Notes under the pieces: generated by a model
The model's input: only the letters and a program-made list of their open reading frames with translations
What the model was told of the DNA's origin: nothing
The model's database searches: none
Part shown: positions 1-64,000 of the stretch, piece after piece
How positions within the stretch are numbered: the stretch's first letter is position 1
Layout of the letters: every line of letters begins with the position of its first letter
DNA from: Novosphingobium sp.
Lineage (GTDB): Bacteria; Pseudomonadota; Alphaproteobacteria; Sphingomonadales; Sphingomonadaceae
DNA: 64,000 nucleotides
Direction: 5' to 3'
Assembly (NCBI RefSeq): GCF_027489515.1
Contig: NZ_JAIXZS010000100.1
Span: 1-64,000, forward strand
Position numbers and translations under genes: made by a program

Positions 1-102
1 ACAGTCGATGCCCTGTGGAAGGCCGTCGGATCAATCTGCGAACTCTACCATCCAGACGAATGCTGGAACTACCTCAAGGCAGCAGGATACGTTGCAGATT
101 AA
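1..102 (+). CDS. IS630-family transposase, C-terminal fragment (runs off window start)
   Basis: Frame 1 reads TVDALWKAVGSICELYHPDECWNYLKAAGYVAD* which resembles the C-terminus of IS630-type transposases. Confidence 0.7.
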   Translation, partial: TVDALWKAVGSICELYHPDECWNYLKAAGYVAD

Positions 103-114
103 ACGCACGACGCT

Positions 115-1401
115 CTAGCTCAGCAGGAACATCGCCGAGACGAGGATCATCACCGCCGTTGCTGCCCAGCCGCCGAGCTTGAGCAGCGGGGGCAGGGTGA
201 GCCGGCCCATGACCTTTGGATTGCTTGCCGCGAGCATGGTCATGATCATCAGAGGCGGGGCCAGCAGCCCGTTGATCACTGCGGTCCAGTAGAGCGCCTG
301 CATCGGATCGATGCCGATGAGGTTGAGCGCGACGCCGCCGAGCACCGCCACCACGATTGCGGCGTAGAACGCCTTGGCCTCGTGCGGCTTGCGGTCGAGC
401 CCCTCGGTCCAGCCGAAGGTTTCGGACAGCGCATAAGCGGCTGATCCCGCAAGCACCGGCACGGCGAGCAGGCCGATCCCGATGATGCCCACCGCGAAGA
501 GCAGGAAGCTGAGATCGCCCGCGATGGGCCGCAAGGCGCTCGCCGCCGCATCGGCGGACGCGACTTCGTTGATCCCGTGGGCATGGAGCGTGGCCGCTGT
601 GGCGATCACGATGAACAGCGCAGTCACGCTCGTGACCCCCATGCCCAGAACCGTATCGGTGCGCATCCGGGCGAGGCCCGGACCGGCAGCGCGCGGGAAC
701 ACGCCGAGCGGATGCTTGTGCAGCCGGTGCTGCTCCTCCACTTCCTGCCCGGCCTGCCAGAAGAACAGGTAGGGGCTGATCGTGGTGCCAAGCGCGGCGA
801 TCACGGCCATCGATGTCTGCCGGTCGAAGCTGAGCTGGGGCACCAGCACACCGCGCAGCACTTCGCTGGGCGAGAGCTGCGCGACGAACGGGACGAGGAT
901 ATAGGCCAGCAGCGAGAGCGCCGACCATTTGAGGATGCGGGTGTAGCGCGCGTAGCTGACAAAGACCTCGAGCAGCACCGATATGCCGCCGAACAGCGCG
1001 ACATAGAGCATCGTCGGCCCCGGCAGCAGCAGGTTCAGCGCTGCCGCCATCGCGCCAAGATCGGAGCCGAGGTTGATCGTGTTCGCCACCAGCAGCAGGA
1101 CCACGGCAAACCACAGCACCGGCCGGGGATAGTGCCTCTTGAGGTTGTGCGCGATGCCATGTCCGGTCACCGCGCCGATGCGCGCGCAGATCAGCTGCGT
1201 CGCCACGAGCAGCGGATAGCTGAACACCATGATCCACGCGAGGCTGAAGCCGAACTGCGCGCCGACCTGGCTGTAGGTCCCGATCCCGCTCGGATCATCG
1301 TCTGCCGCGCCGGTGATCAGCCCGGGGCCGAGCACCTCGCCCCAGCTGCGCGCATCAGCTTCGGTGTGGCGTTCTTCGACCCGGGCGTCCTCGATGCTCA
1401 T
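115..1401 (-). CDS. NRAMP-family divalent metal ion transporter
   Basis: 428 aa; GPGLITGAADDDPSGIGTYSQVGAQFG and multiple TM segments typical of NRAMP (DPSG/DPG motif). Confidence 0.9.
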   Translation of the reverse strand: MSIEDARVEERHTEADARSWGEVLGPGLITGAADDDPSGIGTYSQVGAQFGFSLAWIMVFSYPLLVATQLICARIGAVTGHGIAHNLKRHYPRPVLWFAVVLLLVANTINLGSDLGAMAAALNLLLPGPTMLYVALFGGISVLLEVFVSYARYTRILKWSALSLLAYILVPFVAQLSPSEVLRGVLVPQLSFDRQTSMAVIAALGTTISPYLFFWQAGQEVEEQHRLHKHPLGVFPRAAGPGLARMRTDTVLGMGVTSVTALFIVIATAATLHAHGINEVASADAAASALRPIAGDLSFLLFAVGIIGIGLLAVPVLAGSAAYALSETFGWTEGLDRKPHEAKAFYAAIVVAVLGGVALNLIGIDPMQALYWTAVINGLLAPPLMIMTMLAASNPKVMGRLTLPPLLKLGGWAATAVMILVSAMFLLS

Positions 1402-2111
1402 GGGTTCAGCGCATTGATGGCGGCATGAACGCGCGCCTCGATATCCTCACGCGGGAGGCCCGGCGGGATTTCCGCGCCGAAGCGGTAGCGGATCGTGCCT
1501 GAGCGCTTCCACAGGCGCTGGTAGAGCGGCCCGCTATCGACGGCCACCGGCACGACCGGCAGGCCCAGCATCTTGTAGAGCCCGGCAAAGCCGGCCTGGA
1601 TCGCCGGACGGGTGCCATGGGCCACGCGGGTCCCTTCGGGAAAGATGATCAGCGGCCGCCCGTCCGCCGTCCAGCGCCGCGCTTCGGCAAGCATCGCCCT
1701 GAGCGCGCTGGCGCCGCGCGCGCGGTCCACCGCGATCAGCCCGTAGCGCGCGCCGATCGCGCCCCATAGCGGGATGCGCAGCAACTGCTCTTTCGCAAAG
1801 ACCACGGGGAGGGGGTACATGTGGGGCAGTTCGATCGCCTCGAAAAAGGATTCGTGCTTGATCGCGTAGAGCACGCCCGAACGCGGCGTGAAGCCTTCGG
1901 ATTCCACGGTGATGCCCAGCAGCAGGCGAACGCAGGTCCGGTGCCAAGTCGACCAAACCCGCACCACGTCCTTGTAGCGATCGCGGCCCAGCGGCAGGAC
2001 GGCCAGCGCCACGAATACGAGCAGCACGGTGCCGCCATAGAACGCAGCGTAGAACGCGAGGCTGCGCAGAATGTCGCGCAGGCTTGGGGCAGCCTTGCCG
2101 TGGTGCGCCAT
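1398..2111 (-). CDS. plsC: 1-acyl-sn-glycerol-3-phosphate acyltransferase (PlsC family)
   Basis: KHESFFEAIELP (HxxxxE-like) and FPEGTR motifs; start trimmed to MAHHGKAAP. Confidence 0.85.
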   Translation of the reverse strand: MAHHGKAAPSLRDILRSLAFYAAFYGGTVLLVFVALAVLPLGRDRYKDVVRVWSTWHRTCVRLLLGITVESEGFTPRSGVLYAIKHESFFEAIELPHMYPLPVVFAKEQLLRIPLWGAIGARYGLIAVDRARGASALRAMLAEARRWTADGRPLIIFPEGTRVAHGTRPAIQAGFAGLYKMLGLPVVPVAVDSGPLYQRLWKRSGTIRYRFGAEIPPGLPREDIEARVHAAINALNP

Positions 2112-2119
2112 GCGCTGCC

Positions 2120-2677
2120 CTACCACCCCGCCAGCCAGGCCAGCACGCGGGCAATAAGCTTGTTGTATTCGATGAACAGCGTTTTCATGCTTGGCCGCGA
2201 AGGCACGGCATCGGGCAGGATTTCCACGCCGCGCGGTGCCGCCATGGCAAGATCGAACTCGGCGCGACGCATGTGCCAGTCGGTCGTGACGAGGCGCACC
2301 GAGGTGATGTGTTCCGCCGCGATCCACCGGGCGGCCTCCAGCGCGTTGGAGCGGGTGTCAACGGATTCGAAGCCCAGCGTGACGCAGCAGGCCAGCAATT
2401 GCGGCGAAACCTCGTATTCTGCGGCAAATTCACCGGGCTTCACCTCGCTGGCGACGCCGGCGATGAGCGCCTTGCGCGCCTTGCCGGCACGCAGCACGTC
2501 GATCGCGCGCGGGATGCGTCCGCCCGCGCCGGTCAGCGCGATCACGCCGTCGGTCTTCTGCCCGCCTGCCGGGCGCGGCAGGGCGAGGGCAAACCACAGG
2601 AAGCCGAGCACCCATGCCAGCAGCATGGTTGCGCCGATGCGGCGAATAAGGCCGGGCGGCTTGCGCACGCGCGCCAT
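2120..2677 (-). CDS. YdcF/DUF218 family protein
   Basis: VIALTGAGGRIPRAIDVL ... SVRLVTTDWHMRRAEFDL, DUF218-like. Confidence 0.8.
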   Translation of the reverse strand: MARVRKPPGLIRRIGATMLLAWVLGFLWFALALPRPAGGQKTDGVIALTGAGGRIPRAIDVLRAGKARKALIAGVASEVKPGEFAAEYEVSPQLLACCVTLGFESVDTRSNALEAARWIAAEHITSVRLVTTDWHMRRAEFDLAMAAPRGVEILPDAVPSRPSMKTLFIEYNKLIARVLAWLAGW

Positions 2678-2678
2678 G

Positions 2679-3605
2679 TCAGAGCATCCGCCTCAAGGCT
2701 GCGAGGACCGTCATGCGTGCGGTAAGCACCGCCAGCGCGATCCCCGCAAGCGGAATCGCTGCGATCACGATCCAGTCCTGCCAGTGCAGCACCGCGCCCG
2801 CGACCATGCCCGAGCCGAGCCCCGCGAACTGGCGTGACAGCGTGACGATGGTGACGACGCCGAACAGGAGGCCGACAAGCCCGCCCGCCGCCGCATCGAA
2901 GGCCATCGAGCGCTGGAACACGCGCGCGATCTGCTTGTCGGTGCCGCCCAGCATGTGGACGATCTCGATCGTTTCGCGGTGGTTGCCCAGCGCATTGCGC
3001 GAGGCGAGCAGTACGGCTGCGATGGTAGCAAGGGCCAGCAGCGCGATGAGGCCGCCCGCCAGCCACTGCAAGGTGCCGATGGCGGCAAACACCGGCGCCA
3101 GCCAGCCAGCCTGGGCATCGACCCGCGCCGATGGGGCGACCGGCACGGCCAGCGCGCGCAAGTGCGCCACCCGGTCCGCCGTTGCCGGCCCCTTGAGCCT
3201 CACATCGATCAGCGCCGGGATCGGCAAGGCCTCGACATCGTCGCCCGGCCGCGTGCCGAGCCACGGCTCGACCAGCGTGTTGAGGTCTTCCTGCGCGACT
3301 TGCTGCACGTTCGCGACTTCGGGCGCCTGCTTGAGGGCAGCCACCACGGCCGCGGCCTGGCGCAGCCGCTCGGCAGGGGCAGCGGTGACGATCTGCACCG
3401 TCACCCCGCCTTCGAGATCGGCACTGGCGGTCTGCGCAGCATTGCGCAGGGCAAGGCCGCTGGCAGCAGCGATGACAGTCATCGCGATCATGATCGCGAT
3501 GACCCACGGCATCGGGCCGGAAAGTTGCGCCTCGGGCAGCAGGCGCGGATCGCTCGCCGCACCGTTGCCGCGCCACTGCCGCATAAGGGACGAAAGCAGG
3601 CCCAT
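2679..3605 (-). CDS. ftsX: Cell division protein FtsX
   Basis: Four-TM permease-like protein directly downstream of ftsE; EIVHMLGGTDKQIARVFQ. Confidence 0.88.
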   Translation of the reverse strand: MGLLSSLMRQWRGNGAASDPRLLPEAQLSGPMPWVIAIMIAMTVIAAASGLALRNAAQTASADLEGGVTVQIVTAAPAERLRQAAAVVAALKQAPEVANVQQVAQEDLNTLVEPWLGTRPGDDVEALPIPALIDVRLKGPATADRVAHLRALAVPVAPSARVDAQAGWLAPVFAAIGTLQWLAGGLIALLALATIAAVLLASRNALGNHRETIEIVHMLGGTDKQIARVFQRSMAFDAAAGGLVGLLFGVVTIVTLSRQFAGLGSGMVAGAVLHWQDWIVIAAIPLAGIALAVLTARMTVLAALRRML

Positions 3606-3615
3606 GCCCTTCAGC

Positions 3616-4362
3616 TCAAAGCGGGGCGGGCGCGCTGGCGCCGGTCGGGGTCTGGCGGCGCGGGGGATAGCGCAAGGCGCCGGTGGGATCGCTGAGGCGC
3701 CCCTTGTCGAGCCGCATGATCAGCGATTCCGGCACCTTGCGAATGAGGTGGACATCGTGGGTGGCGACCACCACCGTCGTGCCCAACCGGTTGAGGCTTT
3801 CGAACAGGCGCAGGAGCTTCAGCGCCATATCGGGATCGACGTTGCCGGTCGGTTCGTCGGCCACGAGCATGTCGGGCCGCGCGATCACCGCCCGCGCGAT
3901 GGCGACACGCTGCTGCTCCCCGCCTGAAAGCGTGGCGGGCCGGACATGCTGCCGGTCTCCCAGCCCCACCCAATCGAGCATTTCGCCGACCGGGCGCACA
4001 ATATCCCTCTCGCTCACCCCCGCAACCCTGAGCGGCAGCGCCACATTATCGAAGGCGGAGAGATGATCGACCAGCCGGAAATCCTGGAACACCACGCCGA
4101 TGCGGCGGCGGAAGCCGGGCAGGCGTTCACGCGGCAGGGTGATCGCATCGGTGCCGAACAGCCGGATCAGCCCGCGCGAGGGGCGCTGCGCCAGATAGAG
4201 CAGCTTGAGCAGGCTGGTTTTCCCCGCGCCGCTCGCGCCGGTGAGGAAGTAGAAGCACCCCGGGTAAAGCGTGAACGAGACGTCGGCCAGGATTTCCTTG
4301 TCTGTTCCGTAGCGCAGCCCGACGTTGTCGAACTGGACGATTTCGGCGTCAGGCTGGCTCAT
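3616..4362 (-). CDS. ftsE: Cell division ATP-binding protein FtsE
   Basis: Walker A GASGAGKTSLLKLLY, LSGGEQQRVAIARA, Walker B DMLVADEPTGNVD. Confidence 0.95.
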   Translation of the reverse strand: MSQPDAEIVQFDNVGLRYGTDKEILADVSFTLYPGCFYFLTGASGAGKTSLLKLLYLAQRPSRGLIRLFGTDAITLPRERLPGFRRRIGVVFQDFRLVDHLSAFDNVALPLRVAGVSERDIVRPVGEMLDWVGLGDRQHVRPATLSGGEQQRVAIARAVIARPDMLVADEPTGNVDPDMALKLLRLFESLNRLGTTVVVATHDVHLIRKVPESLIMRLDKGRLSDPTGALRYPPRRQTPTGASAPAPL

Positions 4363-4522
4363 GTCAGGCGATGCGGTCCCGGAGGGTGGTTGGCGCGCAC
4401 GGGGCCGAGCGCGCTGCTTGCGGCGGCTATACGGCGCAATCGATGTGGAAAAAAGGGCAGGTGAGCACTTCTCCCCGCTTGCACCTATTGTTTCCCCTTA
4501 TCCGCCCTGCTTAACCCGCCCT

Positions 4523-5338
4523 ATGATTATTGCGTGCCCCGCCTGCTCGACGCGCTACGTCGTCCCCGACAGCGCGATCGGTGTGGAAGGGCGAACCGTG
4601 CGCTGCGCCAAGTGCCGGCACAGCTGGTTCCAGCACGGTCCCGATCTCCCGCCAAGGGAAGAGGCGGCCCCTTCACCGGTTTCGGCATCAGCGGTTGCGG
4701 CTGCGCCGACGGTTGCTTCGGAACCGGATGCTGAGACCGCGCCTGCTTCGCCGGAGCAGGTGCCGGAAACGGGGACCGAACAGGGGATCGAGCCGGTGCC
4801 GGAGCCGCCGGTCGTGCCGCGGCCGGTCATCCGCCCCGCCGCGCGTTCGGCAGACGAGAGCTTCGAGGACACCGCCTCGAGCTTCGATCACCAGCCGCCG
4901 TTTCGCCCGCGCCGCAACATGGCCAAGCTCTGGACCATCGCCGGAATCGGCTTTGCCGTACTGGTTGCGCTGCTGGTGGTGCTGGCCACGTGGCTCGGCC
5001 TGCCGCGCTGGCTGCCGACGGCCCATGCCACGTTCGGCGCAGGCAACCCGGATCTCGTGCTGGCGTTTCCCTCCGAACGGCAGGACCGGCGTACCTTGCC
5101 CAACGGCACCGAGTATTTCGGCGCGAGCGGGACAGTCACCAATGTCAGCAAGCAACCACAGGAAGTGCCGCCGATCCTGATCGTGCTGCGCGATGCCAAG
5201 GACAAGGTGGTCTACACTTGGGATGTCACCCCCCCGCGCGAGATGCTGAAGCCTGGCGAGAGCGTGACGATCAACGAAGCAGTGACCGACGTTCCCAAAA
5301 ACGCAAAGGTCGCGGAGATCGGCTGGAAGCCGGAGTAA
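4523..5338 (+). CDS. MJ0042-type zinc-ribbon protein with single TM segment
   Basis: MIIACPACSTRYVVPDSAIGVEGRTVRCAKCRHSWFQ; start trimmed. Confidence 0.85.
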   Translation: MIIACPACSTRYVVPDSAIGVEGRTVRCAKCRHSWFQHGPDLPPREEAAPSPVSASAVAAAPTVASEPDAETAPASPEQVPETGTEQGIEPVPEPPVVPRPVIRPAARSADESFEDTASSFDHQPPFRPRRNMAKLWTIAGIGFAVLVALLVVLATWLGLPRWLPTAHATFGAGNPDLVLAFPSERQDRRTLPNGTEYFGASGTVTNVSKQPQEVPPILIVLRDAKDKVVYTWDVTPPREMLKPGESVTINEAVTDVPKNAKVAEIGWKPE

Positions 5339-5441
5339 AAAAACGCCGCTAGGTTGTTGCGCGGCGCGGGGGGCTTTGCTAGGGGCGCCCCTCTACCCCG
5401 GCGGGGCCGCCTTTTTGCAAGGCAAAGCCCCGTTTCGATGT

Positions 5442-5528
5442 GCGGTCGTGGCGGAACTGGTAGACGCGCAACGTTGAGGTCGTTGTGGGCGAAAGCCCGT
5501 GGAAGTTCGAGTCTTCTCGACCGCACCA
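5442..5528 (+). tRNA. tRNA-Leu (anticodon GAG)
   Basis: Acceptor GCGGTCG/CGACCGC-ACCA; anticodon stem CAACG/CGTTG with loop TTGAGGT (GAG at 5476-5478); long variable arm; encoded CCA. Confidence 0.95.
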
Positions 5529-5583
5529 ATCACCCAGCAGATCAAGCCGAGATCACCCCTTTGGGGGCACGAACGATGCGTTT

Positions 5584-6615
5584 TCACGCGCCGGCGGCGA
5601 GGAACAGGGCGAGGGCGGAGACCTCAGCGGCGGCGCCGGTTTGTCCTGATCCGCCGCTCCACAGCCCGTCGACCGGCTGGCTGCCTTCGCCGCTGAGTGC
5701 CCAGACCGCATCGCCGTTGCGCGTGAGCCATTCGCTGAGCTCGGTGCGATCAGGGCCATCGGGCATGGCTGCGACGAGATGGCCGAGATGGAAAACGAAG
5801 ACGCCCTTGAACATTGGCCCGTCGGCACCGAGCCCGTCTGACGGCTCGGTGAGCAGGCCCTGCGGCGTGACCAGCGTGCGGGTGGCGGCAAGTGCGGTGC
5901 GCACCGCGATGGCGCGGTACTGCGGATCGCCGGTGATGGCGGTAAGATCGTTCAGCCCGCCGAGCAGTACACCCTGGTTGTAGGTGTAGCGCGGGGCGCC
6001 GTTGTTGCGGCACAGCGGATCGAGCCCGTCGTTGACCAGCCCGTCCGGCCCGATCATGCCCGAGGCGGCAAACCAGTCCCAGATGTGCAAGCTCCAATCG
6101 CGATAGGCCTGCTGGCCGGTGGCGCGGTAGAGGCGGGTTGCGGCGGTGAGCAGCAGTTCGTTGGTAATCGCGTTCTTGTAGCCGTGCCTGGGATCCCACC
6201 AGATCCCGCCGCCGCAGTGATCGTCCCAGTGGTCGGAGACGAGGCGGGTGAAGTTGGTGGCCGCCCACGCGAGCAGTTCGGGATCGTGGTCACTCTCCCA
6301 GGCATCGACGCTGGCGATCACGGCCCAGAGATCATCATCATTGAGATAGCGCCCGGCGCGGTTGCGCACGGCGGCGGCGATCTTTGCGGCCAAGCGCGTG
6401 TCTCCGGTGCGGCGCTGATAGTCGAGCAGGATCTGCGCGATCGGGAAGCGCTGCCAGTTCTCGCTCGCCTTCCAGCCATCGGCAGTGCCCCAGGTCTGCT
6501 CGAGCAGGGTGGCAGCGGCGGCGGCGCGCGATGACCAGGCGGGGGCCTGCGCACGGGCGGGTAGGCCCACGGAAAGGAGCAGCAGCGCGGCAATCGAGCC
6601 GAACGCGATCCGCAT
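5584..6615 (-). CDS. Secreted glycoside hydrolase family 76 (alpha-1,6-mannanase-like)
   Basis: Signal peptide; ...DDHCGGGIWWDPRHGYKNAITNELLLTAATRLYRATG... GH76-like. Confidence 0.85.
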   Translation of the reverse strand: MRIAFGSIAALLLLSVGLPARAQAPAWSSRAAAAATLLEQTWGTADGWKASENWQRFPIAQILLDYQRRTGDTRLAAKIAAAVRNRAGRYLNDDDLWAVIASVDAWESDHDPELLAWAATNFTRLVSDHWDDHCGGGIWWDPRHGYKNAITNELLLTAATRLYRATGQQAYRDWSLHIWDWFAASGMIGPDGLVNDGLDPLCRNNGAPRYTYNQGVLLGGLNDLTAITGDPQYRAIAVRTALAATRTLVTPQGLLTEPSDGLGADGPMFKGVFVFHLGHLVAAMPDGPDRTELSEWLTRNGDAVWALSGEGSQPVDGLWSGGSGQTGAAAEVSALALFLAAGA

Positions 6616-7956
6616 TCAGGCGGCCTCCCGCCTGCGCAGCAGTAGCGAGGCTGCGACCAGCACCGTCATCAGGCCGGCGAAGATCGCCGCGAGTTCGCGG
6701 TTATTCCACGCCATGGTCATGAGCGCGAGGCTGGCCATGCCGAGCGCGAAAGCGGGCGCGAAGGGATAGAGCGGCGCGCGGAAGGGGCGCACGAGATCGG
6801 GCTCGCTGCGACGCAGGCGGAACAGCGCGGCCATCGAGACGATGTACATGAGGAGCGCGCCGAACGCTGACAGCGTCACCACGCTGGCTGTCAGCGACTG
6901 GCCGGCGATGCTGATGAAAGCGTCGCTGTATATCGCGGCCACGCCGACCACGCCGCCCGCCAGCGTCGCCAGATGGGGCGTGCGGAAACGGGGATGCAGC
7001 CGCGCGAACAGGCCCGGCAGATAGCCCTCCCGCCCCAGCGCGAAGATCTGGCGGGCATAGCCCATGATGATCCCGTGGAACGAGGCGACGAGGCCGAACA
7101 GCCCGAGCCACACCAGCATGTGCAGCCACCCCGAAGAAGCGCCGACCGCGCGCTTCATCGCTTGCGGCAGCGGATCGTTGAGGCTTGAAAGCTCGGCCCA
7201 GCTGCCCGAACCGCCGGCGAACAGCATGACCCCGAAGGCGAGCGCTGTCAGCGTGAGAATGCCTGAGACATAAGCGGTGGGGATCGTCCGGCGCGGTTCC
7301 TTCGCCTCTTCCGCGGCCATGGCGACGCCTTCGATGGCAAGGAAGAACCAGATCGCGAAGGGCAGCGCCGCGACGATCCCGCCGACCGCCGCCATGCTGA
7401 AATGGTCCTGCCCGGCCCAGCCGCCGGCGAGGAAGTTCGACCAGCGGAAGGCGGGGAGGACGACGGCCATGAACACCAGGAGCTCCCCCACCGCGAGAAG
7501 CGTGACGACCACTTCGAAGCTGGCGGCGATCTGCACGCCGACAATGTTGAGCGCGATGAACAGGGCATAGGCGCCGAGCGCCGCGTGTTTGGGCTCAAGC
7601 CCCGGAAACTGCACGTGGAGATAGGCGCCGATGGCGAGGCTGATAGCGGGCGGCGCGAAAAGGAACTCGATCAGCGTGGCAAAGCCTGCCACCGCGCCGC
7701 CCACTGGCCCGAAGGCACGCAGGCCGTAGGCAAAGGGGCCGCCCGCGTGCGGGATCGCGGTCGTCAGCTCGGTGAATGAGAAGATGAAGGCGATGTACAT
7801 TGCCGCCACGGCGGTGGTGGTGACAAGGAAGCCCAAGGTGCCCGCGCTTGCCCAGCCGTAGCTCCAGCCAAAGTATTCGCCAGAGATGACGAGCCCCACG
7901 GCAATCGCCCAGAGCTGGAACGGGCCGAGGCTCTTTTGCAGCTGGGGCTTGGTCAT
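6616..7956 (-). CDS. Ethanolamine permease (APC superfamily)
   Basis: SGEYFGWSYGWASAGTLGFLV, APC fold, adjacent to eutBC. Confidence 0.88.
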   Translation of the reverse strand: MTKPQLQKSLGPFQLWAIAVGLVISGEYFGWSYGWASAGTLGFLVTTTAVAAMYIAFIFSFTELTTAIPHAGGPFAYGLRAFGPVGGAVAGFATLIEFLFAPPAISLAIGAYLHVQFPGLEPKHAALGAYALFIALNIVGVQIAASFEVVVTLLAVGELLVFMAVVLPAFRWSNFLAGGWAGQDHFSMAAVGGIVAALPFAIWFFLAIEGVAMAAEEAKEPRRTIPTAYVSGILTLTALAFGVMLFAGGSGSWAELSSLNDPLPQAMKRAVGASSGWLHMLVWLGLFGLVASFHGIIMGYARQIFALGREGYLPGLFARLHPRFRTPHLATLAGGVVGVAAIYSDAFISIAGQSLTASVVTLSAFGALLMYIVSMAALFRLRRSEPDLVRPFRAPLYPFAPAFALGMASLALMTMAWNNRELAAIFAGLMTVLVAASLLLRRREAA

Positions 7957-8714
7957 GTGCGGCTGGGGTCCTCGGCAGGCAGAGTGGGGGTCTGGTCGTC
8001 CTTCAGCGCGACACCGGAAAGTTCGCGCCGCAGCGCTTCCCGAAGCAGCCAGCCAAGCGTGCGGGCGGCGTCCTCGGGCGAGAGGCCGCCTGCGCCGTGA
8101 ATGTTGGAGATGCAGTTGCGCTCGGCATCGGTACGGCCGATGCGCGGGGCGAAGGTCATGTAGATGCCGAGGCTGTCATGCACGCTGAGGCCGGGCCGCT
8201 CGCCAATGATCGTGACGCAGACGCGCGCGCCGAGTGCTTCGCCGATGGGATCGCCGAGCGCCACTCGCGCTTGCCGGGCGATCACGATGGGGCCGATGGT
8301 GAGGTCGCCAAGTTCGGCGGTGCAGGCCTGCACCAGCTCTGCAGCGCCTGCTTGCACGCCGGTTGCGGAGAGTCCGTCCGCGATGACGAAGACGACGTCG
8401 CAGTGCCCGGCAGCCTTGGCGAGCAGGGCGGCGGACCGGGCCGAAAGGCGGCGGCCGAGGTCTGGGCGCCTGAGATAGGCCGCGCGGTCAGGGGCATCGC
8501 TTTCGGCGTGGAGGACCGGCAGCGGCGCCAGCGCGGCCTCGAGCGCTGCGGTATCGAGCGCCGCATGCACCGCATCGCGTGCGCGGGCGTGGGCGAGCTG
8601 GAAATCGAGCACTTCCGCGAGCGGCAAGGCATGCCCGACGCGGCCGAGCGCGATGCGGGCGGGTGTTGTCCGCCGCAGCCTTGCCCAGAGTTCGCCGGTT
8701 GCGACCTCGCTCAA
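7953..8714 (-). CDS. eutC: Ethanolamine ammonia-lyase small subunit
   Basis: EutC-like (RPDLGRRLS, ADGLSATGVQ, GERPGLSVHDSLGIYMTFAP, RNCISNIH); TTG start overlaps eutB stop as TTGA. Confidence 0.92.
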   Translation of the reverse strand: MSEVATGELWARLRRTTPARIALGRVGHALPLAEVLDFQLAHARARDAVHAALDTAALEAALAPLPVLHAESDAPDRAAYLRRPDLGRRLSARSAALLAKAAGHCDVVFVIADGLSATGVQAGAAELVQACTAELGDLTIGPIVIARQARVALGDPIGEALGARVCVTIIGERPGLSVHDSLGIYMTFAPRIGRTDAERNCISNIHGAGGLSPEDAARTLGWLLREALRRELSGVALKDDQTPTLPAEDPSRT

Positions 8715-10102
8715 GAAATGGTCTCCGCCAAGCGGCGCACGAGGGGCGAGGCGCCGTCTGCCAGCGCGCGCAAGCTGCCATCGGGTGCGGCGATCCCGGC
8801 CTCGGCCAGCCACACCTCGAACTCTGGCGCTGCACGCAGGCCCATCACGCTGCGCAAGTAGAGCGCGTCGTGGTTGGAAAGGCTCTGGTAGGAGAGCATC
8901 ACGTCGTCGCTGCCGGGCACGCAGATCAGGAAGCTGCACCCCGCCACGGTCAGCAGGGTCATCAGGCTGTCCATGTCGTCCTGATCGGCTTCGGCATGAT
9001 TGGTGTAGCAGACGTCGCAGCCCATCGGCAGGCCGAGCAGCTTGCCGCAGAAATGGTCCTCGAGGCCGGCGCGGATGATCTGCTTGCCGTCGTAGAGGTA
9101 TTCCGGCCCGATGAAGCCGACGACAGTGTTGACGAGCAGCGGATCGAACGCGCGGGCGACCGCATAGGCGCGCGCCTCCATCGTCTGCTGGTCGACGCCG
9201 TGATGCGCATTGGCGGAGAGGGCGGAGCCTTGGCCGGTCTCGAAGTACATCACGTTCTGGCCGACTGTCCCGCGCCCCAGTCCCAGTGCGGCGGCGTGGG
9301 CATCGCGCAGCACGGCAAGGTCGATGCCGAAGCCCGCATTCGCAGCCTCGCTCCCCGCGACCGACTGGAACACGAGATCGACCGGCGCGCCGCGCTCCAT
9401 GATCGTCAGCGCGTTGGTCACATGGGTGAGCACGCAGGTCTGCGTCGGGATGGCATAGGCCTCTCGCAGTTCGTCGAGCATGCGGATGAGGGTGGTGGCG
9501 GCGGGCACGGAGTCGGTCGCGGGGTTCACGCCGATCACCGCATCGCCCACGCCGTGGAGCAAGCCATCGAGCACGGCGGCGGCAATGCCGCGCGGATCGT
9601 CCGCCGGGTGGTTGGGCTGGAGGCGGGTGGAGAGGCGGCCGGGAAGGCCGATGGTGCTGCGAAAGGCGGTCACCACACGGATCTTCTTCGCGACCGCGAT
9701 CAGGTCCTGATTGCGCATCAGCTTGGAAACCGCTGCGGCCATTTCCGGCGTCACGCCGCGCGCGACGGCGGCGAGCGCGGCTTCGTCTGCCGCTTCACTC
9801 AGCAGCCAATCGCGAAAGCCGCCAACGGTGAGGTGGGCGATGGGCGCGAAGGCGGCGGCATCATGGCTGTCGATGATCAGCCGTGTGACCTCGTCGCTTT
9901 CGTAGGGGACAAGGGCCTCATTGAGGAACGTGGCGAGCGGGAGATCGGCGAGAACCCACCGCGCGGCCACCCGCCGTGTTGCGCTCGCGGCGGCGATGCC
10001 GGCGAGCTCGTCGCCCGACCGCGCCGGGCTTGCGGCGGCCAGCACGGCCTTCAGGTCCGCGAAGCTGTGTCGTTCGCCGCCAAGATCACTGGTAAACGGC
10101 AA
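8711..10102 (-). CDS. eutB: Ethanolamine ammonia-lyase large subunit
   Basis: EutB-like (KIRVVTAFRSTIGLPGRLSTRLQPNHPADDP; IGPEYLYDGKQIIRAGLEDHFCGKL); proposed TTG start after GGAGGG. Confidence 0.92.
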   Translation of the reverse strand: MPFTSDLGGERHSFADLKAVLAAASPARSGDELAGIAAASATRRVAARWVLADLPLATFLNEALVPYESDEVTRLIIDSHDAAAFAPIAHLTVGGFRDWLLSEAADEAALAAVARGVTPEMAAAVSKLMRNQDLIAVAKKIRVVTAFRSTIGLPGRLSTRLQPNHPADDPRGIAAAVLDGLLHGVGDAVIGVNPATDSVPAATTLIRMLDELREAYAIPTQTCVLTHVTNALTIMERGAPVDLVFQSVAGSEAANAGFGIDLAVLRDAHAAALGLGRGTVGQNVMYFETGQGSALSANAHHGVDQQTMEARAYAVARAFDPLLVNTVVGFIGPEYLYDGKQIIRAGLEDHFCGKLLGLPMGCDVCYTNHAEADQDDMDSLMTLLTVAGCSFLICVPGSDDVMLSYQSLSNHDALYLRSVMGLRAAPEFEVWLAEAGIAAPDGSLRALADGASPLVRRLAETIS

Positions 10103-10191
10103 GATCGCGAACCCTCCATGCCCCGGAGCGATGGTAAGCCGCGATCTTGCTGCATTGCAACGAGAGTTTGGGGCAAATCCCCGCTTCGGCC

Positions 10192-10872
10192 TTACTCGGG
10201 AATGCGCCAGCGGATCACGCCGGAATAGCGCCCGGCGACGAGATCGCCGTGTTCGTCGCGCGCCGGGGTGAAGCGGGCGCGCTGGGTGAGCCTTGCGCAG
10301 GTGGCAGCGTCGAGATCGGCAGAACCGCTCGATTGTGCGATCCGGCAATCGCGCACGCGCCCATCGGGGCTGATGGCCAGTTCGAAGCGCGTGGCGCCCT
10401 GATCGCCGCGCCGCAGGGCCGCAGCGGGGTAGTCCGCGTCCGAGACCCACTTGCCCGGCACACCAAGCGGCTGCGCAGCGCGCGCGGTGAAGCTGGGGCT
10501 GGGCGAGGGCCGGGGAAGCGGCGGCAGCGGCGGAAGCAGGGTTTCGTTGCCGTAGTCCGAGCCGCCCGTGGGTAGCGGGCCAAGTTCGATGGTCGTGTCC
10601 GGACCAGGCAGCGGTAGCGGCGTCGGGAGCGGGGCCGGCCGGGTCAGGGTCTTCTGCGCGGGCGTCTTGGGCTGGACCGTTGGCTCCGGGCGGGGCGGCG
10701 GCGGGGGTGGCATGTAGTTCCAGGACGGGAGCCAGTTCTTCTCGCGGATCGTGATGATCCCGCCAGCAAAGCCGGTGAGCAGCGCCACGGCCATTACGCC
10801 GTGCACGGCGCCAACTGCGCCTAGCGCCACGATCCGGCGCCGGTTGGTCTGAGCGGTAGTACCATAAGCCAT
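10192..10872 (-). CDS. Energy transducer TonB-like protein
   Basis: N-terminal TM, Pro-rich PPPPPPRPEP linker, TonB C-terminal domain (YPAAALRRGDQGATRFELAISPDGRVRDC). Confidence 0.88.
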   Translation of the reverse strand: MAYGTTAQTNRRRIVALGAVGAVHGVMAVALLTGFAGGIITIREKNWLPSWNYMPPPPPPRPEPTVQPKTPAQKTLTRPAPLPTPLPLPGPDTTIELGPLPTGGSDYGNETLLPPLPPLPRPSPSPSFTARAAQPLGVPGKWVSDADYPAAALRRGDQGATRFELAISPDGRVRDCRIAQSSGSADLDAATCARLTQRARFTPARDEHGDLVAGRYSGVIRWRIPE

Positions 10873-11057
10873 CGCATGCTCTCCTCGGCTGTGCCGGACA
10901 GCCCGGGTTGCGGAGGGAGAGCAACGGGAACGAAACGAACAATCCCGATGCAAGCAACACGGGCCGTACGACGTTTGTATGGTATATCATTACCACGACA
11001 GGGAAGGTCTTGCGAGAAGAATCTCAACCGCATTGGTGGAGTTTTAAGTTGCCCCCT

Positions 11058-11096
11058 GCAACCGATCGAGGGCAACCGATCGAGGGCAACCGATCG
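11058..11096. repeat. Tandem 14-bp repeat (gcaaccgatcgagg), ~2.8 copies
   Basis: gcaaccgatcgagg | gcaaccgatcgagg | gcaaccgatcg, read directly. Confidence 0.95.
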
Positions 11097-11099
11097 GTT

Positions 11100-12722
11100 T
11101 CAGCTGCCGCCGTTGACGTAGTCCCACACCTTCGAGATCACCACCGAGCCTTCGCCCACGGCCGAGGCCACGCGCTTGACCGAACCCGAGCGGACATCGC
11201 CGACGGCGAAGATGCCGGGGTGCGAGGTGGCATAAGGCGAAGTGGCGCCGATCGCCGCCCCGGTCTTCACGAAGCCCTTGTCGTCCAGCTCGACAAGGCC
11301 GGAGAGCCATTCGGTGTTGGGCGCCGCGCCGACCATGATGAACAGCGCGCGCGTGGGGATATCGTGCGTCTCCCCTGTTTTCGCATCGCGCAGGGTCACG
11401 CCTTCGAGATGCGCGCCGCCGTGAAGCGCGATGACTTCGGAATTGTAATCGATCTGGATGGCAGGATCGGCCTCCAGCCGCTCGGACAGATAGCTCGACA
11501 TCGACAGCGCGAGCGAGGGCCCGCGCACCACGACATGCGCGCAGCGCGCGGAGCGGCTGAGGTACATCGCCGCCTGCCCGGCCGAATTGCCGCCGCCAAT
11601 GATGACAGCCTGCGTCCCCTTGCAATAGCGCGCCTCGATCTCGGTCGCGGCGTAGTAGATGCCCGCACCTTCGAATTCGGCAAGGCGCGGGATCGGCAGG
11701 CGGCGATACTGCACCCCGGTTGCCACGATCACCGCCTTGGCGCGCACCCGCTGCCCATTGTCGAAGGTGGCGCAGAACATGCCGTCGTCGAGCTCTTCAA
11801 GCGCCGTGACCCGGCGCGGCAGGGCAAAGCGTGTGCCGAACTTCATCGCCTGGACTTCGCCGCGCCAGACGAGGTCGCCGCCGGAAATGCCGGTGGGGAA
11901 GCCCATGTAGTTCTCGATCCGGCTGGAGGTGCCCGCCTGTCCGCCGATGGCAAGGTCCTCGATCACCAGCGCACAGAGCCCTTCGGCCCCGGCATAGACG
12001 CCTGCCGCGACGCCTGCCGGCCCGCCGCCGACGATGATCACGTCGAAGGCTTCGTCGTATTGCAGCTCGCGGTTGATGCCGAGGAGGTGCGCGATCTTGT
12101 CCGGGGTCGGGTCGGTCACCACGGTGTCGCGTCCGAAGATCACTGCCGGGGCCGAAGCGGTGAGCGAACAGGCCTGCGCGGCGGCAAGCGCTTCCTCGCT
12201 GCCGAGCTTCAGCGAGCGATAGGGGATGCGGTTGCGGCTGGCGAACTGGGCCACGCGGCGGACGGCGGCATCTTCGTCTTCGCCGATCAGCTGCAGCGAG
12301 CTGTCGCGCTCGTCAAGCTGGCGGCGGCGCCGCGCGGCGAGCACGGTGATCACGATATCCGACATTTCCGGGATCTGCGCCATGAGCGCCAGCATCGCCT
12401 CGCGCGGGACTTCGATCACCCGCGTATCCTGTGCTGCGCGCATGGCCATCGAGACGGTGCCGCCGCTGAGAAAGGAAATCTCGCCCATGAACTGCGTGGG
12501 GCCGAGCGTAGAGGGCAGGTGCCGCTCGTCGGTGATGGGATTGACGACCTCGATCTCGCCCTCCTCGACATAGGTGAAGGTGTCGGCGGGGTCTCCGGGC
12601 CGGGCCATGATGGTGCCGGCGGGGTAGGTCTTGATCGTGCCGGCGGCGCGCAGCGCCTCGACGTGGCTGGCATGAAGCGGGGTGCGCTGCATCGCGCGAA
12701 GATCGGCGCCAATCGATTCCAT
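11100..12722 (-). CDS. Cyclic-nucleotide-binding domain / thioredoxin-like / thioredoxin reductase-like FAD oxidoreductase fusion
   Basis: CAP_ED-like N-terminus (AGTIMARPGDPADTFTYVEEGEIEV), FAD motif IIVGGGPAGVAAGVYAG, NAD motif VIIGGGNSAGQAAM; start trimmed to MESIGADLR. Confidence 0.85.
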   Translation of the reverse strand: MESIGADLRAMQRTPLHASHVEALRAAGTIKTYPAGTIMARPGDPADTFTYVEEGEIEVVNPITDERHLPSTLGPTQFMGEISFLSGGTVSMAMRAAQDTRVIEVPREAMLALMAQIPEMSDIVITVLAARRRRQLDERDSSLQLIGEDEDAAVRRVAQFASRNRIPYRSLKLGSEEALAAAQACSLTASAPAVIFGRDTVVTDPTPDKIAHLLGINRELQYDEAFDVIIVGGGPAGVAAGVYAGAEGLCALVIEDLAIGGQAGTSSRIENYMGFPTGISGGDLVWRGEVQAMKFGTRFALPRRVTALEELDDGMFCATFDNGQRVRAKAVIVATGVQYRRLPIPRLAEFEGAGIYYAATEIEARYCKGTQAVIIGGGNSAGQAAMYLSRSARCAHVVVRGPSLALSMSSYLSERLEADPAIQIDYNSEVIALHGGAHLEGVTLRDAKTGETHDIPTRALFIMVGAAPNTEWLSGLVELDDKGFVKTGAAIGATSPYATSHPGIFAVGDVRSGSVKRVASAVGEGSVVISKVWDYVNGGS

Positions 12723-12849
12723 CTGGGTCGGTTCCTGCAGAGCGCCGGGCGGCGGTGGACACGCGGAGTCGCGTGGCACCAGCATACCGCAACGCCGCAC
12801 TGCCGCGCTACAGCCGGTTGGCTGCAGGCGGCATTGCAGTGGCGGCCGA

Positions 12850-13854
12850 TCAATGTGCTCCGCGCTGATCCACTTCGGCAGCCATGAAGGCGCGGATTTC
12901 GCCGGCGATCACATCGGCCTTCGTTTCAAGCGCGAAGTGGCCGGCATCGATCAGCCGCAGCTTCGCCTTGGGCAGATCGGTGGCAAAGGCCTCGGCCCCG
13001 GCGACGGTGAAGATCGGATCGTTCTTTCCCCAGACGACCAGCGTCGGGAACTGATGCTTGCGGAACGCTTCGTGGAACGCGGGATAGAGCGCGACGTTGG
13101 TCTGGTAGTTGGCGAACAGCGCCATTTGGACTTCGCGGTTGCCCGGCCGATCGAGGATCGCCTGGTCGTTCTCGATCGCATCGGGGTTGACGCGGTCGGC
13201 TTGCACCCCTGCGCTGTACTGGAAAGTCGTCAGCTTGCGGGTGAGGAAGGCGGCAGCCCCCTCGCGCGTTTCGGCGGTGTCGTTGGCCCAGAGCGCCTTG
13301 ATCGGACCCCATGCGGGCGAGAGGCCGACGTCATAGGCATTGCCGTTCTGCACGATGAGCGCCGTGACCCGCTCCGGCTGGCGCAGCGCAAAGCGCAGCC
13401 CGACCGGCGCGCCATAGTCCTGGATATAGACCGCAAACTTCGTGACGCCGACAGCGCGGGTGAAATGGTCGACCGTCTCGTAAAGATGATCGAACGTATA
13501 GGCATAGTCGGCCGGGGCAGGCTGGGAGGAGTGACCAAAGCCCGGGTAATCGGGCGCGACGACATGATACCGGTCGGCGAGCAGCGGAATGAGATCGCGG
13601 AACATGTGGCTCGACGAGGGGAAGCCGTGGAGCAGCAGGATCGTCGGTTTGCGGGGATCACCGGCCTCGCGGTAGAAAATGTCGAGCCCGTCGACCTTGG
13701 CCGTCCGGTAGAACACCGGCTGCGCGGGAATGACATGGCTACCGGCGGGAGCCGGAGCAGCCGTGCGGGCCAGCGCCGGGAACGAGGCGACGACATTGAC
13801 GGCGAGGACCGACGCAGAAACGGCGACAGTCAGGAGACGGGCTTTGATGGACAT
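12850..13854 (-). CDS. Secreted alpha/beta hydrolase (epoxide hydrolase/dehalogenase-like)
   Basis: LLLHGFPSSSHMFRDLIP, IQDYGAPVGLR nucleophile elbow; signal peptide. Confidence 0.85.
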   Translation of the reverse strand: MSIKARLLTVAVSASVLAVNVVASFPALARTAAPAPAGSHVIPAQPVFYRTAKVDGLDIFYREAGDPRKPTILLLHGFPSSSHMFRDLIPLLADRYHVVAPDYPGFGHSSQPAPADYAYTFDHLYETVDHFTRAVGVTKFAVYIQDYGAPVGLRFALRQPERVTALIVQNGNAYDVGLSPAWGPIKALWANDTAETREGAAAFLTRKLTTFQYSAGVQADRVNPDAIENDQAILDRPGNREVQMALFANYQTNVALYPAFHEAFRKHQFPTLVVWGKNDPIFTVAGAEAFATDLPKAKLRLIDAGHFALETKADVIAGEIRAFMAAEVDQRGAH

Positions 13855-13928
13855 GAGGGCGGTCCTTGAAAAAACAGGGGTGGCGGGCGCCTGCCGGGAG
13901 GGGGGAAGCGAGGCGCCCGCCGGGGACG

Positions 13929-14480
13929 TCAGGCCGCGACGCGGGCGCTGACGACCGGGAAGTCGATTTCGGTCTGGAAGGCCGAATTGACGTAGTTGGT
14001 CCAGGTGTTGAGCGCGACGTGCTGGACAATCTCGAGCAGCTGCGCGTCGGTGTACCCGGCGGCGCGAACCGCTTCGACGTCAGCAGCGCCGACATGGCCG
14101 CGGGTCTTCACCAGCTGCACCGCGAAGCGCACCGCGGCATCGGCCTTGGGGTCGTTCGAGGCGCCGTTGCGGTTGGCGGTGATCTCGGCGTCATCGAGCC
14201 TGGAGAGGTTCTTGCCGAGGTAGGTGTGCGCCGAGAGGCAGTAGTCGCAGCCGTTGAGCTCGGCGACGGCCAGCGCGATCCGCTCGCGGGTCTGGGCGGG
14301 CACCTTGCCCTTGGCCAGCGCGCCGTTCATCGCGAGGTAGCCTTCGAGCGCGGCCGGGCTGGTGGAAACGAGGCGGTGGAGATTGGGCACGGTGCCGAGC
14401 GCCTTGTTCACCGCTTCGAGCAGCGGCTGCGCAGCTTCGGGGGCATCGGCGACAGTGGCGGGGGTGGGGATGCGTGACAT
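13929..14480 (-). CDS. Carboxymuconolactone decarboxylase / AhpD-like family protein
   Basis: ELNGCDYCLSAHTYLGK (CxxCxxxH); start trimmed to MSRIPTPATV. Confidence 0.9.
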   Translation of the reverse strand: MSRIPTPATVADAPEAAQPLLEAVNKALGTVPNLHRLVSTSPAALEGYLAMNGALAKGKVPAQTRERIALAVAELNGCDYCLSAHTYLGKNLSRLDDAEITANRNGASNDPKADAAVRFAVQLVKTRGHVGAADVEAVRAAGYTDAQLLEIVQHVALNTWTNYVNSAFQTEIDFPVVSARVAA

Positions 14481-14605
14481 TGGAGGGGGGACCTTTCGTT
14501 GGGGGCTGGCCGGGATCGGCCGGTGACCCCCAAGTAGGCCCTTCCGCTGGATGGCAGTATCCGCTACCCTGGCAATCCTCCCTTCCGAAAAACGGAAAGA
14601 ACCCG

Positions 14606-15541
14606 ATGGACCGTTTCGAGGCCATGCGCACCCTGCTCGCCGCAGTTGACGGCGGCAGCCTGTCAGCCGCCTCGCGCGCCTTGAACACGCCGCTGCCAAC
14701 CGTCAGCCGCCGCGTCTCCGATCTCGAGGCGCATCTGGGTGCGCAGCTCCTCGTACGCACCAGCCGCAAGCTGATCCTGACCGAGGCGGGCGAGGCCTTT
14801 GTCGGTGCGGCACGGCGCTTGCTCGACGACCTCAGCGATGCCGAACGCGCCGCAAGCGGGGAGTATCGCGCGCCGCGCGGCGAACTTCTGGTCACGGCGC
14901 CGATCATGTTCGGCAAGCTCCACGTGGCGCCGGTCGTCCATGCATTCCTTGCGGCCTATCCCGATGTGACGGTGCGGCTCGTGCTTTCGGATTCGAACAT
15001 CGATCTGGTCGAAGCCCACGTCGATGTGGCGGTGCGCGTGGGCCAGCTGCCGGACAGCGATCTGGTCGCGCGCAGGCTGGGCGATATTCGCTGGGTGCTG
15101 GTCGCCAGCCCTGAATACCTGGCCCGCTGCGGTGAGCCCGCGGAGCCCGAAGACCTCGCCAGCCACGATTGCATCGCGTTCGAGGGCCTCCAGACCCGCC
15201 GGGTATGGCGGATCGGTGCGGGAGCGGCCGCGCGCTCGGTCACGATCAGCCCGCGATATTCGGTCAGCACCGCCGATGCGGTGGTCGAGGCCGCCACCGC
15301 CGGGCTCGGGATCGCGCGGGTCATGTCGTATCAGGTGGCGAACTGCGTCGGGGCGGGTCGGCTCGTTCCGGTGCTGACGGATCAGGGCTCCGAGCCGGTG
15401 CCGGTGCATCTCGTCCATCGCCGACAGCGCAGCCAGCCCTTGAAGCTGCGTGCGTTCCTCGATTTCGTCGCGCCGCGGCTCAAGCTGGCCATTGACACCT
15501 GTGCCAATCGCTTCGCGTCGAGCCCATGCGATGGAGCGTGA
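14606..15541 (+). CDS. LysR-family transcriptional regulator, divergent from the AhpD-like/hydrolase genes
   Basis: MDRFEAMRTLLAAVDGGSLSAASRALNTPLPTVSRRVSDLEAHLG HTH. Confidence 0.92.
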   Translation: MDRFEAMRTLLAAVDGGSLSAASRALNTPLPTVSRRVSDLEAHLGAQLLVRTSRKLILTEAGEAFVGAARRLLDDLSDAERAASGEYRAPRGELLVTAPIMFGKLHVAPVVHAFLAAYPDVTVRLVLSDSNIDLVEAHVDVAVRVGQLPDSDLVARRLGDIRWVLVASPEYLARCGEPAEPEDLASHDCIAFEGLQTRRVWRIGAGAAARSVTISPRYSVSTADAVVEAATAGLGIARVMSYQVANCVGAGRLVPVLTDQGSEPVPVHLVHRRQRSQPLKLRAFLDFVAPRLKLAIDTCANRFASSPCDGA

Positions 15542-16136
15542 GGCGCTCGATGCGCTGCTCCAGCGGATCCGCGCCTGCAGCGTCTGCGCGCCGCATCTGC
15601 CGCTGGGGCCCCGGCCGATCGTGCAGGCGGCACCCGGCGCCGCCATCCTGATCATCGGGCAGGCACCCGGCACCGCGGTCCATGCCTCGGGCATTCCCTG
15701 GGACGATCCCAGCGGAGACCGCCTGCGCGAATGGACAGGGCTCGACCGCGCGACGTTCTATGATCCGGGCAAGATCGCGCAGATGCCGATGGGCTTCTGC
15801 TATCCCGGCAAGGTTCCGGCCAAGGGCTCCGGCAGCGGCGGCGATGCTCCGCCCCGCCGCGAATGTGCGCCGTTGTGGCACGAACCGCTCAGGGCGCAGC
15901 TTGTCGCAGTACGGCTGACATTGCTGGTCGGCCAATATGCGCAGGCGACTTATGCGCCGGGGCGCAAGACAACCCTGACCGAGCGCGTCCGCGCAGCGGG
16001 AGCGAACCCGGCCGAACCGTTCGCCCTGCCCCATCCCAGTTGGCGCAGCACCATGTGGATGCGCCGCAATCCATGGTTCGAGGCAGACGTGCTACCGCTG
16101 CTTCGCGTGCGTGTGCGCGAGGCCCTGCGCGATTAG
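15531..16136 (+). CDS. Uracil-DNA glycosylase family protein
   Basis: ILIIGQAPGTAVHASGIPWDDPSGDRLREW, C-terminal LPHPSWRS. Confidence 0.85.
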   Translation: MEREALDALLQRIRACSVCAPHLPLGPRPIVQAAPGAAILIIGQAPGTAVHASGIPWDDPSGDRLREWTGLDRATFYDPGKIAQMPMGFCYPGKVPAKGSGSGGDAPPRRECAPLWHEPLRAQLVAVRLTLLVGQYAQATYAPGRKTTLTERVRAAGANPAEPFALPHPSWRSTMWMRRNPWFEADVLPLLRVRVREALRD

Positions 16137-16873
16137 CCTACGGCGGCGATCATGCGCTCGCCAAGCCACCGTCCGAGCAGCGTGCCGGCGGTGGTGACCG
16201 CCGCTTCTTCGCCGAGCGAGGCCGCCAGCCGTTCGCACACCGCAGCAAAGCCTTGCCCGGCGGCCGACCACGCGAGCACATCGCGTTCGTGCGCCTCGGC
16301 ACGGCGGAACACCGGCTCAAGGCCTTGCCGCCAGACCAGCAGCGCTGTGCCGCGCTCGGCCATTTCGGGGCCCGGCGGGGTTTCGCCGGTCGCGAGCGCC
16401 TGCCAGATCGCATCGGCGTTGGTGGCGATCGGCAGCACAAGCAGCGAAGGCACCGCGCGGATCACGGCGGTTTCCCAGTCGGCCACAGCCAGCGCTTCGG
16501 GGGCAAGCGGCTCGGCATCCGGGCTGACGAAGACCTGGCCGACGGTCCAGTCGATCAGCGCGATCTCGGCAACTTCGGGATCATCGGGCCAGAGCGTCGC
16601 GATGAAATCGGTGAAGTCCTCGCCATAGGCATCAAGCGTCCAGCTCGAGGGCGGGCGCGCATCGATATAGCGCGCCGCGGCCGCCTCGAACGCTTCGTCA
16701 CCCAGCCACAGCACAAGGCGCTGGAAGGTCTCGGCGAGGCTGGAGACCAGCGCGGTGCGGTAGTTGTTCTGATAGACCAAAGTGCCCGGCCCGCCGCCGA
16801 GCGCGGCGGCGGCGCTGTCCTCGCCGGTTACCAGCCAGTCGCGGAAATCGCGTTGCAGGTTAAGGAGGCTCAT
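16133..16873 (-). CDS. bufC: HvfC/BufC-like DUF2063 protein, putative MNIO partner/substrate-recruiting protein
   Basis: N-terminal LQRDFRDWLV...VYQNNYRTALVSSLAETFQRLVLWLGDEAF typical of DUF2063; 4-nt overlap with the MNIO gene. Confidence 0.85.
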   Translation of the reverse strand: MSLLNLQRDFRDWLVTGEDSAAAALGGGPGTLVYQNNYRTALVSSLAETFQRLVLWLGDEAFEAAAARYIDARPPSSWTLDAYGEDFTDFIATLWPDDPEVAEIALIDWTVGQVFVSPDAEPLAPEALAVADWETAVIRAVPSLLVLPIATNADAIWQALATGETPPGPEMAERGTALLVWRQGLEPVFRRAEAHERDVLAWSAAGQGFAAVCERLAASLGEEAAVTTAGTLLGRWLGERMIAAVG

Positions 16874-17694
16874 GCCGCGATCCTTTCATCGGCGGCGATA
16901 CCGCGCGCGATGTCCAGTTCGGCGCAGAGCTCCTCAAGCTCGGGGATATTGTCGTCGCGCTCGATCATCGTCGGCACAGGGCCGGCCAGCGCCACTGCGG
17001 CGCGATAGAGCGCCCAGACTTCCTCCGGCACCGGCTGGTCGTGCGTGTCGATCAGGAGGTGCTCGCCTTGAACATGCCCAGCGAGATGGATCTGCCCGAC
17101 CGCGTGCATCGGAATACCGGCAAGATAATCGGCGGCGGCAAAGCCGTGGTTCACCGCGCTGACATGGATGTTGTTGACATCGAGCAGCAAGCCGCAGCCG
17201 GTGCGCTTCGTCATCTCCGCGAGGAATTGCCATTCGGTCATCGCACCGGGAAAGGCGATGTAACTCGAGGGATTTTCGAGCAGCATGCGGCGGCCCAGCG
17301 CCTCTTGCGCGCGGTCGATATTGCGGCAGACCACATCCAGCGCTTCCTCGGTATAGGGCAGCGGCAACAGGTCGTGCGAATTGAAGCCGTCTATCCGGGT
17401 CCAGCACAAGTGGTCCGAGACCACTGCGGGCTCCATCATGTCGACAAGGCGGCGAAGCTCCTTGAGGTAATCGTCCCTGAGGCCATCGGCCGAGCCGATC
17501 GAAAGCGAGACGCCGTGGAGCGCGAGGGGATAGTTGCGGCGCGCCTTCATCAGCGTATCGAGCGGCTTGCCGCCCGGGATCATGAAGTTTTCCGAGATCA
17601 CCTCGATGAAATCGACGGGCGCGGTGCCCTCGATATAGGACCGGTAGTGCGGCCGGCGCATGCCGAGGCCAAAGCCGGTGAGGTGTTCGCTCAT
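16870..17694 (-). CDS. bufB: MNIO-family (DUF692, BufB/HvfB-type) multinuclear iron oxidative enzyme
   Basis: Conserved motifs HGVSLSIG, VSDHLCW, LENPSSY, LDVNNIHVS, HLAGH, DTHD. Confidence 0.93.
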   Translation of the reverse strand: MSEHLTGFGLGMRRPHYRSYIEGTAPVDFIEVISENFMIPGGKPLDTLMKARRNYPLALHGVSLSIGSADGLRDDYLKELRRLVDMMEPAVVSDHLCWTRIDGFNSHDLLPLPYTEEALDVVCRNIDRAQEALGRRMLLENPSSYIAFPGAMTEWQFLAEMTKRTGCGLLLDVNNIHVSAVNHGFAAADYLAGIPMHAVGQIHLAGHVQGEHLLIDTHDQPVPEEVWALYRAAVALAGPVPTMIERDDNIPELEELCAELDIARGIAADERIAA

Positions 17695-17797
17695 CAGGTT
17701 TCCCGCGAAAGAAGGCCGGGGCTCCCGGGGGCGCCGGGGAGGGGGAACGGCGCCGCTGGGCAGTAGGGACAGGAAGCCCCGGTCAGGTCAGGCCATA

Positions 17798-17823
17798 ATC
17801 GGCTGGGAGGGTTGCCAGCCGAT
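17798..17823 (-). other. Perfect 9-bp stem-loop between bufferin precursor and bufB
   Basis: atcggctgg-gagggttg-ccagccgat, 22 nt past the precursor stop; no downstream T-run on the minus strand. Confidence 0.75.
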
Positions 17824-17845
17824 CCGGCAGTGTTTCAGGCGAGGT

Positions 17846-18115
17846 TTACTTGGGTTCGGTCAGGCTGCCGCCCTGCGCGGCGCAGGCGGCCTTGGTCAGC
17901 GCCTTGAAGCCCTGGCCCTTGCATTCGTTCTGGCCCTTGCAGCTGTGGGTGCCGGCGGCGCAGTCCGAGGTGCCCTTGCAGGTGTTCACGCCGTAGCAGT
18001 GGACAACTTCGGCGGACTTCGCCTTGGCGATCGCCGGGGCGGGGGCGACTGCCATGGCGGCAGCGATGAGGGCGGCGTTGGCAGCGATGGCGAGGCCGGT
18101 CTTGAGGGTGCTCAT
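17846..18115 (-). CDS. bufA2: Bufferin-type precursor peptide, six-Cys class (BufA2-like)
   Basis: 89 aa; signal peptide then HCYGVNTCKGTSDCAAGTHSCKGQNECKGQGFKALTKAACAAQGG; adjacent to bufB/bufC. Confidence 0.88.
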   Translation of the reverse strand: MSTLKTGLAIAANAALIAAAMAVAPAPAIAKAKSAEVVHCYGVNTCKGTSDCAAGTHSCKGQNECKGQGFKALTKAACAAQGGSLTEPK

Positions 18116-18155
18116 GGGTTTTCTCCGAATGGTGCGCCGGGATGGCATGGCTCTA

Positions 18156-18181
18156 TTCGGATGCACCCACAGGCCGGTTAC
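18156..18181 (-). promoter_or_regulatory. Candidate SigF-type ECF promoter upstream of the six-Cys precursor
   Basis: Minus strand TGTAACC GGCCTGTGGGTGCATC CGAAT: GTAACC-N16-CGAA, same as at 19445. Confidence 0.75.
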
Positions 18182-18220
18182 AGCCCACACACCCTTTTTT
18201 GCGCTGACCAAGGATCGCGC

Positions 18221-19348
18221 TTAGGCCCGATTGCGCATCAGCCATTCGCGAAACACGGTGAGGCCCTCCGGCAGATTGCTGCGACCGAAGCCGATGCGGA
18301 AATGGTCCTGCGGCACCGGGCCAAGCTCGGAATGATAGATGCTCGAGGGGAGCAGCAGCACCCCGGTTTCCTCGACCAGCCGCTCGGTGAAGCGCTCGAC
18401 GCCGTCCTCGCCCTTGTAGCGGATGAAGGCGACGCAGCTGCCATCGGGGCGGCGCCAGTCGAACAGGTGCGGGAAATCGGCGAAGAAGCTGTCGAGCAGA
18501 CCGAGGTTGCGGTGCGCCAGATCGCGGTTGCGCCCGACGATCGCCTCGCGCGCCTTGAGCGCGATTTCGGCGAACAGTTCGGACGGCGCCGAATTGCAGA
18601 TCGAAAGGTAGTGCTTGTAGCGCTCGCAAGTCTGCAGGAACGCGCGGTCCTGGCAGGCGAGCCAGCCGATGCGCAGGCCGGGCAAGCCATAGCTCTTCGA
18701 CATGACATTGAGCGACACGCCGCGTTCGTAGACATCGGCCACCTGCGGCACGCGCGCATCGCTGCGGTGCTCGATCAGGCGGTAGACTTCATCGCTGAAC
18801 AGCCAGATCCCGCGTTCGCGGCAGAGCTCGATCAGCCCGGCGAAGGTTTCCTGCGAGGGGATCGCGCCGGTGGGGTTGTTGGGGAAGTTGATCGAGATGA
18901 GCTTCGTGTTGGGCCGCAGCGCCGCGCGCACGGCATCGAGATCGAGCGCCCAGTTCGCGTTCTCGTCGAGCGCAACCCCGGTGACCGCGCAGATCGAGAG
19001 CGGGATCGTCTCGGCCGACTGATAATTGGGTGTGATCACGATGCAGTGGTCCGCAGGCGTGAGCAGGACCTGCATGGCGACATAGATGCCCTCTTGCGCG
19101 CCCGCGAAGCACAGGAGCTGGTCCTCGTGGATCGTCTCGTATGTCTTGGCGATTTCGTGCAGCAGCGGCTCCGCGCCGAAGGTCTTTGTATAGCCGAGGT
19201 GAAGGTTGTCGAACCGTTCGCGATCAGCCGGCGAGGCATGGGCGAGCAATTGCGAAACCGTCATGCTCTGCGCGTCGGATGCGGTCAGATGATACTTCGC
19301 GGCGAATTCCCACTTCGAGAAGTATACCTCCAGCGCAAAGTTCCGCAC
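18221..19348 (-). CDS. PLP-dependent class I/II aminotransferase
   Basis: NFPNNPTGAIPS, SDEVY, SKSYGLPGLRIGW PLP-lysine motif. Confidence 0.9.
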   Translation of the reverse strand: MRNFALEVYFSKWEFAAKYHLTASDAQSMTVSQLLAHASPADRERFDNLHLGYTKTFGAEPLLHEIAKTYETIHEDQLLCFAGAQEGIYVAMQVLLTPADHCIVITPNYQSAETIPLSICAVTGVALDENANWALDLDAVRAALRPNTKLISINFPNNPTGAIPSQETFAGLIELCRERGIWLFSDEVYRLIEHRSDARVPQVADVYERGVSLNVMSKSYGLPGLRIGWLACQDRAFLQTCERYKHYLSICNSAPSELFAEIALKAREAIVGRNRDLAHRNLGLLDSFFADFPHLFDWRRPDGSCVAFIRYKGEDGVERFTERLVEETGVLLLPSSIYHSELGPVPQDHFRIGFGRSNLPEGLTVFREWLMRNRA

Positions 19349-19444
19349 GGGCCGATTGTCCTTTCAACACGGTGATTTGTTCGGCGCCTCCCTAGGATCT
19401 GTAGCCCGCGGGGTCCAGCCGCGCGGAAAAAATGCTGCGCCCCT

Positions 19445-19470
19445 GTAACCGCGATTGTGCAGGCGGCGAA
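19445..19470 (+). promoter_or_regulatory. Candidate SigF-type ECF promoter upstream of the DUF2282 precursor
   Basis: TGTAACC GCGATTGTGCAGGCGG CGAA: GTAACC-N16-CGAA. Confidence 0.75.
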
Positions 19471-19592
19471 CTGTTCAACGTGGCCGGCGCGAACACTTCC
19501 GGACACGGGCCAAAGGCGGCAAACCGCGCGCCCGGCCTCTGATGATCCTCGTTTCCAACCCTGTGATTCAACCGCTTTTGAAGGAATTCGTC

Positions 19593-19865
19593 ATGAAGAT
19601 TGCTGCAACCGCTTTCGCTGCCTCGATCGCTCTCGGCCTTGCTGCCGGTGCCGCACACGCCGCCGATGCCAAGCCCGCCATGGAAAAGTGCTACGGCGTC
19701 GCCAAGGCCGGCAAGAACGAGTGCGCCGCAGGCGCGGGCACCAGCTGCGCCGGTACCTCGAAGGTCGATTATCAGGGCAACGCCTGGACGCTGGTCAAGG
19801 CCGGCACCTGCACCTCGATCAAGACGCCCAAGGGCAACGGCTCGCTCACGCCCAAGGCGCACTGA
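19593..19865 (+). CDS. bufA1: Bufferin-type precursor peptide, four-Cys DUF2282 class (BufA1-like)
   Basis: 90 aa; signal peptide then [45 protein letters not shown] aaggaa. Confidence 0.92.
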
Positions 19866-19924
19866 GCACGGCGGGGCGCTTCGGCTGACCGGGGCGCCCA
19901 CCGGCTTTTTCAAGGTATCCGCCC

Positions 19925-20365
19925 ATGACCGCTCTCGTATCCGTCTATAACCGGCTGGCCGAGCTGACCGGGCGACTGCTGCCCGAATCCCTGCTGCTGC
20001 TGGCGGCGCGGCTTGGCATCGCAGCGGTGTTCTTCCAGTCAGGGCGAACCAAGGTCGAAGGGTTGCTGACGATCACCGACAGCACCTACTACCTGTTCGA
20101 AACCGACTACAAACTGCCGTTCGTGCCCCCGCATCTGGCCGCCCACATGGCGACCTATTCGGAGCACCTCTTTCCGATCCTGCTGTTCCTCGGCCTCGGC
20201 ACGCGCTTCGGCGCGCTGGGCCTCCTCGGCATGACCACCGTGATCGAGGTCTTCGTCTATCCCGATGCCTGGCCGACGCACCTGAGCTGGGCGGCACTTC
20301 TCCTGCCGCTCATCGCCAAGGGCGGTGGAGCACTCTCGCTCGACCGTCTGCTGCGCCGGGGCTGA
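19925..20365 (+). CDS. DoxX family membrane protein, bufferin-locus associated
   Basis: [24 protein letters not shown] ... [20 protein letters not shown]; directly follows the DUF2282 gene. Confidence 0.9.
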
Positions 20366-20540
20366 AACCCGCGCCGCCTGCTCCGCGCAGCGACCGGTCT
20401 GTATTCCTAGCGGCATGCGGGCCGGTCTTGCGGGGCGCTGGCAAAGATGCAACGGAATCGGGTGTCGGCTGCCGTATCGTGCGGCATGCCGCTCCCGGCC
20501 GTCTTTTTCCCTGGCGCGGCGGTGCAGAGAAGGACCTGTC

Positions 20541-21209
20541 ATGCCCCCCGATCGAGACGATCCCGGCATCGATCAGACGATCGCGGCGCTGGTTGGCGAT
20601 CTGTCGCCGGTGGTGCCGGTGCGCGTGTGGCGCGGCGTTGCAGCAGGGCTTCTCCTGACCGGGCTGGCTGTGCTGGCCGTGTGGCTGATCCTGGGTCTGC
20701 GCGCCGACGTACTTGCCCTTCATCCGGCGCCCGTAATGATCGCACGGGGCGCGATCCTGCTTGCGGGCGGGCTTGCCATGCTGGTCGCGGCCTTGCGCGC
20801 CGGTGTTCCGGGCCGCGCCGATGGCGGCGCGGCGCTTGTCGGCACCCTGCTCCTTGGCCTGCTGCCGATCGGCCTGATGGGCCTGCTGATGAGCAGTATC
20901 ATGGCCGGCAAGCGCATGCCGTTCGAAGAAGCCACGCCCTTTGACATCGCCCGCTGCTTTGCCGTCGCGCTGGCGACGGCGCTGCTGGTGGGGGCCGGCC
21001 TCGTGATGTGGCTGCGCCGCGCGGCGCCCACCGATCTCGCCCGTTCGGGCTGGCTGACCGGCTGGGCAGCCGCCGCGCTCGGCACGTTCGCCTATAGCCT
21101 GTTCTGTCCCTCGGGCACGATGGCCTTTGCGGCCGTCGTCTATCCTGCGGCGATGCTGCTTGCAGCCACGGTCATCCGCCTCGCGGTGCCGCCACTGCTG
21201 CGCTGGTAG
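20541..21209 (+). CDS. nrsF: NrsF/DUF1109-type membrane anti-sigma factor
   Basis: 222 aa, ~6 TM segments, IARCFAVALAT and YSLFCPSGTMAF cysteines; start trimmed to MPPDRDD. Confidence 0.85.
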   Translation: MPPDRDDPGIDQTIAALVGDLSPVVPVRVWRGVAAGLLLTGLAVLAVWLILGLRADVLALHPAPVMIARGAILLAGGLAMLVAALRAGVPGRADGGAALVGTLLLGLLPIGLMGLLMSSIMAGKRMPFEEATPFDIARCFAVALATALLVGAGLVMWLRRAAPTDLARSGWLTGWAAAALGTFAYSLFCPSGTMAFAAVVYPAAMLLAATVIRLAVPPLLRW

Positions 21210-21212
21210 GGT

Positions 21213-21881
21213 TCAGGCTTCGCGCAGCGCGGCAAGCACCTCGGCCGGTTCCGCGCGTTCGCGAAAATCGACGTTGGTATAGGCGAACCGCACGCGCCCG
21301 GCGGGATCGATGGCAAATGTCGCGGGAACCGGCAGGAAGCCGCTCGGCGAGCCATAGAGCTCATGCATGTTGATGCCGGCCTTGCTGTAGAAATCGAGCA
21401 GCGGATCACCGGCAAAGAACGTGAGACCCAGCGAGAGCGCAACGCCGTGGTCGACATCGCAGAGCACTTCCGCAACTTCCGCATGGGGTGACGCTGCGAG
21501 CAGGGCGCCCAGCGCGCGCGCACCGCCGCCGGTCTCGCCCGTGATCTCGACAAAGCGCACCCCGGCGTTGGCCAGATCGGGCAGCATCGCCGCCCAGGCC
21601 GAAACCTCGTGCACGCAATAAGGGCACCAGCGGCCCCGGCTGAAATTGACGATCACCGGCCCGGCATCGAGCAGATCACCCAGCCGGCAATAGCTGCCGG
21701 ATGCGGTCGGCAAGGAGAAATCCGGAAACATCTCCCCCACCTTGGGCGCGGCCGCACCCACGCCGGCTTCGCGCAGCGCGATCACGATCTCGTCAAAGAA
21801 CGGACCAAGGTCAGGGTTGCGGCGCCGGATCTGCGCAAGCTGCGGCGCCAGCGATGCGGAAGGAGGGGAAGGAAGGTCCAT
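21213..21881 (-). CDS. Peroxiredoxin-like (AhpC/TSA) family protein
   Basis: VIVNFSRGRWCPYCVHEVSAW. Confidence 0.88.
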   Translation of the reverse strand: MDLPSPPSASLAPQLAQIRRRNPDLGPFFDEIVIALREAGVGAAAPKVGEMFPDFSLPTASGSYCRLGDLLDAGPVIVNFSRGRWCPYCVHEVSAWAAMLPDLANAGVRFVEITGETGGGARALGALLAASPHAEVAEVLCDVDHGVALSLGLTFFAGDPLLDFYSKAGINMHELYGSPSGFLPVPATFAIDPAGRVRFAYTNVDFRERAEPAEVLAALREA

Positions 21882-21950
21882 TACGGTCTCATAGGAGTGA
21901 TTGCCGCGCAGAGGAAACGCCCTCCGGTGCATCGAGTCCATGCGCAGTCC

Positions 21951-22853
21951 CTATGGTTCCGGCATCAGATCGGTGCCATTGGCAAGGGCCCAGTCCTGCG
22001 CGCGGGCGACGCGCAAAAAGGCCTCGGCGGCAACCGAGCGGCGTCTCCCCGCGACCGAGGCAAGCACGAAACGCGCCTCGACCGGTCCGAACGGCAACTC
22101 GGTTGCGGCAAGCGGCGGCGCGGCAAGGCTGCGCGGGGTCCAGCCGCAGCCGAGCCCGGCCTGCACCATCTGGCGCAGCTGCACGGCCCCCTGGGCCTGG
22201 TGCCGCACTTCGATCGCGGCACCGGCCTGCGTCGCGATCCGCGCAAGCGCGGCACAGCCATCGCCGGCAAGATCGATCCAGGCTTCGTCTTCGAGCACAG
22301 CCGGCGCGGTGGGCGGGGCGGTGGCAAAGGGGTGGTCCGCCCGCGTGACGATGCACCAGGCGTCCGCGAACAGCGGCCAGCAATCGAGCCGCTCGGGTGC
22401 TTCGTCCGGCATTTCGACGATGATAAGGTCGAGCGAACCGGACATGGCCAGTTCGACGAGTTCGCGCGAGGAGCCGCTGGCCAGCGCCAGTTCGAGCCCG
22501 GCAAGGCTTCTGCCGAGCTCTCCCAGCACACGTTCCAGCGTCGCATGCTCAACCGTCCGCGCGACGCCGAGTGCGAGCGGGGCGATTTCCGCCCGGCCCA
22601 TGCCGCGCGCCATCTGCTTGGCAGTCTGTGCAGCCTCGAAGCTGCGTTCGAGATGCGGCAGCATCGCCTTGCCGAGTTCGGTGAGGTGGGTGCGCGCGCG
22701 CTCGCGGCGAAACAGCGGCGCGCCGAATTCGTCTTCCAGCTTCTGGATCGCCTTGGTCAGCGAAGGCTGCGAGACGTTGCATTCGATGGCGGCGCGCGTG
22801 AAGTTCAGCAGGCGTGCTGCGGCCAGGAAGTACCGGACCTGATGCATTTCCAT
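21951..22853 (-). CDS. LysR-family transcriptional regulator
   Basis: MEMHQVRYFLAAARLLNFTRAAIECNVSQPSLTKAIQKLEDEFG. Confidence 0.93.
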   Translation of the reverse strand: MEMHQVRYFLAAARLLNFTRAAIECNVSQPSLTKAIQKLEDEFGAPLFRRERARTHLTELGKAMLPHLERSFEAAQTAKQMARGMGRAEIAPLALGVARTVEHATLERVLGELGRSLAGLELALASGSSRELVELAMSGSLDLIIVEMPDEAPERLDCWPLFADAWCIVTRADHPFATAPPTAPAVLEDEAWIDLAGDGCAALARIATQAGAAIEVRHQAQGAVQLRQMVQAGLGCGWTPRSLAAPPLAATELPFGPVEARFVLASVAGRRRSVAAEAFLRVARAQDWALANGTDLMPEP

Positions 22854-22987
22854 GGCTGCGCTGCCCTGTGCCTGCAATCACCGAGCGCTACCGGCATGGC
22901 CGGCACCGCTCGAACACCGCAAAAGTCAAAGATGTCGGCTGTTCGACCTGACAACAATGAGCGTCAACGATGCCTGTCGCAAGCGTT

Positions 22988-23014
22988 GTAACCAACATAT
23001 GATCTATCCACGAA
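22988..23014 (+). promoter_or_regulatory. Weaker SigF-like motif (N17 spacer) upstream of LysR
   Basis: TGTAACC AACATATGATCTATCCA CGAA. Confidence 0.4.
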
Positions 23015-23086
23015 CTGCATGGAACAGGGCAAAAACAGACCGGAATGGTGCTTTGTCCGCATCGACCAATCGTGCAGGAGTGCAAG

Positions 23087-23983
23087 GTGAACGATCTTAC
23101 CGGCTGGATGCGCACATTCATCACCGTGGCGGATGCGGCCAGCTTCAGCCGCGCCGCCGCGCGTCTCGAACTGCCGCAGTCGACGGTATCGCGCCAGGTC
23201 GGTGCGCTGGAGCGGCATCTCGGTGCGGCCCTGCTCAAGCGCACCACGCGCTCGATCGCGCTGACCAGCGAGGGGCAGGCCTACTACGAGGCCGCGCTGC
23301 GGGCGCTCGCCGCGATCGACGAGGCCGAGGCTGCCGTCGGCGTCCACGGCGCGCTTGGCGGGCAAGTGCGCATGACCGCCCCGCTTACGCTCGCCCAGTC
23401 GCGCGTGATCGCCATGCTCGCGCAGTTCCAGCGCCTGCAGCCGCGCATCGAAGTGGATCTCAGGGTCTCCGACCACGCGCTCAACCTTGTGTCCGACAAT
23501 CTCGATTTCGCAATCCGGGTGGGGGTGATCGGGGACAGCCGCTCGATTGTGCGCCGTATCGGGACCTGCCGGCGCGTGATGGTCGCCTCGCCGGCCTATC
23601 TCGAGGAGTATGGCCTGCCGCACCGGCCCGCTGATCTCGCCGCGCACAATTGCCTCAGCTACGCGCTGCTCGCTTCGGGCAACAAATGGGCGCTCGGCAA
23701 GGAGCCGCCAGTCGAAGTGAGCGGGAGCTTCCGCGCCGACAGCCCGGATGCGCTGCGGGCGGCGGCGCTGGCGGGCATCGGCATCGCGGTCAACGCGCGG
23801 TGGCTGTTCGAGGACGATCTGGCGAGCGGCCGGCTGGTGGAATTGCTCCCCGATCATCCCCCGGCGGACATGCCGATCCACCTCGTCATGCCGGCCGGGC
23901 GCTACGTCGCGGCGCGCGTGCGCGCGCTGGCCGACCACATCATCGGAGCCTTTGCCGCCGATCCGCTGTTGCGCTCGGCCTGA
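23087..23983 (+). CDS. LysR-family transcriptional regulator
   Basis: GTG start after caggagtgcaag; VNDLTGWMRTFITVADAASFSRAAARLELPQSTVSRQVGALERHLG. Confidence 0.93.
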   Translation: MNDLTGWMRTFITVADAASFSRAAARLELPQSTVSRQVGALERHLGAALLKRTTRSIALTSEGQAYYEAALRALAAIDEAEAAVGVHGALGGQVRMTAPLTLAQSRVIAMLAQFQRLQPRIEVDLRVSDHALNLVSDNLDFAIRVGVIGDSRSIVRRIGTCRRVMVASPAYLEEYGLPHRPADLAAHNCLSYALLASGNKWALGKEPPVEVSGSFRADSPDALRAAALAGIGIAVNARWLFEDDLASGRLVELLPDHPPADMPIHLVMPAGRYVAARVRALADHIIGAFAADPLLRSA

Positions 23984-23986
23984 GTT

Positions 23987-24012
23987 GTAACGATCCCGCC
24001 GCGCGCCGCGAA
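23987..24012 (+). promoter_or_regulatory. Candidate SigF-type promoter upstream of the NDH-2-like gene
   Basis: TGTAACG ATCCCGCCGCGCGCCG CGAA: GTAACG-N16-CGAA. Confidence 0.6.
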
Positions 24013-24043
24013 CCTTGCGGGCAGGCAATGCGGGAGCGACAGG

Positions 24044-25411
24044 ATGGTTGGCGAAACAGGCGACACGGCCGCTGCGGCGCAAGGCAAGCGCCCGCACGTG
24101 ATCATTGTGGGCGGCGGCTTCGGCGGTCTGGCAGCGGCCAAGGCACTTGCCGGTGCGCCGGTCGACGTGACGCTGATCGACAAGCGCAACCACCACCTGT
24201 TTCAGCCGCTGCTCTATCAGGTGGCCACTGCCGGCCTCTCGCCAGCGGACATTGCCGGCTCGATCCGCGCGATCCTGGCGCGGCAGAAGAATGTGCGCGT
24301 GCTGCTCGACCGGGTCTACGGCGTCGACCGGGAGCGCCGCCGGGTGATCCTCGGCGATGGCGAACCCCTGGCCTATGACTGGCTGATCATCGCTACGGGG
24401 GCGACGCACAGCTATTTCGGCCGCGAAGATTGGGCGCCCTATGCGCCCGGCGTGAAGACCATCGACGATGCCACCGCGATTCGCCGCCGCGTTCTCCTCG
24501 CGCTCGAGCGCGCCGAGACCGAGACCGACGAAGACAAGCGCAAGGCGCTGCTCACCTTCGTGGTGATCGGCGGCGGGCCGACCGGCGTAGAGATGGCAGG
24601 CGCGATTGCCGAACTCGCCCGCCAGTCCGTTAGCATGGATTTCCGCCATATCACCCCGCATTGCTCGCGGATTTTCCTGCTCCAGAAGGGCGACCGCCTG
24701 CTGCCCGCGTTTCCGCCTGCGCTATCGGCCAAGGCGCGCAAGGGGATCGAGGAACTCGGCGTCGAGGTCCGGCTCGAGGCGCACGTCACCGAAATCGATG
24801 CGGACGGGGTGATCGTCGATGGCGAGCGGATCTCGGCAGCCACGACGATCTGGGCGTCGGGCGTGATGGCGAGCCGCGCGGCGGAATGGCTCGGCTGCAA
24901 TGGCGACCGGGCGGGCCGCGTTCCGGTGGGGGCGGACTTCCATCCGGCCGGTGATCCAGCCGTGTTCGTGATCGGTGATACCGCCGCCTGCACCGATGCG
25001 GCCGGGCGCGCCCTGCCCGGAGTCGCCCCGGTGGCCAAGCAGCAGGGCCAGCATGCTGCCCGTGCCATCCGCGATGCGCTGGGCGGCCGGACCACGCCGC
25101 CTTTCCGCTACCGTGACTATGGCAACATGGCGACGATCGGGCGCAGCCGGGCCATCGCCGATTTCGGCCGTCTGCGCGTGACGGGCCTTGCCGCCTGGCT
25201 GCTGTGGTGCGTGGCCCATATCTGGTTCCTGACCGGGCACCGCAACCGGATTTCAGTCGGAATCAGCTGGTTGTGGAGCTACCTCACCTATCAGCGGGGC
25301 GCGCGTCTGATCACCGGCGATGTGGCGCCAGACCTGCCCGCGACATGGGAACTGGCCCCCGCACTGGGACGAAATCGGGCGGGGCATCTTGAAGTTATCC
25401 CTGCAGAATAA
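24044..25411 (+). CDS. Type II NADH dehydrogenase-like FAD/NAD(P) oxidoreductase
   Basis: VIIVGGGFGGLAAAKALAG, FVVIGGGPTGVEMAGAIAEL, VFVIGDTA. Confidence 0.92.
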   Translation: MVGETGDTAAAAQGKRPHVIIVGGGFGGLAAAKALAGAPVDVTLIDKRNHHLFQPLLYQVATAGLSPADIAGSIRAILARQKNVRVLLDRVYGVDRERRRVILGDGEPLAYDWLIIATGATHSYFGREDWAPYAPGVKTIDDATAIRRRVLLALERAETETDEDKRKALLTFVVIGGGPTGVEMAGAIAELARQSVSMDFRHITPHCSRIFLLQKGDRLLPAFPPALSAKARKGIEELGVEVRLEAHVTEIDADGVIVDGERISAATTIWASGVMASRAAEWLGCNGDRAGRVPVGADFHPAGDPAVFVIGDTAACTDAAGRALPGVAPVAKQQGQHAARAIRDALGGRTTPPFRYRDYGNMATIGRSRAIADFGRLRVTGLAAWLLWCVAHIWFLTGHRNRISVGISWLWSYLTYQRGARLITGDVAPDLPATWELAPALGRNRAGHLEVIPAE

Positions 25412-25523
25412 TGACTTAACCCCACTCATTCCCGGCATGCATTGATAATATAACCGCTTGATGCGTGTTCGCCTCGGCGCGGCTCGGGCACTGTCAGTGC
25501 ATCGAGAGGTTTTGGAGGAAAGC

Positions 25524-26108
25524 ATGGCAAGCCAACTGGAGACCGCCCGGCACGCCGCACATGGCCCGCGCAAGAGCGCCGGCTTCGACTGGGAGGGGGC
25601 CATGGCCGCGAGCCTCGCCGGTGATGCCGCGGCGTACCGCCGCCTGCTGGAAGAGGCCGGCCGCTGGCTCCGCCGCTACTTTGCCCGCCGCCTTTCCCCC
25701 GAAATGATCGACGATGCGGTGCAGGAAGCGCTCACCGCGCTTCACCTCAAGCGCGCAACGTTCGAGCCGGGGCGTCCGTTCCTGCCCTGGCTTGCCGCGA
25801 TTGCCCGCTTCAAGGGTGTGGATTGCCTGCGCAGCGCCGGGCGCAACCGCGCCGAGGAACTCGACGAGGGCCTGCATGGTGTGCCCAGCCACGAAAGCGC
25901 TTCGCTCAGCGGGATCGTGATGGCCGGGCTGTTCGACCGCCTGCGCCGCCCGCAGGCCGATGCGATCCGGCTGGTCAAGCTGCAGGGCTTCTCGGTGCGC
26001 GAGGCTGCGGCGATGACCGGGCAGTCCGAAGCGCTGGTCAAGGTCAACATCCACCGTGGGCTTGCCGCGCTCAAGTCTTTCTTCGGCGAGGGCGATTTCG
26101 CCTTGTGA
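25524..26108 (+). CDS. ECF-type RNA polymerase sigma factor (SigF-like)
   Basis: Region 2 DDAVQEALTALHLKRATFEPGRPFLPWLAAIARFKGVDCLR; region 4 VKLQGFSVREAAAMTGQSEALVKVNIHRGLAALK; SD ggagga. Confidence 0.9.
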   Translation: MASQLETARHAAHGPRKSAGFDWEGAMAASLAGDAAAYRRLLEEAGRWLRRYFARRLSPEMIDDAVQEALTALHLKRATFEPGRPFLPWLAAIARFKGVDCLRSAGRNRAEELDEGLHGVPSHESASLSGIVMAGLFDRLRRPQADAIRLVKLQGFSVREAAAMTGQSEALVKVNIHRGLAALKSFFGEGDFAL

Positions 26109-26157
26109 AGGCGGAGCGGGCCGGTGCCGCAGCGAATGGCGCTCCTCCGCGTTACGC

Positions 26158-26189
26158 AAAAAAGAAGGGACGGATTGCTCCGTCCCTTC
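26158..26189 (-). terminator. Intrinsic terminator for the minus-strand TonB-domain gene
   Basis: Perfect 11-bp stem GAAGGGACGGA-ttgc-TCCGTCCCTTC followed on the minus strand by TTTTTT. Confidence 0.85.
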
Positions 26190-26237
26190 CTCGGCCGAGG
26201 GCCCTGTGGCTCCGGTCGTTAGCTGGTCTGGCAGTGT

Positions 26238-26584
26238 TTACAGCAGCCTCCAGGTGATCGGCACGGTCACCGAGGTGGCGCCGCCCGGCGGGGGGGGCAC
26301 CGAGCCGGTGCGGCTCGGCAGCGCGAGCGCTTCGCGGTCGAGCGATGTCGAGCCCGAGGGCGAGATGAGCTCCGCGCGCTCTACCGCGCCCGAGGCGGCG
26401 ACATAGATTTTCACCTTGGCCGTGCCTTCCTCGCCGCGCGCTTGCGCGGCCTTGGGATAGGTCTGCTTGGCGGCGATGGTGCGGGTGACCTGACGGACCC
26501 AGTCGGCTGACTGGGCATGGGCCGTGCCGACCATGCAGGTGGCGGCGATCAGCCCGAAGGCCAGGGTCTTGGCGGTCTTGAGCA
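26238..26584 (-). CDS. Small secreted TonB C-terminal-domain-like protein
   Basis: Signal peptide MLKTAKTLAFGLIAATCMVGTAHAQ; YPKAAQARGEEGTAKVKIYVAASGAVERAELISPSGSTSLDREAL. Confidence 0.75.
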
Positions 26585-26803
26585 TCGTAGGTCCTTCCGG
26601 TTGGCGTCGAAACTGATGGTCCGCCAGCCAGATCAAGCTGGACGGACCAACGTGGCGTGGGGTGCCTCCATCTGACGCAAGGGCCGTTAGCTTCGCCCCA
26701 AGCCGCGCTACGAGCGGCACCGGATGGGGCGTTCATGCCATTTCGGACCCCGAAGCGCGGCCAGGCTTGCTTCGCCGCGCGCCTTGAAGGTTAATGCGGG
26801 GCT

Positions 26804-27514
26804 ATGATGCACCGTCGATTCGTCCTTGCCGCGCTCCCGCTCGCTTCGCTGCTGGTTGCCGCGGCACCGCGAAAGCGCGTGGCGCCCCCTCCCGCGCCGC
26901 CTCCGCTCCCGCAGGTGACGGCTGTCGAGCGGGTTGCGCTGGTCACCGAAGCGGGCACGATCGAACTTGAGCTCGATGGCGCGCATGCGCCGATCAGCAC
27001 TGCCAATTTTCTGCGCTATGTCGATGCCAGGCGGTTTGACGGAATCACGTTTTACCGCGCGATGCATCTGGCCTGGGGCGATCAGCCCAATGGTCTGCTG
27101 CAGGGCGGCCTGCGCGATCCGCGCCGCCTGTTCCCGCCGATCGCGCACGAGCCGACGAGCCAGACCGGGCTGAGCCATGTGGCGGGCGCGATCTCGATGG
27201 CGCGCAATGCGCCGGGCACGGCAACGGCCGATTTCTCGATCATGCTCTCGGACCTCACCAGCCTCGATGCCAACCCGGCCTCGAGCGATCCCGAGGCGCA
27301 GGCGGGCTATGCCGTCTTCGGCAAGGTGACCGCAGGCATGGATGTGGTGCGCAAGATCTGGGATTCGCCGATTTCGCAGACGCTGGGCGAGGGATCGATG
27401 CGCGGGCAGATGCTGGAAGCACCGGTGAAGATCCTCACCGCCAGGCGCCTGCCACCACCTACTCCCATCGAGCAGGTTGAGCGGGTGCCAGCTGCAAAGC
27501 CGACTGCCCGATGA
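26804..27514 (+). CDS. Secreted cyclophilin-type peptidyl-prolyl cis-trans isomerase
   Basis: TEAGTIELELDGAHAPISTANFLRYVD...SMARNAPGTATADFSIML. Confidence 0.9.
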   Translation: MMHRRFVLAALPLASLLVAAAPRKRVAPPPAPPPLPQVTAVERVALVTEAGTIELELDGAHAPISTANFLRYVDARRFDGITFYRAMHLAWGDQPNGLLQGGLRDPRRLFPPIAHEPTSQTGLSHVAGAISMARNAPGTATADFSIMLSDLTSLDANPASSDPEAQAGYAVFGKVTAGMDVVRKIWDSPISQTLGEGSMRGQMLEAPVKILTARRLPPPTPIEQVERVPAAKPTAR

Positions 27515-27523
27515 CGCCGTGGT

Positions 27524-29278
27524 CTACTGCGGACAGGCGACCGGCTCGCCCGCGCCGCGCTGGAACAGCACAAGCCGCAGGTTGAACGAATCTCCGCCTG
27601 CCGTCTGGTTGGGCCCGGCGACGAGTTCCAGCGCCTCTCCCGGTGCGAGATCGGCGCTGAGCGGCGGCAGCTGCAGTTGCCCCGTCAGCACGCCGCGCCA
27701 GAGAACCTTGCCGGCGGCGGTGATGGTGAGATCCACGCCGTCGCCCACGGCGCCCTTGGCGAAGCAGCCGCCCACATCGACCGATTCCGGAACGGGCGCG
27801 ACATGGCGCCAGACCGCGCGCAATGGTGAGGCGGCGGTGCCGCCGGGCGCGGCGGAGGTCGTGTTGATCCGCAGCGGGCGGTACCAGCGATCGCCGAAGT
27901 AGCTGGTGAACTGGTCATCGAACAGCGGCAGGCGGTAGTTCGTATCGGCCTTGAGCCGCACGGCATAGCGCCACTGCGGCGTGCCCCAGCCCATCAGCGT
28001 ATCGGCGATCCAGGTCGAGCTGCCAAAGCGGATCGCGGTGGTGCCGGTGATCACCACCGGGCTCTCGCCGACGCCGGCCAAGGGCACGGGCGCGCCGCTC
28101 GCATCGCTCACCGTGCCGCCTTCGACCATGAGCGAACGCGGCGCGCCCCAGACCACCGTAGTGTCGGTTCCGAAGCGGTAGGCAAACAGCAGCGGATCGC
28201 CGAGATCGAGCCGCTGCGGGCGGCCGCGGGCGAGGAGCTGCTGCATCATCCGGAACGCGGCGGCCTGCGGCTTGGGCGCGGTGCCGGCAAAGAGCCCCAT
28301 GTTCGGGAACCAGCGCTGGTCGATCAGCGCGTACCAGCTGGCCTGTGCGGCCCCGGCTGCGGCGAGCATGGTCGTCTGCTTGATCAGTTCGCCTGCCGCG
28401 CCGGGCAGGTCGCGCGTATCGACGCTGAATTCGCTGGCCCAGATCGGCACGCGCCGCCCGGCGGCATCCATGGCGCTGTTCAGCTGCGCCAGCTCCACAT
28501 CGAGCCCTTCGCCGCGCAGCCGGTAGGGATGCACCGCGATGCCATCCACCTCGGCGAGTATTCCGGCGGCGAACAGAGTGCGCAGGAAGCCGGTTCCGAT
28601 CATGTTGGTCGATCCGCCGAGGATCGCGACGCGCCCGCCGATCCGCGCGCGCACCGCCTTGAGCGTGGCGACATAGGCGGCGGCGCGATTGACGCCGGCG
28701 GGATAGACCAGCGTGCCGGATCCGTTGAGCTCGTTGCCGACCTCGATCGCGGCGAGACAGGGGCCGAACCGATCGGCGAGCGCGGCAAGGTAGCTGGCGA
28801 AGGCGGCGTTGCCTGCTGCGCTCGAGACCCACCCCCCGCCATCGTAGAGCGGATTGGCAGGGACCGCTGTCAGCAGCAGGCGCTGCCCTGCCGCGCAGGC
28901 CGAGGCCAGCGCCTGCGCCCCCGGCGAGCCAAGATCGTAGCTGCCGCGCACCTTTTCTGTCGCGGCCCAGGGGAGCGAATCGCGCAGCATCGGCGCGCCG
29001 ACCTGCTGCGCCAGTGCGAGCGAGGAGGCGGGCCAGCCCTGACTGAAATGAGTCTGCACGCCCAGCACCATCGGCGGCAGGGCAGACGGGTCGAATGCGC
29101 TGCGTTCGAGCGGGCCGGCTGCCTGAGCCGTGCCGATGGGCGAGGTCACTTCTGCGGTGTGCCGCAAATGCGCGGGCCCGCAGGCAGCGAGCAGGGCAAC
29201 CAGCACCGCGATGCGCAGGGGCGGGCGCACCTGGCTGGCAAGACGGCGGACGGGATCGATCAAGGCACGGCGGACCAT
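27524..29278 (-). CDS. Putative lipoprotein with TIM-barrel glycosidase-like domain
   Basis: Lipobox VALLAACG; IEVGNELNGSGTLV, IWASEFSVDT resemble GH-A clan acid/base and nucleophile regions. Confidence 0.65.
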   Translation of the reverse strand: MVRRALIDPVRRLASQVRPPLRIAVLVALLAACGPAHLRHTAEVTSPIGTAQAAGPLERSAFDPSALPPMVLGVQTHFSQGWPASSLALAQQVGAPMLRDSLPWAATEKVRGSYDLGSPGAQALASACAAGQRLLLTAVPANPLYDGGGWVSSAAGNAAFASYLAALADRFGPCLAAIEVGNELNGSGTLVYPAGVNRAAAYVATLKAVRARIGGRVAILGGSTNMIGTGFLRTLFAAGILAEVDGIAVHPYRLRGEGLDVELAQLNSAMDAAGRRVPIWASEFSVDTRDLPGAAGELIKQTTMLAAAGAAQASWYALIDQRWFPNMGLFAGTAPKPQAAAFRMMQQLLARGRPQRLDLGDPLLFAYRFGTDTTVVWGAPRSLMVEGGTVSDASGAPVPLAGVGESPVVITGTTAIRFGSSTWIADTLMGWGTPQWRYAVRLKADTNYRLPLFDDQFTSYFGDRWYRPLRINTTSAAPGGTAASPLRAVWRHVAPVPESVDVGGCFAKGAVGDGVDLTITAAGKVLWRGVLTGQLQLPPLSADLAPGEALELVAGPNQTAGGDSFNLRLVLFQRGAGEPVACPQ

Positions 29279-29414
29279 GGCACGCTCTCCAGCGAGGGGA
29301 CGCGTCAAGGATGTGCCGGGTGCGCCTTAATGGGCTCCCAGCGGATTCGCTTAAGCGGCCATTTTTCTGTGTTGCGCTAGTCTCGCCAAACGCTCGGGGT
29401 TCTCCCTTAGGGAA

Positions 29415-30668
29415 TTACCCACGCACAGTGCGGATGGCCATCTCGATCACATCGCCAATCCGGGCAAGATCGGCCTCGTCGATGCAATAGGGCGGCATGA
29501 TATAGATCGTGTTGCCGAGCGGTCGCAGCAGCACGTCGGCCTCGCGGAACAGCGCGAGCAGGCGCGGGGCGAGCGAGGACATGTAGCCGCCGTCGGGCAC
29601 CTCGAGATCGAGCGCGGCGATTGTCCCGCAGCGGCGCACGGAGGCGACTCCGGGCAGCATGGCGAGCCGATCCAGCAAGGCCTGCTGGCGTGCGCCGAGG
29701 TCGGCGAGGCGGTCCATGACGGGCTCGGATTGCCAGATCGCGATGTTGGCCGCCGCCGCCGCGCAGGCGATGGGGTTCGCGGTGTAGCTCGACGAGTGAA
29801 AGAACATCTTGGCGCGGTCGGTCGACCAGTGCGCCATGAAGATCTCTTCGCGCGCCATTGTCACCGCGAGCGGCATCGAGCCGCCGGTGAGGCCCTTGGC
29901 GATGCACAGGATGTCCGGCACGACGCCCGCCTGCTCGCAGGCAAGCAGAGTGCCGGTGCGGCCCCAGCCGGTCATCACCTCGTCAGCGATGAACAGCACC
30001 TCGTGGCGCCGGCAGATTTCGGCCATCGCGGCGAGCAGTGCCGGCGGGTACATCAGCATGCCGCCGGCGCCCAGCACCAGCGGTTCGACGATGAACGCGG
30101 CAGGGGCTTCGCGGCAGGCCGCTTCCAGCGCGTCCAGCGTGTTGGCGCCATCGCCCACCGGAAAGGGGATGGTGCCGACATCGAACAGCAGCGGCGCGTA
30201 GGGCGCGTTGAACACGCCGCGCGCGCCAACCGACATCGCGCCGATCGTATCACCGTGGTAGCTGTGTTCGAGCACGAGGATGCGCCCGCGCGGCCGATCG
30301 GTGTGGGCCCAGTATCCCAGCGCCATCTTCAGCGCGACTTCGACCGAGGTCGAGCCGCTGTCGGAGAAGAACACCCGGGTCAATTCCGGGGGCATCATCG
30401 CGCGGAGGCCGGCGGCGACGCGCTCGGCGGGCGTGTGGGTCCAGCCGGCGAAGATAAGCTGATCGAGCGCGCCGGCCTGCGCGCGGATCGCCTCGACGAT
30501 GCGCGGGTGGCAATGGCCGTGCGTTGTCACCCACCATGAGGAGATCGCATCGATCACCCGCCGTCCGTCGGCGGTGTAGAGCGCGGCGCCTTCCGCATGG
30601 GTCACCAACGGGACCGGCTCGCCCAGCCCGTGCTGGGTGAACGGATGCCAGACTGCCGAGCCGCTCAC
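29415..30668 (-). CDS. bioA: Adenosylmethionine-8-amino-7-oxononanoate aminotransferase
   Basis: [41 protein letters not shown] start overlapping bioD stop. Confidence 0.95.
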
Positions 30669-31285
30669 GTGAAGTCGTCGATCAGAAAGGCCTGCGCAAA
30701 GGCCTCGGCCAGCGTCTCCGGCGCGAGCGCAGGGAGCAGAGGCAGGCGCCCAAGTCGCCGCACCTGGCCCATCTCGCAGATCGTTGCCTCGTTGTCCTCG
30801 TTCGCCTCGCCCACGAAGGCGACGCCGTGGATCGGCACGCGCCGCGCACGCAGTGCCTCGATGGTCAGCAGGCTGTGGTTGATCGTGCCGAGCGACGTGC
30901 GCGCGACAATGATCGTGAGAAGCCCCCACCGTGCAAACACATCGGCATAAGTCACTTCGCGCGTCAGCGGCACCAGTGCGCCGCCTGCGCCTTCGACCAC
31001 AAGCGGCCGCGCTTCGGGCAGCATGAGCCAATCGGGGTCGATCGCCACGCCGTCGAGCTCCGCTGCGCGGTGCGGTGAAAGCGGCTCGTTCAGGCGATAG
31101 GCTTCGGGGAGGATCTTCTCGGCGGGCAATCCGGCGAGCATGGCCACGCTGTCCTTGTCCGCGCCATCTTCAAGGCCGGATTGCACCGGCTTCCAGTAAT
31201 GCGCGCCCAGCGCGCCGGTGAGGGCAGCGGAAAAGACGGTCTTGCCAATCCCGGTATCGGTTCCGGTTACAACAAACGCACTCAT
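30665..31285 (-). CDS. bioD: Dethiobiotin synthetase
   Basis: [30 protein letters not shown]. Confidence 0.95.
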
Positions 31286-32418
31286 GCCAGAGCCTTTGCC
31301 AAGGCCCCGGCCAGTGCGTCAATATCTTCAGGCATAACGTTTTGTGTCAGGGAGATACGCAGCCGGCTCGTACCCGCCGGTACGGTCGGCGGGCGGATGC
31401 CGCGAACGTCGAAGCCCGCCTGCTGCAAGTGCGCCGCAACCGCCATGGTGCGCGCTTCATCACCAAGGACCAGCGGCATGATCTGGGTGCCCGTCACCGC
31501 AGCGCCATAAGGCGCGAGCGCCGCCTCGGCATGGGCCACGCGCGCCATCAGCCCGGTCCGCCGCTCGGGTTCATCCGCCAGCATGCGCAAGGCCTCGCGC
31601 ACGGCCGCCGCCATCAGGGGCGAGGGCGCGGTGGAAAAGATGAACGGGCGTGCGCGGTTGATGAGGAAATCGCGCATCACCGCCGGTCCGCAAACCAGCG
31701 CGCCCTCGCATCCCAATGCCTTGCCGCAGGTGCGCAGCACCACCGTATCGGCCCGCCCGTCGAGCGCGGCGGCAAGGCCGCGCCCATCGGGGCCGAACAC
31801 GCCGGTCGCATGCGCCTCGTCGATCAGCATGATCGCCTCGTGCTGTTCGGCCAGCTCTGCAAGATCGGCAAGCGGCGCGCGGTCGCCGTCCATCGAATAG
31901 AGGCTTTCAAACGCGAGCCAGACGCGGCCCTTGCCGCCGGCCCTGCGCCATGCCGCGATGGCATCAGCAAAGCTGCCCGCATCGTTGTGCCCGGCGCAGG
32001 CCTTGACAGCCCGGGTCAGGGCAAGGCCTTCGTGCATCGAGGCATGAATGAGGGCATCGTACACGATGAGGTCGCCGCGCTGCGGCAGGCTCGCCAGCAG
32101 GGCAACATTGGCGGCATAGCCTGACGAGAGATAGAGCGCGCTTTCCGCGCCGAAGAACTGCGCCGCTTCGGCTTCGAGCGCCTCGTGCTCGGGATCATTG
32201 CCCCGCAGCAGGCGCGATCCGCCCGAACCGATCGGCACGCCCCGCGCGATGGCCTCTTCCACCGCCCGTGCGAGGCGCGGTGCGCGCGCCATGCCGAGGT
32301 AGTCGTTGGAGGAAAAGTCCCGCCCCTCGCGTGCGATCAGCTGGCGCCCGCGTCCGCGCGCGACAAGCGCTTCGAGGTCGGCGCGCTGCGCCTCCCACGC
32401 ATCAATGGCCGCAATCAT
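31282..32418 (-). CDS. bioF: 8-amino-7-oxononanoate synthase
   Basis: [30 protein letters not shown]. Confidence 0.93.
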
Positions 32419-32430
32419 CGCCGCCTGTGC

Positions 32431-33498
32431 CTAGCGCCCGCAGGCGGCTGCCTTGTCCGCGCGCATCGGTTCTTCGCCTTCCATCGGCTTCAGGCCCAGC
32501 CGGGCAAACAGCGCTGCATCGGCATCGTCGCCGGCGTTGGCGGCGGTCAGCAGCCGATCGCCGGTGAAGATCGAGTTCGCGCCCGCCACGAAGCACAGCG
32601 CCTGCGTGGCTTCGGACATCGATTCGCGCCCCGCCGATAGCCGCACCATCGAGCGCGGCATGGTGATCCGCGCGGCGGCGACGGTGCGCACGAACTCGAT
32701 GTCGTCGATCTTCGCGAGCGGCGTATCGGCCAGCATGTCGCCCAGAACGGTTCCCTTGATCGGCACGAGAGCGTTCACCGGTACGCTTTCGGGATGGCGC
32801 TCCAGCGTTGCCAGCGCATGGATGAAACCGACGCGGTCGCTGCGCGTTTCGCCCATGCCGACAATGCCGCCAGAGCAGACATTGATCCCCGCCTTGCGGA
32901 CCTCGGCGAGGGTATCGATCCGCTCGTCGAACGTGCGCGTGGTGATGATCTCGCCGTAGCGCTCGGGCGAGGTGTCGATGTTGTGGTTGTAGTAATGGAG
33001 CCCGGCCTCGGCGAGCTGAGCCGCCTGACGTTCGCTGAGCATGCCCAGCGTCATGCATGTTTCCATGCCCATCTCGCGCACGCCCTTCACCATCGCGATG
33101 ATCGCGGGCATGTCGCGGTCCTTGGGGTTGCGCCAGGCGGCGCCCATGCAGAAGCGCTTCGATCCGGCATCGCGCGCCTGCGCGGCGGATTGCAGCACCG
33201 CCTGCACGTCCATCAGTTTGGTTGCTTCCACGCCGCTGTCGGCCTTGACCGATTGCGCGCAGTAGCCGCAGTCCTCGGGGCAGCCGCCGGTCTTGATCGA
33301 AAGCAGTGTGCAGAGCTGCACTTCATCCGGCCGGTGATGGCGGCGGTGCACTTCGGCGGCGCGGAACAGCAGTTCGGTGAACGGCAGGTCGAACAACGCG
33401 GCGATCTCTGCCCGGGTCCAGTCAGTGCGCGTGCCGTCCCCCGTGGTAACGGTCTCGGCACCGGACACGCGGGCAGGGAAGGTCGCGGTTTGGGTCAT
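32431..33498 (-). CDS. bioB: Biotin synthase
   Basis: Radical [17 protein letters not shown]; start trimmed to MTQTATF. Confidence 0.96.
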
Positions 33499-34039
33499 GG
33501 GGCACTCCGTGGTCTTTGGCAAAAAGCTTAACTAACGAGATAGGAGCCTCTAGCCGAGATGGGCAGCCGTGCCTTCCCGAAAAAGTGCCTGGTCGTTTCA
33601 CGAACGGAAAAGGCACCGGGCCTTCCGCTTCACAACTGTTGCGAAACAGCAACAACTGACGCGATTCCTGGCGATGAAAAGTGTCACCAGGGGCAGCCCG
33701 GCTGCCGCATTCTGCAAAGCTCGCGACCCGGCTTCGAGCGGGACAAGGGCCTAGGCGCGGCGCGTTTGCTCCGTCTTGGGGCCGCCCTGCCTTGCATTGG
33801 CCCCCTCGGGCGCTAGGTAGTGCGCCGGTTAGACTTGTGTCACATGCCGGATGGCTGTGGTGCAGATCGAACAACGGGGGCGCGATTGGCGCCATGCTTG
33901 AGTCGATGCGGCTAAGTCCGTATTGGCAATGATTGCAGATGTGGGCACAGCCGCGACGGCCGAACGCCTGAATGGTTCCGGGGTCAGCGCAAGTGGTCGC
34001 GTCCTCGATCACTAAGCTTATGAGGCGGATTGGTTTGGT

Positions 34040-35323
34040 ATGAATTCTTTCGGCAAAATCGGTATTGTTGGACTTGGTTACGTCGGTCTGCCCCTCGCTG
34101 TCTCGTTTGCCCGCAAGCATGAAGTGGTCGGCTTCGATGTGAGCGAGACCCGCGTCGCCACGCTGCGCGAAGGCCATGACTACACCAACGAGATCTCGTC
34201 CGAGGAATTGAAGGCGTCCCGTCTCCTCATCACCGGATCGGTCGAGGATCTGCGCGGTTGCGGCATCCTCATCGTGACCGTGCCGACTCCGGTGGACGAC
34301 AGCTGCCGCCCCGATTTCTCCAACCTGACCGATGCCTGCGCCGCGATCGGCAAGATCATCGCACCCGGCACGATCATCGTCTTCGAAAGCACGGTCTATC
34401 CCGGTGCGACCGAGGAAGTCTGCGCGCCGGTGCTTGAGGCGGCTTCCGGGCTCAAGAGCGGCGAGGGCTTCAAGCTCGGGTACAGCCCCGAACGCATCAA
34501 CCCGGGCGACAAGGCGCATCCGCTGGAGGCCATCGTCAAGGTGGTGGCCGGGCAGGACGACGAAACGCTCGATACCCTCGCCGATCTCTATGGCTCGATC
34601 ATCCATGCGGGCATCCACCGCGCCTCGTCGATCCGCGTCGCCGAAGCTGCAAAGGTCATCGAGAACACCCAGCGCGATATCAACATTGCGCTGATGAACG
34701 AGATCTCGAAGATTTGCGATCTCGTCGGCATCCGCACCAGCGAAGTGCTGGCGGCGGCCGGGACCAAGTGGAACTTCCTGAAGTTCTACCCCGGGCTGGT
34801 CGGCGGGCACTGCATCGGCGTTGACCCCTACTACCTCACCGCCAAGGCGGAGCAGATGGGCTATCACCCCGAGGTCATCCTCTCCGGCCGCCGCATCAAC
34901 GACAGCATGGGCAGCTACATCGCGCAGCGCGCGGTCAAGCTGCTGGCCATTGCCGGGCATCCGCTCAAGGATGCGCGGGTCGGCATTCTCGGTCTGACCT
35001 TCAAGGAAAACGTGCCCGATATCCGCAATTCCAAGGTGGAGGATATCTACCGCGAACTGTGCGAATTCGGCATCGTCCCGATTGTCCACGATCCCATGGC
35101 GAACGATGAGGCGACCCGCCGCGAGTTCGGCATCGAGCTTTCGCCGATCGAGGCTTTCACCGGGATCGACGTGCTGATCTATGCGGTCTCGCATGAGCAC
35201 TACGCGGCGATGGGCATCGAGGCGATTCAGGGCATGATCGCGCCCGCAGGCATCCTGATCGACGTGAAATCGTCCATCGCGCCCGAAGGCCTGCGCGAGG
35301 ACATCCGGTACTGGAGCCTCTGA
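34040..35323 (+). CDS. Nucleotide sugar dehydrogenase (TviB/WbpA-like)
   Basis: GIVGLGYVGLPLAVSFAR, GGHCIGVDPYYLTAKAE. Confidence 0.92.
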   Translation: MNSFGKIGIVGLGYVGLPLAVSFARKHEVVGFDVSETRVATLREGHDYTNEISSEELKASRLLITGSVEDLRGCGILIVTVPTPVDDSCRPDFSNLTDACAAIGKIIAPGTIIVFESTVYPGATEEVCAPVLEAASGLKSGEGFKLGYSPERINPGDKAHPLEAIVKVVAGQDDETLDTLADLYGSIIHAGIHRASSIRVAEAAKVIENTQRDINIALMNEISKICDLVGIRTSEVLAAAGTKWNFLKFYPGLVGGHCIGVDPYYLTAKAEQMGYHPEVILSGRRINDSMGSYIAQRAVKLLAIAGHPLKDARVGILGLTFKENVPDIRNSKVEDIYRELCEFGIVPIVHDPMANDEATRREFGIELSPIEAFTGIDVLIYAVSHEHYAAMGIEAIQGMIAPAGILIDVKSSIAPEGLREDIRYWSL

Positions 35324-35393
35324 TGCGGCCGGCACGCCGTGCAGTGCGCGGCAGCCGGATGGCAATCGAGGTGCAGCGCGAGGGCCGCGCGTC

Positions 35394-37904
35394 TTGAGCC
35401 GGCTGTCGATCACTCCCATCGGCACATGCCGGATCAACACGCCGCTCCGCCGCGGGCAGGCGCGCTACCCGGTCGAGATCAGAAGCGAGCGCATCTACGG
35501 CTTCACTCATACCAGCGCCGAAGCTCTCCAGCAGCTCGCGTATCTGGAAGGCGAACGGCAGTTCGATGCGGCGGTGCTGCCAATCCTGTTCCGCCCGCAA
35601 AGCGATGGCCGGCAGGACCAGCCGGTTGCCCCGCGCCCCGATCTCTATGTGGTCGAGATCAGCTCGGCCAAGAGCTACCGGGTCGGCGACGTTGCGGTCC
35701 AGTCGAACTATCTTTCACGCTACTTCGCCGATTTCTTCGCCTCGGCGCCGCGCTCGAAGCGCTTTTGGGCCCTCGCGGCGGCGACCTCTGCTTCTGCGCG
35801 CGCGGAGCTTGACGCGTTCCTTGCCGCCGATCCGGTCTACCGGACCTATGGCAGCAGCGACCGCGAGCTCCTCCGGTCGATTTCGATGCGCACCCAGGGG
35901 TTCGATGATATCGCGGCCGACATGGCCGAGCTTGCCGAGCGCATGGGCAAGGACCGGGTCGTCTTCGTGACCCACGTGAATGCGCACGGCGCGGACGGCA
36001 CGTTCATCCCCGCGCGTGACCGGATCATCCGCTGGATCCGCAAGGCCGCTGCCGAGATCGGCGTGCCCTGCTTCGATCCCAGCGCGCTGATGCATGCATT
36101 CGGGCAGGAACGCGCGATGGAGCGCGATGGCCTCGATACGATGCACTACACCAACGCGTTTTCGGACCGCTGGTATGCGCAGTTCCACGGCGAGTTCATC
36201 CTGCCCCGGCTCGCCGAGGTACAGGGCGGCGATCAGGCCGGCGATCTTCCCGATCCTTCGCTGCTGGCCTCGAGCATTGCCGCGACGATGGAGTTCGACG
36301 ACTACTTCGTCGGCTCGCGGCAGCTGTTCGCGGCCCTTGCCAATGATCCCGCCAATCCGGCACTGCGGCTGCTGGGCGGCGAGGTCTATGCGCGGATCGG
36401 CGATTATCCGAACACGGTCGCCATGCTCACGCCGCTGCTCGAAAGTCCGGAGATGACCACGGCGGGCCTGCTCGCGCTAATGCGGGCGCAATTCGAGATC
36501 GGCCACTGCGCGGAGGCCATCGCGCTGGCCGACCGGCTGCTGGGCGACGAGTACGAATCGATCGAGATCTACGAAGTGGCAAACCTCGCAGCCGAGCGGT
36601 TGGGGCTCATGGCCGATGCCGTGCGCTATGCCATGCTCGCGTTCCGGCTCGATCCCACGCAGCACCGGTTCGCCTTCCGGGTGCTCGATGCCTATCGCGC
36701 GGCGGGCGAGAGCCAGAAGCTCGAGGCCTGGCGGACAGAAGTGCTGGACCGGCTGAACACCAGTCCGGACGCGGTCCTCGCGCGGGCGCTGGCGGAATGG
36801 GCGATCGGCCATGGCGATGAGCCGGCCTTCCGGGCCACTGCGATGATCGTCGCGCGATCGGGTATCGAGAAGGTCGAGCCGGTGATCGAGGAGGCCGTCG
36901 CGCGCGACCTGCTCGGCGCTGCGGCCGAGGTCATGACCATGGTCGCCTCGATGCCGGAGATTACCGGGCGCACACTGCGCAAGTTCCGCCAGATCGCCGA
37001 AAGCTGGTCCGCGCAGAGCCAGACCTGGTTCGAGGAAGGCCGGACCGCCGATGCCTATGCCTTGGCCGAGGTCTGCCGGATCGTGCTGCCCGGCAATGCA
37101 ACGGCACGCCGCGTTGAACGGCAAGTGCTGCAGGACTTGCGCCTGCGGATCCGCGACGCGCTGACCCGCGGCGAGCATGGCGAGGTTATCGCAATGGGCG
37201 AAGGCGCCGGGCGCATGGTCTATCGCCAGCCCGAGATCGTCACCGCATTTGCCAAGGCGCTGCTCGCCGCCGGACGCGCCGAGGAGGCATTGGCCGTGGT
37301 GCGCGAGGCTTGCGAAACTCTGCCCGACAGCGTCGATGTCCAGGCTCTGCACGCTCAGATCGCCACGTTGCAGGGCGATCTGCTGACACCGCTGCGGCTC
37401 TATGGCCGGCTGCGCGCGTCGAGCGATCCGCTGGTCGAGCGCTACCGCCCGCGCATGGCGAAGTTCCTCGACAAGGCCGGGCGCACCGGACCGCGCCTGT
37501 TCCGCACGCTTGTGGCGCAGGCCCAGTACGAACAGGCGCTCGAACTGGCGGCGCTTGTCAGTACCCACACCGATGGCGGCGAGCAGGTTGCAGCTGATCT
37601 GCAGAAGCTTCGGCGGGTCCTGCGCAGTGCCTTCCGCCAGCTTGATGAAGAGGAAGGCAGCGGCGAGGAGGCCCTGCGCATTCTCCGGCTCATGCTGGTG
37701 ATCGACGGCGAGGACGCCTGGGCGCTGCGCCTTGCGGCGATCCAGGCCATGCGCTTGCAGCAATTCGAGGCGGCGCTGGCCTACTGGCGCAAGTTTGACG
37801 CGATTTCGCCGGGACAGGACAGCACGGCGCGCAACATCAACCGGTGCGAGATCCTCGTCCGCCGCATGACCGCCGCGCGCAGGGCTGAGGCCAAGGCCGG
37901 CTGA
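35394..37904 (+). CDS. SGNH/GDSL-like N-terminal domain plus TPR-like repeats; paralog of 48696..51209
   Basis: SITPIGTCRINTPLRRGQARYPV...VEISSAKSYRVGDVAVQSNYLSRYFADFFASAP; DTMHYTN (DxxH); TTG start. Confidence 0.75.
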   Translation: MSRLSITPIGTCRINTPLRRGQARYPVEIRSERIYGFTHTSAEALQQLAYLEGERQFDAAVLPILFRPQSDGRQDQPVAPRPDLYVVEISSAKSYRVGDVAVQSNYLSRYFADFFASAPRSKRFWALAAATSASARAELDAFLAADPVYRTYGSSDRELLRSISMRTQGFDDIAADMAELAERMGKDRVVFVTHVNAHGADGTFIPARDRIIRWIRKAAAEIGVPCFDPSALMHAFGQERAMERDGLDTMHYTNAFSDRWYAQFHGEFILPRLAEVQGGDQAGDLPDPSLLASSIAATMEFDDYFVGSRQLFAALANDPANPALRLLGGEVYARIGDYPNTVAMLTPLLESPEMTTAGLLALMRAQFEIGHCAEAIALADRLLGDEYESIEIYEVANLAAERLGLMADAVRYAMLAFRLDPTQHRFAFRVLDAYRAAGESQKLEAWRTEVLDRLNTSPDAVLARALAEWAIGHGDEPAFRATAMIVARSGIEKVEPVIEEAVARDLLGAAAEVMTMVASMPEITGRTLRKFRQIAESWSAQSQTWFEEGRTADAYALAEVCRIVLPGNATARRVERQVLQDLRLRIRDALTRGEHGEVIAMGEGAGRMVYRQPEIVTAFAKALLAAGRAEEALAVVREACETLPDSVDVQALHAQIATLQGDLLTPLRLYGRLRASSDPLVERYRPRMAKFLDKAGRTGPRLFRTLVAQAQYEQALELAALVSTHTDGGEQVAADLQKLRRVLRSAFRQLDEEEGSGEEALRILRLMLVIDGEDAWALRLAAIQAMRLQQFEAALAYWRKFDAISPGQDSTARNINRCEILVRRMTAARRAEAKAG

Positions 37905-38005
37905 TTGCCGGGGCGAGACCGGTCCGGCTTACGCGGCAGGCGGAAGAGCCGGGCAGGGCTGGCAGGCTTGGCCGGGCGGCACTTGTGTGCAATAGGCCGC
38001 GCCTG

Positions 38006-39982
38006 ATGACCACTCCAACCGCTACGGCTGAAGAAGGCACGTCCCCGTTCAAGGCCGGTCTGGCCGCCTTGCGCCAGGGCGAATGGGACGAAGGCCGCGC
38101 GCTGATCGAAGCCGGCCGCGCAACCGGCGCAGAACCCGATGGCGAGGTCCGCCTGCTGCTGGCGATTGCGGATATCCGCACTGGCCGGGCCGATGTCGAT
38201 GTGCTGGCCGATCATGCGATCACCGCAGGCGCACTCGGCGATCTGCGGCGACTGCTGGTCAATCCGCTTGTCAGCGAAGGCGCCCCGGCGCGGGCCGTGC
38301 GGGTCCTCGATGCGATGATTGCGGCTTGCCCGCCGGGGCTCAGGGACTTGCGCCAGCGCGCCGGGCTCCATGCGCGCCTGCGCGATTGGGACGCCGCGAT
38401 TGCCGATGCCGATGCTATCGCCGGGCTCGACGCGAGCGACACCTTCACGCAGGCGATGCGGCTGCAGTATCGCCTGCAGGCGGGCCGCATCGCCGAGGCT
38501 GCGGCGATCGTCGATACGATCGGCGTCATGCCGGCGGACGAGCGCGTGGCCACGTTCATGCTGCTCGTGCTGCTGCGCGAGGGGCGGCTCGAGCAGGCGG
38601 CCGATCGCGCGCAGCAGGTCGAGATCGAGACGGTGACCGATCCGGCGCTTGCCGGTGCGATTGTCCAGGCACTGTTCCGCGCGAAACGGCACGATGCGGC
38701 GATCGCGGCGGGCGAGCATCTGGTCGGGCTCGGGCTCGAAAGCATGATGCTCCGTTCGCATCTGGCGCAGGCGTGGATCGCGGGCGGGCCGCTGCAGAAC
38801 CGCTCCGCCAAGGCGATCGAACACCTCGAAGCCGGCGTCGCGCTCGCGCCCGATGATCTGCGCATGGTCTCGCTGCTCGGCTCGCTGCTGCTGCGCGCCG
38901 GCAAGACCGAGGCCGCGCTGCCGCACTTGCGCAAATGCGTCGAAAAGCAGCCGCAGATGGGCCAGATTCGGGCGCTCTATGCCCGCGCGCTCAAGCAGAC
39001 CGGCCGGCATGAGGAAGCGGCGAACGAGTTCGTCGAGATGCTCTCCAGCGTGCCCGACGAAGGCACGCGCTGGCGGCGCTACGCTGCGGGCGCCCTGGCG
39101 CAGGCCGGACGGCGCGAGGAGGCGGCCGACCTGTTCGATGCCTGGGTCGCGACCCGGCGCGAAGGATTGCCCGACAGCTTCGGCGATGGGCTCGAGGCGC
39201 TGTGGGACAAGCTCGATACGGTGAAAATCCCGCAGGAACGGCTCGATTGGGCCTGGTCGCTACGCGATCCGGACTGCACGCTGGACCGCGCGGAATGGGA
39301 TCGCCGCGCCAAGTGGGGGCATCTGGCCGATCACTTCCTGCTCGACTGGCTCGAATGCCGCGACGCGCAGGTCGAAGAGGCCATGTACCACTTTGCCGAC
39401 GAGCTCGATTTCCTCGAGCGATTCACCGCCGAAGCGCGTGCGCGGGCGCCGGGCAAGGGGGTGGTCTATGCCTCGGCTCATATCGGCGCGATGTACTTCG
39501 GGCCGCTGGCGCTCGAACTGATCGGCGAACGGTCGCGCTGGGTCGCCTCGACGCCCAGCGTGGCGCGCACGTCCTATTCGGAAACGCTGATTTCCACGAG
39601 CGACCAGACCGAGACGCAAGTCGTGCGCGCGTTCATGCAGGCGCTCAAGCAGGATTGCATCGTGGTGATCGTCGCCGATGGTGCGATCAACCTTGCCGCG
39701 CCGCGGGTCGAGTTCGAGGGTCAGGACGTGACCTATTCGCAGTTCGCGGCGCGCACGGCCTATCGCATGGGCTCGCCCTCGGCGTTCGTCTCACCGGTCT
39801 GGCGGCCGGACAACCACCTCGGCTTCGTGCTCGAGCACCTGCCGATGCCCGAAGAGGGCGAGACTGCGGATGACTATGCGCAGCGCTGGCAGGACGCCTA
39901 TTTCGGCCACTTGCGCCGCTTCCTGGCGGGCAAGCCCGAAAATCTGCGCCTTGCCGGCGGGATCTGGCGCAATATCCGCTGA
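38006..39982 (+). CDS. TPR protein with C-terminal LpxL/HtrB-like acyltransferase-fold domain
   Basis: Helical repeats; C-terminal GVVYASAHIGAMYFGPLALELIG...DCIVVIVADGAINLAAPRVEFEG. Confidence 0.6.
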   Translation: MTTPTATAEEGTSPFKAGLAALRQGEWDEGRALIEAGRATGAEPDGEVRLLLAIADIRTGRADVDVLADHAITAGALGDLRRLLVNPLVSEGAPARAVRVLDAMIAACPPGLRDLRQRAGLHARLRDWDAAIADADAIAGLDASDTFTQAMRLQYRLQAGRIAEAAAIVDTIGVMPADERVATFMLLVLLREGRLEQAADRAQQVEIETVTDPALAGAIVQALFRAKRHDAAIAAGEHLVGLGLESMMLRSHLAQAWIAGGPLQNRSAKAIEHLEAGVALAPDDLRMVSLLGSLLLRAGKTEAALPHLRKCVEKQPQMGQIRALYARALKQTGRHEEAANEFVEMLSSVPDEGTRWRRYAAGALAQAGRREEAADLFDAWVATRREGLPDSFGDGLEALWDKLDTVKIPQERLDWAWSLRDPDCTLDRAEWDRRAKWGHLADHFLLDWLECRDAQVEEAMYHFADELDFLERFTAEARARAPGKGVVYASAHIGAMYFGPLALELIGERSRWVASTPSVARTSYSETLISTSDQTETQVVRAFMQALKQDCIVVIVADGAINLAAPRVEFEGQDVTYSQFAARTAYRMGSPSAFVSPVWRPDNHLGFVLEHLPMPEEGETADDYAQRWQDAYFGHLRRFLAGKPENLRLAGGIWRNIR

Positions 39983-39993
39983 CCTGTTCGCCT

Positions 39994-41436
39994 TTAGTGG
40001 CGATCGAGATCGAGCCGCAGCAGGATGCGCGCCGAAGTGGGCGGCACCAGGACTTCGGCGCTCACCGGTTGCTCATCAAGCGCCGCCCACTGCCCATCGG
40101 CCAGCCGGTAGCGCATGGTCGCCGTGGAGGACGGGTTGACCAGCACGAGCCCGCGGCGGAACGGACGGACCCAGCCGCCGCCCGGCACTTCCTCGGCCGG
40201 ACCGGCCGGCGCGCCGACGCGCGGGTTGAGATTGGGCGGGTAGCGCAGTTCGGGGATGCGCACCCCGTTCTTGACCGCGCCGAGATAGCTCTGCGGCCCG
40301 CGCGCCAGCAGGAAATTGCCGACGATCCACTGCGCTTCGTCATCGCCGATATCATCCGGGAACGCGCAGGTCTTTTCGAGCGCGACCCAGGCCATGCGCT
40401 GCGCCGCCCAGCGAGCGGCCTCGAACTTGGCACGCCACACATCGTCGCTCACCCGCTGGGTGCAGCCGCGGCTGGTGCCCGCTTCCTCCAGCCAGATATC
40501 GCCGAGCGCGATCAGCCTGCGGGTCTTGGCGGCGTCTTCCGGCACGACCGAGGCGTTGAGCGCAAGGAGGCCGCCGCGCGCGTGGATCGCGTCCGCCAGC
40601 CACTTGACCCAGTCCATCACCGCCTGCTCGTAGACCGGGTCCTTGCCTTCGCCGGAGAACAGCTGGACCCACTGGCCATTGCGGTACACGCCGCAGCGGC
40701 GGCCGCCGTTGCGCAGGCTCACATTATCGAGCGCGATGACCTTGTGGCCAGATCGCAGGGCCGGGGCGATGTACCGTTCAAGGATATAGTCCCGCACTGC
40801 CGGGTTGGTCGTGTCAATCGGTGCATAGGCGCCCCAGGCATAGGTGAACAGCGGCGCCGGCGTGGTCCGGTCGCACTTATAGACGATCCGGTCCGGGGCG
40901 TTACCGGCATACCAGTCCGCCGTGTGGCTGCGATCCAGATCGCGGTCCATCGGGTAGTAATAGCTGCCGATGGCGCGCCCGTGCGGCGCTGATCCGCCCC
41001 ACACGAAGCCGACCTCGCTCGCGGTCCGCGAAGTGTCCACGCGCCGGTTGTCGGTCATCTGCGCAAAGGTGATGCGGTCCTCGGGCAACATGGGAAAGCC
41101 GCGCGTGCCGCCCTGCCAGCCGGGGTTTGCGTCGCCCGCCTCGCGGCGCTCGGGGTTAGCGGCCCGGGTATCGCCGGAGCCATCGCCAAGGGTATCGGCA
41201 GAGGTATCGGCAGGGCCATCTGCACGGCCATCGTCAGAAGCATCGTCAGGTGCATCGACAGGCGGCGCAGCCCTCTGCGCCGCGATCCCGTGCGCCGCGG
41301 TCCCGTGCGCCTCGCTGCGCGTGTCGGCTAGTGCGCCGCAACCGCCGGTCGCCAGCACCAGGGCCGCCACGGCGCCGAACAGGCGCACCGTCCCGCGAGG
41401 ACCGACATAGGCAGCAAGGGAGAACGGGGATGGCAT
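39994..41436 (-). CDS. Putative lipoprotein with glycoside-hydrolase-like domain
   Basis: Signal/lipobox ALVLATGGCG; downstream IALDNVSLRNGG...GLLALNASVVPED; XXXD linker; start trimmed. Confidence 0.5.
   Translation of the reverse strand: MPSPFSLAAYVGPRGTVRLFGAVAALVLATGGCGALADTRSEAHGTAAHGIAAQRAAPPVDAPDDASDDGRADGPADTSADTLGDGSGDTRAANPERREAGDANPGWQGGTRGFPMLPEDRITFAQMTDNRRVDTSRTASEVGFVWGGSAPHGRAIGSYYYPMDRDLDRSHTADWYAGNAPDRIVYKCDRTTPAPLFTYAWGAYAPIDTTNPAVRDYILERYIAPALRSGHKVIALDNVSLRNGGRRCGVYRNGQWVQLFSGEGKDPVYEQAVMDWVKWLADAIHARGGLLALNASVVPEDAAKTRRLIALGDIWLEEAGTSRGCTQRVSDDVWRAKFEAARWAAQRMAWVALEKTCAFPDDIGDDEAQWIVGNFLLARGPQSYLGAVKNGVRIPELRYPPNLNPRVGAPAGPAEEVPGGGWVRPFRRGLVLVNPSSTATMRYRLADGQWAALDEQPVSAEVLVPPTSARILLRLDLDRH
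41168..41263. repeat. Degenerate tandem 12-bp repeat (~8 units), in frame in 39994..41436
   Basis: gtatcgccggag/ccatcgccaagg/gtatcggcagag/gtatcggcaggg/ccatctgcacgg/ccatcgtcagaa/gcatcgtcaggt/gcatcgacaggc. Confidence 0.85.
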
Positions 41437-41669
41437 GGGCTTGGGCTTTCTCCAGATCGGCAATGTCACCATTGCGGAGCGCGCGGGGCACTCCAAGTCG
41501 TTTCTGGTCCCGCTCGCCACACTTTGCATCGTCATGATGAACGCGCGCTGACCACCACCCGCCAGCCCCAACCGGGCAGACTGCTCCGAATCCAAGCCGA
41601 ATTGTGGTGGACGCCTTGCTGCAATTGCGGCAGAGACCCGCCGCCGCTTACAGGGACGGTGTTGTTCAA

Positions 41670-42881
41670 ATGGTTATCCAAACGCCGCGGATTCCGGACA
41701 GAGTCCGCTGGCTGAATGCCCGCGGTGAACGTGATTTCGCGGGACAGCATGAGCTTGGCGAGATTGTTCTCGCGCGCAACCCGCAGGATGTATTCGTGCG
41801 CCGCCGCATGGCCCGGCTGTGCGAGGTCGAGCGACGCCTGGACGAGGCCGAGGCGCATTGGACGGCTCTTCGCGATGACGAGCCGGCTGACTTCGAGGCT
41901 GCCTTTCATCTTGCGCGCGCGGCCGTGGCGCGGGGTGCCGATCCGCTGGCCGCCGCCGCCGCTGCGGCGCCGGCTGGCAATGCGTGCTTCCACGGCGCGC
42001 TGGTCGATGCGCTCGCCGAGCCAGCGCCGGTGCTCGAAGGCGATTTCAAGCATGTCGCGATCTGCGGCGCCTCCTATTGCGGCAGTACGCTGGTGGACCG
42101 CCTGCTCGGCGGATTGCCGGGCGTGCGCAGCATCGGCGAATCCCACTGGCTGACCAAGGTCCGCCGCGAAAGCGGGTATGGCGATGCCGATTGGTCCGCA
42201 CCGCTGGCCGAGGCCCGGTTCGTGCCGTGCACCGTGTGCGGCGGGCGCTGCACGGTGCTGGAGCCGGCGCTCCGCCGTTCGCTCGCGGCGGATGCGTGCG
42301 ACTGGTACCGCAAGATTGCCGCGCGGCTCGATACGCGCATTCTCGTCTCGGCGGACAAGAACCTGCGCAAGCTGGTTGATCACGATCCGCGGCTCGAAAT
42401 GTCGGCGCTGGTCATTTTCAAGTCGCCCGAGCAGGCCTGGCGTTCGCAGCTCGACAAGCTGGCGGCGGACCGCGAGCCCGAGTTCTATACTGACGCCTGC
42501 CGCCGCTATCTGGCGACCTGGCTGGGCAGCTACCGGCCGTTCCTCGATCACTTCCGGCCGCAAGGCGAGGTCGTGTTCCTCAATTTCGATGCCTTCACCC
42601 AGCATCCTGCGCCGCTGCTGCGCGCGCTTTGCGCGAAGCTCGAGCTGCCGTTTGCGGAAAGCGTGCTGTCGACGACCGTCCCCGGCCATGCCATCGGGGG
42701 CAATGGCCGCTCGATGCGCCGCTTGCGCGATCAGGGCTATGCGGTCGAGATCCTGCCGCTGCCCGATCCGGCCATCGCGCCGGAGCAGGCCGCCATCATT
42801 GCGGCGGATCCGCTGGTCCAGGCGACCTGGCAGGAGATGATGGCGCGGCATGATGAACTTGCCGCGCAAGCCCTTGTCTGA
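41670..42881 (+). CDS. Sulfotransferase-like protein with N-terminal TPR-like region
   Basis: P-loop-like VAICGASYCGSTLVDRLLGGLPGVRSIGESHWL; N-terminal repeat helices. Confidence 0.7.
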   Translation: MVIQTPRIPDRVRWLNARGERDFAGQHELGEIVLARNPQDVFVRRRMARLCEVERRLDEAEAHWTALRDDEPADFEAAFHLARAAVARGADPLAAAAAAAPAGNACFHGALVDALAEPAPVLEGDFKHVAICGASYCGSTLVDRLLGGLPGVRSIGESHWLTKVRRESGYGDADWSAPLAEARFVPCTVCGGRCTVLEPALRRSLAADACDWYRKIAARLDTRILVSADKNLRKLVDHDPRLEMSALVIFKSPEQAWRSQLDKLAADREPEFYTDACRRYLATWLGSYRPFLDHFRPQGEVVFLNFDAFTQHPAPLLRALCAKLELPFAESVLSTTVPGHAIGGNGRSMRRLRDQGYAVEILPLPDPAIAPEQAAIIAADPLVQATWQEMMARHDELAAQALV

Positions 42882-42965
42882 ACCCTGTAGCTCTGAACCC
42901 TGCCGCTCTGAACCCCGCAGCCAGCCTGCCTTGCCATTCCCCTTTATCGCCATGAGGTCCGCAGC

Positions 42966-43763
42966 ATGATCCGCAACCGTGTCGAGCCCAAGCCGCTGCC
43001 CAAGGTGCGCCCTGTCCATCTTCAGGGCATTTTCGGCGAGTTCGAGGATGTCGTGAACGCGGAAATCCAGCGGCTCGAAACCGCGACCGATCCCTTCAGC
43101 CACGAAAAGCAGCGCTTGTTCCGCCATCTGCTGGGGATGGTCGATACCGAGAAGTTCGGGGCGATGCAGGAAGCGCAGCTGGCGGAAGGCAAGCTCAATC
43201 TGGCAACCGACATCGTCAAGTACATCGATCCGGTCGGCTGGTTCGAAAGCAAGCTGCGCGCCGCGCTCCTGATCGGGCTCGACAAACGCGCGCCGCTCGA
43301 CATTCTCGACCTTGGCACCGGGCCCTGCCACTTCCCGGTCGTCGCCGAGTTCTACGGCCACCGCGTGCTCGGCACCGATCTGCCCTATCGCACCACCGGC
43401 AAGCTCGAGCGCGGGCACATCTATGATGCGCTGGCGGAAATCTACGGCGTGCGCCGCATTCCGCTCAAGATTCTGCCCTTCACGCCGCTGCCGCCGCTCG
43501 AACAGCGCTACGGGATGGTGACCGCGCTGCTTGCGGCGTTCAATCTCGATGCGGAAAAGAAGCCCTGGTCGATCGAGGCCTGGCGCTTCTTCCTCGATGA
43601 TCTTCACCGCAATGTCCTTGCCGAAGGCGGCGAGCTGTTCATGAGCCTGGCCGACGAGAAGCTGACCGACGAGGTGTGGGCCTGGCTAAAGACGCATGCC
43701 GTCTTCGCCAATGACGTGTCGAAGCAGATCCGTTTCACCGATCTCTCTGCATTCAGTGGATAA
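42966..43763 (+). CDS. Class I SAM-dependent methyltransferase-like protein
   Basis: LDILDLGTGPCHFPVVAEFYGHRVLGTDLPY. Confidence 0.7.
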   Translation: MIRNRVEPKPLPKVRPVHLQGIFGEFEDVVNAEIQRLETATDPFSHEKQRLFRHLLGMVDTEKFGAMQEAQLAEGKLNLATDIVKYIDPVGWFESKLRAALLIGLDKRAPLDILDLGTGPCHFPVVAEFYGHRVLGTDLPYRTTGKLERGHIYDALAEIYGVRRIPLKILPFTPLPPLEQRYGMVTALLAAFNLDAEKKPWSIEAWRFFLDDLHRNVLAEGGELFMSLADEKLTDEVWAWLKTHAVFANDVSKQIRFTDLSAFSG

Positions 43764-43871
43764 GGCCTCGTTTCAGCTGAAACGGCCGGGTCAGGGAGCG
43801 GTGATTGCCGTTGCCTGCCTTCCGGCGGTTAGCTAGAGCTTCGGGGCATGGACGGCGGGGCTTGCAAGGAC

Positions 43872-45002
43872 ATGGGTTTGACTGGTTCAGTGCGTCACGG
43901 CCGAGCGGCATCCTCTTCCCGATCCGGTTTGCGCATCGCCGCAGCCCTGCTGCCGGTGCTGGCTCTGGGGGCCTGCGCTCTCCCGCGCAGCGGCCCTTCC
44001 GCGCGCGATTTCACCCGCGCCGGAGCCGATGGCTCGATCCAGCTGGTCGAAGCGACGATGGCCGATGCGGTCGAGGCGCGCCAGCCGCGCCCGCTCGGCT
44101 TTGATGCCGCTTGGCGCGAAGCCGCCGCATCGACCTTCTCCGAGATCGGAATTGGCGACCAGCTGACGGTGACGCTCTTCGAGCGCGACGGGCTCAATGT
44201 CTTTGCCGCCGGGCCTGATGGCTATTCCCGGTTCGAGGGGGTTGTCGTCGATGCCGCCGGCACGATCCAGCTGCCCTATATCGGCCGCGTCCACGTCGCG
44301 GGTCTGAGCCCGATCGAGGCGCGCGGCGCGATCCTGCGACCGCTGCGGCGCCTTGCGCTGAGTTCGGACGTGACCGTGACCGTGACCGACCGGCGCAGCG
44401 AGAGCGTGACGGTGCAGGGCGATGTGTCGAAGCCCGGCCTCGTTTCGCTGGCCCCGCAGACGAGCCGCCTTTCGGCGATCCTCGGGCTGGCCGCGCCGAC
44501 CACCGCCAATCTCGAGCTTGCCACCGTCACCGTCCGCCGCGACGGGCGCAATGCCACCGTGCGCTTGTCCGATCTCTATGACGAGCCGCAGGAGGATATC
44601 GCGCTCAAGGGCGGTGACGTCGTCATCGTCCGTGCAGCGCCCGGTACGGTCAACGTGCTTGGCGCGGCGGGTATCCAGGGGCGCGTGCGGATTACCCGGC
44701 GCAACTACAGCGTGGTCGATGCGGTGGGCGATGCGCGCGGTCTCAACGATTCGCTCGCCAGCCCCTCGTCAGTCTATCTGATGAAGCTCAGCTCGGGCGC
44801 GGAGGCGGTCGCCGCCAACCCGCGCGTCTATCATTTCGATTTCCGCAGCCCGGCGCAGATTGCCGTGGCGGCCGCCTTTGCCGTGCAGGACGGCGATGCC
44901 ATCCTGATTTCCAACGCGCCCTTCGCCCAGTCGCACAAGGTGCTTTCAACGTTCAGCGGCGTCCTCACCACGGCGCGGTCGGCCACCGCGCTGGCGCCCT
45001 GA
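43872..45002 (+). CDS. Outer-membrane polysaccharide export lipoprotein (OPX, Wza/KpsD-like)
   Basis: Lipobox VLALGACAL; IGIGDQLTVTLFERDGLNVF...VDAAGTIQLPYIGRVHVAGLSPIEARGAI. Confidence 0.9.
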   Translation: MGLTGSVRHGRAASSSRSGLRIAAALLPVLALGACALPRSGPSARDFTRAGADGSIQLVEATMADAVEARQPRPLGFDAAWREAAASTFSEIGIGDQLTVTLFERDGLNVFAAGPDGYSRFEGVVVDAAGTIQLPYIGRVHVAGLSPIEARGAILRPLRRLALSSDVTVTVTDRRSESVTVQGDVSKPGLVSLAPQTSRLSAILGLAAPTTANLELATVTVRRDGRNATVRLSDLYDEPQEDIALKGGDVVIVRAAPGTVNVLGAAGIQGRVRITRRNYSVVDAVGDARGLNDSLASPSSVYLMKLSSGAEAVAANPRVYHFDFRSPAQIAVAAAFAVQDGDAILISNAPFAQSHKVLSTFSGVLTTARSATALAP

Positions 45003-45011
45003 GAGCGATAG

Positions 45012-46376
45012 GTGGCGGGCAACGAGGATCGGATCGCCAAGTGGCGTGAGCGCCGCGAGGCCGAGCGCGCCGCACGCGAGGCGCATGGCGATCTGCCGAC
45101 CGAACTGGCGCTGGTCGCCTCGCGCGCCGAAGCGCTCGCGACCGGCGACAGCGAGGATCCCGAGCCGATCTTCGCGCTGGTCATCGACGTGCTGCGCCGG
45201 CTGCCGAGCGGATCGATCGCAGAGCGCCGGGCGCTGTTTGATGCCGTGGCGCGCGGCGTGGAGCGCGGGATCGACAAGGCGGACCCCCATTCGGACTACG
45301 CCGAGCTGCGCCGCCGCCAGCTGCGCACCATCATCCGTCTGGTCGAGGCCGACGCCCGCGCCGGGCTTGCGATTGCCGAGCTCGGCTACCGGCCGGCAAG
45401 CTTCGAGGATGCGCTGGAGCCGTTGCTCAAGGGCTACCTGCGCCGCCGCAAGATCAGCGAGGAGACAGCCGCGAGCCAGGCACGGCGGCAGGCGATCCTT
45501 GCCGGCGAGGCCTACACGATCGCGGTTCCCGCCGAGGAAGAGGCGGACCTCGACTTCCTGCGCGAGCGTATCGCGCTGCTCGACGCCACGCGCGGGCCGC
45601 GCTCCGGCCGGCATGACCGGCCCGATCTGCGCGCGGTGCTGGCGCTGCTCAATTACCAGTTCGTCCTGCTCAAGTCGGAGAGCCGGCTGGCGCTGGCGTG
45701 GACGCTGGTCGGCCCCGCGGTGCTGATGGGCCTGCTTTCGACCGCCTATCTGCTGACCGGCATCCATTCGATCCTCAACATGGACGTGCCGACCTTTGCG
45801 ATGATCGGCGCGACGTCGTGGTTCATGCTGCGCAACGTCATCTTTCGCACCACCGCCTCGTTCTTTTCGCAGCGAACGATGCTGACATTCCGCGCCTTCA
45901 ATCCGGCGCTGATCGGGATCACGCAGGGCATGATCTACATGCTGTCCTATGTGCCGGTCTATCTCGTGCTCATCATCGTTGGCCATATTGCGGGCCTGTT
46001 CACCCTGCCGGACAACATTCCCGGCGTGGTCTTCTGGATCGGCTGCATTGGCCTGACCGGGCTGGCGATCGGCACGATCTTCGGCTCGATCTCCGTCGTC
46101 TGGCCCTATTTCCCGCGCTTCGCGCCGGTGATCGAGCGCGCCTTGCAGATCGTCTCGAGCGTCATTCTTGTCACCGAGCAGCTGCCGATGGATTACCGGC
46201 CGTACCTGCTCTGGTCGCCGCTTGCGCATGCCATGCAGCTGCTGCGCTCGGCCTATTTCGAGGGCTACAAGTCGGAGGATGCCGTTCCCCAATACTTCTT
46301 CATCGGGTTCGGTCTGCTGGTGATTGCCGCCGTCATCGCCCAAAGGTCGGTGCGTCCACGCGCCGTGCCGCTCTAG
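45012..46376 (+). CDS. Capsule ABC-2 permease (KpsM-like) with ~200-aa N-terminal extension
   Basis: Hydrophobic C-terminal half (LKSESRLALAWTLVGPAVLMGLLSTAYLL...); soluble Arg/Glu-rich N-terminus; GTG start. Confidence 0.85.
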   Translation: MAGNEDRIAKWRERREAERAAREAHGDLPTELALVASRAEALATGDSEDPEPIFALVIDVLRRLPSGSIAERRALFDAVARGVERGIDKADPHSDYAELRRRQLRTIIRLVEADARAGLAIAELGYRPASFEDALEPLLKGYLRRRKISEETAASQARRQAILAGEAYTIAVPAEEEADLDFLRERIALLDATRGPRSGRHDRPDLRAVLALLNYQFVLLKSESRLALAWTLVGPAVLMGLLSTAYLLTGIHSILNMDVPTFAMIGATSWFMLRNVIFRTTASFFSQRTMLTFRAFNPALIGITQGMIYMLSYVPVYLVLIIVGHIAGLFTLPDNIPGVVFWIGCIGLTGLAIGTIFGSISVVWPYFPRFAPVIERALQIVSSVILVTEQLPMDYRPYLLWSPLAHAMQLLRSAYFEGYKSEDAVPQYFFIGFGLLVIAAVIAQRSVRPRAVPL

Positions 46377-46388
46377 GATCGGCCGGTC

Positions 46389-47099
46389 ATGATCGATCTT
46401 CTTGCGGTATCGGCCGAGGCCGAAGTGTTCGGGCGGACGGTGTCCCTGTTCGAGGAAGCCGATTTTCACCTGCCGCCGGGCCGCTATGCCCTGCTTTCGC
46501 GCACGCCCGAGTATCACAAGTCGATTGTCGACGTGCTGGCCGGCCTGCGCAAGCCAAGCCGGGGGCGCGTGGCGATCACCGGAGCGATTTCGTGGCCGAT
46601 CGGGCGCTCGACCCTTGTGCGCGGCAAGTCCACCGGGCTCGATCTCGTCAATCTGGTGGCCGATCTCTACGATCTCGATCGCGGCTACGCGGGCGATCTT
46701 GTGACGATGATGGTCTCGCGCCCGGACTACATGGCGGAGCCGCTCGAGCGGTGGCCGCCGCCGGCGCGGCAGGAGTTCACCTTCGCGCTCGGGCTCATTC
46801 CCGAGTTTGACATCTACGTGATCGACGCGCCGATCCCCTACGAGGAATCGCGCTTCACCCGGCTGTGGCAGGCCTTGTTCGAGGAACGATTGGTGGGCAA
46901 GACGCTCATCCTGTCTTCGCTTCGGCAGAAACAGATGCTGGACTATTGCGCAAAGGGGCTGATCTATGAGCGTGCCACGCTCAGCATCGACCATGATCTT
47001 GAACAGTGCATCGAGCGGTTTCCTGCCCGTCCGGCGCGCGAAATGCTTGCGGTGACAAGCGGTGTCGGAGGCTACGATGACAGCGAAGTCCTTTTCTGA
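46389..47099 (+). CDS. KpsT-like ABC transporter ATP-binding protein, degenerate catalytic motifs
   Basis: AISWPIGRSTLVRGKSTGLDLVNLVADLY matches KpsT region; Walker A position LLSRTPEYHKS; Walker B position IYVIDAPIP. Confidence 0.8.
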   Translation: MIDLLAVSAEAEVFGRTVSLFEEADFHLPPGRYALLSRTPEYHKSIVDVLAGLRKPSRGRVAITGAISWPIGRSTLVRGKSTGLDLVNLVADLYDLDRGYAGDLVTMMVSRPDYMAEPLERWPPPARQEFTFALGLIPEFDIYVIDAPIPYEESRFTRLWQALFEERLVGKTLILSSLRQKQMLDYCAKGLIYERATLSIDHDLEQCIERFPARPAREMLAVTSGVGGYDDSEVLF

Positions 47100-48270
47100 G
47101 GACGTGGAAGAGTCCGGCTCGGACACGGGCGCGGATGGGGCGGGCGGTTCGCGCGCGCTGGCCATCGCGCGCGGGATGCGCGAGCGGACGCTGCGCGATC
47201 GCCGGCGCCGCCAGTGGCTCTCGGTCCTGATCGTCGCGGCCTCGGTGCTGGGCGCCCTCGGCTGGGGCGTGCTGGTGGTCCAGCCGCGGTATGCGGCCGA
47301 AACGCGCTTCTCGGTGCGGGGCAGCAGTGCGCCGGCGCAGAGCGCGGCCGGCGGCTTCGGCAGCGTGCTGGGCAGCGGAGCTGGCGCTTCGGCCGGGATC
47401 GGCTTTGTCGATGGCTATGCGGTCAACGACTTCCTCAAGTCGCGCGATTGCATGCAGCAGCTGGCAAAGCGCGTCGATCTGGCGCGCCTGCTTGATGTGC
47501 CGGCCTCGCGGGGAACCGAGGCGCTCTACCGTGCCTATCGCGACACGGTGGTGCCCAAGTTCTTCATGGTCGAGCAGGAGAACATGCTTGAGGTCGACGG
47601 GTTCGATCCGGCCCGTTCGAACCGCATCGCCAAGGAACTCCTGCTCATCGCCCAGACCTTCGTGGAGCGGATGGACGCGCAGGGTGTGCAGAACGCGCTC
47701 GACGTGAATGCGGCGCAGTTGCGCGCCGCGGAAGAACAGGCTGTCACCGCGGCCAATGCCGTTGCGGCCTGGCGCGCGACCAACCGCAATGTCGATCCCG
47801 AGGCGGAAAGCACCCTGATCATGACCATGATCGGCCAGATCGAGCAGGAGCTCAACGCGGCGCGGATCAACTATGAAAAGGTGCGCGCGTTCGGCAATCC
47901 CGATCATCCGATGTTGCGCCCGGCGCAGATGCAGGTCGATGCGCTAGAGCGGCAACTGGCGCAGACCCGCGCGCGGCTTGCCGGCAACAGCGGCTCGGCG
48001 GCAGCGCAGCTCAGGGCCTATAGCCAGCTGAAGAACGCGCAGACCTTCGCCGACAACAATCTGGCCTCGGCCCGCGATGCCTATCAGCAGGCCTATCGCG
48101 ACGTGACGCGCTTGCGCCGGTATCTGACCGTCATTTCGCAGCCGGTCGCACAGGATGTGCCGAGCAGTCCCAATCTGCCGCTGCTTGCGCTGGAAGGGTT
48201 GCTGGGGGGAATCGTTCTGGCGTTCCTGGTTTCACTGGTGCTCAGCCTGCGGCGCCCGGAACCGACCTGA
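47077..48270 (+). CDS. Capsule export inner-membrane protein (KpsE/Wzz-like)
   Basis: N- and C-terminal TM segments, coiled-coil, QPRYAAETRFSVRG; SD ggagg. Confidence 0.88.
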   Translation: MTAKSFSEDVEESGSDTGADGAGGSRALAIARGMRERTLRDRRRRQWLSVLIVAASVLGALGWGVLVVQPRYAAETRFSVRGSSAPAQSAAGGFGSVLGSGAGASAGIGFVDGYAVNDFLKSRDCMQQLAKRVDLARLLDVPASRGTEALYRAYRDTVVPKFFMVEQENMLEVDGFDPARSNRIAKELLLIAQTFVERMDAQGVQNALDVNAAQLRAAEEQAVTAANAVAAWRATNRNVDPEAESTLIMTMIGQIEQELNAARINYEKVRAFGNPDHPMLRPAQMQVDALERQLAQTRARLAGNSGSAAAQLRAYSQLKNAQTFADNNLASARDAYQQAYRDVTRLRRYLTVISQPVAQDVPSSPNLPLLALEGLLGGIVLAFLVSLVLSLRRPEPT

Positions 48271-48695
48271 AGGGGGCTGTTATTGGGCCAGTTTGCGGGC
48301 CAGTCGCTGGTGACTTGTCACAATTTGGCAGGAAAGCGGCTATATCCGGCCGCCACCGGCCGTCGCCTGGGGCAACCGCCTGTCGTGAACGGCGGTCAAC
48401 TCGGCGCAAGTGGCAAGCGCTTCGGGATGGTCGGTCGTACGCGCCAAACGCTGTGTGCAGTACGGAAAGGTGAGGGGGGCATCGTTTCTATCGTGGCAAA
48501 GGACAGTCCACTTACGCCGAGACCTAACCATTTTGGACGCATTTCGTTCACAAGGCGCTTGCCCTGATTGACGATCTCACGCTGAGGTTGCAAACGGAAG
48601 TTTAGACCGGATTATTCCCATCTGTAGTTGGGGTTTTGCGGATAACGCCATGAGGGCACAGGGGCCGGTGAAGCCTATCAACGGGACCACAACGT

Positions 48696-51209
48696 TTGCG
48701 TAAAATATCGATTTCGCCAATCGGTACGTGCCGTATCAATACTCCGCTCAAGCGGGGTATGGCGCGGTACCCGGTGCAGCTTGATCTGCGCCGGATCTAC
48801 GGCTTTGTGCACACGAGCGATGAGGCGGTGCAGCAGCTTCGTTATCGTAGCGGCGAGATATCCTTTTCTGACGATGTCTTGCCGGTGCTGTTCCGCCCGG
48901 GTCTGGAATGCGGCGCCGAGCCTGTGCCTGATCGGGCAGCAGACCTCACGATCGTCGAGATCAGTTCGGCGAAGTCCTACACGATTGGCGATGTCGCGGT
49001 TCAGGGAAACTACCTGAGCCGCTATTTTGCCGATTTCTTTGCCTCGGCGCCGCGCGCGCGCGTCTACTGGAATCTGGCGGCTCAGGGCGATGCCGCGGCG
49101 ATGAAGGCCTTCCTTGCGGATGATCCGGCCTTTCGTATCTATTCGGAATCGGATCGCAGCCTGCTCGAACGCATCCGCGTGCGTCAGCAGACATTTGATG
49201 ACGTGCGTGCCGATATGGCAACAGTCACCGAAATGCTCGGCAAGGACCGCGTGCTCTTCGTGACTCACGTCAATGCGTTGACGGCGGATGGCAGCCTCAT
49301 CGCCTCGCGTGACAAGGTGATCCACTGGATCAAGCGGGCCGCCAGCGAACTCGGCGCGGATTGCTTCGATCCGACCGGGCTCATGAACGCCTTCGGGCAG
49401 GCTCGTGCGCTCGAACGCGATGGCATGGACCTGACGCATTTCACCAATGCATTCTGCGACCGCTGGTATGCCGCCGTGCAGCGCGACTATGTCCTCAAGA
49501 GCGTTGCCGATAGCGAGATCGACGAAGCGACCGCCGCGCAGATCGATGCGGCAATCCTTGCTGAAAGCATCGCCACCGCGATCGCCCACGACGATTTCTT
49601 CGATGGCACGCACCAGCTGTTCGCCGCGATCAAGGCGCATCCCGAGAACGTCTCGCTGCACCTGCTGCACGGGCAGGTGCTGGCCCGGATCGGGGATTTC
49701 GAGGGGGCATGCCGCGTGCTCGCGCCCCATGTCGCCGCGGCCGAGATGACGGCCGAACTGCGACAGGCGCTGATGCGGGCCCAGCTCGAAACCGGTGACG
49801 CCGAGAGCGCGCTGGCGCTGGCCTGCCAGTTGCTGACCGACGAGTACGAAACGGTCGAGATTTACGAGATCGCGGGCAAGGCGGCCGATCAGCTCGGGCT
49901 GGCGGACGATGCGCTGCGCTATCGCAAGCTGGCCTTCCGGCTCGATCCCTCGAACCATGCTGCGGCCATATCGGTGCTGGAACGCTATCTGGCCGCCGGA
50001 AAGGGCGAGGCTCATGCCATCTGGCTGCGCGAGGTTCTCGAATTGCTCGATGCTCGCGGCACCGCTGCCGCAGCGCGGGCGCTGGTCGAATGGGCCATCA
50101 CCCGGCATGAGCCGGACGTGCTTGGCCGTGCGATGATCCTGCTTGCACGGCACGACATGATCCAGATTCCCGCGCTGGTTGATGAAGCCGTGCGGGCGGG
50201 CATGGAAGACGTGCTCCTCGCGATCGCGGCCACGATCATGGCCATGCCGAACCTGACCGACAAGGCGCAGCGCGCGCTGCAGAAAGTTGCGGCCGGATGG
50301 GCGAAGGAAGCCGAAGCGCTGCAGGCAGCGGGCCGGCACGCCGAGGCGTTCGCTTATGCCAAAGCGCTGCTTGCCGTGCTGCCCGGCAATGGACCGGCGC
50401 GGCGCATATGCCGCGCAATGGCGGTCGATCTGCTGGCGAAGGTGCGCGCCGCGCCGGGCGATGCGGCTGTCGCTGCGTTGTGCGAGGAGGCGGGCGACCT
50501 CGTCTACGAACTCGCCGCTGCCGCGCAGGCCTATGCCCGCGCCCTCGTCAATCTTGATCGGCTGGCCGAGGCGCAGGCCGTCTCTGCCCGGATCCTCGCC
50601 GAGGACCCCGATGCGATCGATGCCAGGGCCGCGCTTGCCCATATCGCCGGACTGCGCGGCGATTTCCTGACCGCCTTGCGGCTCTACACCAGCCTGGCCG
50701 AAGACCCGCACGAGATTGCCGAGCGCCACCGTGTGCGGATCGATCGCTTCCTCGCGAGCGCGGGTTCGCGCGGGGTGCGGCAGCTGCGCGTGCTGCTGGC
50801 CGAAGGCCGCAACGATGAGGCGATTGCCATCTGGGACCTGCTGCGCCGCCGGCTGGAGCTTGCAGAGGCGATGGCGACGGAGGCCATGCGCATGCGCAGC
50901 ATCCTGCGCAGCCAGCTGCGACAGCTTGACGATGACGAGGGCCAGCGCGGCGCGGTCAACGGGCCGCTCGAGATCCTCGATCACATGCTTATGCTGGCTC
51001 CCGATGATACCACCGTTCTGCGGCGCGCTGCGCTCGAGGCGATGCGGCAGCAGCAGTTCGAAAAGGCGGCTGCCTACTGGCGCCGGCTTGATTCCGTCAC
51101 ACCCGGTCTCCACGAGGTTTCGGTGTTTCTCGAGCGTTGCTCGGCCCGCGCACGTCGTCAGGCCCGCCATCAGGCGGCGTCACCTGCCGGCCCGTTGCTG
51201 GCGGCATGA
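48696..51209 (+). CDS. SGNH/GDSL-like N-terminal domain plus TPR-like repeats; paralog of 35394..37904
   Basis: SISPIGTCRINTPLKRGMARYPV...VEISSAKSYTIGDVAVQGNYLSRYFADFFASAPRA; DLTHFTN. Confidence 0.75.
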   Translation: MRKISISPIGTCRINTPLKRGMARYPVQLDLRRIYGFVHTSDEAVQQLRYRSGEISFSDDVLPVLFRPGLECGAEPVPDRAADLTIVEISSAKSYTIGDVAVQGNYLSRYFADFFASAPRARVYWNLAAQGDAAAMKAFLADDPAFRIYSESDRSLLERIRVRQQTFDDVRADMATVTEMLGKDRVLFVTHVNALTADGSLIASRDKVIHWIKRAASELGADCFDPTGLMNAFGQARALERDGMDLTHFTNAFCDRWYAAVQRDYVLKSVADSEIDEATAAQIDAAILAESIATAIAHDDFFDGTHQLFAAIKAHPENVSLHLLHGQVLARIGDFEGACRVLAPHVAAAEMTAELRQALMRAQLETGDAESALALACQLLTDEYETVEIYEIAGKAADQLGLADDALRYRKLAFRLDPSNHAAAISVLERYLAAGKGEAHAIWLREVLELLDARGTAAAARALVEWAITRHEPDVLGRAMILLARHDMIQIPALVDEAVRAGMEDVLLAIAATIMAMPNLTDKAQRALQKVAAGWAKEAEALQAAGRHAEAFAYAKALLAVLPGNGPARRICRAMAVDLLAKVRAAPGDAAVAALCEEAGDLVYELAAAAQAYARALVNLDRLAEAQAVSARILAEDPDAIDARAALAHIAGLRGDFLTALRLYTSLAEDPHEIAERHRVRIDRFLASAGSRGVRQLRVLLAEGRNDEAIAIWDLLRRRLELAEAMATEAMRMRSILRSQLRQLDDDEGQRGAVNGPLEILDHMLMLAPDDTTVLRRAALEAMRQQQFEKAAAYWRRLDSVTPGLHEVSVFLERCSARARRQARHQAASPAGPLLAA

Positions 51210-51244
51210 GCGGGCGGCGGCAGATTATCATGAGGGGGACGGAT

Positions 51245-53179
51245 ATGGCCTACAGGGGCACGAGCGCGGACCTGGACGATTCCGGGGCACCCGCAGCCGG
51301 CGCGGCCTTTCCGGCGATCAACGTCGGCACGGTTTCCACCAGCCTTGCCCCGCCCGTGGCACCCTCCGCGCAGCCGAGTGCACCCGTGGCAGACCCGGTG
51401 GCAAATCCTGCAGGGGCCGCTGTTGACGGGCAGGAAGCGCCGAAAGGTCCGTCGCCCGAAGTCGAAGCCCGGATGAAGGCGGCGTTCGCACACCTCGAGC
51501 GGCGCGAGTTTCCCCCTGTCGCCGAACTGCTCGATGTCAGCGCGCTCGATCCCGAGACGCCGCTCAACACCAAGATCGAATGGGCCGAACTGCTCGCGCG
51601 GGCAAACCATGTCGAGCAGTCCGATGCGTTGTTCGAGACGCTGCTGGCGGACTATCCCAAGTCGCGCCGGCTGCGCTTCATGTATGCCCGCCGGCTTTAT
51701 CCGCGCGGGTTCCTTGCCCGGGCGGTGCAGCTTCTGCGCGGTGCGGCGGCCTTCCCCGAGGGCAGCGCGCAGCGGGCCTATGCCGATCGCCTCTATGGCA
51801 TGCTGGACCGGTTCGAGGCCCGGGAGGAGCGCGCCATCGCGCCCGACGAGGACTGCCGCATCCTTGCGATGAAGTACGCGATCCTCGCCTACCGCGACCG
51901 GCAGGTGCAGCCGGTGCAGGCCGGGCGGGTCGGGCGGGTTTCGCTGGTGACCGGCGGCCTTGGCCCCGGCGGTGCGGAACGCCAGCTTTCGCGCACCGCG
52001 ATCGAGCTCGAGAGAGCGCGGCGGGCAGTGGGCGGGGTCGGCGGCATTGCGATCGAACGTCCGGTGGAAGTGCTGGTCCGCTCGCACAGCGCGCGGGGGC
52101 AGCGCGACTTCTTCCTGTCCGAGTTGCAGGCGGGCGAGGTTGACGTCCGGCAGATCGACGAGATGCCGGTGGCGAGCACGGAAACGCTGGGCCTCAGCGA
52201 TCCCGATCTGGCCGCGCTGATCGATTATCTGCCGATCAAGGTCAATTTCGGTGTGCGCCGCCTTGTCGAGCACTACCGCGAAACGCAGCCCGAAGTCGTC
52301 TCGCTGTGGCAAGACGGTGCCTGCCTGTTTGGCGGGCTTGCCGCGATCATGGCCGGGGTCCCGCAGGTGCAGATGGTGATCCGCGGCTTGCCGCCGATCA
52401 TCCGCCGCCACATGCTGATCCCCGAATACGAGATCATGTACCGGGCCATCGCGCAGATCCCGGGGGTCGCGTTCATCAGCAATTCCAAGGGTGCGGCCAA
52501 GGCTTATGCCGAATGGCTCGATATCCCGGTCGAGCGGTTCAAGATCGTCTACAACGGCGTGCCGAAGATGACCTGCAACGCCACGCCCGAGGCGGATACG
52601 ATGTGGGAGGACTTCCTCGCGCGCACGCCGGGCGGCGATCATGTGGTCGGCGGGGTATTCCGTTTCGATACGGACAAGCGCCCGACCTGGTGGATCCGCT
52701 TTGCCTATCACTACGCGCGTCGCCATCCCGATGCGCGGTTTCTGCTGGTGGGCGATGGCCGCCTGTTCGGCGAATGCGTCCAGATGGCGAAGGACCTCAA
52801 GATCGAGGACCGCATCCTCTTCGTCGGGCGGTCGACCAATGTCGGCTACTGGATGAAGAAGATGGACGTGCTTGTCCTCATGTCGAGCTTCGAGGGCCTG
52901 CCCAACGTGCTGATCGAAGCGCAATATCTGGGCGTGCCGGTGGTTTCGACCCCGGCTGGCGGCGCTTCGGAATGCTTCATCGAGGGCGTGACCGGCCATA
53001 TTCTCGGCTCGGCGGATCGCACCGACTTCGATGAGGCCTGCGTCAAGACGAACGCCCTCCTCGGCCGCGCGCAGCGGGAGGAGATCTTCGGCCCGGCCAC
53101 CAGCGATTTTCTGGAGCCCAACTTCTCGGTCAGCCGGATGCTGGAGAATTTCCTCCGCGCGACTTGCAGCCCGAACTGA
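51245..53179 (+). CDS. Glycosyltransferase family 4-like protein with N-terminal TPR-like region
   Basis: SLVTGGLGPGGAERQL, FKIVYNGVP, VLVLMSSFEGLPNVLIEAQYLGVPVVSTPAGG. Confidence 0.87.
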   Translation: MAYRGTSADLDDSGAPAAGAAFPAINVGTVSTSLAPPVAPSAQPSAPVADPVANPAGAAVDGQEAPKGPSPEVEARMKAAFAHLERREFPPVAELLDVSALDPETPLNTKIEWAELLARANHVEQSDALFETLLADYPKSRRLRFMYARRLYPRGFLARAVQLLRGAAAFPEGSAQRAYADRLYGMLDRFEAREERAIAPDEDCRILAMKYAILAYRDRQVQPVQAGRVGRVSLVTGGLGPGGAERQLSRTAIELERARRAVGGVGGIAIERPVEVLVRSHSARGQRDFFLSELQAGEVDVRQIDEMPVASTETLGLSDPDLAALIDYLPIKVNFGVRRLVEHYRETQPEVVSLWQDGACLFGGLAAIMAGVPQVQMVIRGLPPIIRRHMLIPEYEIMYRAIAQIPGVAFISNSKGAAKAYAEWLDIPVERFKIVYNGVPKMTCNATPEADTMWEDFLARTPGGDHVVGGVFRFDTDKRPTWWIRFAYHYARRHPDARFLLVGDGRLFGECVQMAKDLKIEDRILFVGRSTNVGYWMKKMDVLVLMSSFEGLPNVLIEAQYLGVPVVSTPAGGASECFIEGVTGHILGSADRTDFDEACVKTNALLGRAQREEIFGPATSDFLEPNFSVSRMLENFLRATCSPN

Positions 53180-53246
53180 GCCGAAGTAGGTCCGGCGCCG
53201 AAACGGCTGTCGGCATGTGCCGAGGCTTACCGCGCCGGAGAATCAG

Positions 53247-54290
53247 ATGGCCATCCTCGTAACCGGCAATGCCGGCTTCATCGGCTTCCACACTGCCAAG
53301 ACCCTGCTGGAGCGCGGGGACGATGTCGTCGGGCTCGATGTCGTCAACGATTACTATGATCCCGCGATCAAGGAAGCGCGCCTCGCCATTCTGGAGGAGA
53401 CCGCGCGGCGGACCAATGCGAAGTACACCTTCGTGCGCGCCAATCTCGCAGACCGCGCCGCAGTCGAACGCACGTTTGGCGAGAACGACATCCGCCGCGT
53501 GATCAATCTCGCCGCGCAGGCAGGGGTGCGCTACTCGATCGAGAACCCGCACGCCTACGTCGAGAGCAACATCATCGGGTTCACCAACATTCTCGAAGCC
53601 TGCCGCCACGGCGGGGTCGAGCACCTGGTCTATGCCTCGACCAGCAGCGTCTATGGTGCCAACCAGGCGATGCCCTTCAGCGAACATGTCGGGGTCGATC
53701 ACCCGCTGCAGTTCTACGCCGCGACGAAGAAGGCGAACGAGCTGATGGCGCACAGCTACAGCCATCTCTACCGCCTGCCGACGACCGGCCTGCGCTTCTT
53801 CACGGTCTATGGCCCGTGGGGCCGTCCGGACATGGCGCTGTTCCTGTTCGCCAAGAACATCATCGCGGGCAAGCCGATCGATGTGTTCAACTATGGCAAC
53901 CACACGCGCGATTTCACCTTCGTCAGCGACATCGTCGAGGGGGTGATCCGCGCCTGCGACCATCCGGCGCAGCCGAACCCGGATTGGGACGCCCACCGCC
54001 CCGATCCCGCGACGAGCAACGCGCCCTACCGGATCTACAACATCGGCAACAACAGCCCGGTGAAGCTCACCGAATACATCGAGGCGCTGGAAGAAGCGCT
54101 GGGCAAGAAGGCGGAGCGCAATCTCCTGCCGCTGCAGGCAGGCGACGTGCCGGATACCTTCGCCGATGTTTCCGATCTTGAGCGCGAGTTGGGCTACAAG
54201 CCCGCAACCACAGTGAAGCAGGGGGTCGCTGCCTTCGTGGAGTGGTACCTCGATTACATGGCCAAGCCCGCCGGAACCACGGCTCGCTGA
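53247..54290 (+). CDS. NAD-dependent epimerase (UDP-glucuronate 4-epimerase-like)
   Basis: [39 protein letters not shown], Yxxx[10 protein letters not shown]. Confidence 0.9.
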
Positions 54291-54309
54291 TCGCTGATCG
54301 CGGCCACCC

Positions 54310-55446
54310 ATGCGCATCCTGCTGTTGACCCGGTCCTATCCGGCACCGGGCGATCTTTACCAATATCCCTTCGTCCATCGGCGCGTGCTGGCCTACCGGG
54401 CACTGGGCCATGACGTCGCCGTGTTCCGTTTCGATCCGGACCGACCTGCCGGCGCGCACCTCTTCGACGGCGTGGTGTGCGAAACCGGCGGTCTGGAGGA
54501 GGTCCGGGCGGCACTGGCGCGCGGCAGGCCCGATGTGGTCGCGGTGCACGGGCTCAGCGAGGCGATCTGGCCGGCCTGCACGCTGGTCGATCCGGCTATC
54601 CCGGTCTGCGCCTGGCTCCACGGCTCCGAGATCCCCGGCTTCCTGCGCGAGAAAGTCGTGCTGATCGAGGATCCGATCCGGCGCGCCCATCAGGAACGGC
54701 TGCTGGAGGGTCGGATCGCCTTCTGGCACGAGGTCCTCTCGCGCTGGCCGGACAACCTGCACATCGCCTTCGTCTCGGCGGATTCGCGCGAATTGATGCG
54801 CAGCGATCTGGGGGCACTGGTGCAGGATGCGCGCACAACCGTGTTGCACAACCCGATCGACACCGATCTCTTCCCCTATCGGGCCAAGCAGCCGGCTGAC
54901 CGGTTCGCGGTGCTGTCGATCCGGCCCTATGACAGCCGCTCCTATGCCAATGATCTTGCGGTGGAGGCGATCCTCGCGCTGCGCGCGAGGCCATGGTTCG
55001 GCCAGATGCGTTTCACGCTGATCGGCGATGGTCCGCTCTTTGCCGAAACGCTCGCCCCGCTGGCCGGAATCGCCGAAATCACGATTCGCCGCGGTTTCCT
55101 GACGCAGGAGGCCATCGCTGCCGAGCATGGCGGCCACGGACTGTTTCTGGTCCCGACCCGGCTCGATACCCAGGGTGTCTCGCGCGATGAGGCGATGGCG
55201 TCGGGGCTCGTTCCGGTGACGAATGCGGTCCATGCCGTGCCAGAATTCGTCGATGCCGAGTGTGCGGGGCTGGCCGGGCCTGACGACGCGGAAGGGCTCG
55301 CTGCGGGAATCGCGGAAATGGTCGAAAGCCCGGCGCTGTTCCTCGCCCGGTCGGCAGTGGCAGCGGCGCGGGTGCGCGCGCAATCGGGCCACGAACGGAT
55401 CATCCCCCGCGAACTGGCGTGGATGGCGGAGTGCGCGGCCTCATGA
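54310..55446 (+). CDS. Glycosyltransferase family 4
   Basis: MRILLLTRSYPAPGDLYQYPFVHRRVLAYRALGHDV; GVSRDEAMASGLVPVTNAV. Confidence 0.85.
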   Translation: MRILLLTRSYPAPGDLYQYPFVHRRVLAYRALGHDVAVFRFDPDRPAGAHLFDGVVCETGGLEEVRAALARGRPDVVAVHGLSEAIWPACTLVDPAIPVCAWLHGSEIPGFLREKVVLIEDPIRRAHQERLLEGRIAFWHEVLSRWPDNLHIAFVSADSRELMRSDLGALVQDARTTVLHNPIDTDLFPYRAKQPADRFAVLSIRPYDSRSYANDLAVEAILALRARPWFGQMRFTLIGDGPLFAETLAPLAGIAEITIRRGFLTQEAIAAEHGGHGLFLVPTRLDTQGVSRDEAMASGLVPVTNAVHAVPEFVDAECAGLAGPDDAEGLAAGIAEMVESPALFLARSAVAAARVRAQSGHERIIPRELAWMAECAAS

Positions 55447-56252
55447 CAGATGCACGGCTTGTGCCCGATCTGCCGCGCCCGGAGTTCCTGATGGCCTCGA
55501 TGGGCCGCTCGGGCAGCACGATGATCGCGAACTGGCTGACCGATCCACCCGAGCGCGTCGTGCTGATCGAGCCGTCGCTGTTCTCGCTCCGCAATCCCGA
55601 TATGGTCCGCGTGCAGTTGCCCGAGTTCAGCGAGCCTGCAGGCGACGCCGAATGGACGTATCCGGATGCAGACTGGCAGGCGCGCTTTCGGCGCCTGTTT
55701 GCACCACGCCTGGCCGGGCGGCGCTGGGCGCTCAAGGAAGTGCTGGTCGCCGAAAGCGAGCGGATCATGGCGACCTTCGCCCCGCCGCGCGTGGTCGTGA
55801 CGGTGCGCGATATTGGCGCGATTGCCGCCAGCTTCCTTGAAAAGCACCGCCGGCAGAACAACCGGCACCGCTTCGACGCGGGCTGGGTCGGCACCTATTG
55901 CCGGCGCGAAAGCGCGGCCATGGTCGCGCTGTGCGACGCCATGCAGCGCGAGGGCCTGCCGCATCACGTGGTCCGCTACGAGGATTTCGTGGCATCGGAA
56001 GATGTCCGGCAGCAGTTGGCCGCTTTCGTCGGGTGGCCCGGGGGCGGACTTGCCCAGCGCCACTTCGGCAAACTTGGCCGCGCGTTCGAGGCCGAACGTC
56101 ACGCCAGCGGCGTCAGCGCGCGCACGCCTTCGCTGCCCGAGCGGGCGCTGGAGCCCGAAGAACTGGCGCTGCTGCCCGGGATCGTCGCGGATTGCGCAGC
56201 CTATCAGGCCCGGTTCGGCTTCGGCCCGGTTTCGCAGCACGCCGCGACCTGA
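55443..56252 (+). CDS. Sulfotransferase-like protein
   Basis: FLMASMGRSGSTMIANWL (PAPS P-loop-like); ATGA overlap with upstream gene. Confidence 0.7.
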   Translation: MTDARLVPDLPRPEFLMASMGRSGSTMIANWLTDPPERVVLIEPSLFSLRNPDMVRVQLPEFSEPAGDAEWTYPDADWQARFRRLFAPRLAGRRWALKEVLVAESERIMATFAPPRVVVTVRDIGAIAASFLEKHRRQNNRHRFDAGWVGTYCRRESAAMVALCDAMQREGLPHHVVRYEDFVASEDVRQQLAAFVGWPGGGLAQRHFGKLGRAFEAERHASGVSARTPSLPERALEPEELALLPGIVADCAAYQARFGFGPVSQHAAT

Positions 56253-56284
56253 TAGACTGCCCCTCTTAGCGAGGCATCCGGTCC

Positions 56285-57190
56285 ATGCAGCTGCGCCACT
56301 TGCGCTACTTCGTCACGCTCGCGCGCGAGCAGCACTTCGCCAAGGCAGCCGCGACCTGCGGGATTTCGCAGCCCACGCTCTCGGCAGGGCTCGCCGCGCT
56401 GGAGGCCGAGTTCGGCCGGCGTCTGGTCGAGCGCGACCGCCGCTTTGTCGGCCTCACCCCACACGGCCAGGCCATGCTGCCGTGGGCGGAGCAGATCCTC
56501 GGCGCGGTGAGCGGCATGGCGAGCGCGGTGGCGGCGACCGCCGCGCCGCTCAAGGGCGAGTTCGGTCTCGCCGCGATTCCCGCCGCGCTGCCGTTCGTCG
56601 GCCTCCTGGGGGAAGCTCTGCTGGCGCAGAACCCCGGGATCACGCTCGCCGTCCGCTCTGCCACGTCGCGCGCGATCGAGCACGGCCTCCACGCGTTCGA
56701 GGTCGATGCAGGGCTCACCTATCTCGATCACGAGCCACCGGCCAACGTCCTCTCCGTCCCGCTTTATGCCGAGCGCTACGTCTTCCTCGCCGCGCGCGGC
56801 ACGGGGTTCGATGAGCACACCGCGATCAGCTGGGATGAGGCGACCCGGCAGGATCTCTGCCTCCTCCACCAGGGCATGCAATACCGCCGCATCCTTGACG
56901 AGCGCCTTGCCGCGCGCGGGCTCGCGGTCGCCCCGCGGGCCACGGCGGACAGCCACTTCGCGCTCTTTGCGATGGTCCGCTCCGGCGCCTTCGCGACGAT
57001 TGTCCCCGATGGCTATGCGCGGCTCATGTCCGGGGTCGAATGGGCGCGCTTCGTGCCCTTCGATGCGCCCGACGAGGCGCGGCGCGTCGGGCTGGTCGTG
57101 GTAAATCGCGATCCGCTTGGGCCCATGGCCCGCGCCGCGCTGGCGGCGGCTCGTGCACTCGAACCGGCAGGGCTGGAACCGCCCCTGTGA
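56285..57190 (+). CDS. LysR-family regulator of the formate dehydrogenase operon (inferred)
   Basis: MQLRHLRYFVTLAREQHFAKAAATCGISQPTLSAGLAALEAEFG; directly upstream of fds. Confidence 0.9.
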   Translation: MQLRHLRYFVTLAREQHFAKAAATCGISQPTLSAGLAALEAEFGRRLVERDRRFVGLTPHGQAMLPWAEQILGAVSGMASAVAATAAPLKGEFGLAAIPAALPFVGLLGEALLAQNPGITLAVRSATSRAIEHGLHAFEVDAGLTYLDHEPPANVLSVPLYAERYVFLAARGTGFDEHTAISWDEATRQDLCLLHQGMQYRRILDERLAARGLAVAPRATADSHFALFAMVRSGAFATIVPDGYARLMSGVEWARFVPFDAPDEARRVGLVVVNRDPLGPMARAALAAARALEPAGLEPPL

Positions 57191-57260
57191 TAGAAGTAAT
57201 CTATCAGCCATCACGCATTTCGATTTGACCTTTGCGCCCGATTTCCCAAGGCATTAGCGC

Positions 57261-57683
57261 ATGACAGACCAAGACGAGCTCGATGGCATCCTTGCCGCCC
57301 ACGCCGGGCGCGAGGGCGCGCTGCTGCCGATCCTGCATGATGTGCAGGCCGCGTTCGGCCATGTTTCGGAAAGCGCGGTGCGCCAGATTGCGCAGGCCCT
57401 CAACCTGACGCGGGCCGAAGTCCACGGCGTCGTCAGCTTCTATCACGATTTCCGCGAAGAGCCGGAAAGCCGCCCGGTGCTCAAGCTCTGCCGCGCAGAA
57501 AGCTGCCAGGCGCGCGGGGTGGAGGCGCTCGCCGCCGCGCTGCCGGAAAATCCGCGCGTGAAGGTCGAGACGGTCTACTGCCTCGGCCTGTGCAGTGTTG
57601 GCCCCGCCGCGATGGTCGGCCATGAAGTCCACGGCCGGCTCGATGCTGCCCGGCTTGGCGCGCTGGTGGAGAGCCTGGCATGA
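57261..57683 (+). CDS. fdsG: NAD-dependent formate dehydrogenase gamma subunit (NuoE-like)
   Basis: HGVVSFYHDFREEPESRPVLKLCRAESCQARG...YCLGLCSVGPAAMV. Confidence 0.92.
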   Translation: MTDQDELDGILAAHAGREGALLPILHDVQAAFGHVSESAVRQIAQALNLTRAEVHGVVSFYHDFREEPESRPVLKLCRAESCQARGVEALAAALPENPRVKVETVYCLGLCSVGPAAMVGHEVHGRLDAARLGALVESLA

Positions 57684-59233
57684 CCGTGGTGCGCATTTCC
57701 GATGACGCCGCCGCGCTCGCCTGCGGCGCCAATGCTGTCGCCGCTGCCTTCTTGAAGGCAGGCTGCACGGTCGAGCGCGTCTCCAGTTGGGGCATGCACT
57801 GGCTTGAACCGCTGGCCGAGATCGACGGGCCCAACGGCAAGATCGGCTTCGGCCCGCTGAACCCGGAAGATGTCGCGAGTGTCCTCGCGGGGACCAGCGA
57901 TAAGGCCATCGGCACGATCGCCGAACATCCCTTCATCGCCCGCCAGCAGCGCTTCACCTTTGCGCGCGCGGGCAAAACCCGTCCGCTCAGCCTTGAGGAT
58001 TACGCCGCGACTGGCGGCTGGGCGGGCCTCAAGCGCGCCCGCGAACTGGGGCCTGATGCGACCATTGCCGAAGTCACGACTTCGGGCCTGCGCGGGCGCG
58101 GCGGTGCCGGCTTCCCGGCGGGCATCAAGTGGACCACCGTTGCCAAGGCAGCGGGCCCGGTGAAGTACATCGTCTGCAACGCTGATGAAGGCGACAGCGC
58201 CACGTTTGCCGACCGCATGGTGATGGAGGGCGATCCCTTCATGCTGATCGAGGGCATGGCGATTGCGGGGCACGCGGTCGGCGCGGGCAAGGGCTATATC
58301 TACGTCCGCAGCGAATACCCGCACGCCATCGCCAAGCTGAACGCGGCCATCGCTCTCGCCGTGCCGCGCATCGCCCCGTTCGAAGTCGAAGTGCGCGTCG
58401 GCGCTGGCGCCTATGTCTGCGGCGAGGAAACCTCGCTGCTCAACAGCCTTGAAGGCAAGCGCGGCGAAGTGCGCGCCAAGCCGCCGCTTCCGGCGCTCGA
58501 AGGCCTGTTCGGCAAGCCGACGGTGGTCAACAACGTGCTGACCCTGGCGGCGGTGCCCTGGATCCTTGCCAACGGCGGCGCAGCCTATGCCGAAGTCGGC
58601 TTCGGCCGTTCGCGCGGCACGATGCCGATCCAGCTGGCGGGCAATGTGAAGCACGGCGGCCTGTTCGAAGTGGGCTTCGGCGTGACGCTCGGCGAACTCG
58701 TGTTCGATATCGGCGGCGGCACCGCAACGGGTCGCCCCGTGCGCGCGGTGCAGGTTGGCGGGCCGCTCGGCGCCTATCACCCGCCCGCCGATTTCCACCT
58801 GCCGTTCGATTACGAAGCCTTCTCGTCTGCAGATGGCCTGATCGGTCACGCCGGGCTCACGGTGTTCGACGAGACAGCGGACATGAGCGCGCAGGCCCGC
58901 TTTGCCATGAGTTTCTGCGCCGCCGAATCGTGCGGCAAGTGCACCCCCTGCCGCATCGGCTCCACCCGCGGGGTTGAGCTGATCGACCGCATCCGCGCGC
59001 GCTCGGGTCGACAGGCGGACAAGGTTGAGGCGCTCCCCCAGATGCACAACGCCCGCAAGGCGCCGCGCACGCTGGCGGAGGATGTTACCCTGCTCGAAGA
59101 CTTGTGCGAGACGATGAAGTTCGGCTCGCTCTGCGCGCTGGGCGGGTTCACGCCCTATCCGGTGCTTTCGGCGCTGAAGCACTGGCCGGAAGACTTCGGC
59201 TTGGCCGCACCGGAACAGGAAGCCGCCGAGTGA
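57680..59233 (+). CDS. fdsB: NAD-dependent formate dehydrogenase beta subunit (NuoF-like)
   Basis: SGLRGRGGAGFPAGIKW, YIVCNADEGDSATFADR, SCGKCTPCRIGS. Confidence 0.95.
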   Translation: MTVVRISDDAAALACGANAVAAAFLKAGCTVERVSSWGMHWLEPLAEIDGPNGKIGFGPLNPEDVASVLAGTSDKAIGTIAEHPFIARQQRFTFARAGKTRPLSLEDYAATGGWAGLKRARELGPDATIAEVTTSGLRGRGGAGFPAGIKWTTVAKAAGPVKYIVCNADEGDSATFADRMVMEGDPFMLIEGMAIAGHAVGAGKGYIYVRSEYPHAIAKLNAAIALAVPRIAPFEVEVRVGAGAYVCGEETSLLNSLEGKRGEVRAKPPLPALEGLFGKPTVVNNVLTLAAVPWILANGGAAYAEVGFGRSRGTMPIQLAGNVKHGGLFEVGFGVTLGELVFDIGGGTATGRPVRAVQVGGPLGAYHPPADFHLPFDYEAFSSADGLIGHAGLTVFDETADMSAQARFAMSFCAAESCGKCTPCRIGSTRGVELIDRIRARSGRQADKVEALPQMHNARKAPRTLAEDVTLLEDLCETMKFGSLCALGGFTPYPVLSALKHWPEDFGLAAPEQEAAE

Positions 59234-59748
59234 TCCTCGGCGCGGTCCTTGCGGGCGGTCAGTCCTCGCGCTTCGGCAGCGACAAGGCGCTCGCCGCGCT
59301 GGGCGGGCAGACGCTGCTCGCGCGGGCCGTCGCGTCGCTGGAAACCCAGTGCGATGTGGTGATCGTGGTGGGGCGCGGTGACATGCCCGACCGCCCGCGC
59401 GCCGGAATGGGGCCGCTCGGCGGCATCAACGCGGCGCTTGATTATGCCGCCAGCCATGGCTTCAGTGATGTGCTGACCTGCGGCGTCGATTGCGGCGGCC
59501 TTGGCGCGGATGCGCGGGCCGAGCTGTCCCCGGCCCCCGCCTATGTCGCGGACCAGCCGGTGATCGGCCTCTGGCCCGCTAGCGCCGCGCCCACGCTCGA
59601 TGCCTTTCTTGCCACCGACGCCAAGCATTCGATGCGCGCCTTTGCCGCCATGATCGGCGCGCGCCCGGTCACTCTCTCGGCCAAGACGGCCAATATCAAC
59701 ACGCGCGAAGACCTTGCCTTCGCGCAGGAGCAGCATGATGGACTCTGA
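59230..59748 (+). CDS. mobA: Molybdenum cofactor guanylyltransferase
   Basis: ILGAVLAGGQSSRFGSDKALAALGG; GTG start overlapping fdsB stop. Confidence 0.9.
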   Translation: MILGAVLAGGQSSRFGSDKALAALGGQTLLARAVASLETQCDVVIVVGRGDMPDRPRAGMGPLGGINAALDYAASHGFSDVLTCGVDCGGLGADARAELSPAPAYVADQPVIGLWPASAAPTLDAFLATDAKHSMRAFAAMIGARPVTLSAKTANINTREDLAFAQEQHDGL

Positions 59749-62638
59749 ACGCGACCTCTATCGCCCCCAGCCTGATTTCGGCACGCCGCCTTCGCTGGCC
59801 GAGCGCGCGGGTGCGGCTTCGGTCACCGCCATCATCGACGGCCGCGAAGTCTCCGTCGCCCCCGGCACCACGGTGATGCGCGCCGCCGCGCTTTCGGGCG
59901 GGTCGATCCCCAAGCTCTGCGCGACCGACAGCGTCAAGCAGTTCGGCTCATGCCGCCTCTGCCTTGTCGAGATCGACGGGATGCGCGGCACGCCTGCCAG
60001 CTGCACCACGCTCGTGGCTGAGGGCATGAAGGTCCACACCCAGACCAAGAAGCTCGAAAAGCTGCGGCGCGGCGTGATGGAGCTCTACATCTCCGATCAC
60101 CCGCTCGATTGCCTCACCTGCAGCGCGAACAACGATTGCGAGTTGCAGGATCAGGCCGCCGCGGTGGGCCTGCGCGATGTGCGCTACGGCTATGAAGGCG
60201 CGAACAACCTCGCCCAGCCGATGGACATCTCGAACCCCTATTTCGATTTCGATCCGTCGAAGTGCATTGTCTGCTCGCGCTGTGTGCGCGCCTGCGATGA
60301 AGTGCAGGGCACCCTTGCGCTGACCATCGAGGGCCGCGGCTTTGACAGCAAGGTGAGCGCCGGGCTCGCCTCAGACAGTTTCCTCAGTTCCGAATGCGTC
60401 TCATGCGGCGCCTGTGTGCAGGCCTGCCCCACGGCCACGCTGCAGGAAAAGGCGGTCAAGGAAATCGGCAAGCCCGAGCGCGCCACCGTCACCACTTGCG
60501 CCTACTGCGGCGTCGGCTGCACCTTCCGCGCCGAGACGCGGGGCGAGGAAGTCGTGCGCATGGTGCCGTGGAAGGACGGCAAGGCCAATCGCGGCCACTC
60601 CTGCGTCAAGGGGCGCTTCGCCTGGGGCTATGCCCAGCATCAGGAACGCATTCTCTCGCCGATGATCCGCTCCTCGATCGACGAACCCTGGCAGGAAGTC
60701 AGCTGGGAAGAAGCGATTGCCCACACTGCCAGCGAACTGAAGCGCATCTCCGCCAAGTATGGCCGCAATGCGCTCGGCGGCATCACCTCCAGCCGCTGCA
60801 CCAACGAGGAGACGTTCCTCGTCCAGAAGCTGGTGCGTGCAGGCTTCGGCACCAACAATGTCGATACCTGCGCGCGCGTCTGCCACTCGCCGACAGGCTA
60901 CGGCCTCAAGACCACCTTCGGCACTTCCGCGGGCACGCAGGACTTCGATTCGGTCGAGGACAGCGACGTGATCCTCGTCATCGGCGCTAACCCGACCGAC
61001 GGCCACCCCGTCTTCGCCAGCCGGATGAAGCGCCGCCTGCGCCAAGGCGCCAAGCTCATCGTGATCGATCCGCGCCGCACCGATCTCGTGCGCAGTCCGC
61101 ATGTCGAGGCCGATTACCACCTGCCGCTGCGCCCGGGCACCAATGTTGCTGTGCTCACGGCGCTCGCCCACGTCATCGTCACCGAAGGCCTCGCCGACGA
61201 AACCTTTGTGCGCGAACGCTGCGATTGGGAAGAATACCGCCACTGGGCCGACTTCGTCTCACTCGAGCGCAACAGCCCCGAATTCCTCGAGCCCGTCACT
61301 GGCGTCCCCGCTGCCGATCTGCGCGGCGCAGCCCGTCTGTTCGCCACCGGCGGGAACGGGGCCATTTATTACGGCCTCGGCGTCACCGAGCACAGCCAGG
61401 GCTCGTCCACCGTCATGGCAATTGCCAACCTCGCGATGGCGACGGGCAACATCGGCCGCCGCGGCGTCGGCGTGAACCCCTTGCGCGGGCAGAACAATGT
61501 GCAGGGCGCCTGCGACATGGGCAGCTTCCCGCATGAACTCTCCGGCTATCGCCACGTGTCGGATGCCTCGGCCCGCGCATTGTTCGAAGCGGAATGGGGC
61601 GTGCCGATCGACCCCGAGCCGGGCCTCAGAATCCCCAACATGCTCGATGCCGCGACCGATGGCCTGTTCAAGGCAATCTACATCCAGGGCGAGGACATTC
61701 TCCAGTCCGACCCCGATACCAAGCACGTGGCGGCGGGACTCGCCGCGATGGAATGCGTGATCGTGCAGGACCTGTTCCTCAACGAGACCGCCAACTACGC
61801 GCATGTGTTCCTGCCGGGCTCCACCTTCCTTGAGAAGAACGGCACCTTCACCAATGCCGAACGCCGCATCCAGCCGGTGCGCAAGGTGATGGAGCCCCGA
61901 AATGGTCCAAATGGGAACGGCTACGAGGACTGGGAGATCACCCAGCTCATGGCCCGCGCGATGGGCCTCGATTGGAACTACACCCACCCGCGCGAGATCA
62001 TGGACGAAATCGCGCGCCTCACGCCCACCTTCGCGGGCGTCAGCTTTGCGCGGCTCGATGCCGAAGGCTCGCTGCAGTGGCCGGTGAATGACGCGGCGCC
62101 CGATGGCAGCCCGATCATGCACATCGATGGCTTCGTGCGCGGCAAGGGCAAGTTCGTGGTGACGGACTATGTGCCGACCGACGAACGCACCGGTCCGCGC
62201 TTCCCGCTGCTGCTGACGACTGGCCGCATCCTCAGCCAGTACAACGTCGGCGCGCAGACCCGCCGCACCGCCAATGTCGTGTGGCATGAGGAAGACTTGC
62301 TCGAAATCCACCCGACCGACGCGGAAAACCGCGGCATCAAGTCGGGCGACTGGGTGCGCCTGGCCAGCCGCTCGGGCGAGACGACCTTGCGTGCGACCGT
62401 GACGGACCGCGTTGCGCCGGGCGTGGTCTACACCACGTTCCACCACCCCGCGACGCAAGCCAACGTCGTCACCACCGACTATTCGGACTGGGCCACCAAC
62501 TGCCCCGAATACAAGGTAACTGCGGTGCAGATTACCCCGTCCAACGGGCCGACCGACTGGCAGGAAGAGTACGAGGCGCAGGCCACCCGCTCGCGCCGCA
62601 TCCGGGGCCATGAAGGCGCGATGGAGCCGGCGGAATGA
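59735..62638 (+). CDS. fdsA: NAD-dependent formate dehydrogenase alpha (Mo/W-bisMGD) subunit
   Basis: [2Fe-2S] and [4Fe-4S] Cys motifs, TCAYCGVGC, DTCARVCHSPTGYGLKTTFGT (Cys form). Confidence 0.96.
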   Translation: MMDSERDLYRPQPDFGTPPSLAERAGAASVTAIIDGREVSVAPGTTVMRAAALSGGSIPKLCATDSVKQFGSCRLCLVEIDGMRGTPASCTTLVAEGMKVHTQTKKLEKLRRGVMELYISDHPLDCLTCSANNDCELQDQAAAVGLRDVRYGYEGANNLAQPMDISNPYFDFDPSKCIVCSRCVRACDEVQGTLALTIEGRGFDSKVSAGLASDSFLSSECVSCGACVQACPTATLQEKAVKEIGKPERATVTTCAYCGVGCTFRAETRGEEVVRMVPWKDGKANRGHSCVKGRFAWGYAQHQERILSPMIRSSIDEPWQEVSWEEAIAHTASELKRISAKYGRNALGGITSSRCTNEETFLVQKLVRAGFGTNNVDTCARVCHSPTGYGLKTTFGTSAGTQDFDSVEDSDVILVIGANPTDGHPVFASRMKRRLRQGAKLIVIDPRRTDLVRSPHVEADYHLPLRPGTNVAVLTALAHVIVTEGLADETFVRERCDWEEYRHWADFVSLERNSPEFLEPVTGVPAADLRGAARLFATGGNGAIYYGLGVTEHSQGSSTVMAIANLAMATGNIGRRGVGVNPLRGQNNVQGACDMGSFPHELSGYRHVSDASARALFEAEWGVPIDPEPGLRIPNMLDAATDGLFKAIYIQGEDILQSDPDTKHVAAGLAAMECVIVQDLFLNETANYAHVFLPGSTFLEKNGTFTNAERRIQPVRKVMEPRNGPNGNGYEDWEITQLMARAMGLDWNYTHPREIMDEIARLTPTFAGVSFARLDAEGSLQWPVNDAAPDGSPIMHIDGFVRGKGKFVVTDYVPTDERTGPRFPLLLTTGRILSQYNVGAQTRRTANVVWHEEDLLEIHPTDAENRGIKSGDWVRLASRSGETTLRATVTDRVAPGVVYTTFHHPATQANVVTTDYSDWATNCPEYKVTAVQITPSNGPTDWQEEYEAQATRSRRIRGHEGAMEPAE

Positions 62639-62850
62639 GCGCGCACACAGCCGAGAAGCTCATCTACATGGCCAACCAGATCGCGCGCAACGTGACGCAC
62701 GACCCGGACCCGGTGGCGATGATTGCCGACCATATCCACGCGTTCTGGTCGCCGCGGATGAAGGCCGACGTGTTTGCCGTGATGAACGGTGCCGAACTTG
62801 AGCCAACTGCCCGTGCGGCGCTCGAGCGGCTCGCCGCGCATGCCAGCTGA
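62635..62850 (+). CDS. fdsD: Formate dehydrogenase delta subunit
   Basis: KLIYMANQIARNVTHDPDPVAMIADHIHAFWSPRMKADV. Confidence 0.9.
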   Translation: MSAHTAEKLIYMANQIARNVTHDPDPVAMIADHIHAFWSPRMKADVFAVMNGAELEPTARAALERLAAHAS

Positions 62851-63637
62851 GGCGCCAGATACGGCTGCGGTCCCGTACAGTTTTGCCGAGCATTACGCCG
62901 ATGGCCGTGCGCCAGCGCCGCGCGAGCGGTTGCTGGCGATCGAGGCGCCCGTGGCGATCGAGATCAACGGCCTCGGCTATGCGGTGATGATGGCGACTCC
63001 AGCAGACCTTGCCGACTACGCGCTGGGCTTCTGTCTTTCCGAACAGCTGATCGCGTCGCCCGAGCAGCTGCTCAGTGCCGAAGCGAGTGAAGTTCCCGCC
63101 GGCGGCTGGATGCTGCGAATTCAGCTCGCCGCCGACGATGCTGCCCCGCTGATGGAGCGCGCGCGGCTGCGGCTGGCCGAAGGAAGCTGCGGCCTTTGCG
63201 GGATCGAAAGCCTCGAACAGGTGCTGCGCCCGCTTCCGCCGGTGGAAGCACGGCTGGCTGTCGATGATGCGGCGATCTTCCGCGCCGTCAGCGCGCTGCC
63301 CGATCTCCAGCCGCTGGGCCGCGCGACCCGCGCCGTCCATGCCGCCGCCTTTTGCGCCGCCGATGGCACGGTGCGGCTGGTGCGCGAGGATGTCGGCCGC
63401 CACAATGCGTTCGACAAGCTGCTCGGCGCGATGGCCCATGCCGGGCTTAGGGCAGGGGATGGCTTCATCGTCCTCACCGCGCGGTGCAGCTTCGAACTGG
63501 TGCAGAAGGCAGTGATCGCCGGCTGCCCGCTGCTGGTGACGATCTCGGCCGCCTCGACATTGGCGGCGCAGCAGGCGGCGGCGCATGGGCTGCGCCTTGT
63601 CTCGCTCGCGCGCGAGGACAGCTTCCTGACGGAGTAG
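62840..63637 (+). CDS. fdhD: Formate dehydrogenase accessory sulfurtransferase
   Basis: SCGLCGIESLEQ CxxC motif, VREDVGRHNAFDKLLG. Confidence 0.93.
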   Translation: MPAEAPDTAAVPYSFAEHYADGRAPAPRERLLAIEAPVAIEINGLGYAVMMATPADLADYALGFCLSEQLIASPEQLLSAEASEVPAGGWMLRIQLAADDAAPLMERARLRLAEGSCGLCGIESLEQVLRPLPPVEARLAVDDAAIFRAVSALPDLQPLGRATRAVHAAAFCAADGTVRLVREDVGRHNAFDKLLGAMAHAGLRAGDGFIVLTARCSFELVQKAVIAGCPLLVTISAASTLAAQQAAAHGLRLVSLAREDSFLTE

Positions 63638-63675
63638 AATTCCGGTTTCCGCCCGGATGCTCTAGACACGCCCGG

Positions 63676-64000
63676 GTGACCACCGCGCCCGCCCGCACAC
63701 GTTTTGCCGATCGTCCTGGCCTCAGCCGCCGCACGCGTGCGTGGCTGCTGCTCGCGGTCGGGCTGCTCCACGTCCTGCTTGGCTTCGCGATCTTCAGCGG
63801 CCTTGCCGGCAGCGCGATCACGGCGATCCAGGACGCGGCGACTGCCGCCTACTCTGTCCCGCTCGATCCGCCGCCGCCTCCCCCGCCTCAGGCAAGCCCG
63901 GCACCCACGCCGCAGCCCGCCGGAGCCGAAGGCGCTGCTGCCAAGGCCGCCAAGCCCAAACCCGTGGTCGCAGCGCCGGCGAAGATCCCCAACAAGGCAA
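63676..64000 (+). CDS. TonB-like energy transducer, N-terminal part (runs off window end)
   Basis: GTG start; WLLLAVGLLHVLLGFAIFSG TM, PLDPPPPPPPQASPAPTPQPAG Pro-rich linker. Confidence 0.65.
   Translation, partial: MTTAPARTRFADRPGLSRRTRAWLLLAVGLLHVLLGFAIFSGLAGSAITAIQDAATAAYSVPLDPPPPPPPQASPAPTPQPAGAEGAAAKAAKPKPVVAAPAKIPNKA

Follow-up and report, generated by a model that had tools for sequence, protein, structure and literature searches.

Two bufferin operons share one promoter-like sequence

In the Novosphingobium stretch analysed here (the window, 64,000 nucleotides), two genes for bufferin precursors lie on opposite strands, separated by an aminotransferase gene, and a preliminary description had noted an identical GTAACC-N16-CGAA sequence upstream of each. 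Are these sequences promoters, and would a single ECF sigma factor read both? Both sites are present exactly as described: for bufA2 the minus strand at 18181-18156 reads GTAACC-GGCCTGTGGGTGCATC-CGAA, and for bufA1 the plus strand at 19445-19470 reads GTAACC-GCGATTGTGCAGGCGG-CGAA, in each case with a T just before. A third N16 site, starting with GTAACG (23987-24012, plus strand), is a detail that had been missed. The predicted promoters are:

18156..18182, minus strand: ECF16/SigF-type promoter of bufA2-bufB-bufC, TGTAACC-N16-CGAA
19444..19470, plus strand: ECF16/SigF-type promoter of bufA1-doxX-nrsF, TGTAACC-N16-CGAA, kept in sister loci with a divergent spacer
23986..24012, plus strand: ECF16/SigF-type promoter before an NDH-2 gene and the ECF sigma gene downstream of it, TGTAACG-N16-CGAA

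The match to the Caulobacter SigF consensus is correct: GTAACC-N16-CGAA is the published SigF-binding sequence in Caulobacter (PMC3511200), and tGTAACc-N16-CGAA is the consensus of ECF group 16 (PMC3420878). The sites have the tGTAACc -35 box, the CGAA -10 box and the 16-nt spacer of an ECF16 (SigF-type) promoter, and stand upstream of the starts of SigF-type target genes. The distance from motif to start is 40 nt for bufA2, 122 nt for bufA1 and 31 nt for the NDH-2 gene, and these distances are conserved in relatives. The bufA2 promoter falls between the aminotransferase stop (18221) and the bufA2 start (18115), all on the minus strand. The bufferin genes and their neighbours are:

17846..18115, minus strand: bufA2, 6-Cys periplasmic bufferin precursor (NCBIfam NF050166 BufA2, 101 bits against a cut-off of 60)
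16870..17694, minus strand: bufB, MNIO bufferin maturase (NF050167 above cut-off; PF05114)
16133..16873, minus strand: bufC, DUF2063 partner protein (PF09836)
19593..19865, plus strand: bufA1, putative DUF2282 bufferin precursor (PF10048, 85 bits)
19925..20365, plus strand: DoxX-family protein (PF07681)

BufA2 is assigned as a bufferin by its score above the NF050166 cut-off and by the adjacent MNIO maturase gene. The bufA1 product matches DUF2282 (PF10048) and gave no NCBIfam hit. No MNIO gene lies in the bufA1 operon itself, so modification of BufA1 would fall to bufB of the neighbouring operon.

Position, spacer and conservation, not number, identify the sites

As regards frequency, GTAACC-N15-18-CGAA has 3 matches in the window; dinucleotide-shuffled sequences have 0.07 on average, and none of them reached 3. 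The preliminary description had proposed a genome-wide scan, and here the raw counts gave no support, whereas position, fixed spacer and conservation did. Genome-wide (4.29 Mb), GTAACC-N15-18-CGAA occurs 16 times against 37 for the reversed-pattern control, and GTAACS-N16-CGWA 15 times against 29; the motif is thus not over-represented in the genome, and the evidence has to come from those three properties rather than from the number of matches. Genome totals no higher than the control, together with matches inside genes, are what one would expect if both sites were a chance coincidence or background k-mers. That explanation has next to no probability, however, given the excess in the window and the near-universal conservation, with a fixed spacer, at orthologous promoters in dozens of genomes. 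Matches in the coding regions of GAPDH (L012) and an NTF2-like ORF (L063) were set aside. A GTAACC-N17-CGAA sequence upstream of a LysR gene (22988-23014) was also rejected as a further promoter; the sister genome has no N16 copy and no shared N17 copy of it, and it is probably a chance match.

We compared 80 bufB-containing loci, 48 of them alphaproteobacterial by title (one of the 48 is labelled Actinobacteria yet is Sphingomonas-like, and one, cut by a contig end, was excluded). With spacers of 15-17 allowed in the search before bufA2, TGTAAC[CGT]-N16-CG[AT]A was found in 45 of the 47 evaluable alphaproteobacterial loci, about 40 nt upstream and always with a spacer of 16. The two exceptions carry TGGAACC-N16-CGTA, with one mismatch, in Rhizorhabdus-type genomes in which no NrsF was found. 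None of the 31 evaluable beta- and gammaproteobacterial loci has the motif before bufA2, several of them in genomes with an NrsF-family gene. Across Sphingomonadaceae the motif is conserved at the bufA1, bufA2 and often sigF promoters. Sister loci retain the boxes while their spacers diverge, and in the promoter alignment high information is confined to the boxes and to an element in the leader downstream of them, with a weak A/T bias upstream of the -35 box. Sharing in place with the sister genome was seen for 9 of 15 N16 sites (one of the nine inside a coding region) against 1 of 11 N17 sites (one-sided Fisher p=0.011). The motif also stands at bufferin promoters of Novosphingobium taihuense (L101) and Sphingomonas sp. 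SRS2 (L113), although no NrsF was found in their genome records.

In some lineages CGTA replaces CGAA, often at several promoters of a locus; in the L030-L043 group (e.g. L035, L038, L039) it does so at the sigF, bufA2 and bufA1 promoters of one locus. This suggests that sigma specificity and promoters drift jointly.

Conserved boxes could also be operators of a transcription factor, such as a metal-responsive regulator, which in principle could bind two separated half-sites. We regard this as very improbable, since the half-sites are neither inverted nor direct repeats of each other, the boxes equal an ECF16 consensus that is backed by 5' RACE and lacZ fusions in Caulobacter and by primer extension in Bradyrhizobium, and the sites with one mismatch in the -35 box fall in two genomes that lack NrsF.

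A single ECF16-like sigma factor and a single NrsF

The window also encodes a candidate sigma factor and its anti-sigma factor:

25458..26108, plus strand: ECF16/SigF-type sigma factor (PF04542 and PF08281; start uncertain, TTG 25458 or ATG 25524)
20541..21209, plus strand: NrsF anti-sigma factor (PF06532, 92.6 bits against a cut-off of 26.8), the only NrsF in the genome
24044..25411, plus strand: NDH-2-type NADH dehydrogenase (PF07992 Pyr_redox_2), first gene after the third promoter

The 25458-26108 sigma, which we term ECF16-like from its sequence, is as much as 55% identical to sigmas whose genes adjoin nrsF in relatives, with E-values as low as 1e-51. The NDH-2-type product has a weak NDH2_C match, below the cut-off of that model, and its gene is assumed to be co-transcribed with the sigma gene across a gap of 46-112 nt. 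The TGTAACG-N16-CGAA site before the NDH-2 gene is kept, with different spacers, in L097, L098 and L101; in L099 the sigma gene has neither a motif of its own nor a preceding NDH-2 gene.

We are highly confident that this single ECF16 sigma factor, a Caulobacter SigF ortholog encoded 6 kb from the bufferin promoters, reads the motifs as -35 (GTAACC) and -10 (CGAA) elements. The proposal of the preliminary description that one ECF sigma governs both precursors is supported by the presence of one ECF16-like sigma and one NrsF and by the conservation of the motif across Sphingomonadaceae. The promoters might be real and yet be read by another ECF sigma of the genome, which encodes 12 proteins with Sigma70 region 2 and, being 94.6% complete, could have a further ECF16 among its missing genes. 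This too is improbable, if slightly less so than the operator explanation: of the 12 proteins, the 25458 sigma is the only one similar to NrsF-linked sigmas (the genome's next own sigma matches it at E=0.003 only), and a conserved motif stands before the gene upstream of it.

The sigma and NrsF genes do not show the usual adjacency, which is customary for ECF16 sigmas but does not strictly define them; they are 4.2 kb apart in separate operons, each of which starts at a predicted promoter of the motif type. Many relatives carry sigF next to nrsF, with a divergent bufA1 and a downstream bufA2 on either side, each with the motif. We take the split to be a rearrangement, because sister loci share the layout and the genome has just one copy of each gene. 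NrsF residues C139 and C189 are conserved in 40 of 40 aligned sequences.

Upon the observed sites, their conservation, the single sigma/anti-sigma pair and the gene contexts we place a mechanism in which sigma binding, NrsF release, inducers and function are inferred from work on Caulobacter, Bradyrhizobium and Brucella. In unstressed cells the sigma factor would be bound by NrsF, a membrane protein of six helices that has two conserved cysteines, and it would be set free when metals or oxidants stress the envelope. The free sigma would then drive transcription of bufA2BC, bufA1-doxX-nrsF and ndh2-sigF and, at other places in the genome, of msrB, msrA, dsbD and a cytochrome b561/YedY-like pair. 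Expression of ndh2-sigF would give positive feedback via the sigma, and that of bufA1-doxX-nrsF negative feedback via NrsF, with sigma and anti-sigma divided between two feedback operons. As a result, bufferins would chelate excess periplasmic copper, and oxidised methionines and thiols would be repaired.

The predicted regulon extends to methionine sulfoxide repair

Beyond the bufferin operons, the distribution of the motif points to msrB, msrA, the cytochrome b561/YedY-like pair and dsbD as regulon members. An N16 site lies about 10 nt before the start of a gene for an exported, Tat-type MsrB (L007/L067, G000:C25:1829-1854), and likewise in the sister genome (L207). Upstream of exported MsrB genes the motif was found for 16 of 32 copies in genomes with NrsF, against 1 of 13 in genomes lacking it (p=0.015), and in none of the shuffles; about half of the exported MsrB genes in NrsF-containing genomes thus have no motif. 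In three genomes (L267, G000:C26; L273; L274) the motif is conserved before a gene for a cytochrome b561-type protein, followed by one for a Tat-type YedY-like (Oxidored_molyb) molybdopterin enzyme. N16 sites also precede genes for an exported MsrA, DsbD, a DUF1223 protein and a TPP enzyme; the inclusion of MsrA (with its long leader), the TPP enzyme and the DUF1223 protein is tentative. Judged from these sites, metal chelation and envelope methionine-sulfoxide repair would be under one switch.

Comparison with known systems

The nearest known system is SigF-NrsF of Caulobacter crescentus, which has the same boxes and spacer and likewise includes bufferin operons and an Msr system (PMC3511200, PMC8224329). 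There the SigF regulon comprises both bufferin operons, MsrPQ, sigF and nrsF, is induced by copper, and a sigF mutant is copper-sensitive (PMC8224329); NrsF keeps the sigma membrane-bound until metal stress sets it free (PMC3511200). Unlike in Caulobacter, sigma and anti-sigma genes are here in different operons, NrsF with bufA1-doxX and the sigma with NDH-2, and the promoter is found at MsrB, MsrA, DsbD and the cytochrome b561/YedY-like pair. SigF control of both bufferin operons and of an Msr enzyme is already known from Caulobacter; new are the host lineage, the split layout, the wider predicted regulon and the conserved bufA2 and bufA1 leader hairpins described below. The link between SigF and bufferins is thereby extended from Caulobacter to Sphingomonadaceae, and the near-invariant promoter makes the regulon predictable by sequence.

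EcfF-OsrA of Bradyrhizobium japonicum also pairs an ECF16 sigma with a DUF1109 anti-sigma factor with conserved cysteines (C129/C179), and its regulon, as predicted here, includes methionine sulfoxide reductases (MsrA/B) and a DsbD-like protein (PMC3420878). It differs in its consensus, GTAAC(g,a)-N14-15-(c,t)CG(t,a), and in that no link to bufferins is reported; the words DUF2282 and DUF692 are absent from that article (PMC3420878). BcrS-AbcS of Brucella melitensis shares the ECF16 sigma and the NrsF-family anti-sigma, which there control a periplasmic Msr system (MsrQP-like), but its trigger is hypochlorite and its targets include a methionine-rich peptide, and the word DUF2282 is absent from its description (PMC8315932). 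A survey of Buf1 and Buf2 clusters describes the same precursor, MNIO and DUF2063 genes, and reports sigma/NrsF genes in Buf1 but not in Buf2 clusters (PMC12452194). In relatives examined here, by contrast, the bufA2 promoter follows directly after nrsF, and Buf2 promoters carry the SigF motif. In alphaproteobacteria Buf2 clusters, though reported without sigma genes, are predicted members of the same regulon.

Conserved predicted hairpins in the leaders

Downstream of the boxes, both bufferin leaders contain a predicted hairpin:

18136..18146, minus strand: short hairpin GCCATCCCGGC near the predicted mRNA 5' end, bufA2 leader
19479..19507, plus strand: longer hairpin, arms CGTGGCCGG and CCGGACACG with one mismatch, bufA1 leader

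Transcription by Bradyrhizobium EcfF starts 6 bp after the -10 box (PMC3420878), which would place the hairpins only a few nucleotides from the mRNA 5' end. GCC-N3-8-GGC occurs within 40 nt in 44 of 46 bufA2 leaders, against 7% of shuffles, and GCC-N5/6-GGC almost always begins 8-9 nt after the -10 box. After deduplication of the promoters, GCC-N4-6-GGC was present in 53/57 bufA2, 9/53 bufA1 and 2/47 sigF leaders. The bufA1 leaders have a longer stem, from about 9 nt after CGAA, with varied arm sequences; a stem score of at least 7 is reached by 54% of them, against 25% of shuffles, and by 5% of sigF leaders. Mean leader folding energy is only slightly lower than in shuffles, so the case for the hairpins rests on position: the bases most likely to pair are at +9 to +11 in bufA2 leaders and at +10 to +18 in bufA1 leaders. 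As to covariation, the core pairs of bufA2 are invariant, and the bufA1 stems were not aligned by MAFFT. No Rfam match was found in 18000-19700.

Stem-loops at the 5' end can stabilise mRNAs. That the conserved hairpins shield the bufferin mRNAs from decay, or provide a second means of control, is a reading to which we give slightly less than an even chance; the leader element may also be an operator for a second regulator. The hairpins suggest a further, putative layer of control, and shielding, if true, would let one ECF sigma yield far more chelating peptide than regulator. The two bufA2 leaders without the GCC-N3-8-GGC element, both from Qipengyuania, fold into another hairpin at a similar position.

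Follow-up and report, generated by a model that had tools for sequence, protein, structure and literature searches.

A 64,000-nucleotide stretch of a Novosphingobium genome (the window) very probably holds an ECF16 SigF-NrsF switch, a known system, in a form in which sigma and anti-sigma gene are transcribed as separate units. A shared locus is the usual ground for reading an ECF sigma factor and an anti-sigma factor as a pair, and their ratio is generally taken to be set by co-transcription. Here, computation found sigF and nrsF apart, paired in single copy and surrounded by SigF-type boxes, in a clade that shares the separation and whose NrsF proteins keep two cysteines. Our main reading, to which we give a probability of roughly 0.8, is that the window encodes one SigF/NrsF ECF16-type stress switch whose halves were separated once, in the clade ancestor, and which would work as follows. 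NrsF in the inner membrane would hold the sigma factor and let it go when metal or oxidant stress affects the two conserved NrsF cysteines; the freed sigma would then transcribe bufA2-bufB, bufA1-doxX and the type II NADH dehydrogenase (NDH-2) gene from GTAAC-N17-CGAA promoters, with possible read-through from NDH-2 into sigF. Since nrsF and sigF would now be separate transcription units, the sigF:nrsF ratio would no longer be set by co-transcription.

Gene organization of the locus

The left part of the locus is a bufferin gene cluster containing a precursor, an MNIO enzyme and a partner, with bufA1, bufA2 and bufB recognized by profile and the partner by eye only. On the reverse strand lie this probable DUF2063/BufC-type partner gene (ORF at 16133..16873, which shares 4 nt with the beginning of bufB), the MNIO-type maturase gene bufB (16870..17694; PF05114, E=2.8e-107; NF050167 above cut-off) and the BufA2-type precursor gene (17846..18115; NF050166, 101 bits against a cut-off of 60). 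An aminotransferase class I/II gene (18221..19348, reverse strand; PF00155), found in some relatives only, lies between this unit and the divergent bufA1-doxX unit, which comprises the DUF2282 precursor gene bufA1 (19593..19865; PF10048, E=3.5e-24) and a DoxX-family membrane protein gene (19925..20365; PF07681). Both bufferin units lie 5' of nrsF, and bufA1 and doxX share its forward strand.

As the initial annotation had stated, nrsF (20541..21209, forward) and the ECF sigma gene (25524..26108, forward; PF04542 and PF08281) are split by about 4.3 kb, and ORFs and profiles bear out their coordinates, strands and identities; exactly 4314 nt separate one ORF from the other. Profile matches likewise confirm the genes described in between: an AhpC/TSA-family peroxiredoxin-like (Prx-like) gene (21213..21941, reverse; PF00578), two LysR-family regulators (LysR1, 21951..22877, reverse; LysR2, 23087..23983, forward; both PF00126 and PF03466) and NDH-2 (24044..25411, forward; PF07992, with a weak NDH2_C match below cut-off).

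The sigma factor and NrsF are very probably cognate

The window sigma and NrsF are very probably a cognate pair of the SigF/NrsF ECF16 type, as judged from profiles, copy number and proximity. The sigma has Sigma70 regions 2 and 4 only and, at 194 aa, is of ECF size. Its placement in ECF16 comes from one tree, in which it groups with sigmas that have nrsF downstream. Direct linkage of the sigma gene to a DUF1109/NrsF anti-sigma gene is a mark of ECF16, and the window pair lies 4.3 kb apart; the literature consulted describes the linked operon as usual, not required, so the split does not exclude the sigma from the group. NrsF matches PF06532 over its full length (profile positions 1-204 of 204; E=3.8e-26; 92.6 bits against a gathering score of 26.8). 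Its only cysteines, C139 and C189, are 50 residues apart and conserved in all 13 split NrsF proteins. Simple hydropathy gives five segments, where six transmembrane helices are the mark of NrsF, and a sequence search found no solved structure of a relative.

A reading in which this NrsF serves a different sigma and the window sigma is an orphan had to be weighed, and the initial annotation had called for a search for another sigma gene adjacent to a second nrsF and had named a different sigma pairing with this NrsF as a refutation. Neither was found in the genome, where NrsF has a single match and the window sigma is the sole close match of its kind. Against a profile of 60 SigF-like sigmas, mostly NrsF-paired and including the window's own, it scores 245 bits and the next sigma of the genome 79 bits; the latter has an anti-sigma of its own, of the RskA type, whose gene begins within that of the sigma, and another sigma was rejected as the partner of this NrsF. 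Eight of the 12 split genomes have no second match to either sigF or nrsF, and in all 12 the two genes lie at most 4.4 kb from one another. One genome (G225, discussed below) does have a split-clade sigma and no detectable NrsF; weighed together, these observations make an orphan sigma highly improbable and leave the cognate pairing standing. Sigmas without a neighbouring anti-sigma gene should accordingly not be called orphans before a wider look.

The separation is rare and was probably a single event

Among 196 Novosphingobium genomes we found 119 sigma matches (E<=1e-20), and the expectation that NrsF usually sits next to its ECF sigma held: in 98 of them nrsF immediately follows the sigma gene in the same orientation, and the gap between the two has a median of 50 nt and never exceeds 77 nt. 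Twelve, the window included, have the two genes separated by 2.9-4.4 kb (nrsF on the same strand as the sigma in 11, on the opposite strand in G005), and the remaining nine have no nrsF on the same contig. The same kind of separation in 11 other genomes rules out an assembly artefact or chance as the cause of the split. A search beyond the genus, in other named genomes, returned 80 loci: 66 adjacent, two without nrsF in reach and 12 non-adjacent, the last comprising seven of the same split clade, three head-to-head pairs within 300 nt and two Blastomonas loci. In these Blastomonas loci (L184 and L192) sigF-nrsF is independently interrupted by a reverse-strand gene of the metallo-beta-lactamase fold with its own SigF-type box, and homologues of Prx, LysR1 and LysR2 lie nearby.

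In the sigma tree, the 12 split sigmas and that of G225 form one clade (support 100/98). In the NrsF tree the split members fall into two unjoined groups, with a weak backbone and several long branches. We infer, mainly from the sigma tree, that the separation happened once, before the members of this small Novosphingobium clade diverged. Where the pair is intact, as in the relatives G044, G031 and G008, the genes have the order bufA1-doxX-sigF-nrsF behind one SigF box with bufA2-bufB divergent, and this ancestral-like order is seen at L101, L102 and L104. The split clade instead has nrsF, Prx and LysR1 reversed, LysR2, NDH-2 (in most members) and sigF. The suggestion that the locus is a rearranged ancestral sigF-nrsF pair, to be examined by synteny, is thus well supported by the adjacency rule and the single sigma clade, and is the best reading of the split.

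The sigma of G225 (Novosphingobium taihuense, L150) belongs to the split clade, and boxes precede both the bufferin genes and NDH-2 in this genome. No NrsF was detected there, the genome being 99% complete, and not every member of the split clade can therefore be taken to depend on NrsF. Together with the intact-operon relatives, the split clade and G225 amount to a natural test of the need for a shared operon: the effect of adjacency on leakiness, dose-response and shut-off could be tested on the split clade.

SigF-type boxes precede both bufferin units and NDH-2

The SigF box of Caulobacter crescentus is GTAACC-N16-CGAA (PMC3511200), and the ECF16 promoter consensus is (T/C)GTAAC-N17-CGAA (PMC8315932). 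By these consensuses the window has three exact boxes, each preceded by T, which are putative promoters: GTAACC-N16-CGAA upstream of bufA2 (18156..18181, reverse), a pattern match upstream of bufA1-doxX (19445..19470, forward) and GTAACG-N16-CGAA (23987..24012, forward), whose end is 31 nt 5' of the NDH-2 start codon. The 4.29 Mb genome has 15 exact boxes, and the chance of any cluster such as these three within 5.9 kb is about 0.0025. There is no genome-wide excess (15 against 20 for a reversed-pattern control), and we dropped the genome-wide count as evidence for a regulon, using clustering and conservation instead.

Alignment shows the NDH-2 box to be kept among relatives although its spacer diverges. 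Nine split-clade loci carry an exact copy, G005 carries one with a single mismatch, and the eight other NDH-2 relatives checked in the genus have none (G170 could not be scored). NDH-2 thereby becomes a candidate new target gene within the bufferin/SigF metal response.

Regulation of sigF and nrsF after the separation

Upstream of sigF, alignment revealed a conserved element, ATAACCGCTTGATGCGTG (25450..25467, forward), 74 nt 5' of the start codon. The pattern ATAACC...CGTG recurs 73 or 74 nt 5' of the start in 10 of 13 genomes, and in one further genome the spacing depends on the start codon chosen. No convincing SigF box lies directly upstream of sigF in the window or in its split-clade relatives; a one-mismatch box near the window sigF was rejected, as it falls within the NDH-2 reading frame and relatives do not conserve it. 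A sigma-70 promoter scan found nothing. In four members (G214, G114, G098, G225), moreover, NDH-2 is not immediately 5' of sigF. Given the conserved element, the missing SigF box and the variable position of NDH-2, a promoter belonging to sigF itself is very likely, and SigF-driven transcription could run on from NDH-2 into sigF in only some members of the clade.

Between doxX and nrsF lies a strong, conserved hairpin (20392..20427, forward), identified from alignment, fold score (z=-3.4) and pair counts. Its pairing is conserved in 95% of cells; covariation is weak, the score being reached by 37 of 500 shuffles, and the case for the hairpin therefore rests on conserved pairing and U-runs. In G020, G217 and G218 hairpin and U-run make a canonical terminator, whereas the U-run is lost in the group that includes the window. 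SigF control of nrsF may also take another route: in G214, G098 and G005, in which doxX is not the gene immediately before nrsF, a SigF box with one mismatch is found about 200 nt or less upstream of nrsF, which makes such control plausible, at a chance per gene of about 3-5% for a one-mismatch box in 400 nt and in a test made after looking.

These observations bear on the proposal that the split is a designed double feedback, negative through a bufA1-doxX-nrsF operon and positive through an NDH-2-sigF operon. Boxes precede both units, and the conserved NDH-2 box of the split clade, lacking in other NDH-2 relatives, speaks for the positive arm, as does the U-run loss for the negative arm, since it would permit read-through into nrsF. 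However, the terminator of three relatives leaves the negative arm weak, and the positive arm has against it both the sigma's own conserved element, with no SigF box directly upstream, and the four genomes that have no NDH-2 directly 5' of sigF. We regard the designed double feedback as rather unlikely; the feedback scheme of the initial annotation as a whole is possible, not established.

A neutral rearrangement, in which the pair works in trans and its separation is tolerated with no regulatory consequence, is a stronger contender, at somewhat under even odds. Gene order within the clade varies in a way that fits drift, since G005 has its nrsF on the strand opposite to sigF and NDH-2 may be present or absent, and the two Blastomonas loci likewise have a pair broken by a gene on the reverse strand. 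Neutrality is harder to reconcile with the near-fixed distance of the sigma-proximal element in most members and with an NDH-2 box that outlasts its spacer, which together suggest selection on the new wiring. Such wiring might have taken sigF out of SigF autoregulation and placed it under the -74 element while nrsF stayed SigF-responsive, making negative feedback dominant, in place of the usual co-transcribed pair, and bringing the respiratory NDH-2 into a metal-stress regulon; we consider this specific rewired switch unlikely and offer it tentatively. The -74 element would perhaps be recognized by another sigma or by the always adjacent LysR.

Comparison with known ECF16 systems

The single switch with separated halves that we favour has close counterparts. 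The SigF-NrsF system of C. crescentus (PMC3511200) likewise pairs an ECF sigma with a DUF1109/NrsF protein and uses GTAACC-N16-CGAA promoters; its NrsF cysteines, C131 and C181, have the spacing of 50 seen for C139 and C189 in the window, and its regulon includes two DUF2282-DUF692 bufferin units, DoxX and an Oxidored_molyb protein. There, however, sigF and nrsF share an operon that a SigF box immediately precedes, whereas the window has separate units and it is NDH-2 that carries the box. In Bradyrhizobium japonicum (PMC3420878), EcfF and OsrA are also an ECF16 sigma and a six-TM DUF1109 anti-sigma, with Msr and DsbD-like targets, and OsrA C129 and C179 are again 50 apart; that pair forms an adjacent, autoregulated operon with interaction demonstrated by two-hybrid, while the window pair is split and its interaction is predicted. 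BcrS-AbcS of Brucella melitensis and RpoE7-EcfR7 of Sinorhizobium meliloti (PMC8315932, PMC6180224) share the ECF16 pairing and the promoter consensus with the window, the former co-transcribed and the latter adjacent with its own box, unlike the split window pair.

A survey of bufferin clusters (PMC12452194) links bufA, bufB and doxX to sigma and NrsF genes as in the window, and the portions of it that we drew on do not describe a sigma and NrsF parted by other genes. A precedent for an anti-sigma gene away from its sigma is S. meliloti RpoE2 with RsiA1 and RsiA2 (reviewed in PMC8103513), which differs in that one anti-sigma stays in the sigma operon and in that it belongs to another ECF group.

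Further candidate targets and associated genes

Outside the window, boxes precede genes for MsrB, cytochrome b561 followed by an Oxidored_molyb protein, and DsbD-like and DUF1223 proteins. These are typical ECF16 targets, and we treat them as leads only, because the 15 boxes do not exceed the control and isolated sites are accordingly unproven.

A hydrophobic protein of about 43 residues, with an invariant DKSG motif and a methionine-rich end, is encoded behind a SigF-type box, divergent from a split-type sigma gene. It has convincing matches in five genomes of the genus only (L148:12228-12356, reverse; L149:8197-8331, forward; L150:9138-9266, reverse; L152:6118-6243, reverse; L153:7059-7184, forward), none being in the window's genome, and the two members scanned have no Pfam match. 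In G202 and G160 the DKSG gene adjoins a second, truncated sigma paralogue (L152:6540-6767 and L153:6523-6750) that consists of region 2 only, region 4 not being found in the reading frames inspected. Within the window, a box-like GTAACC-N17-CGAA whose spacer is one base too long lies between the divergent LysR genes (22988-23014, forward).
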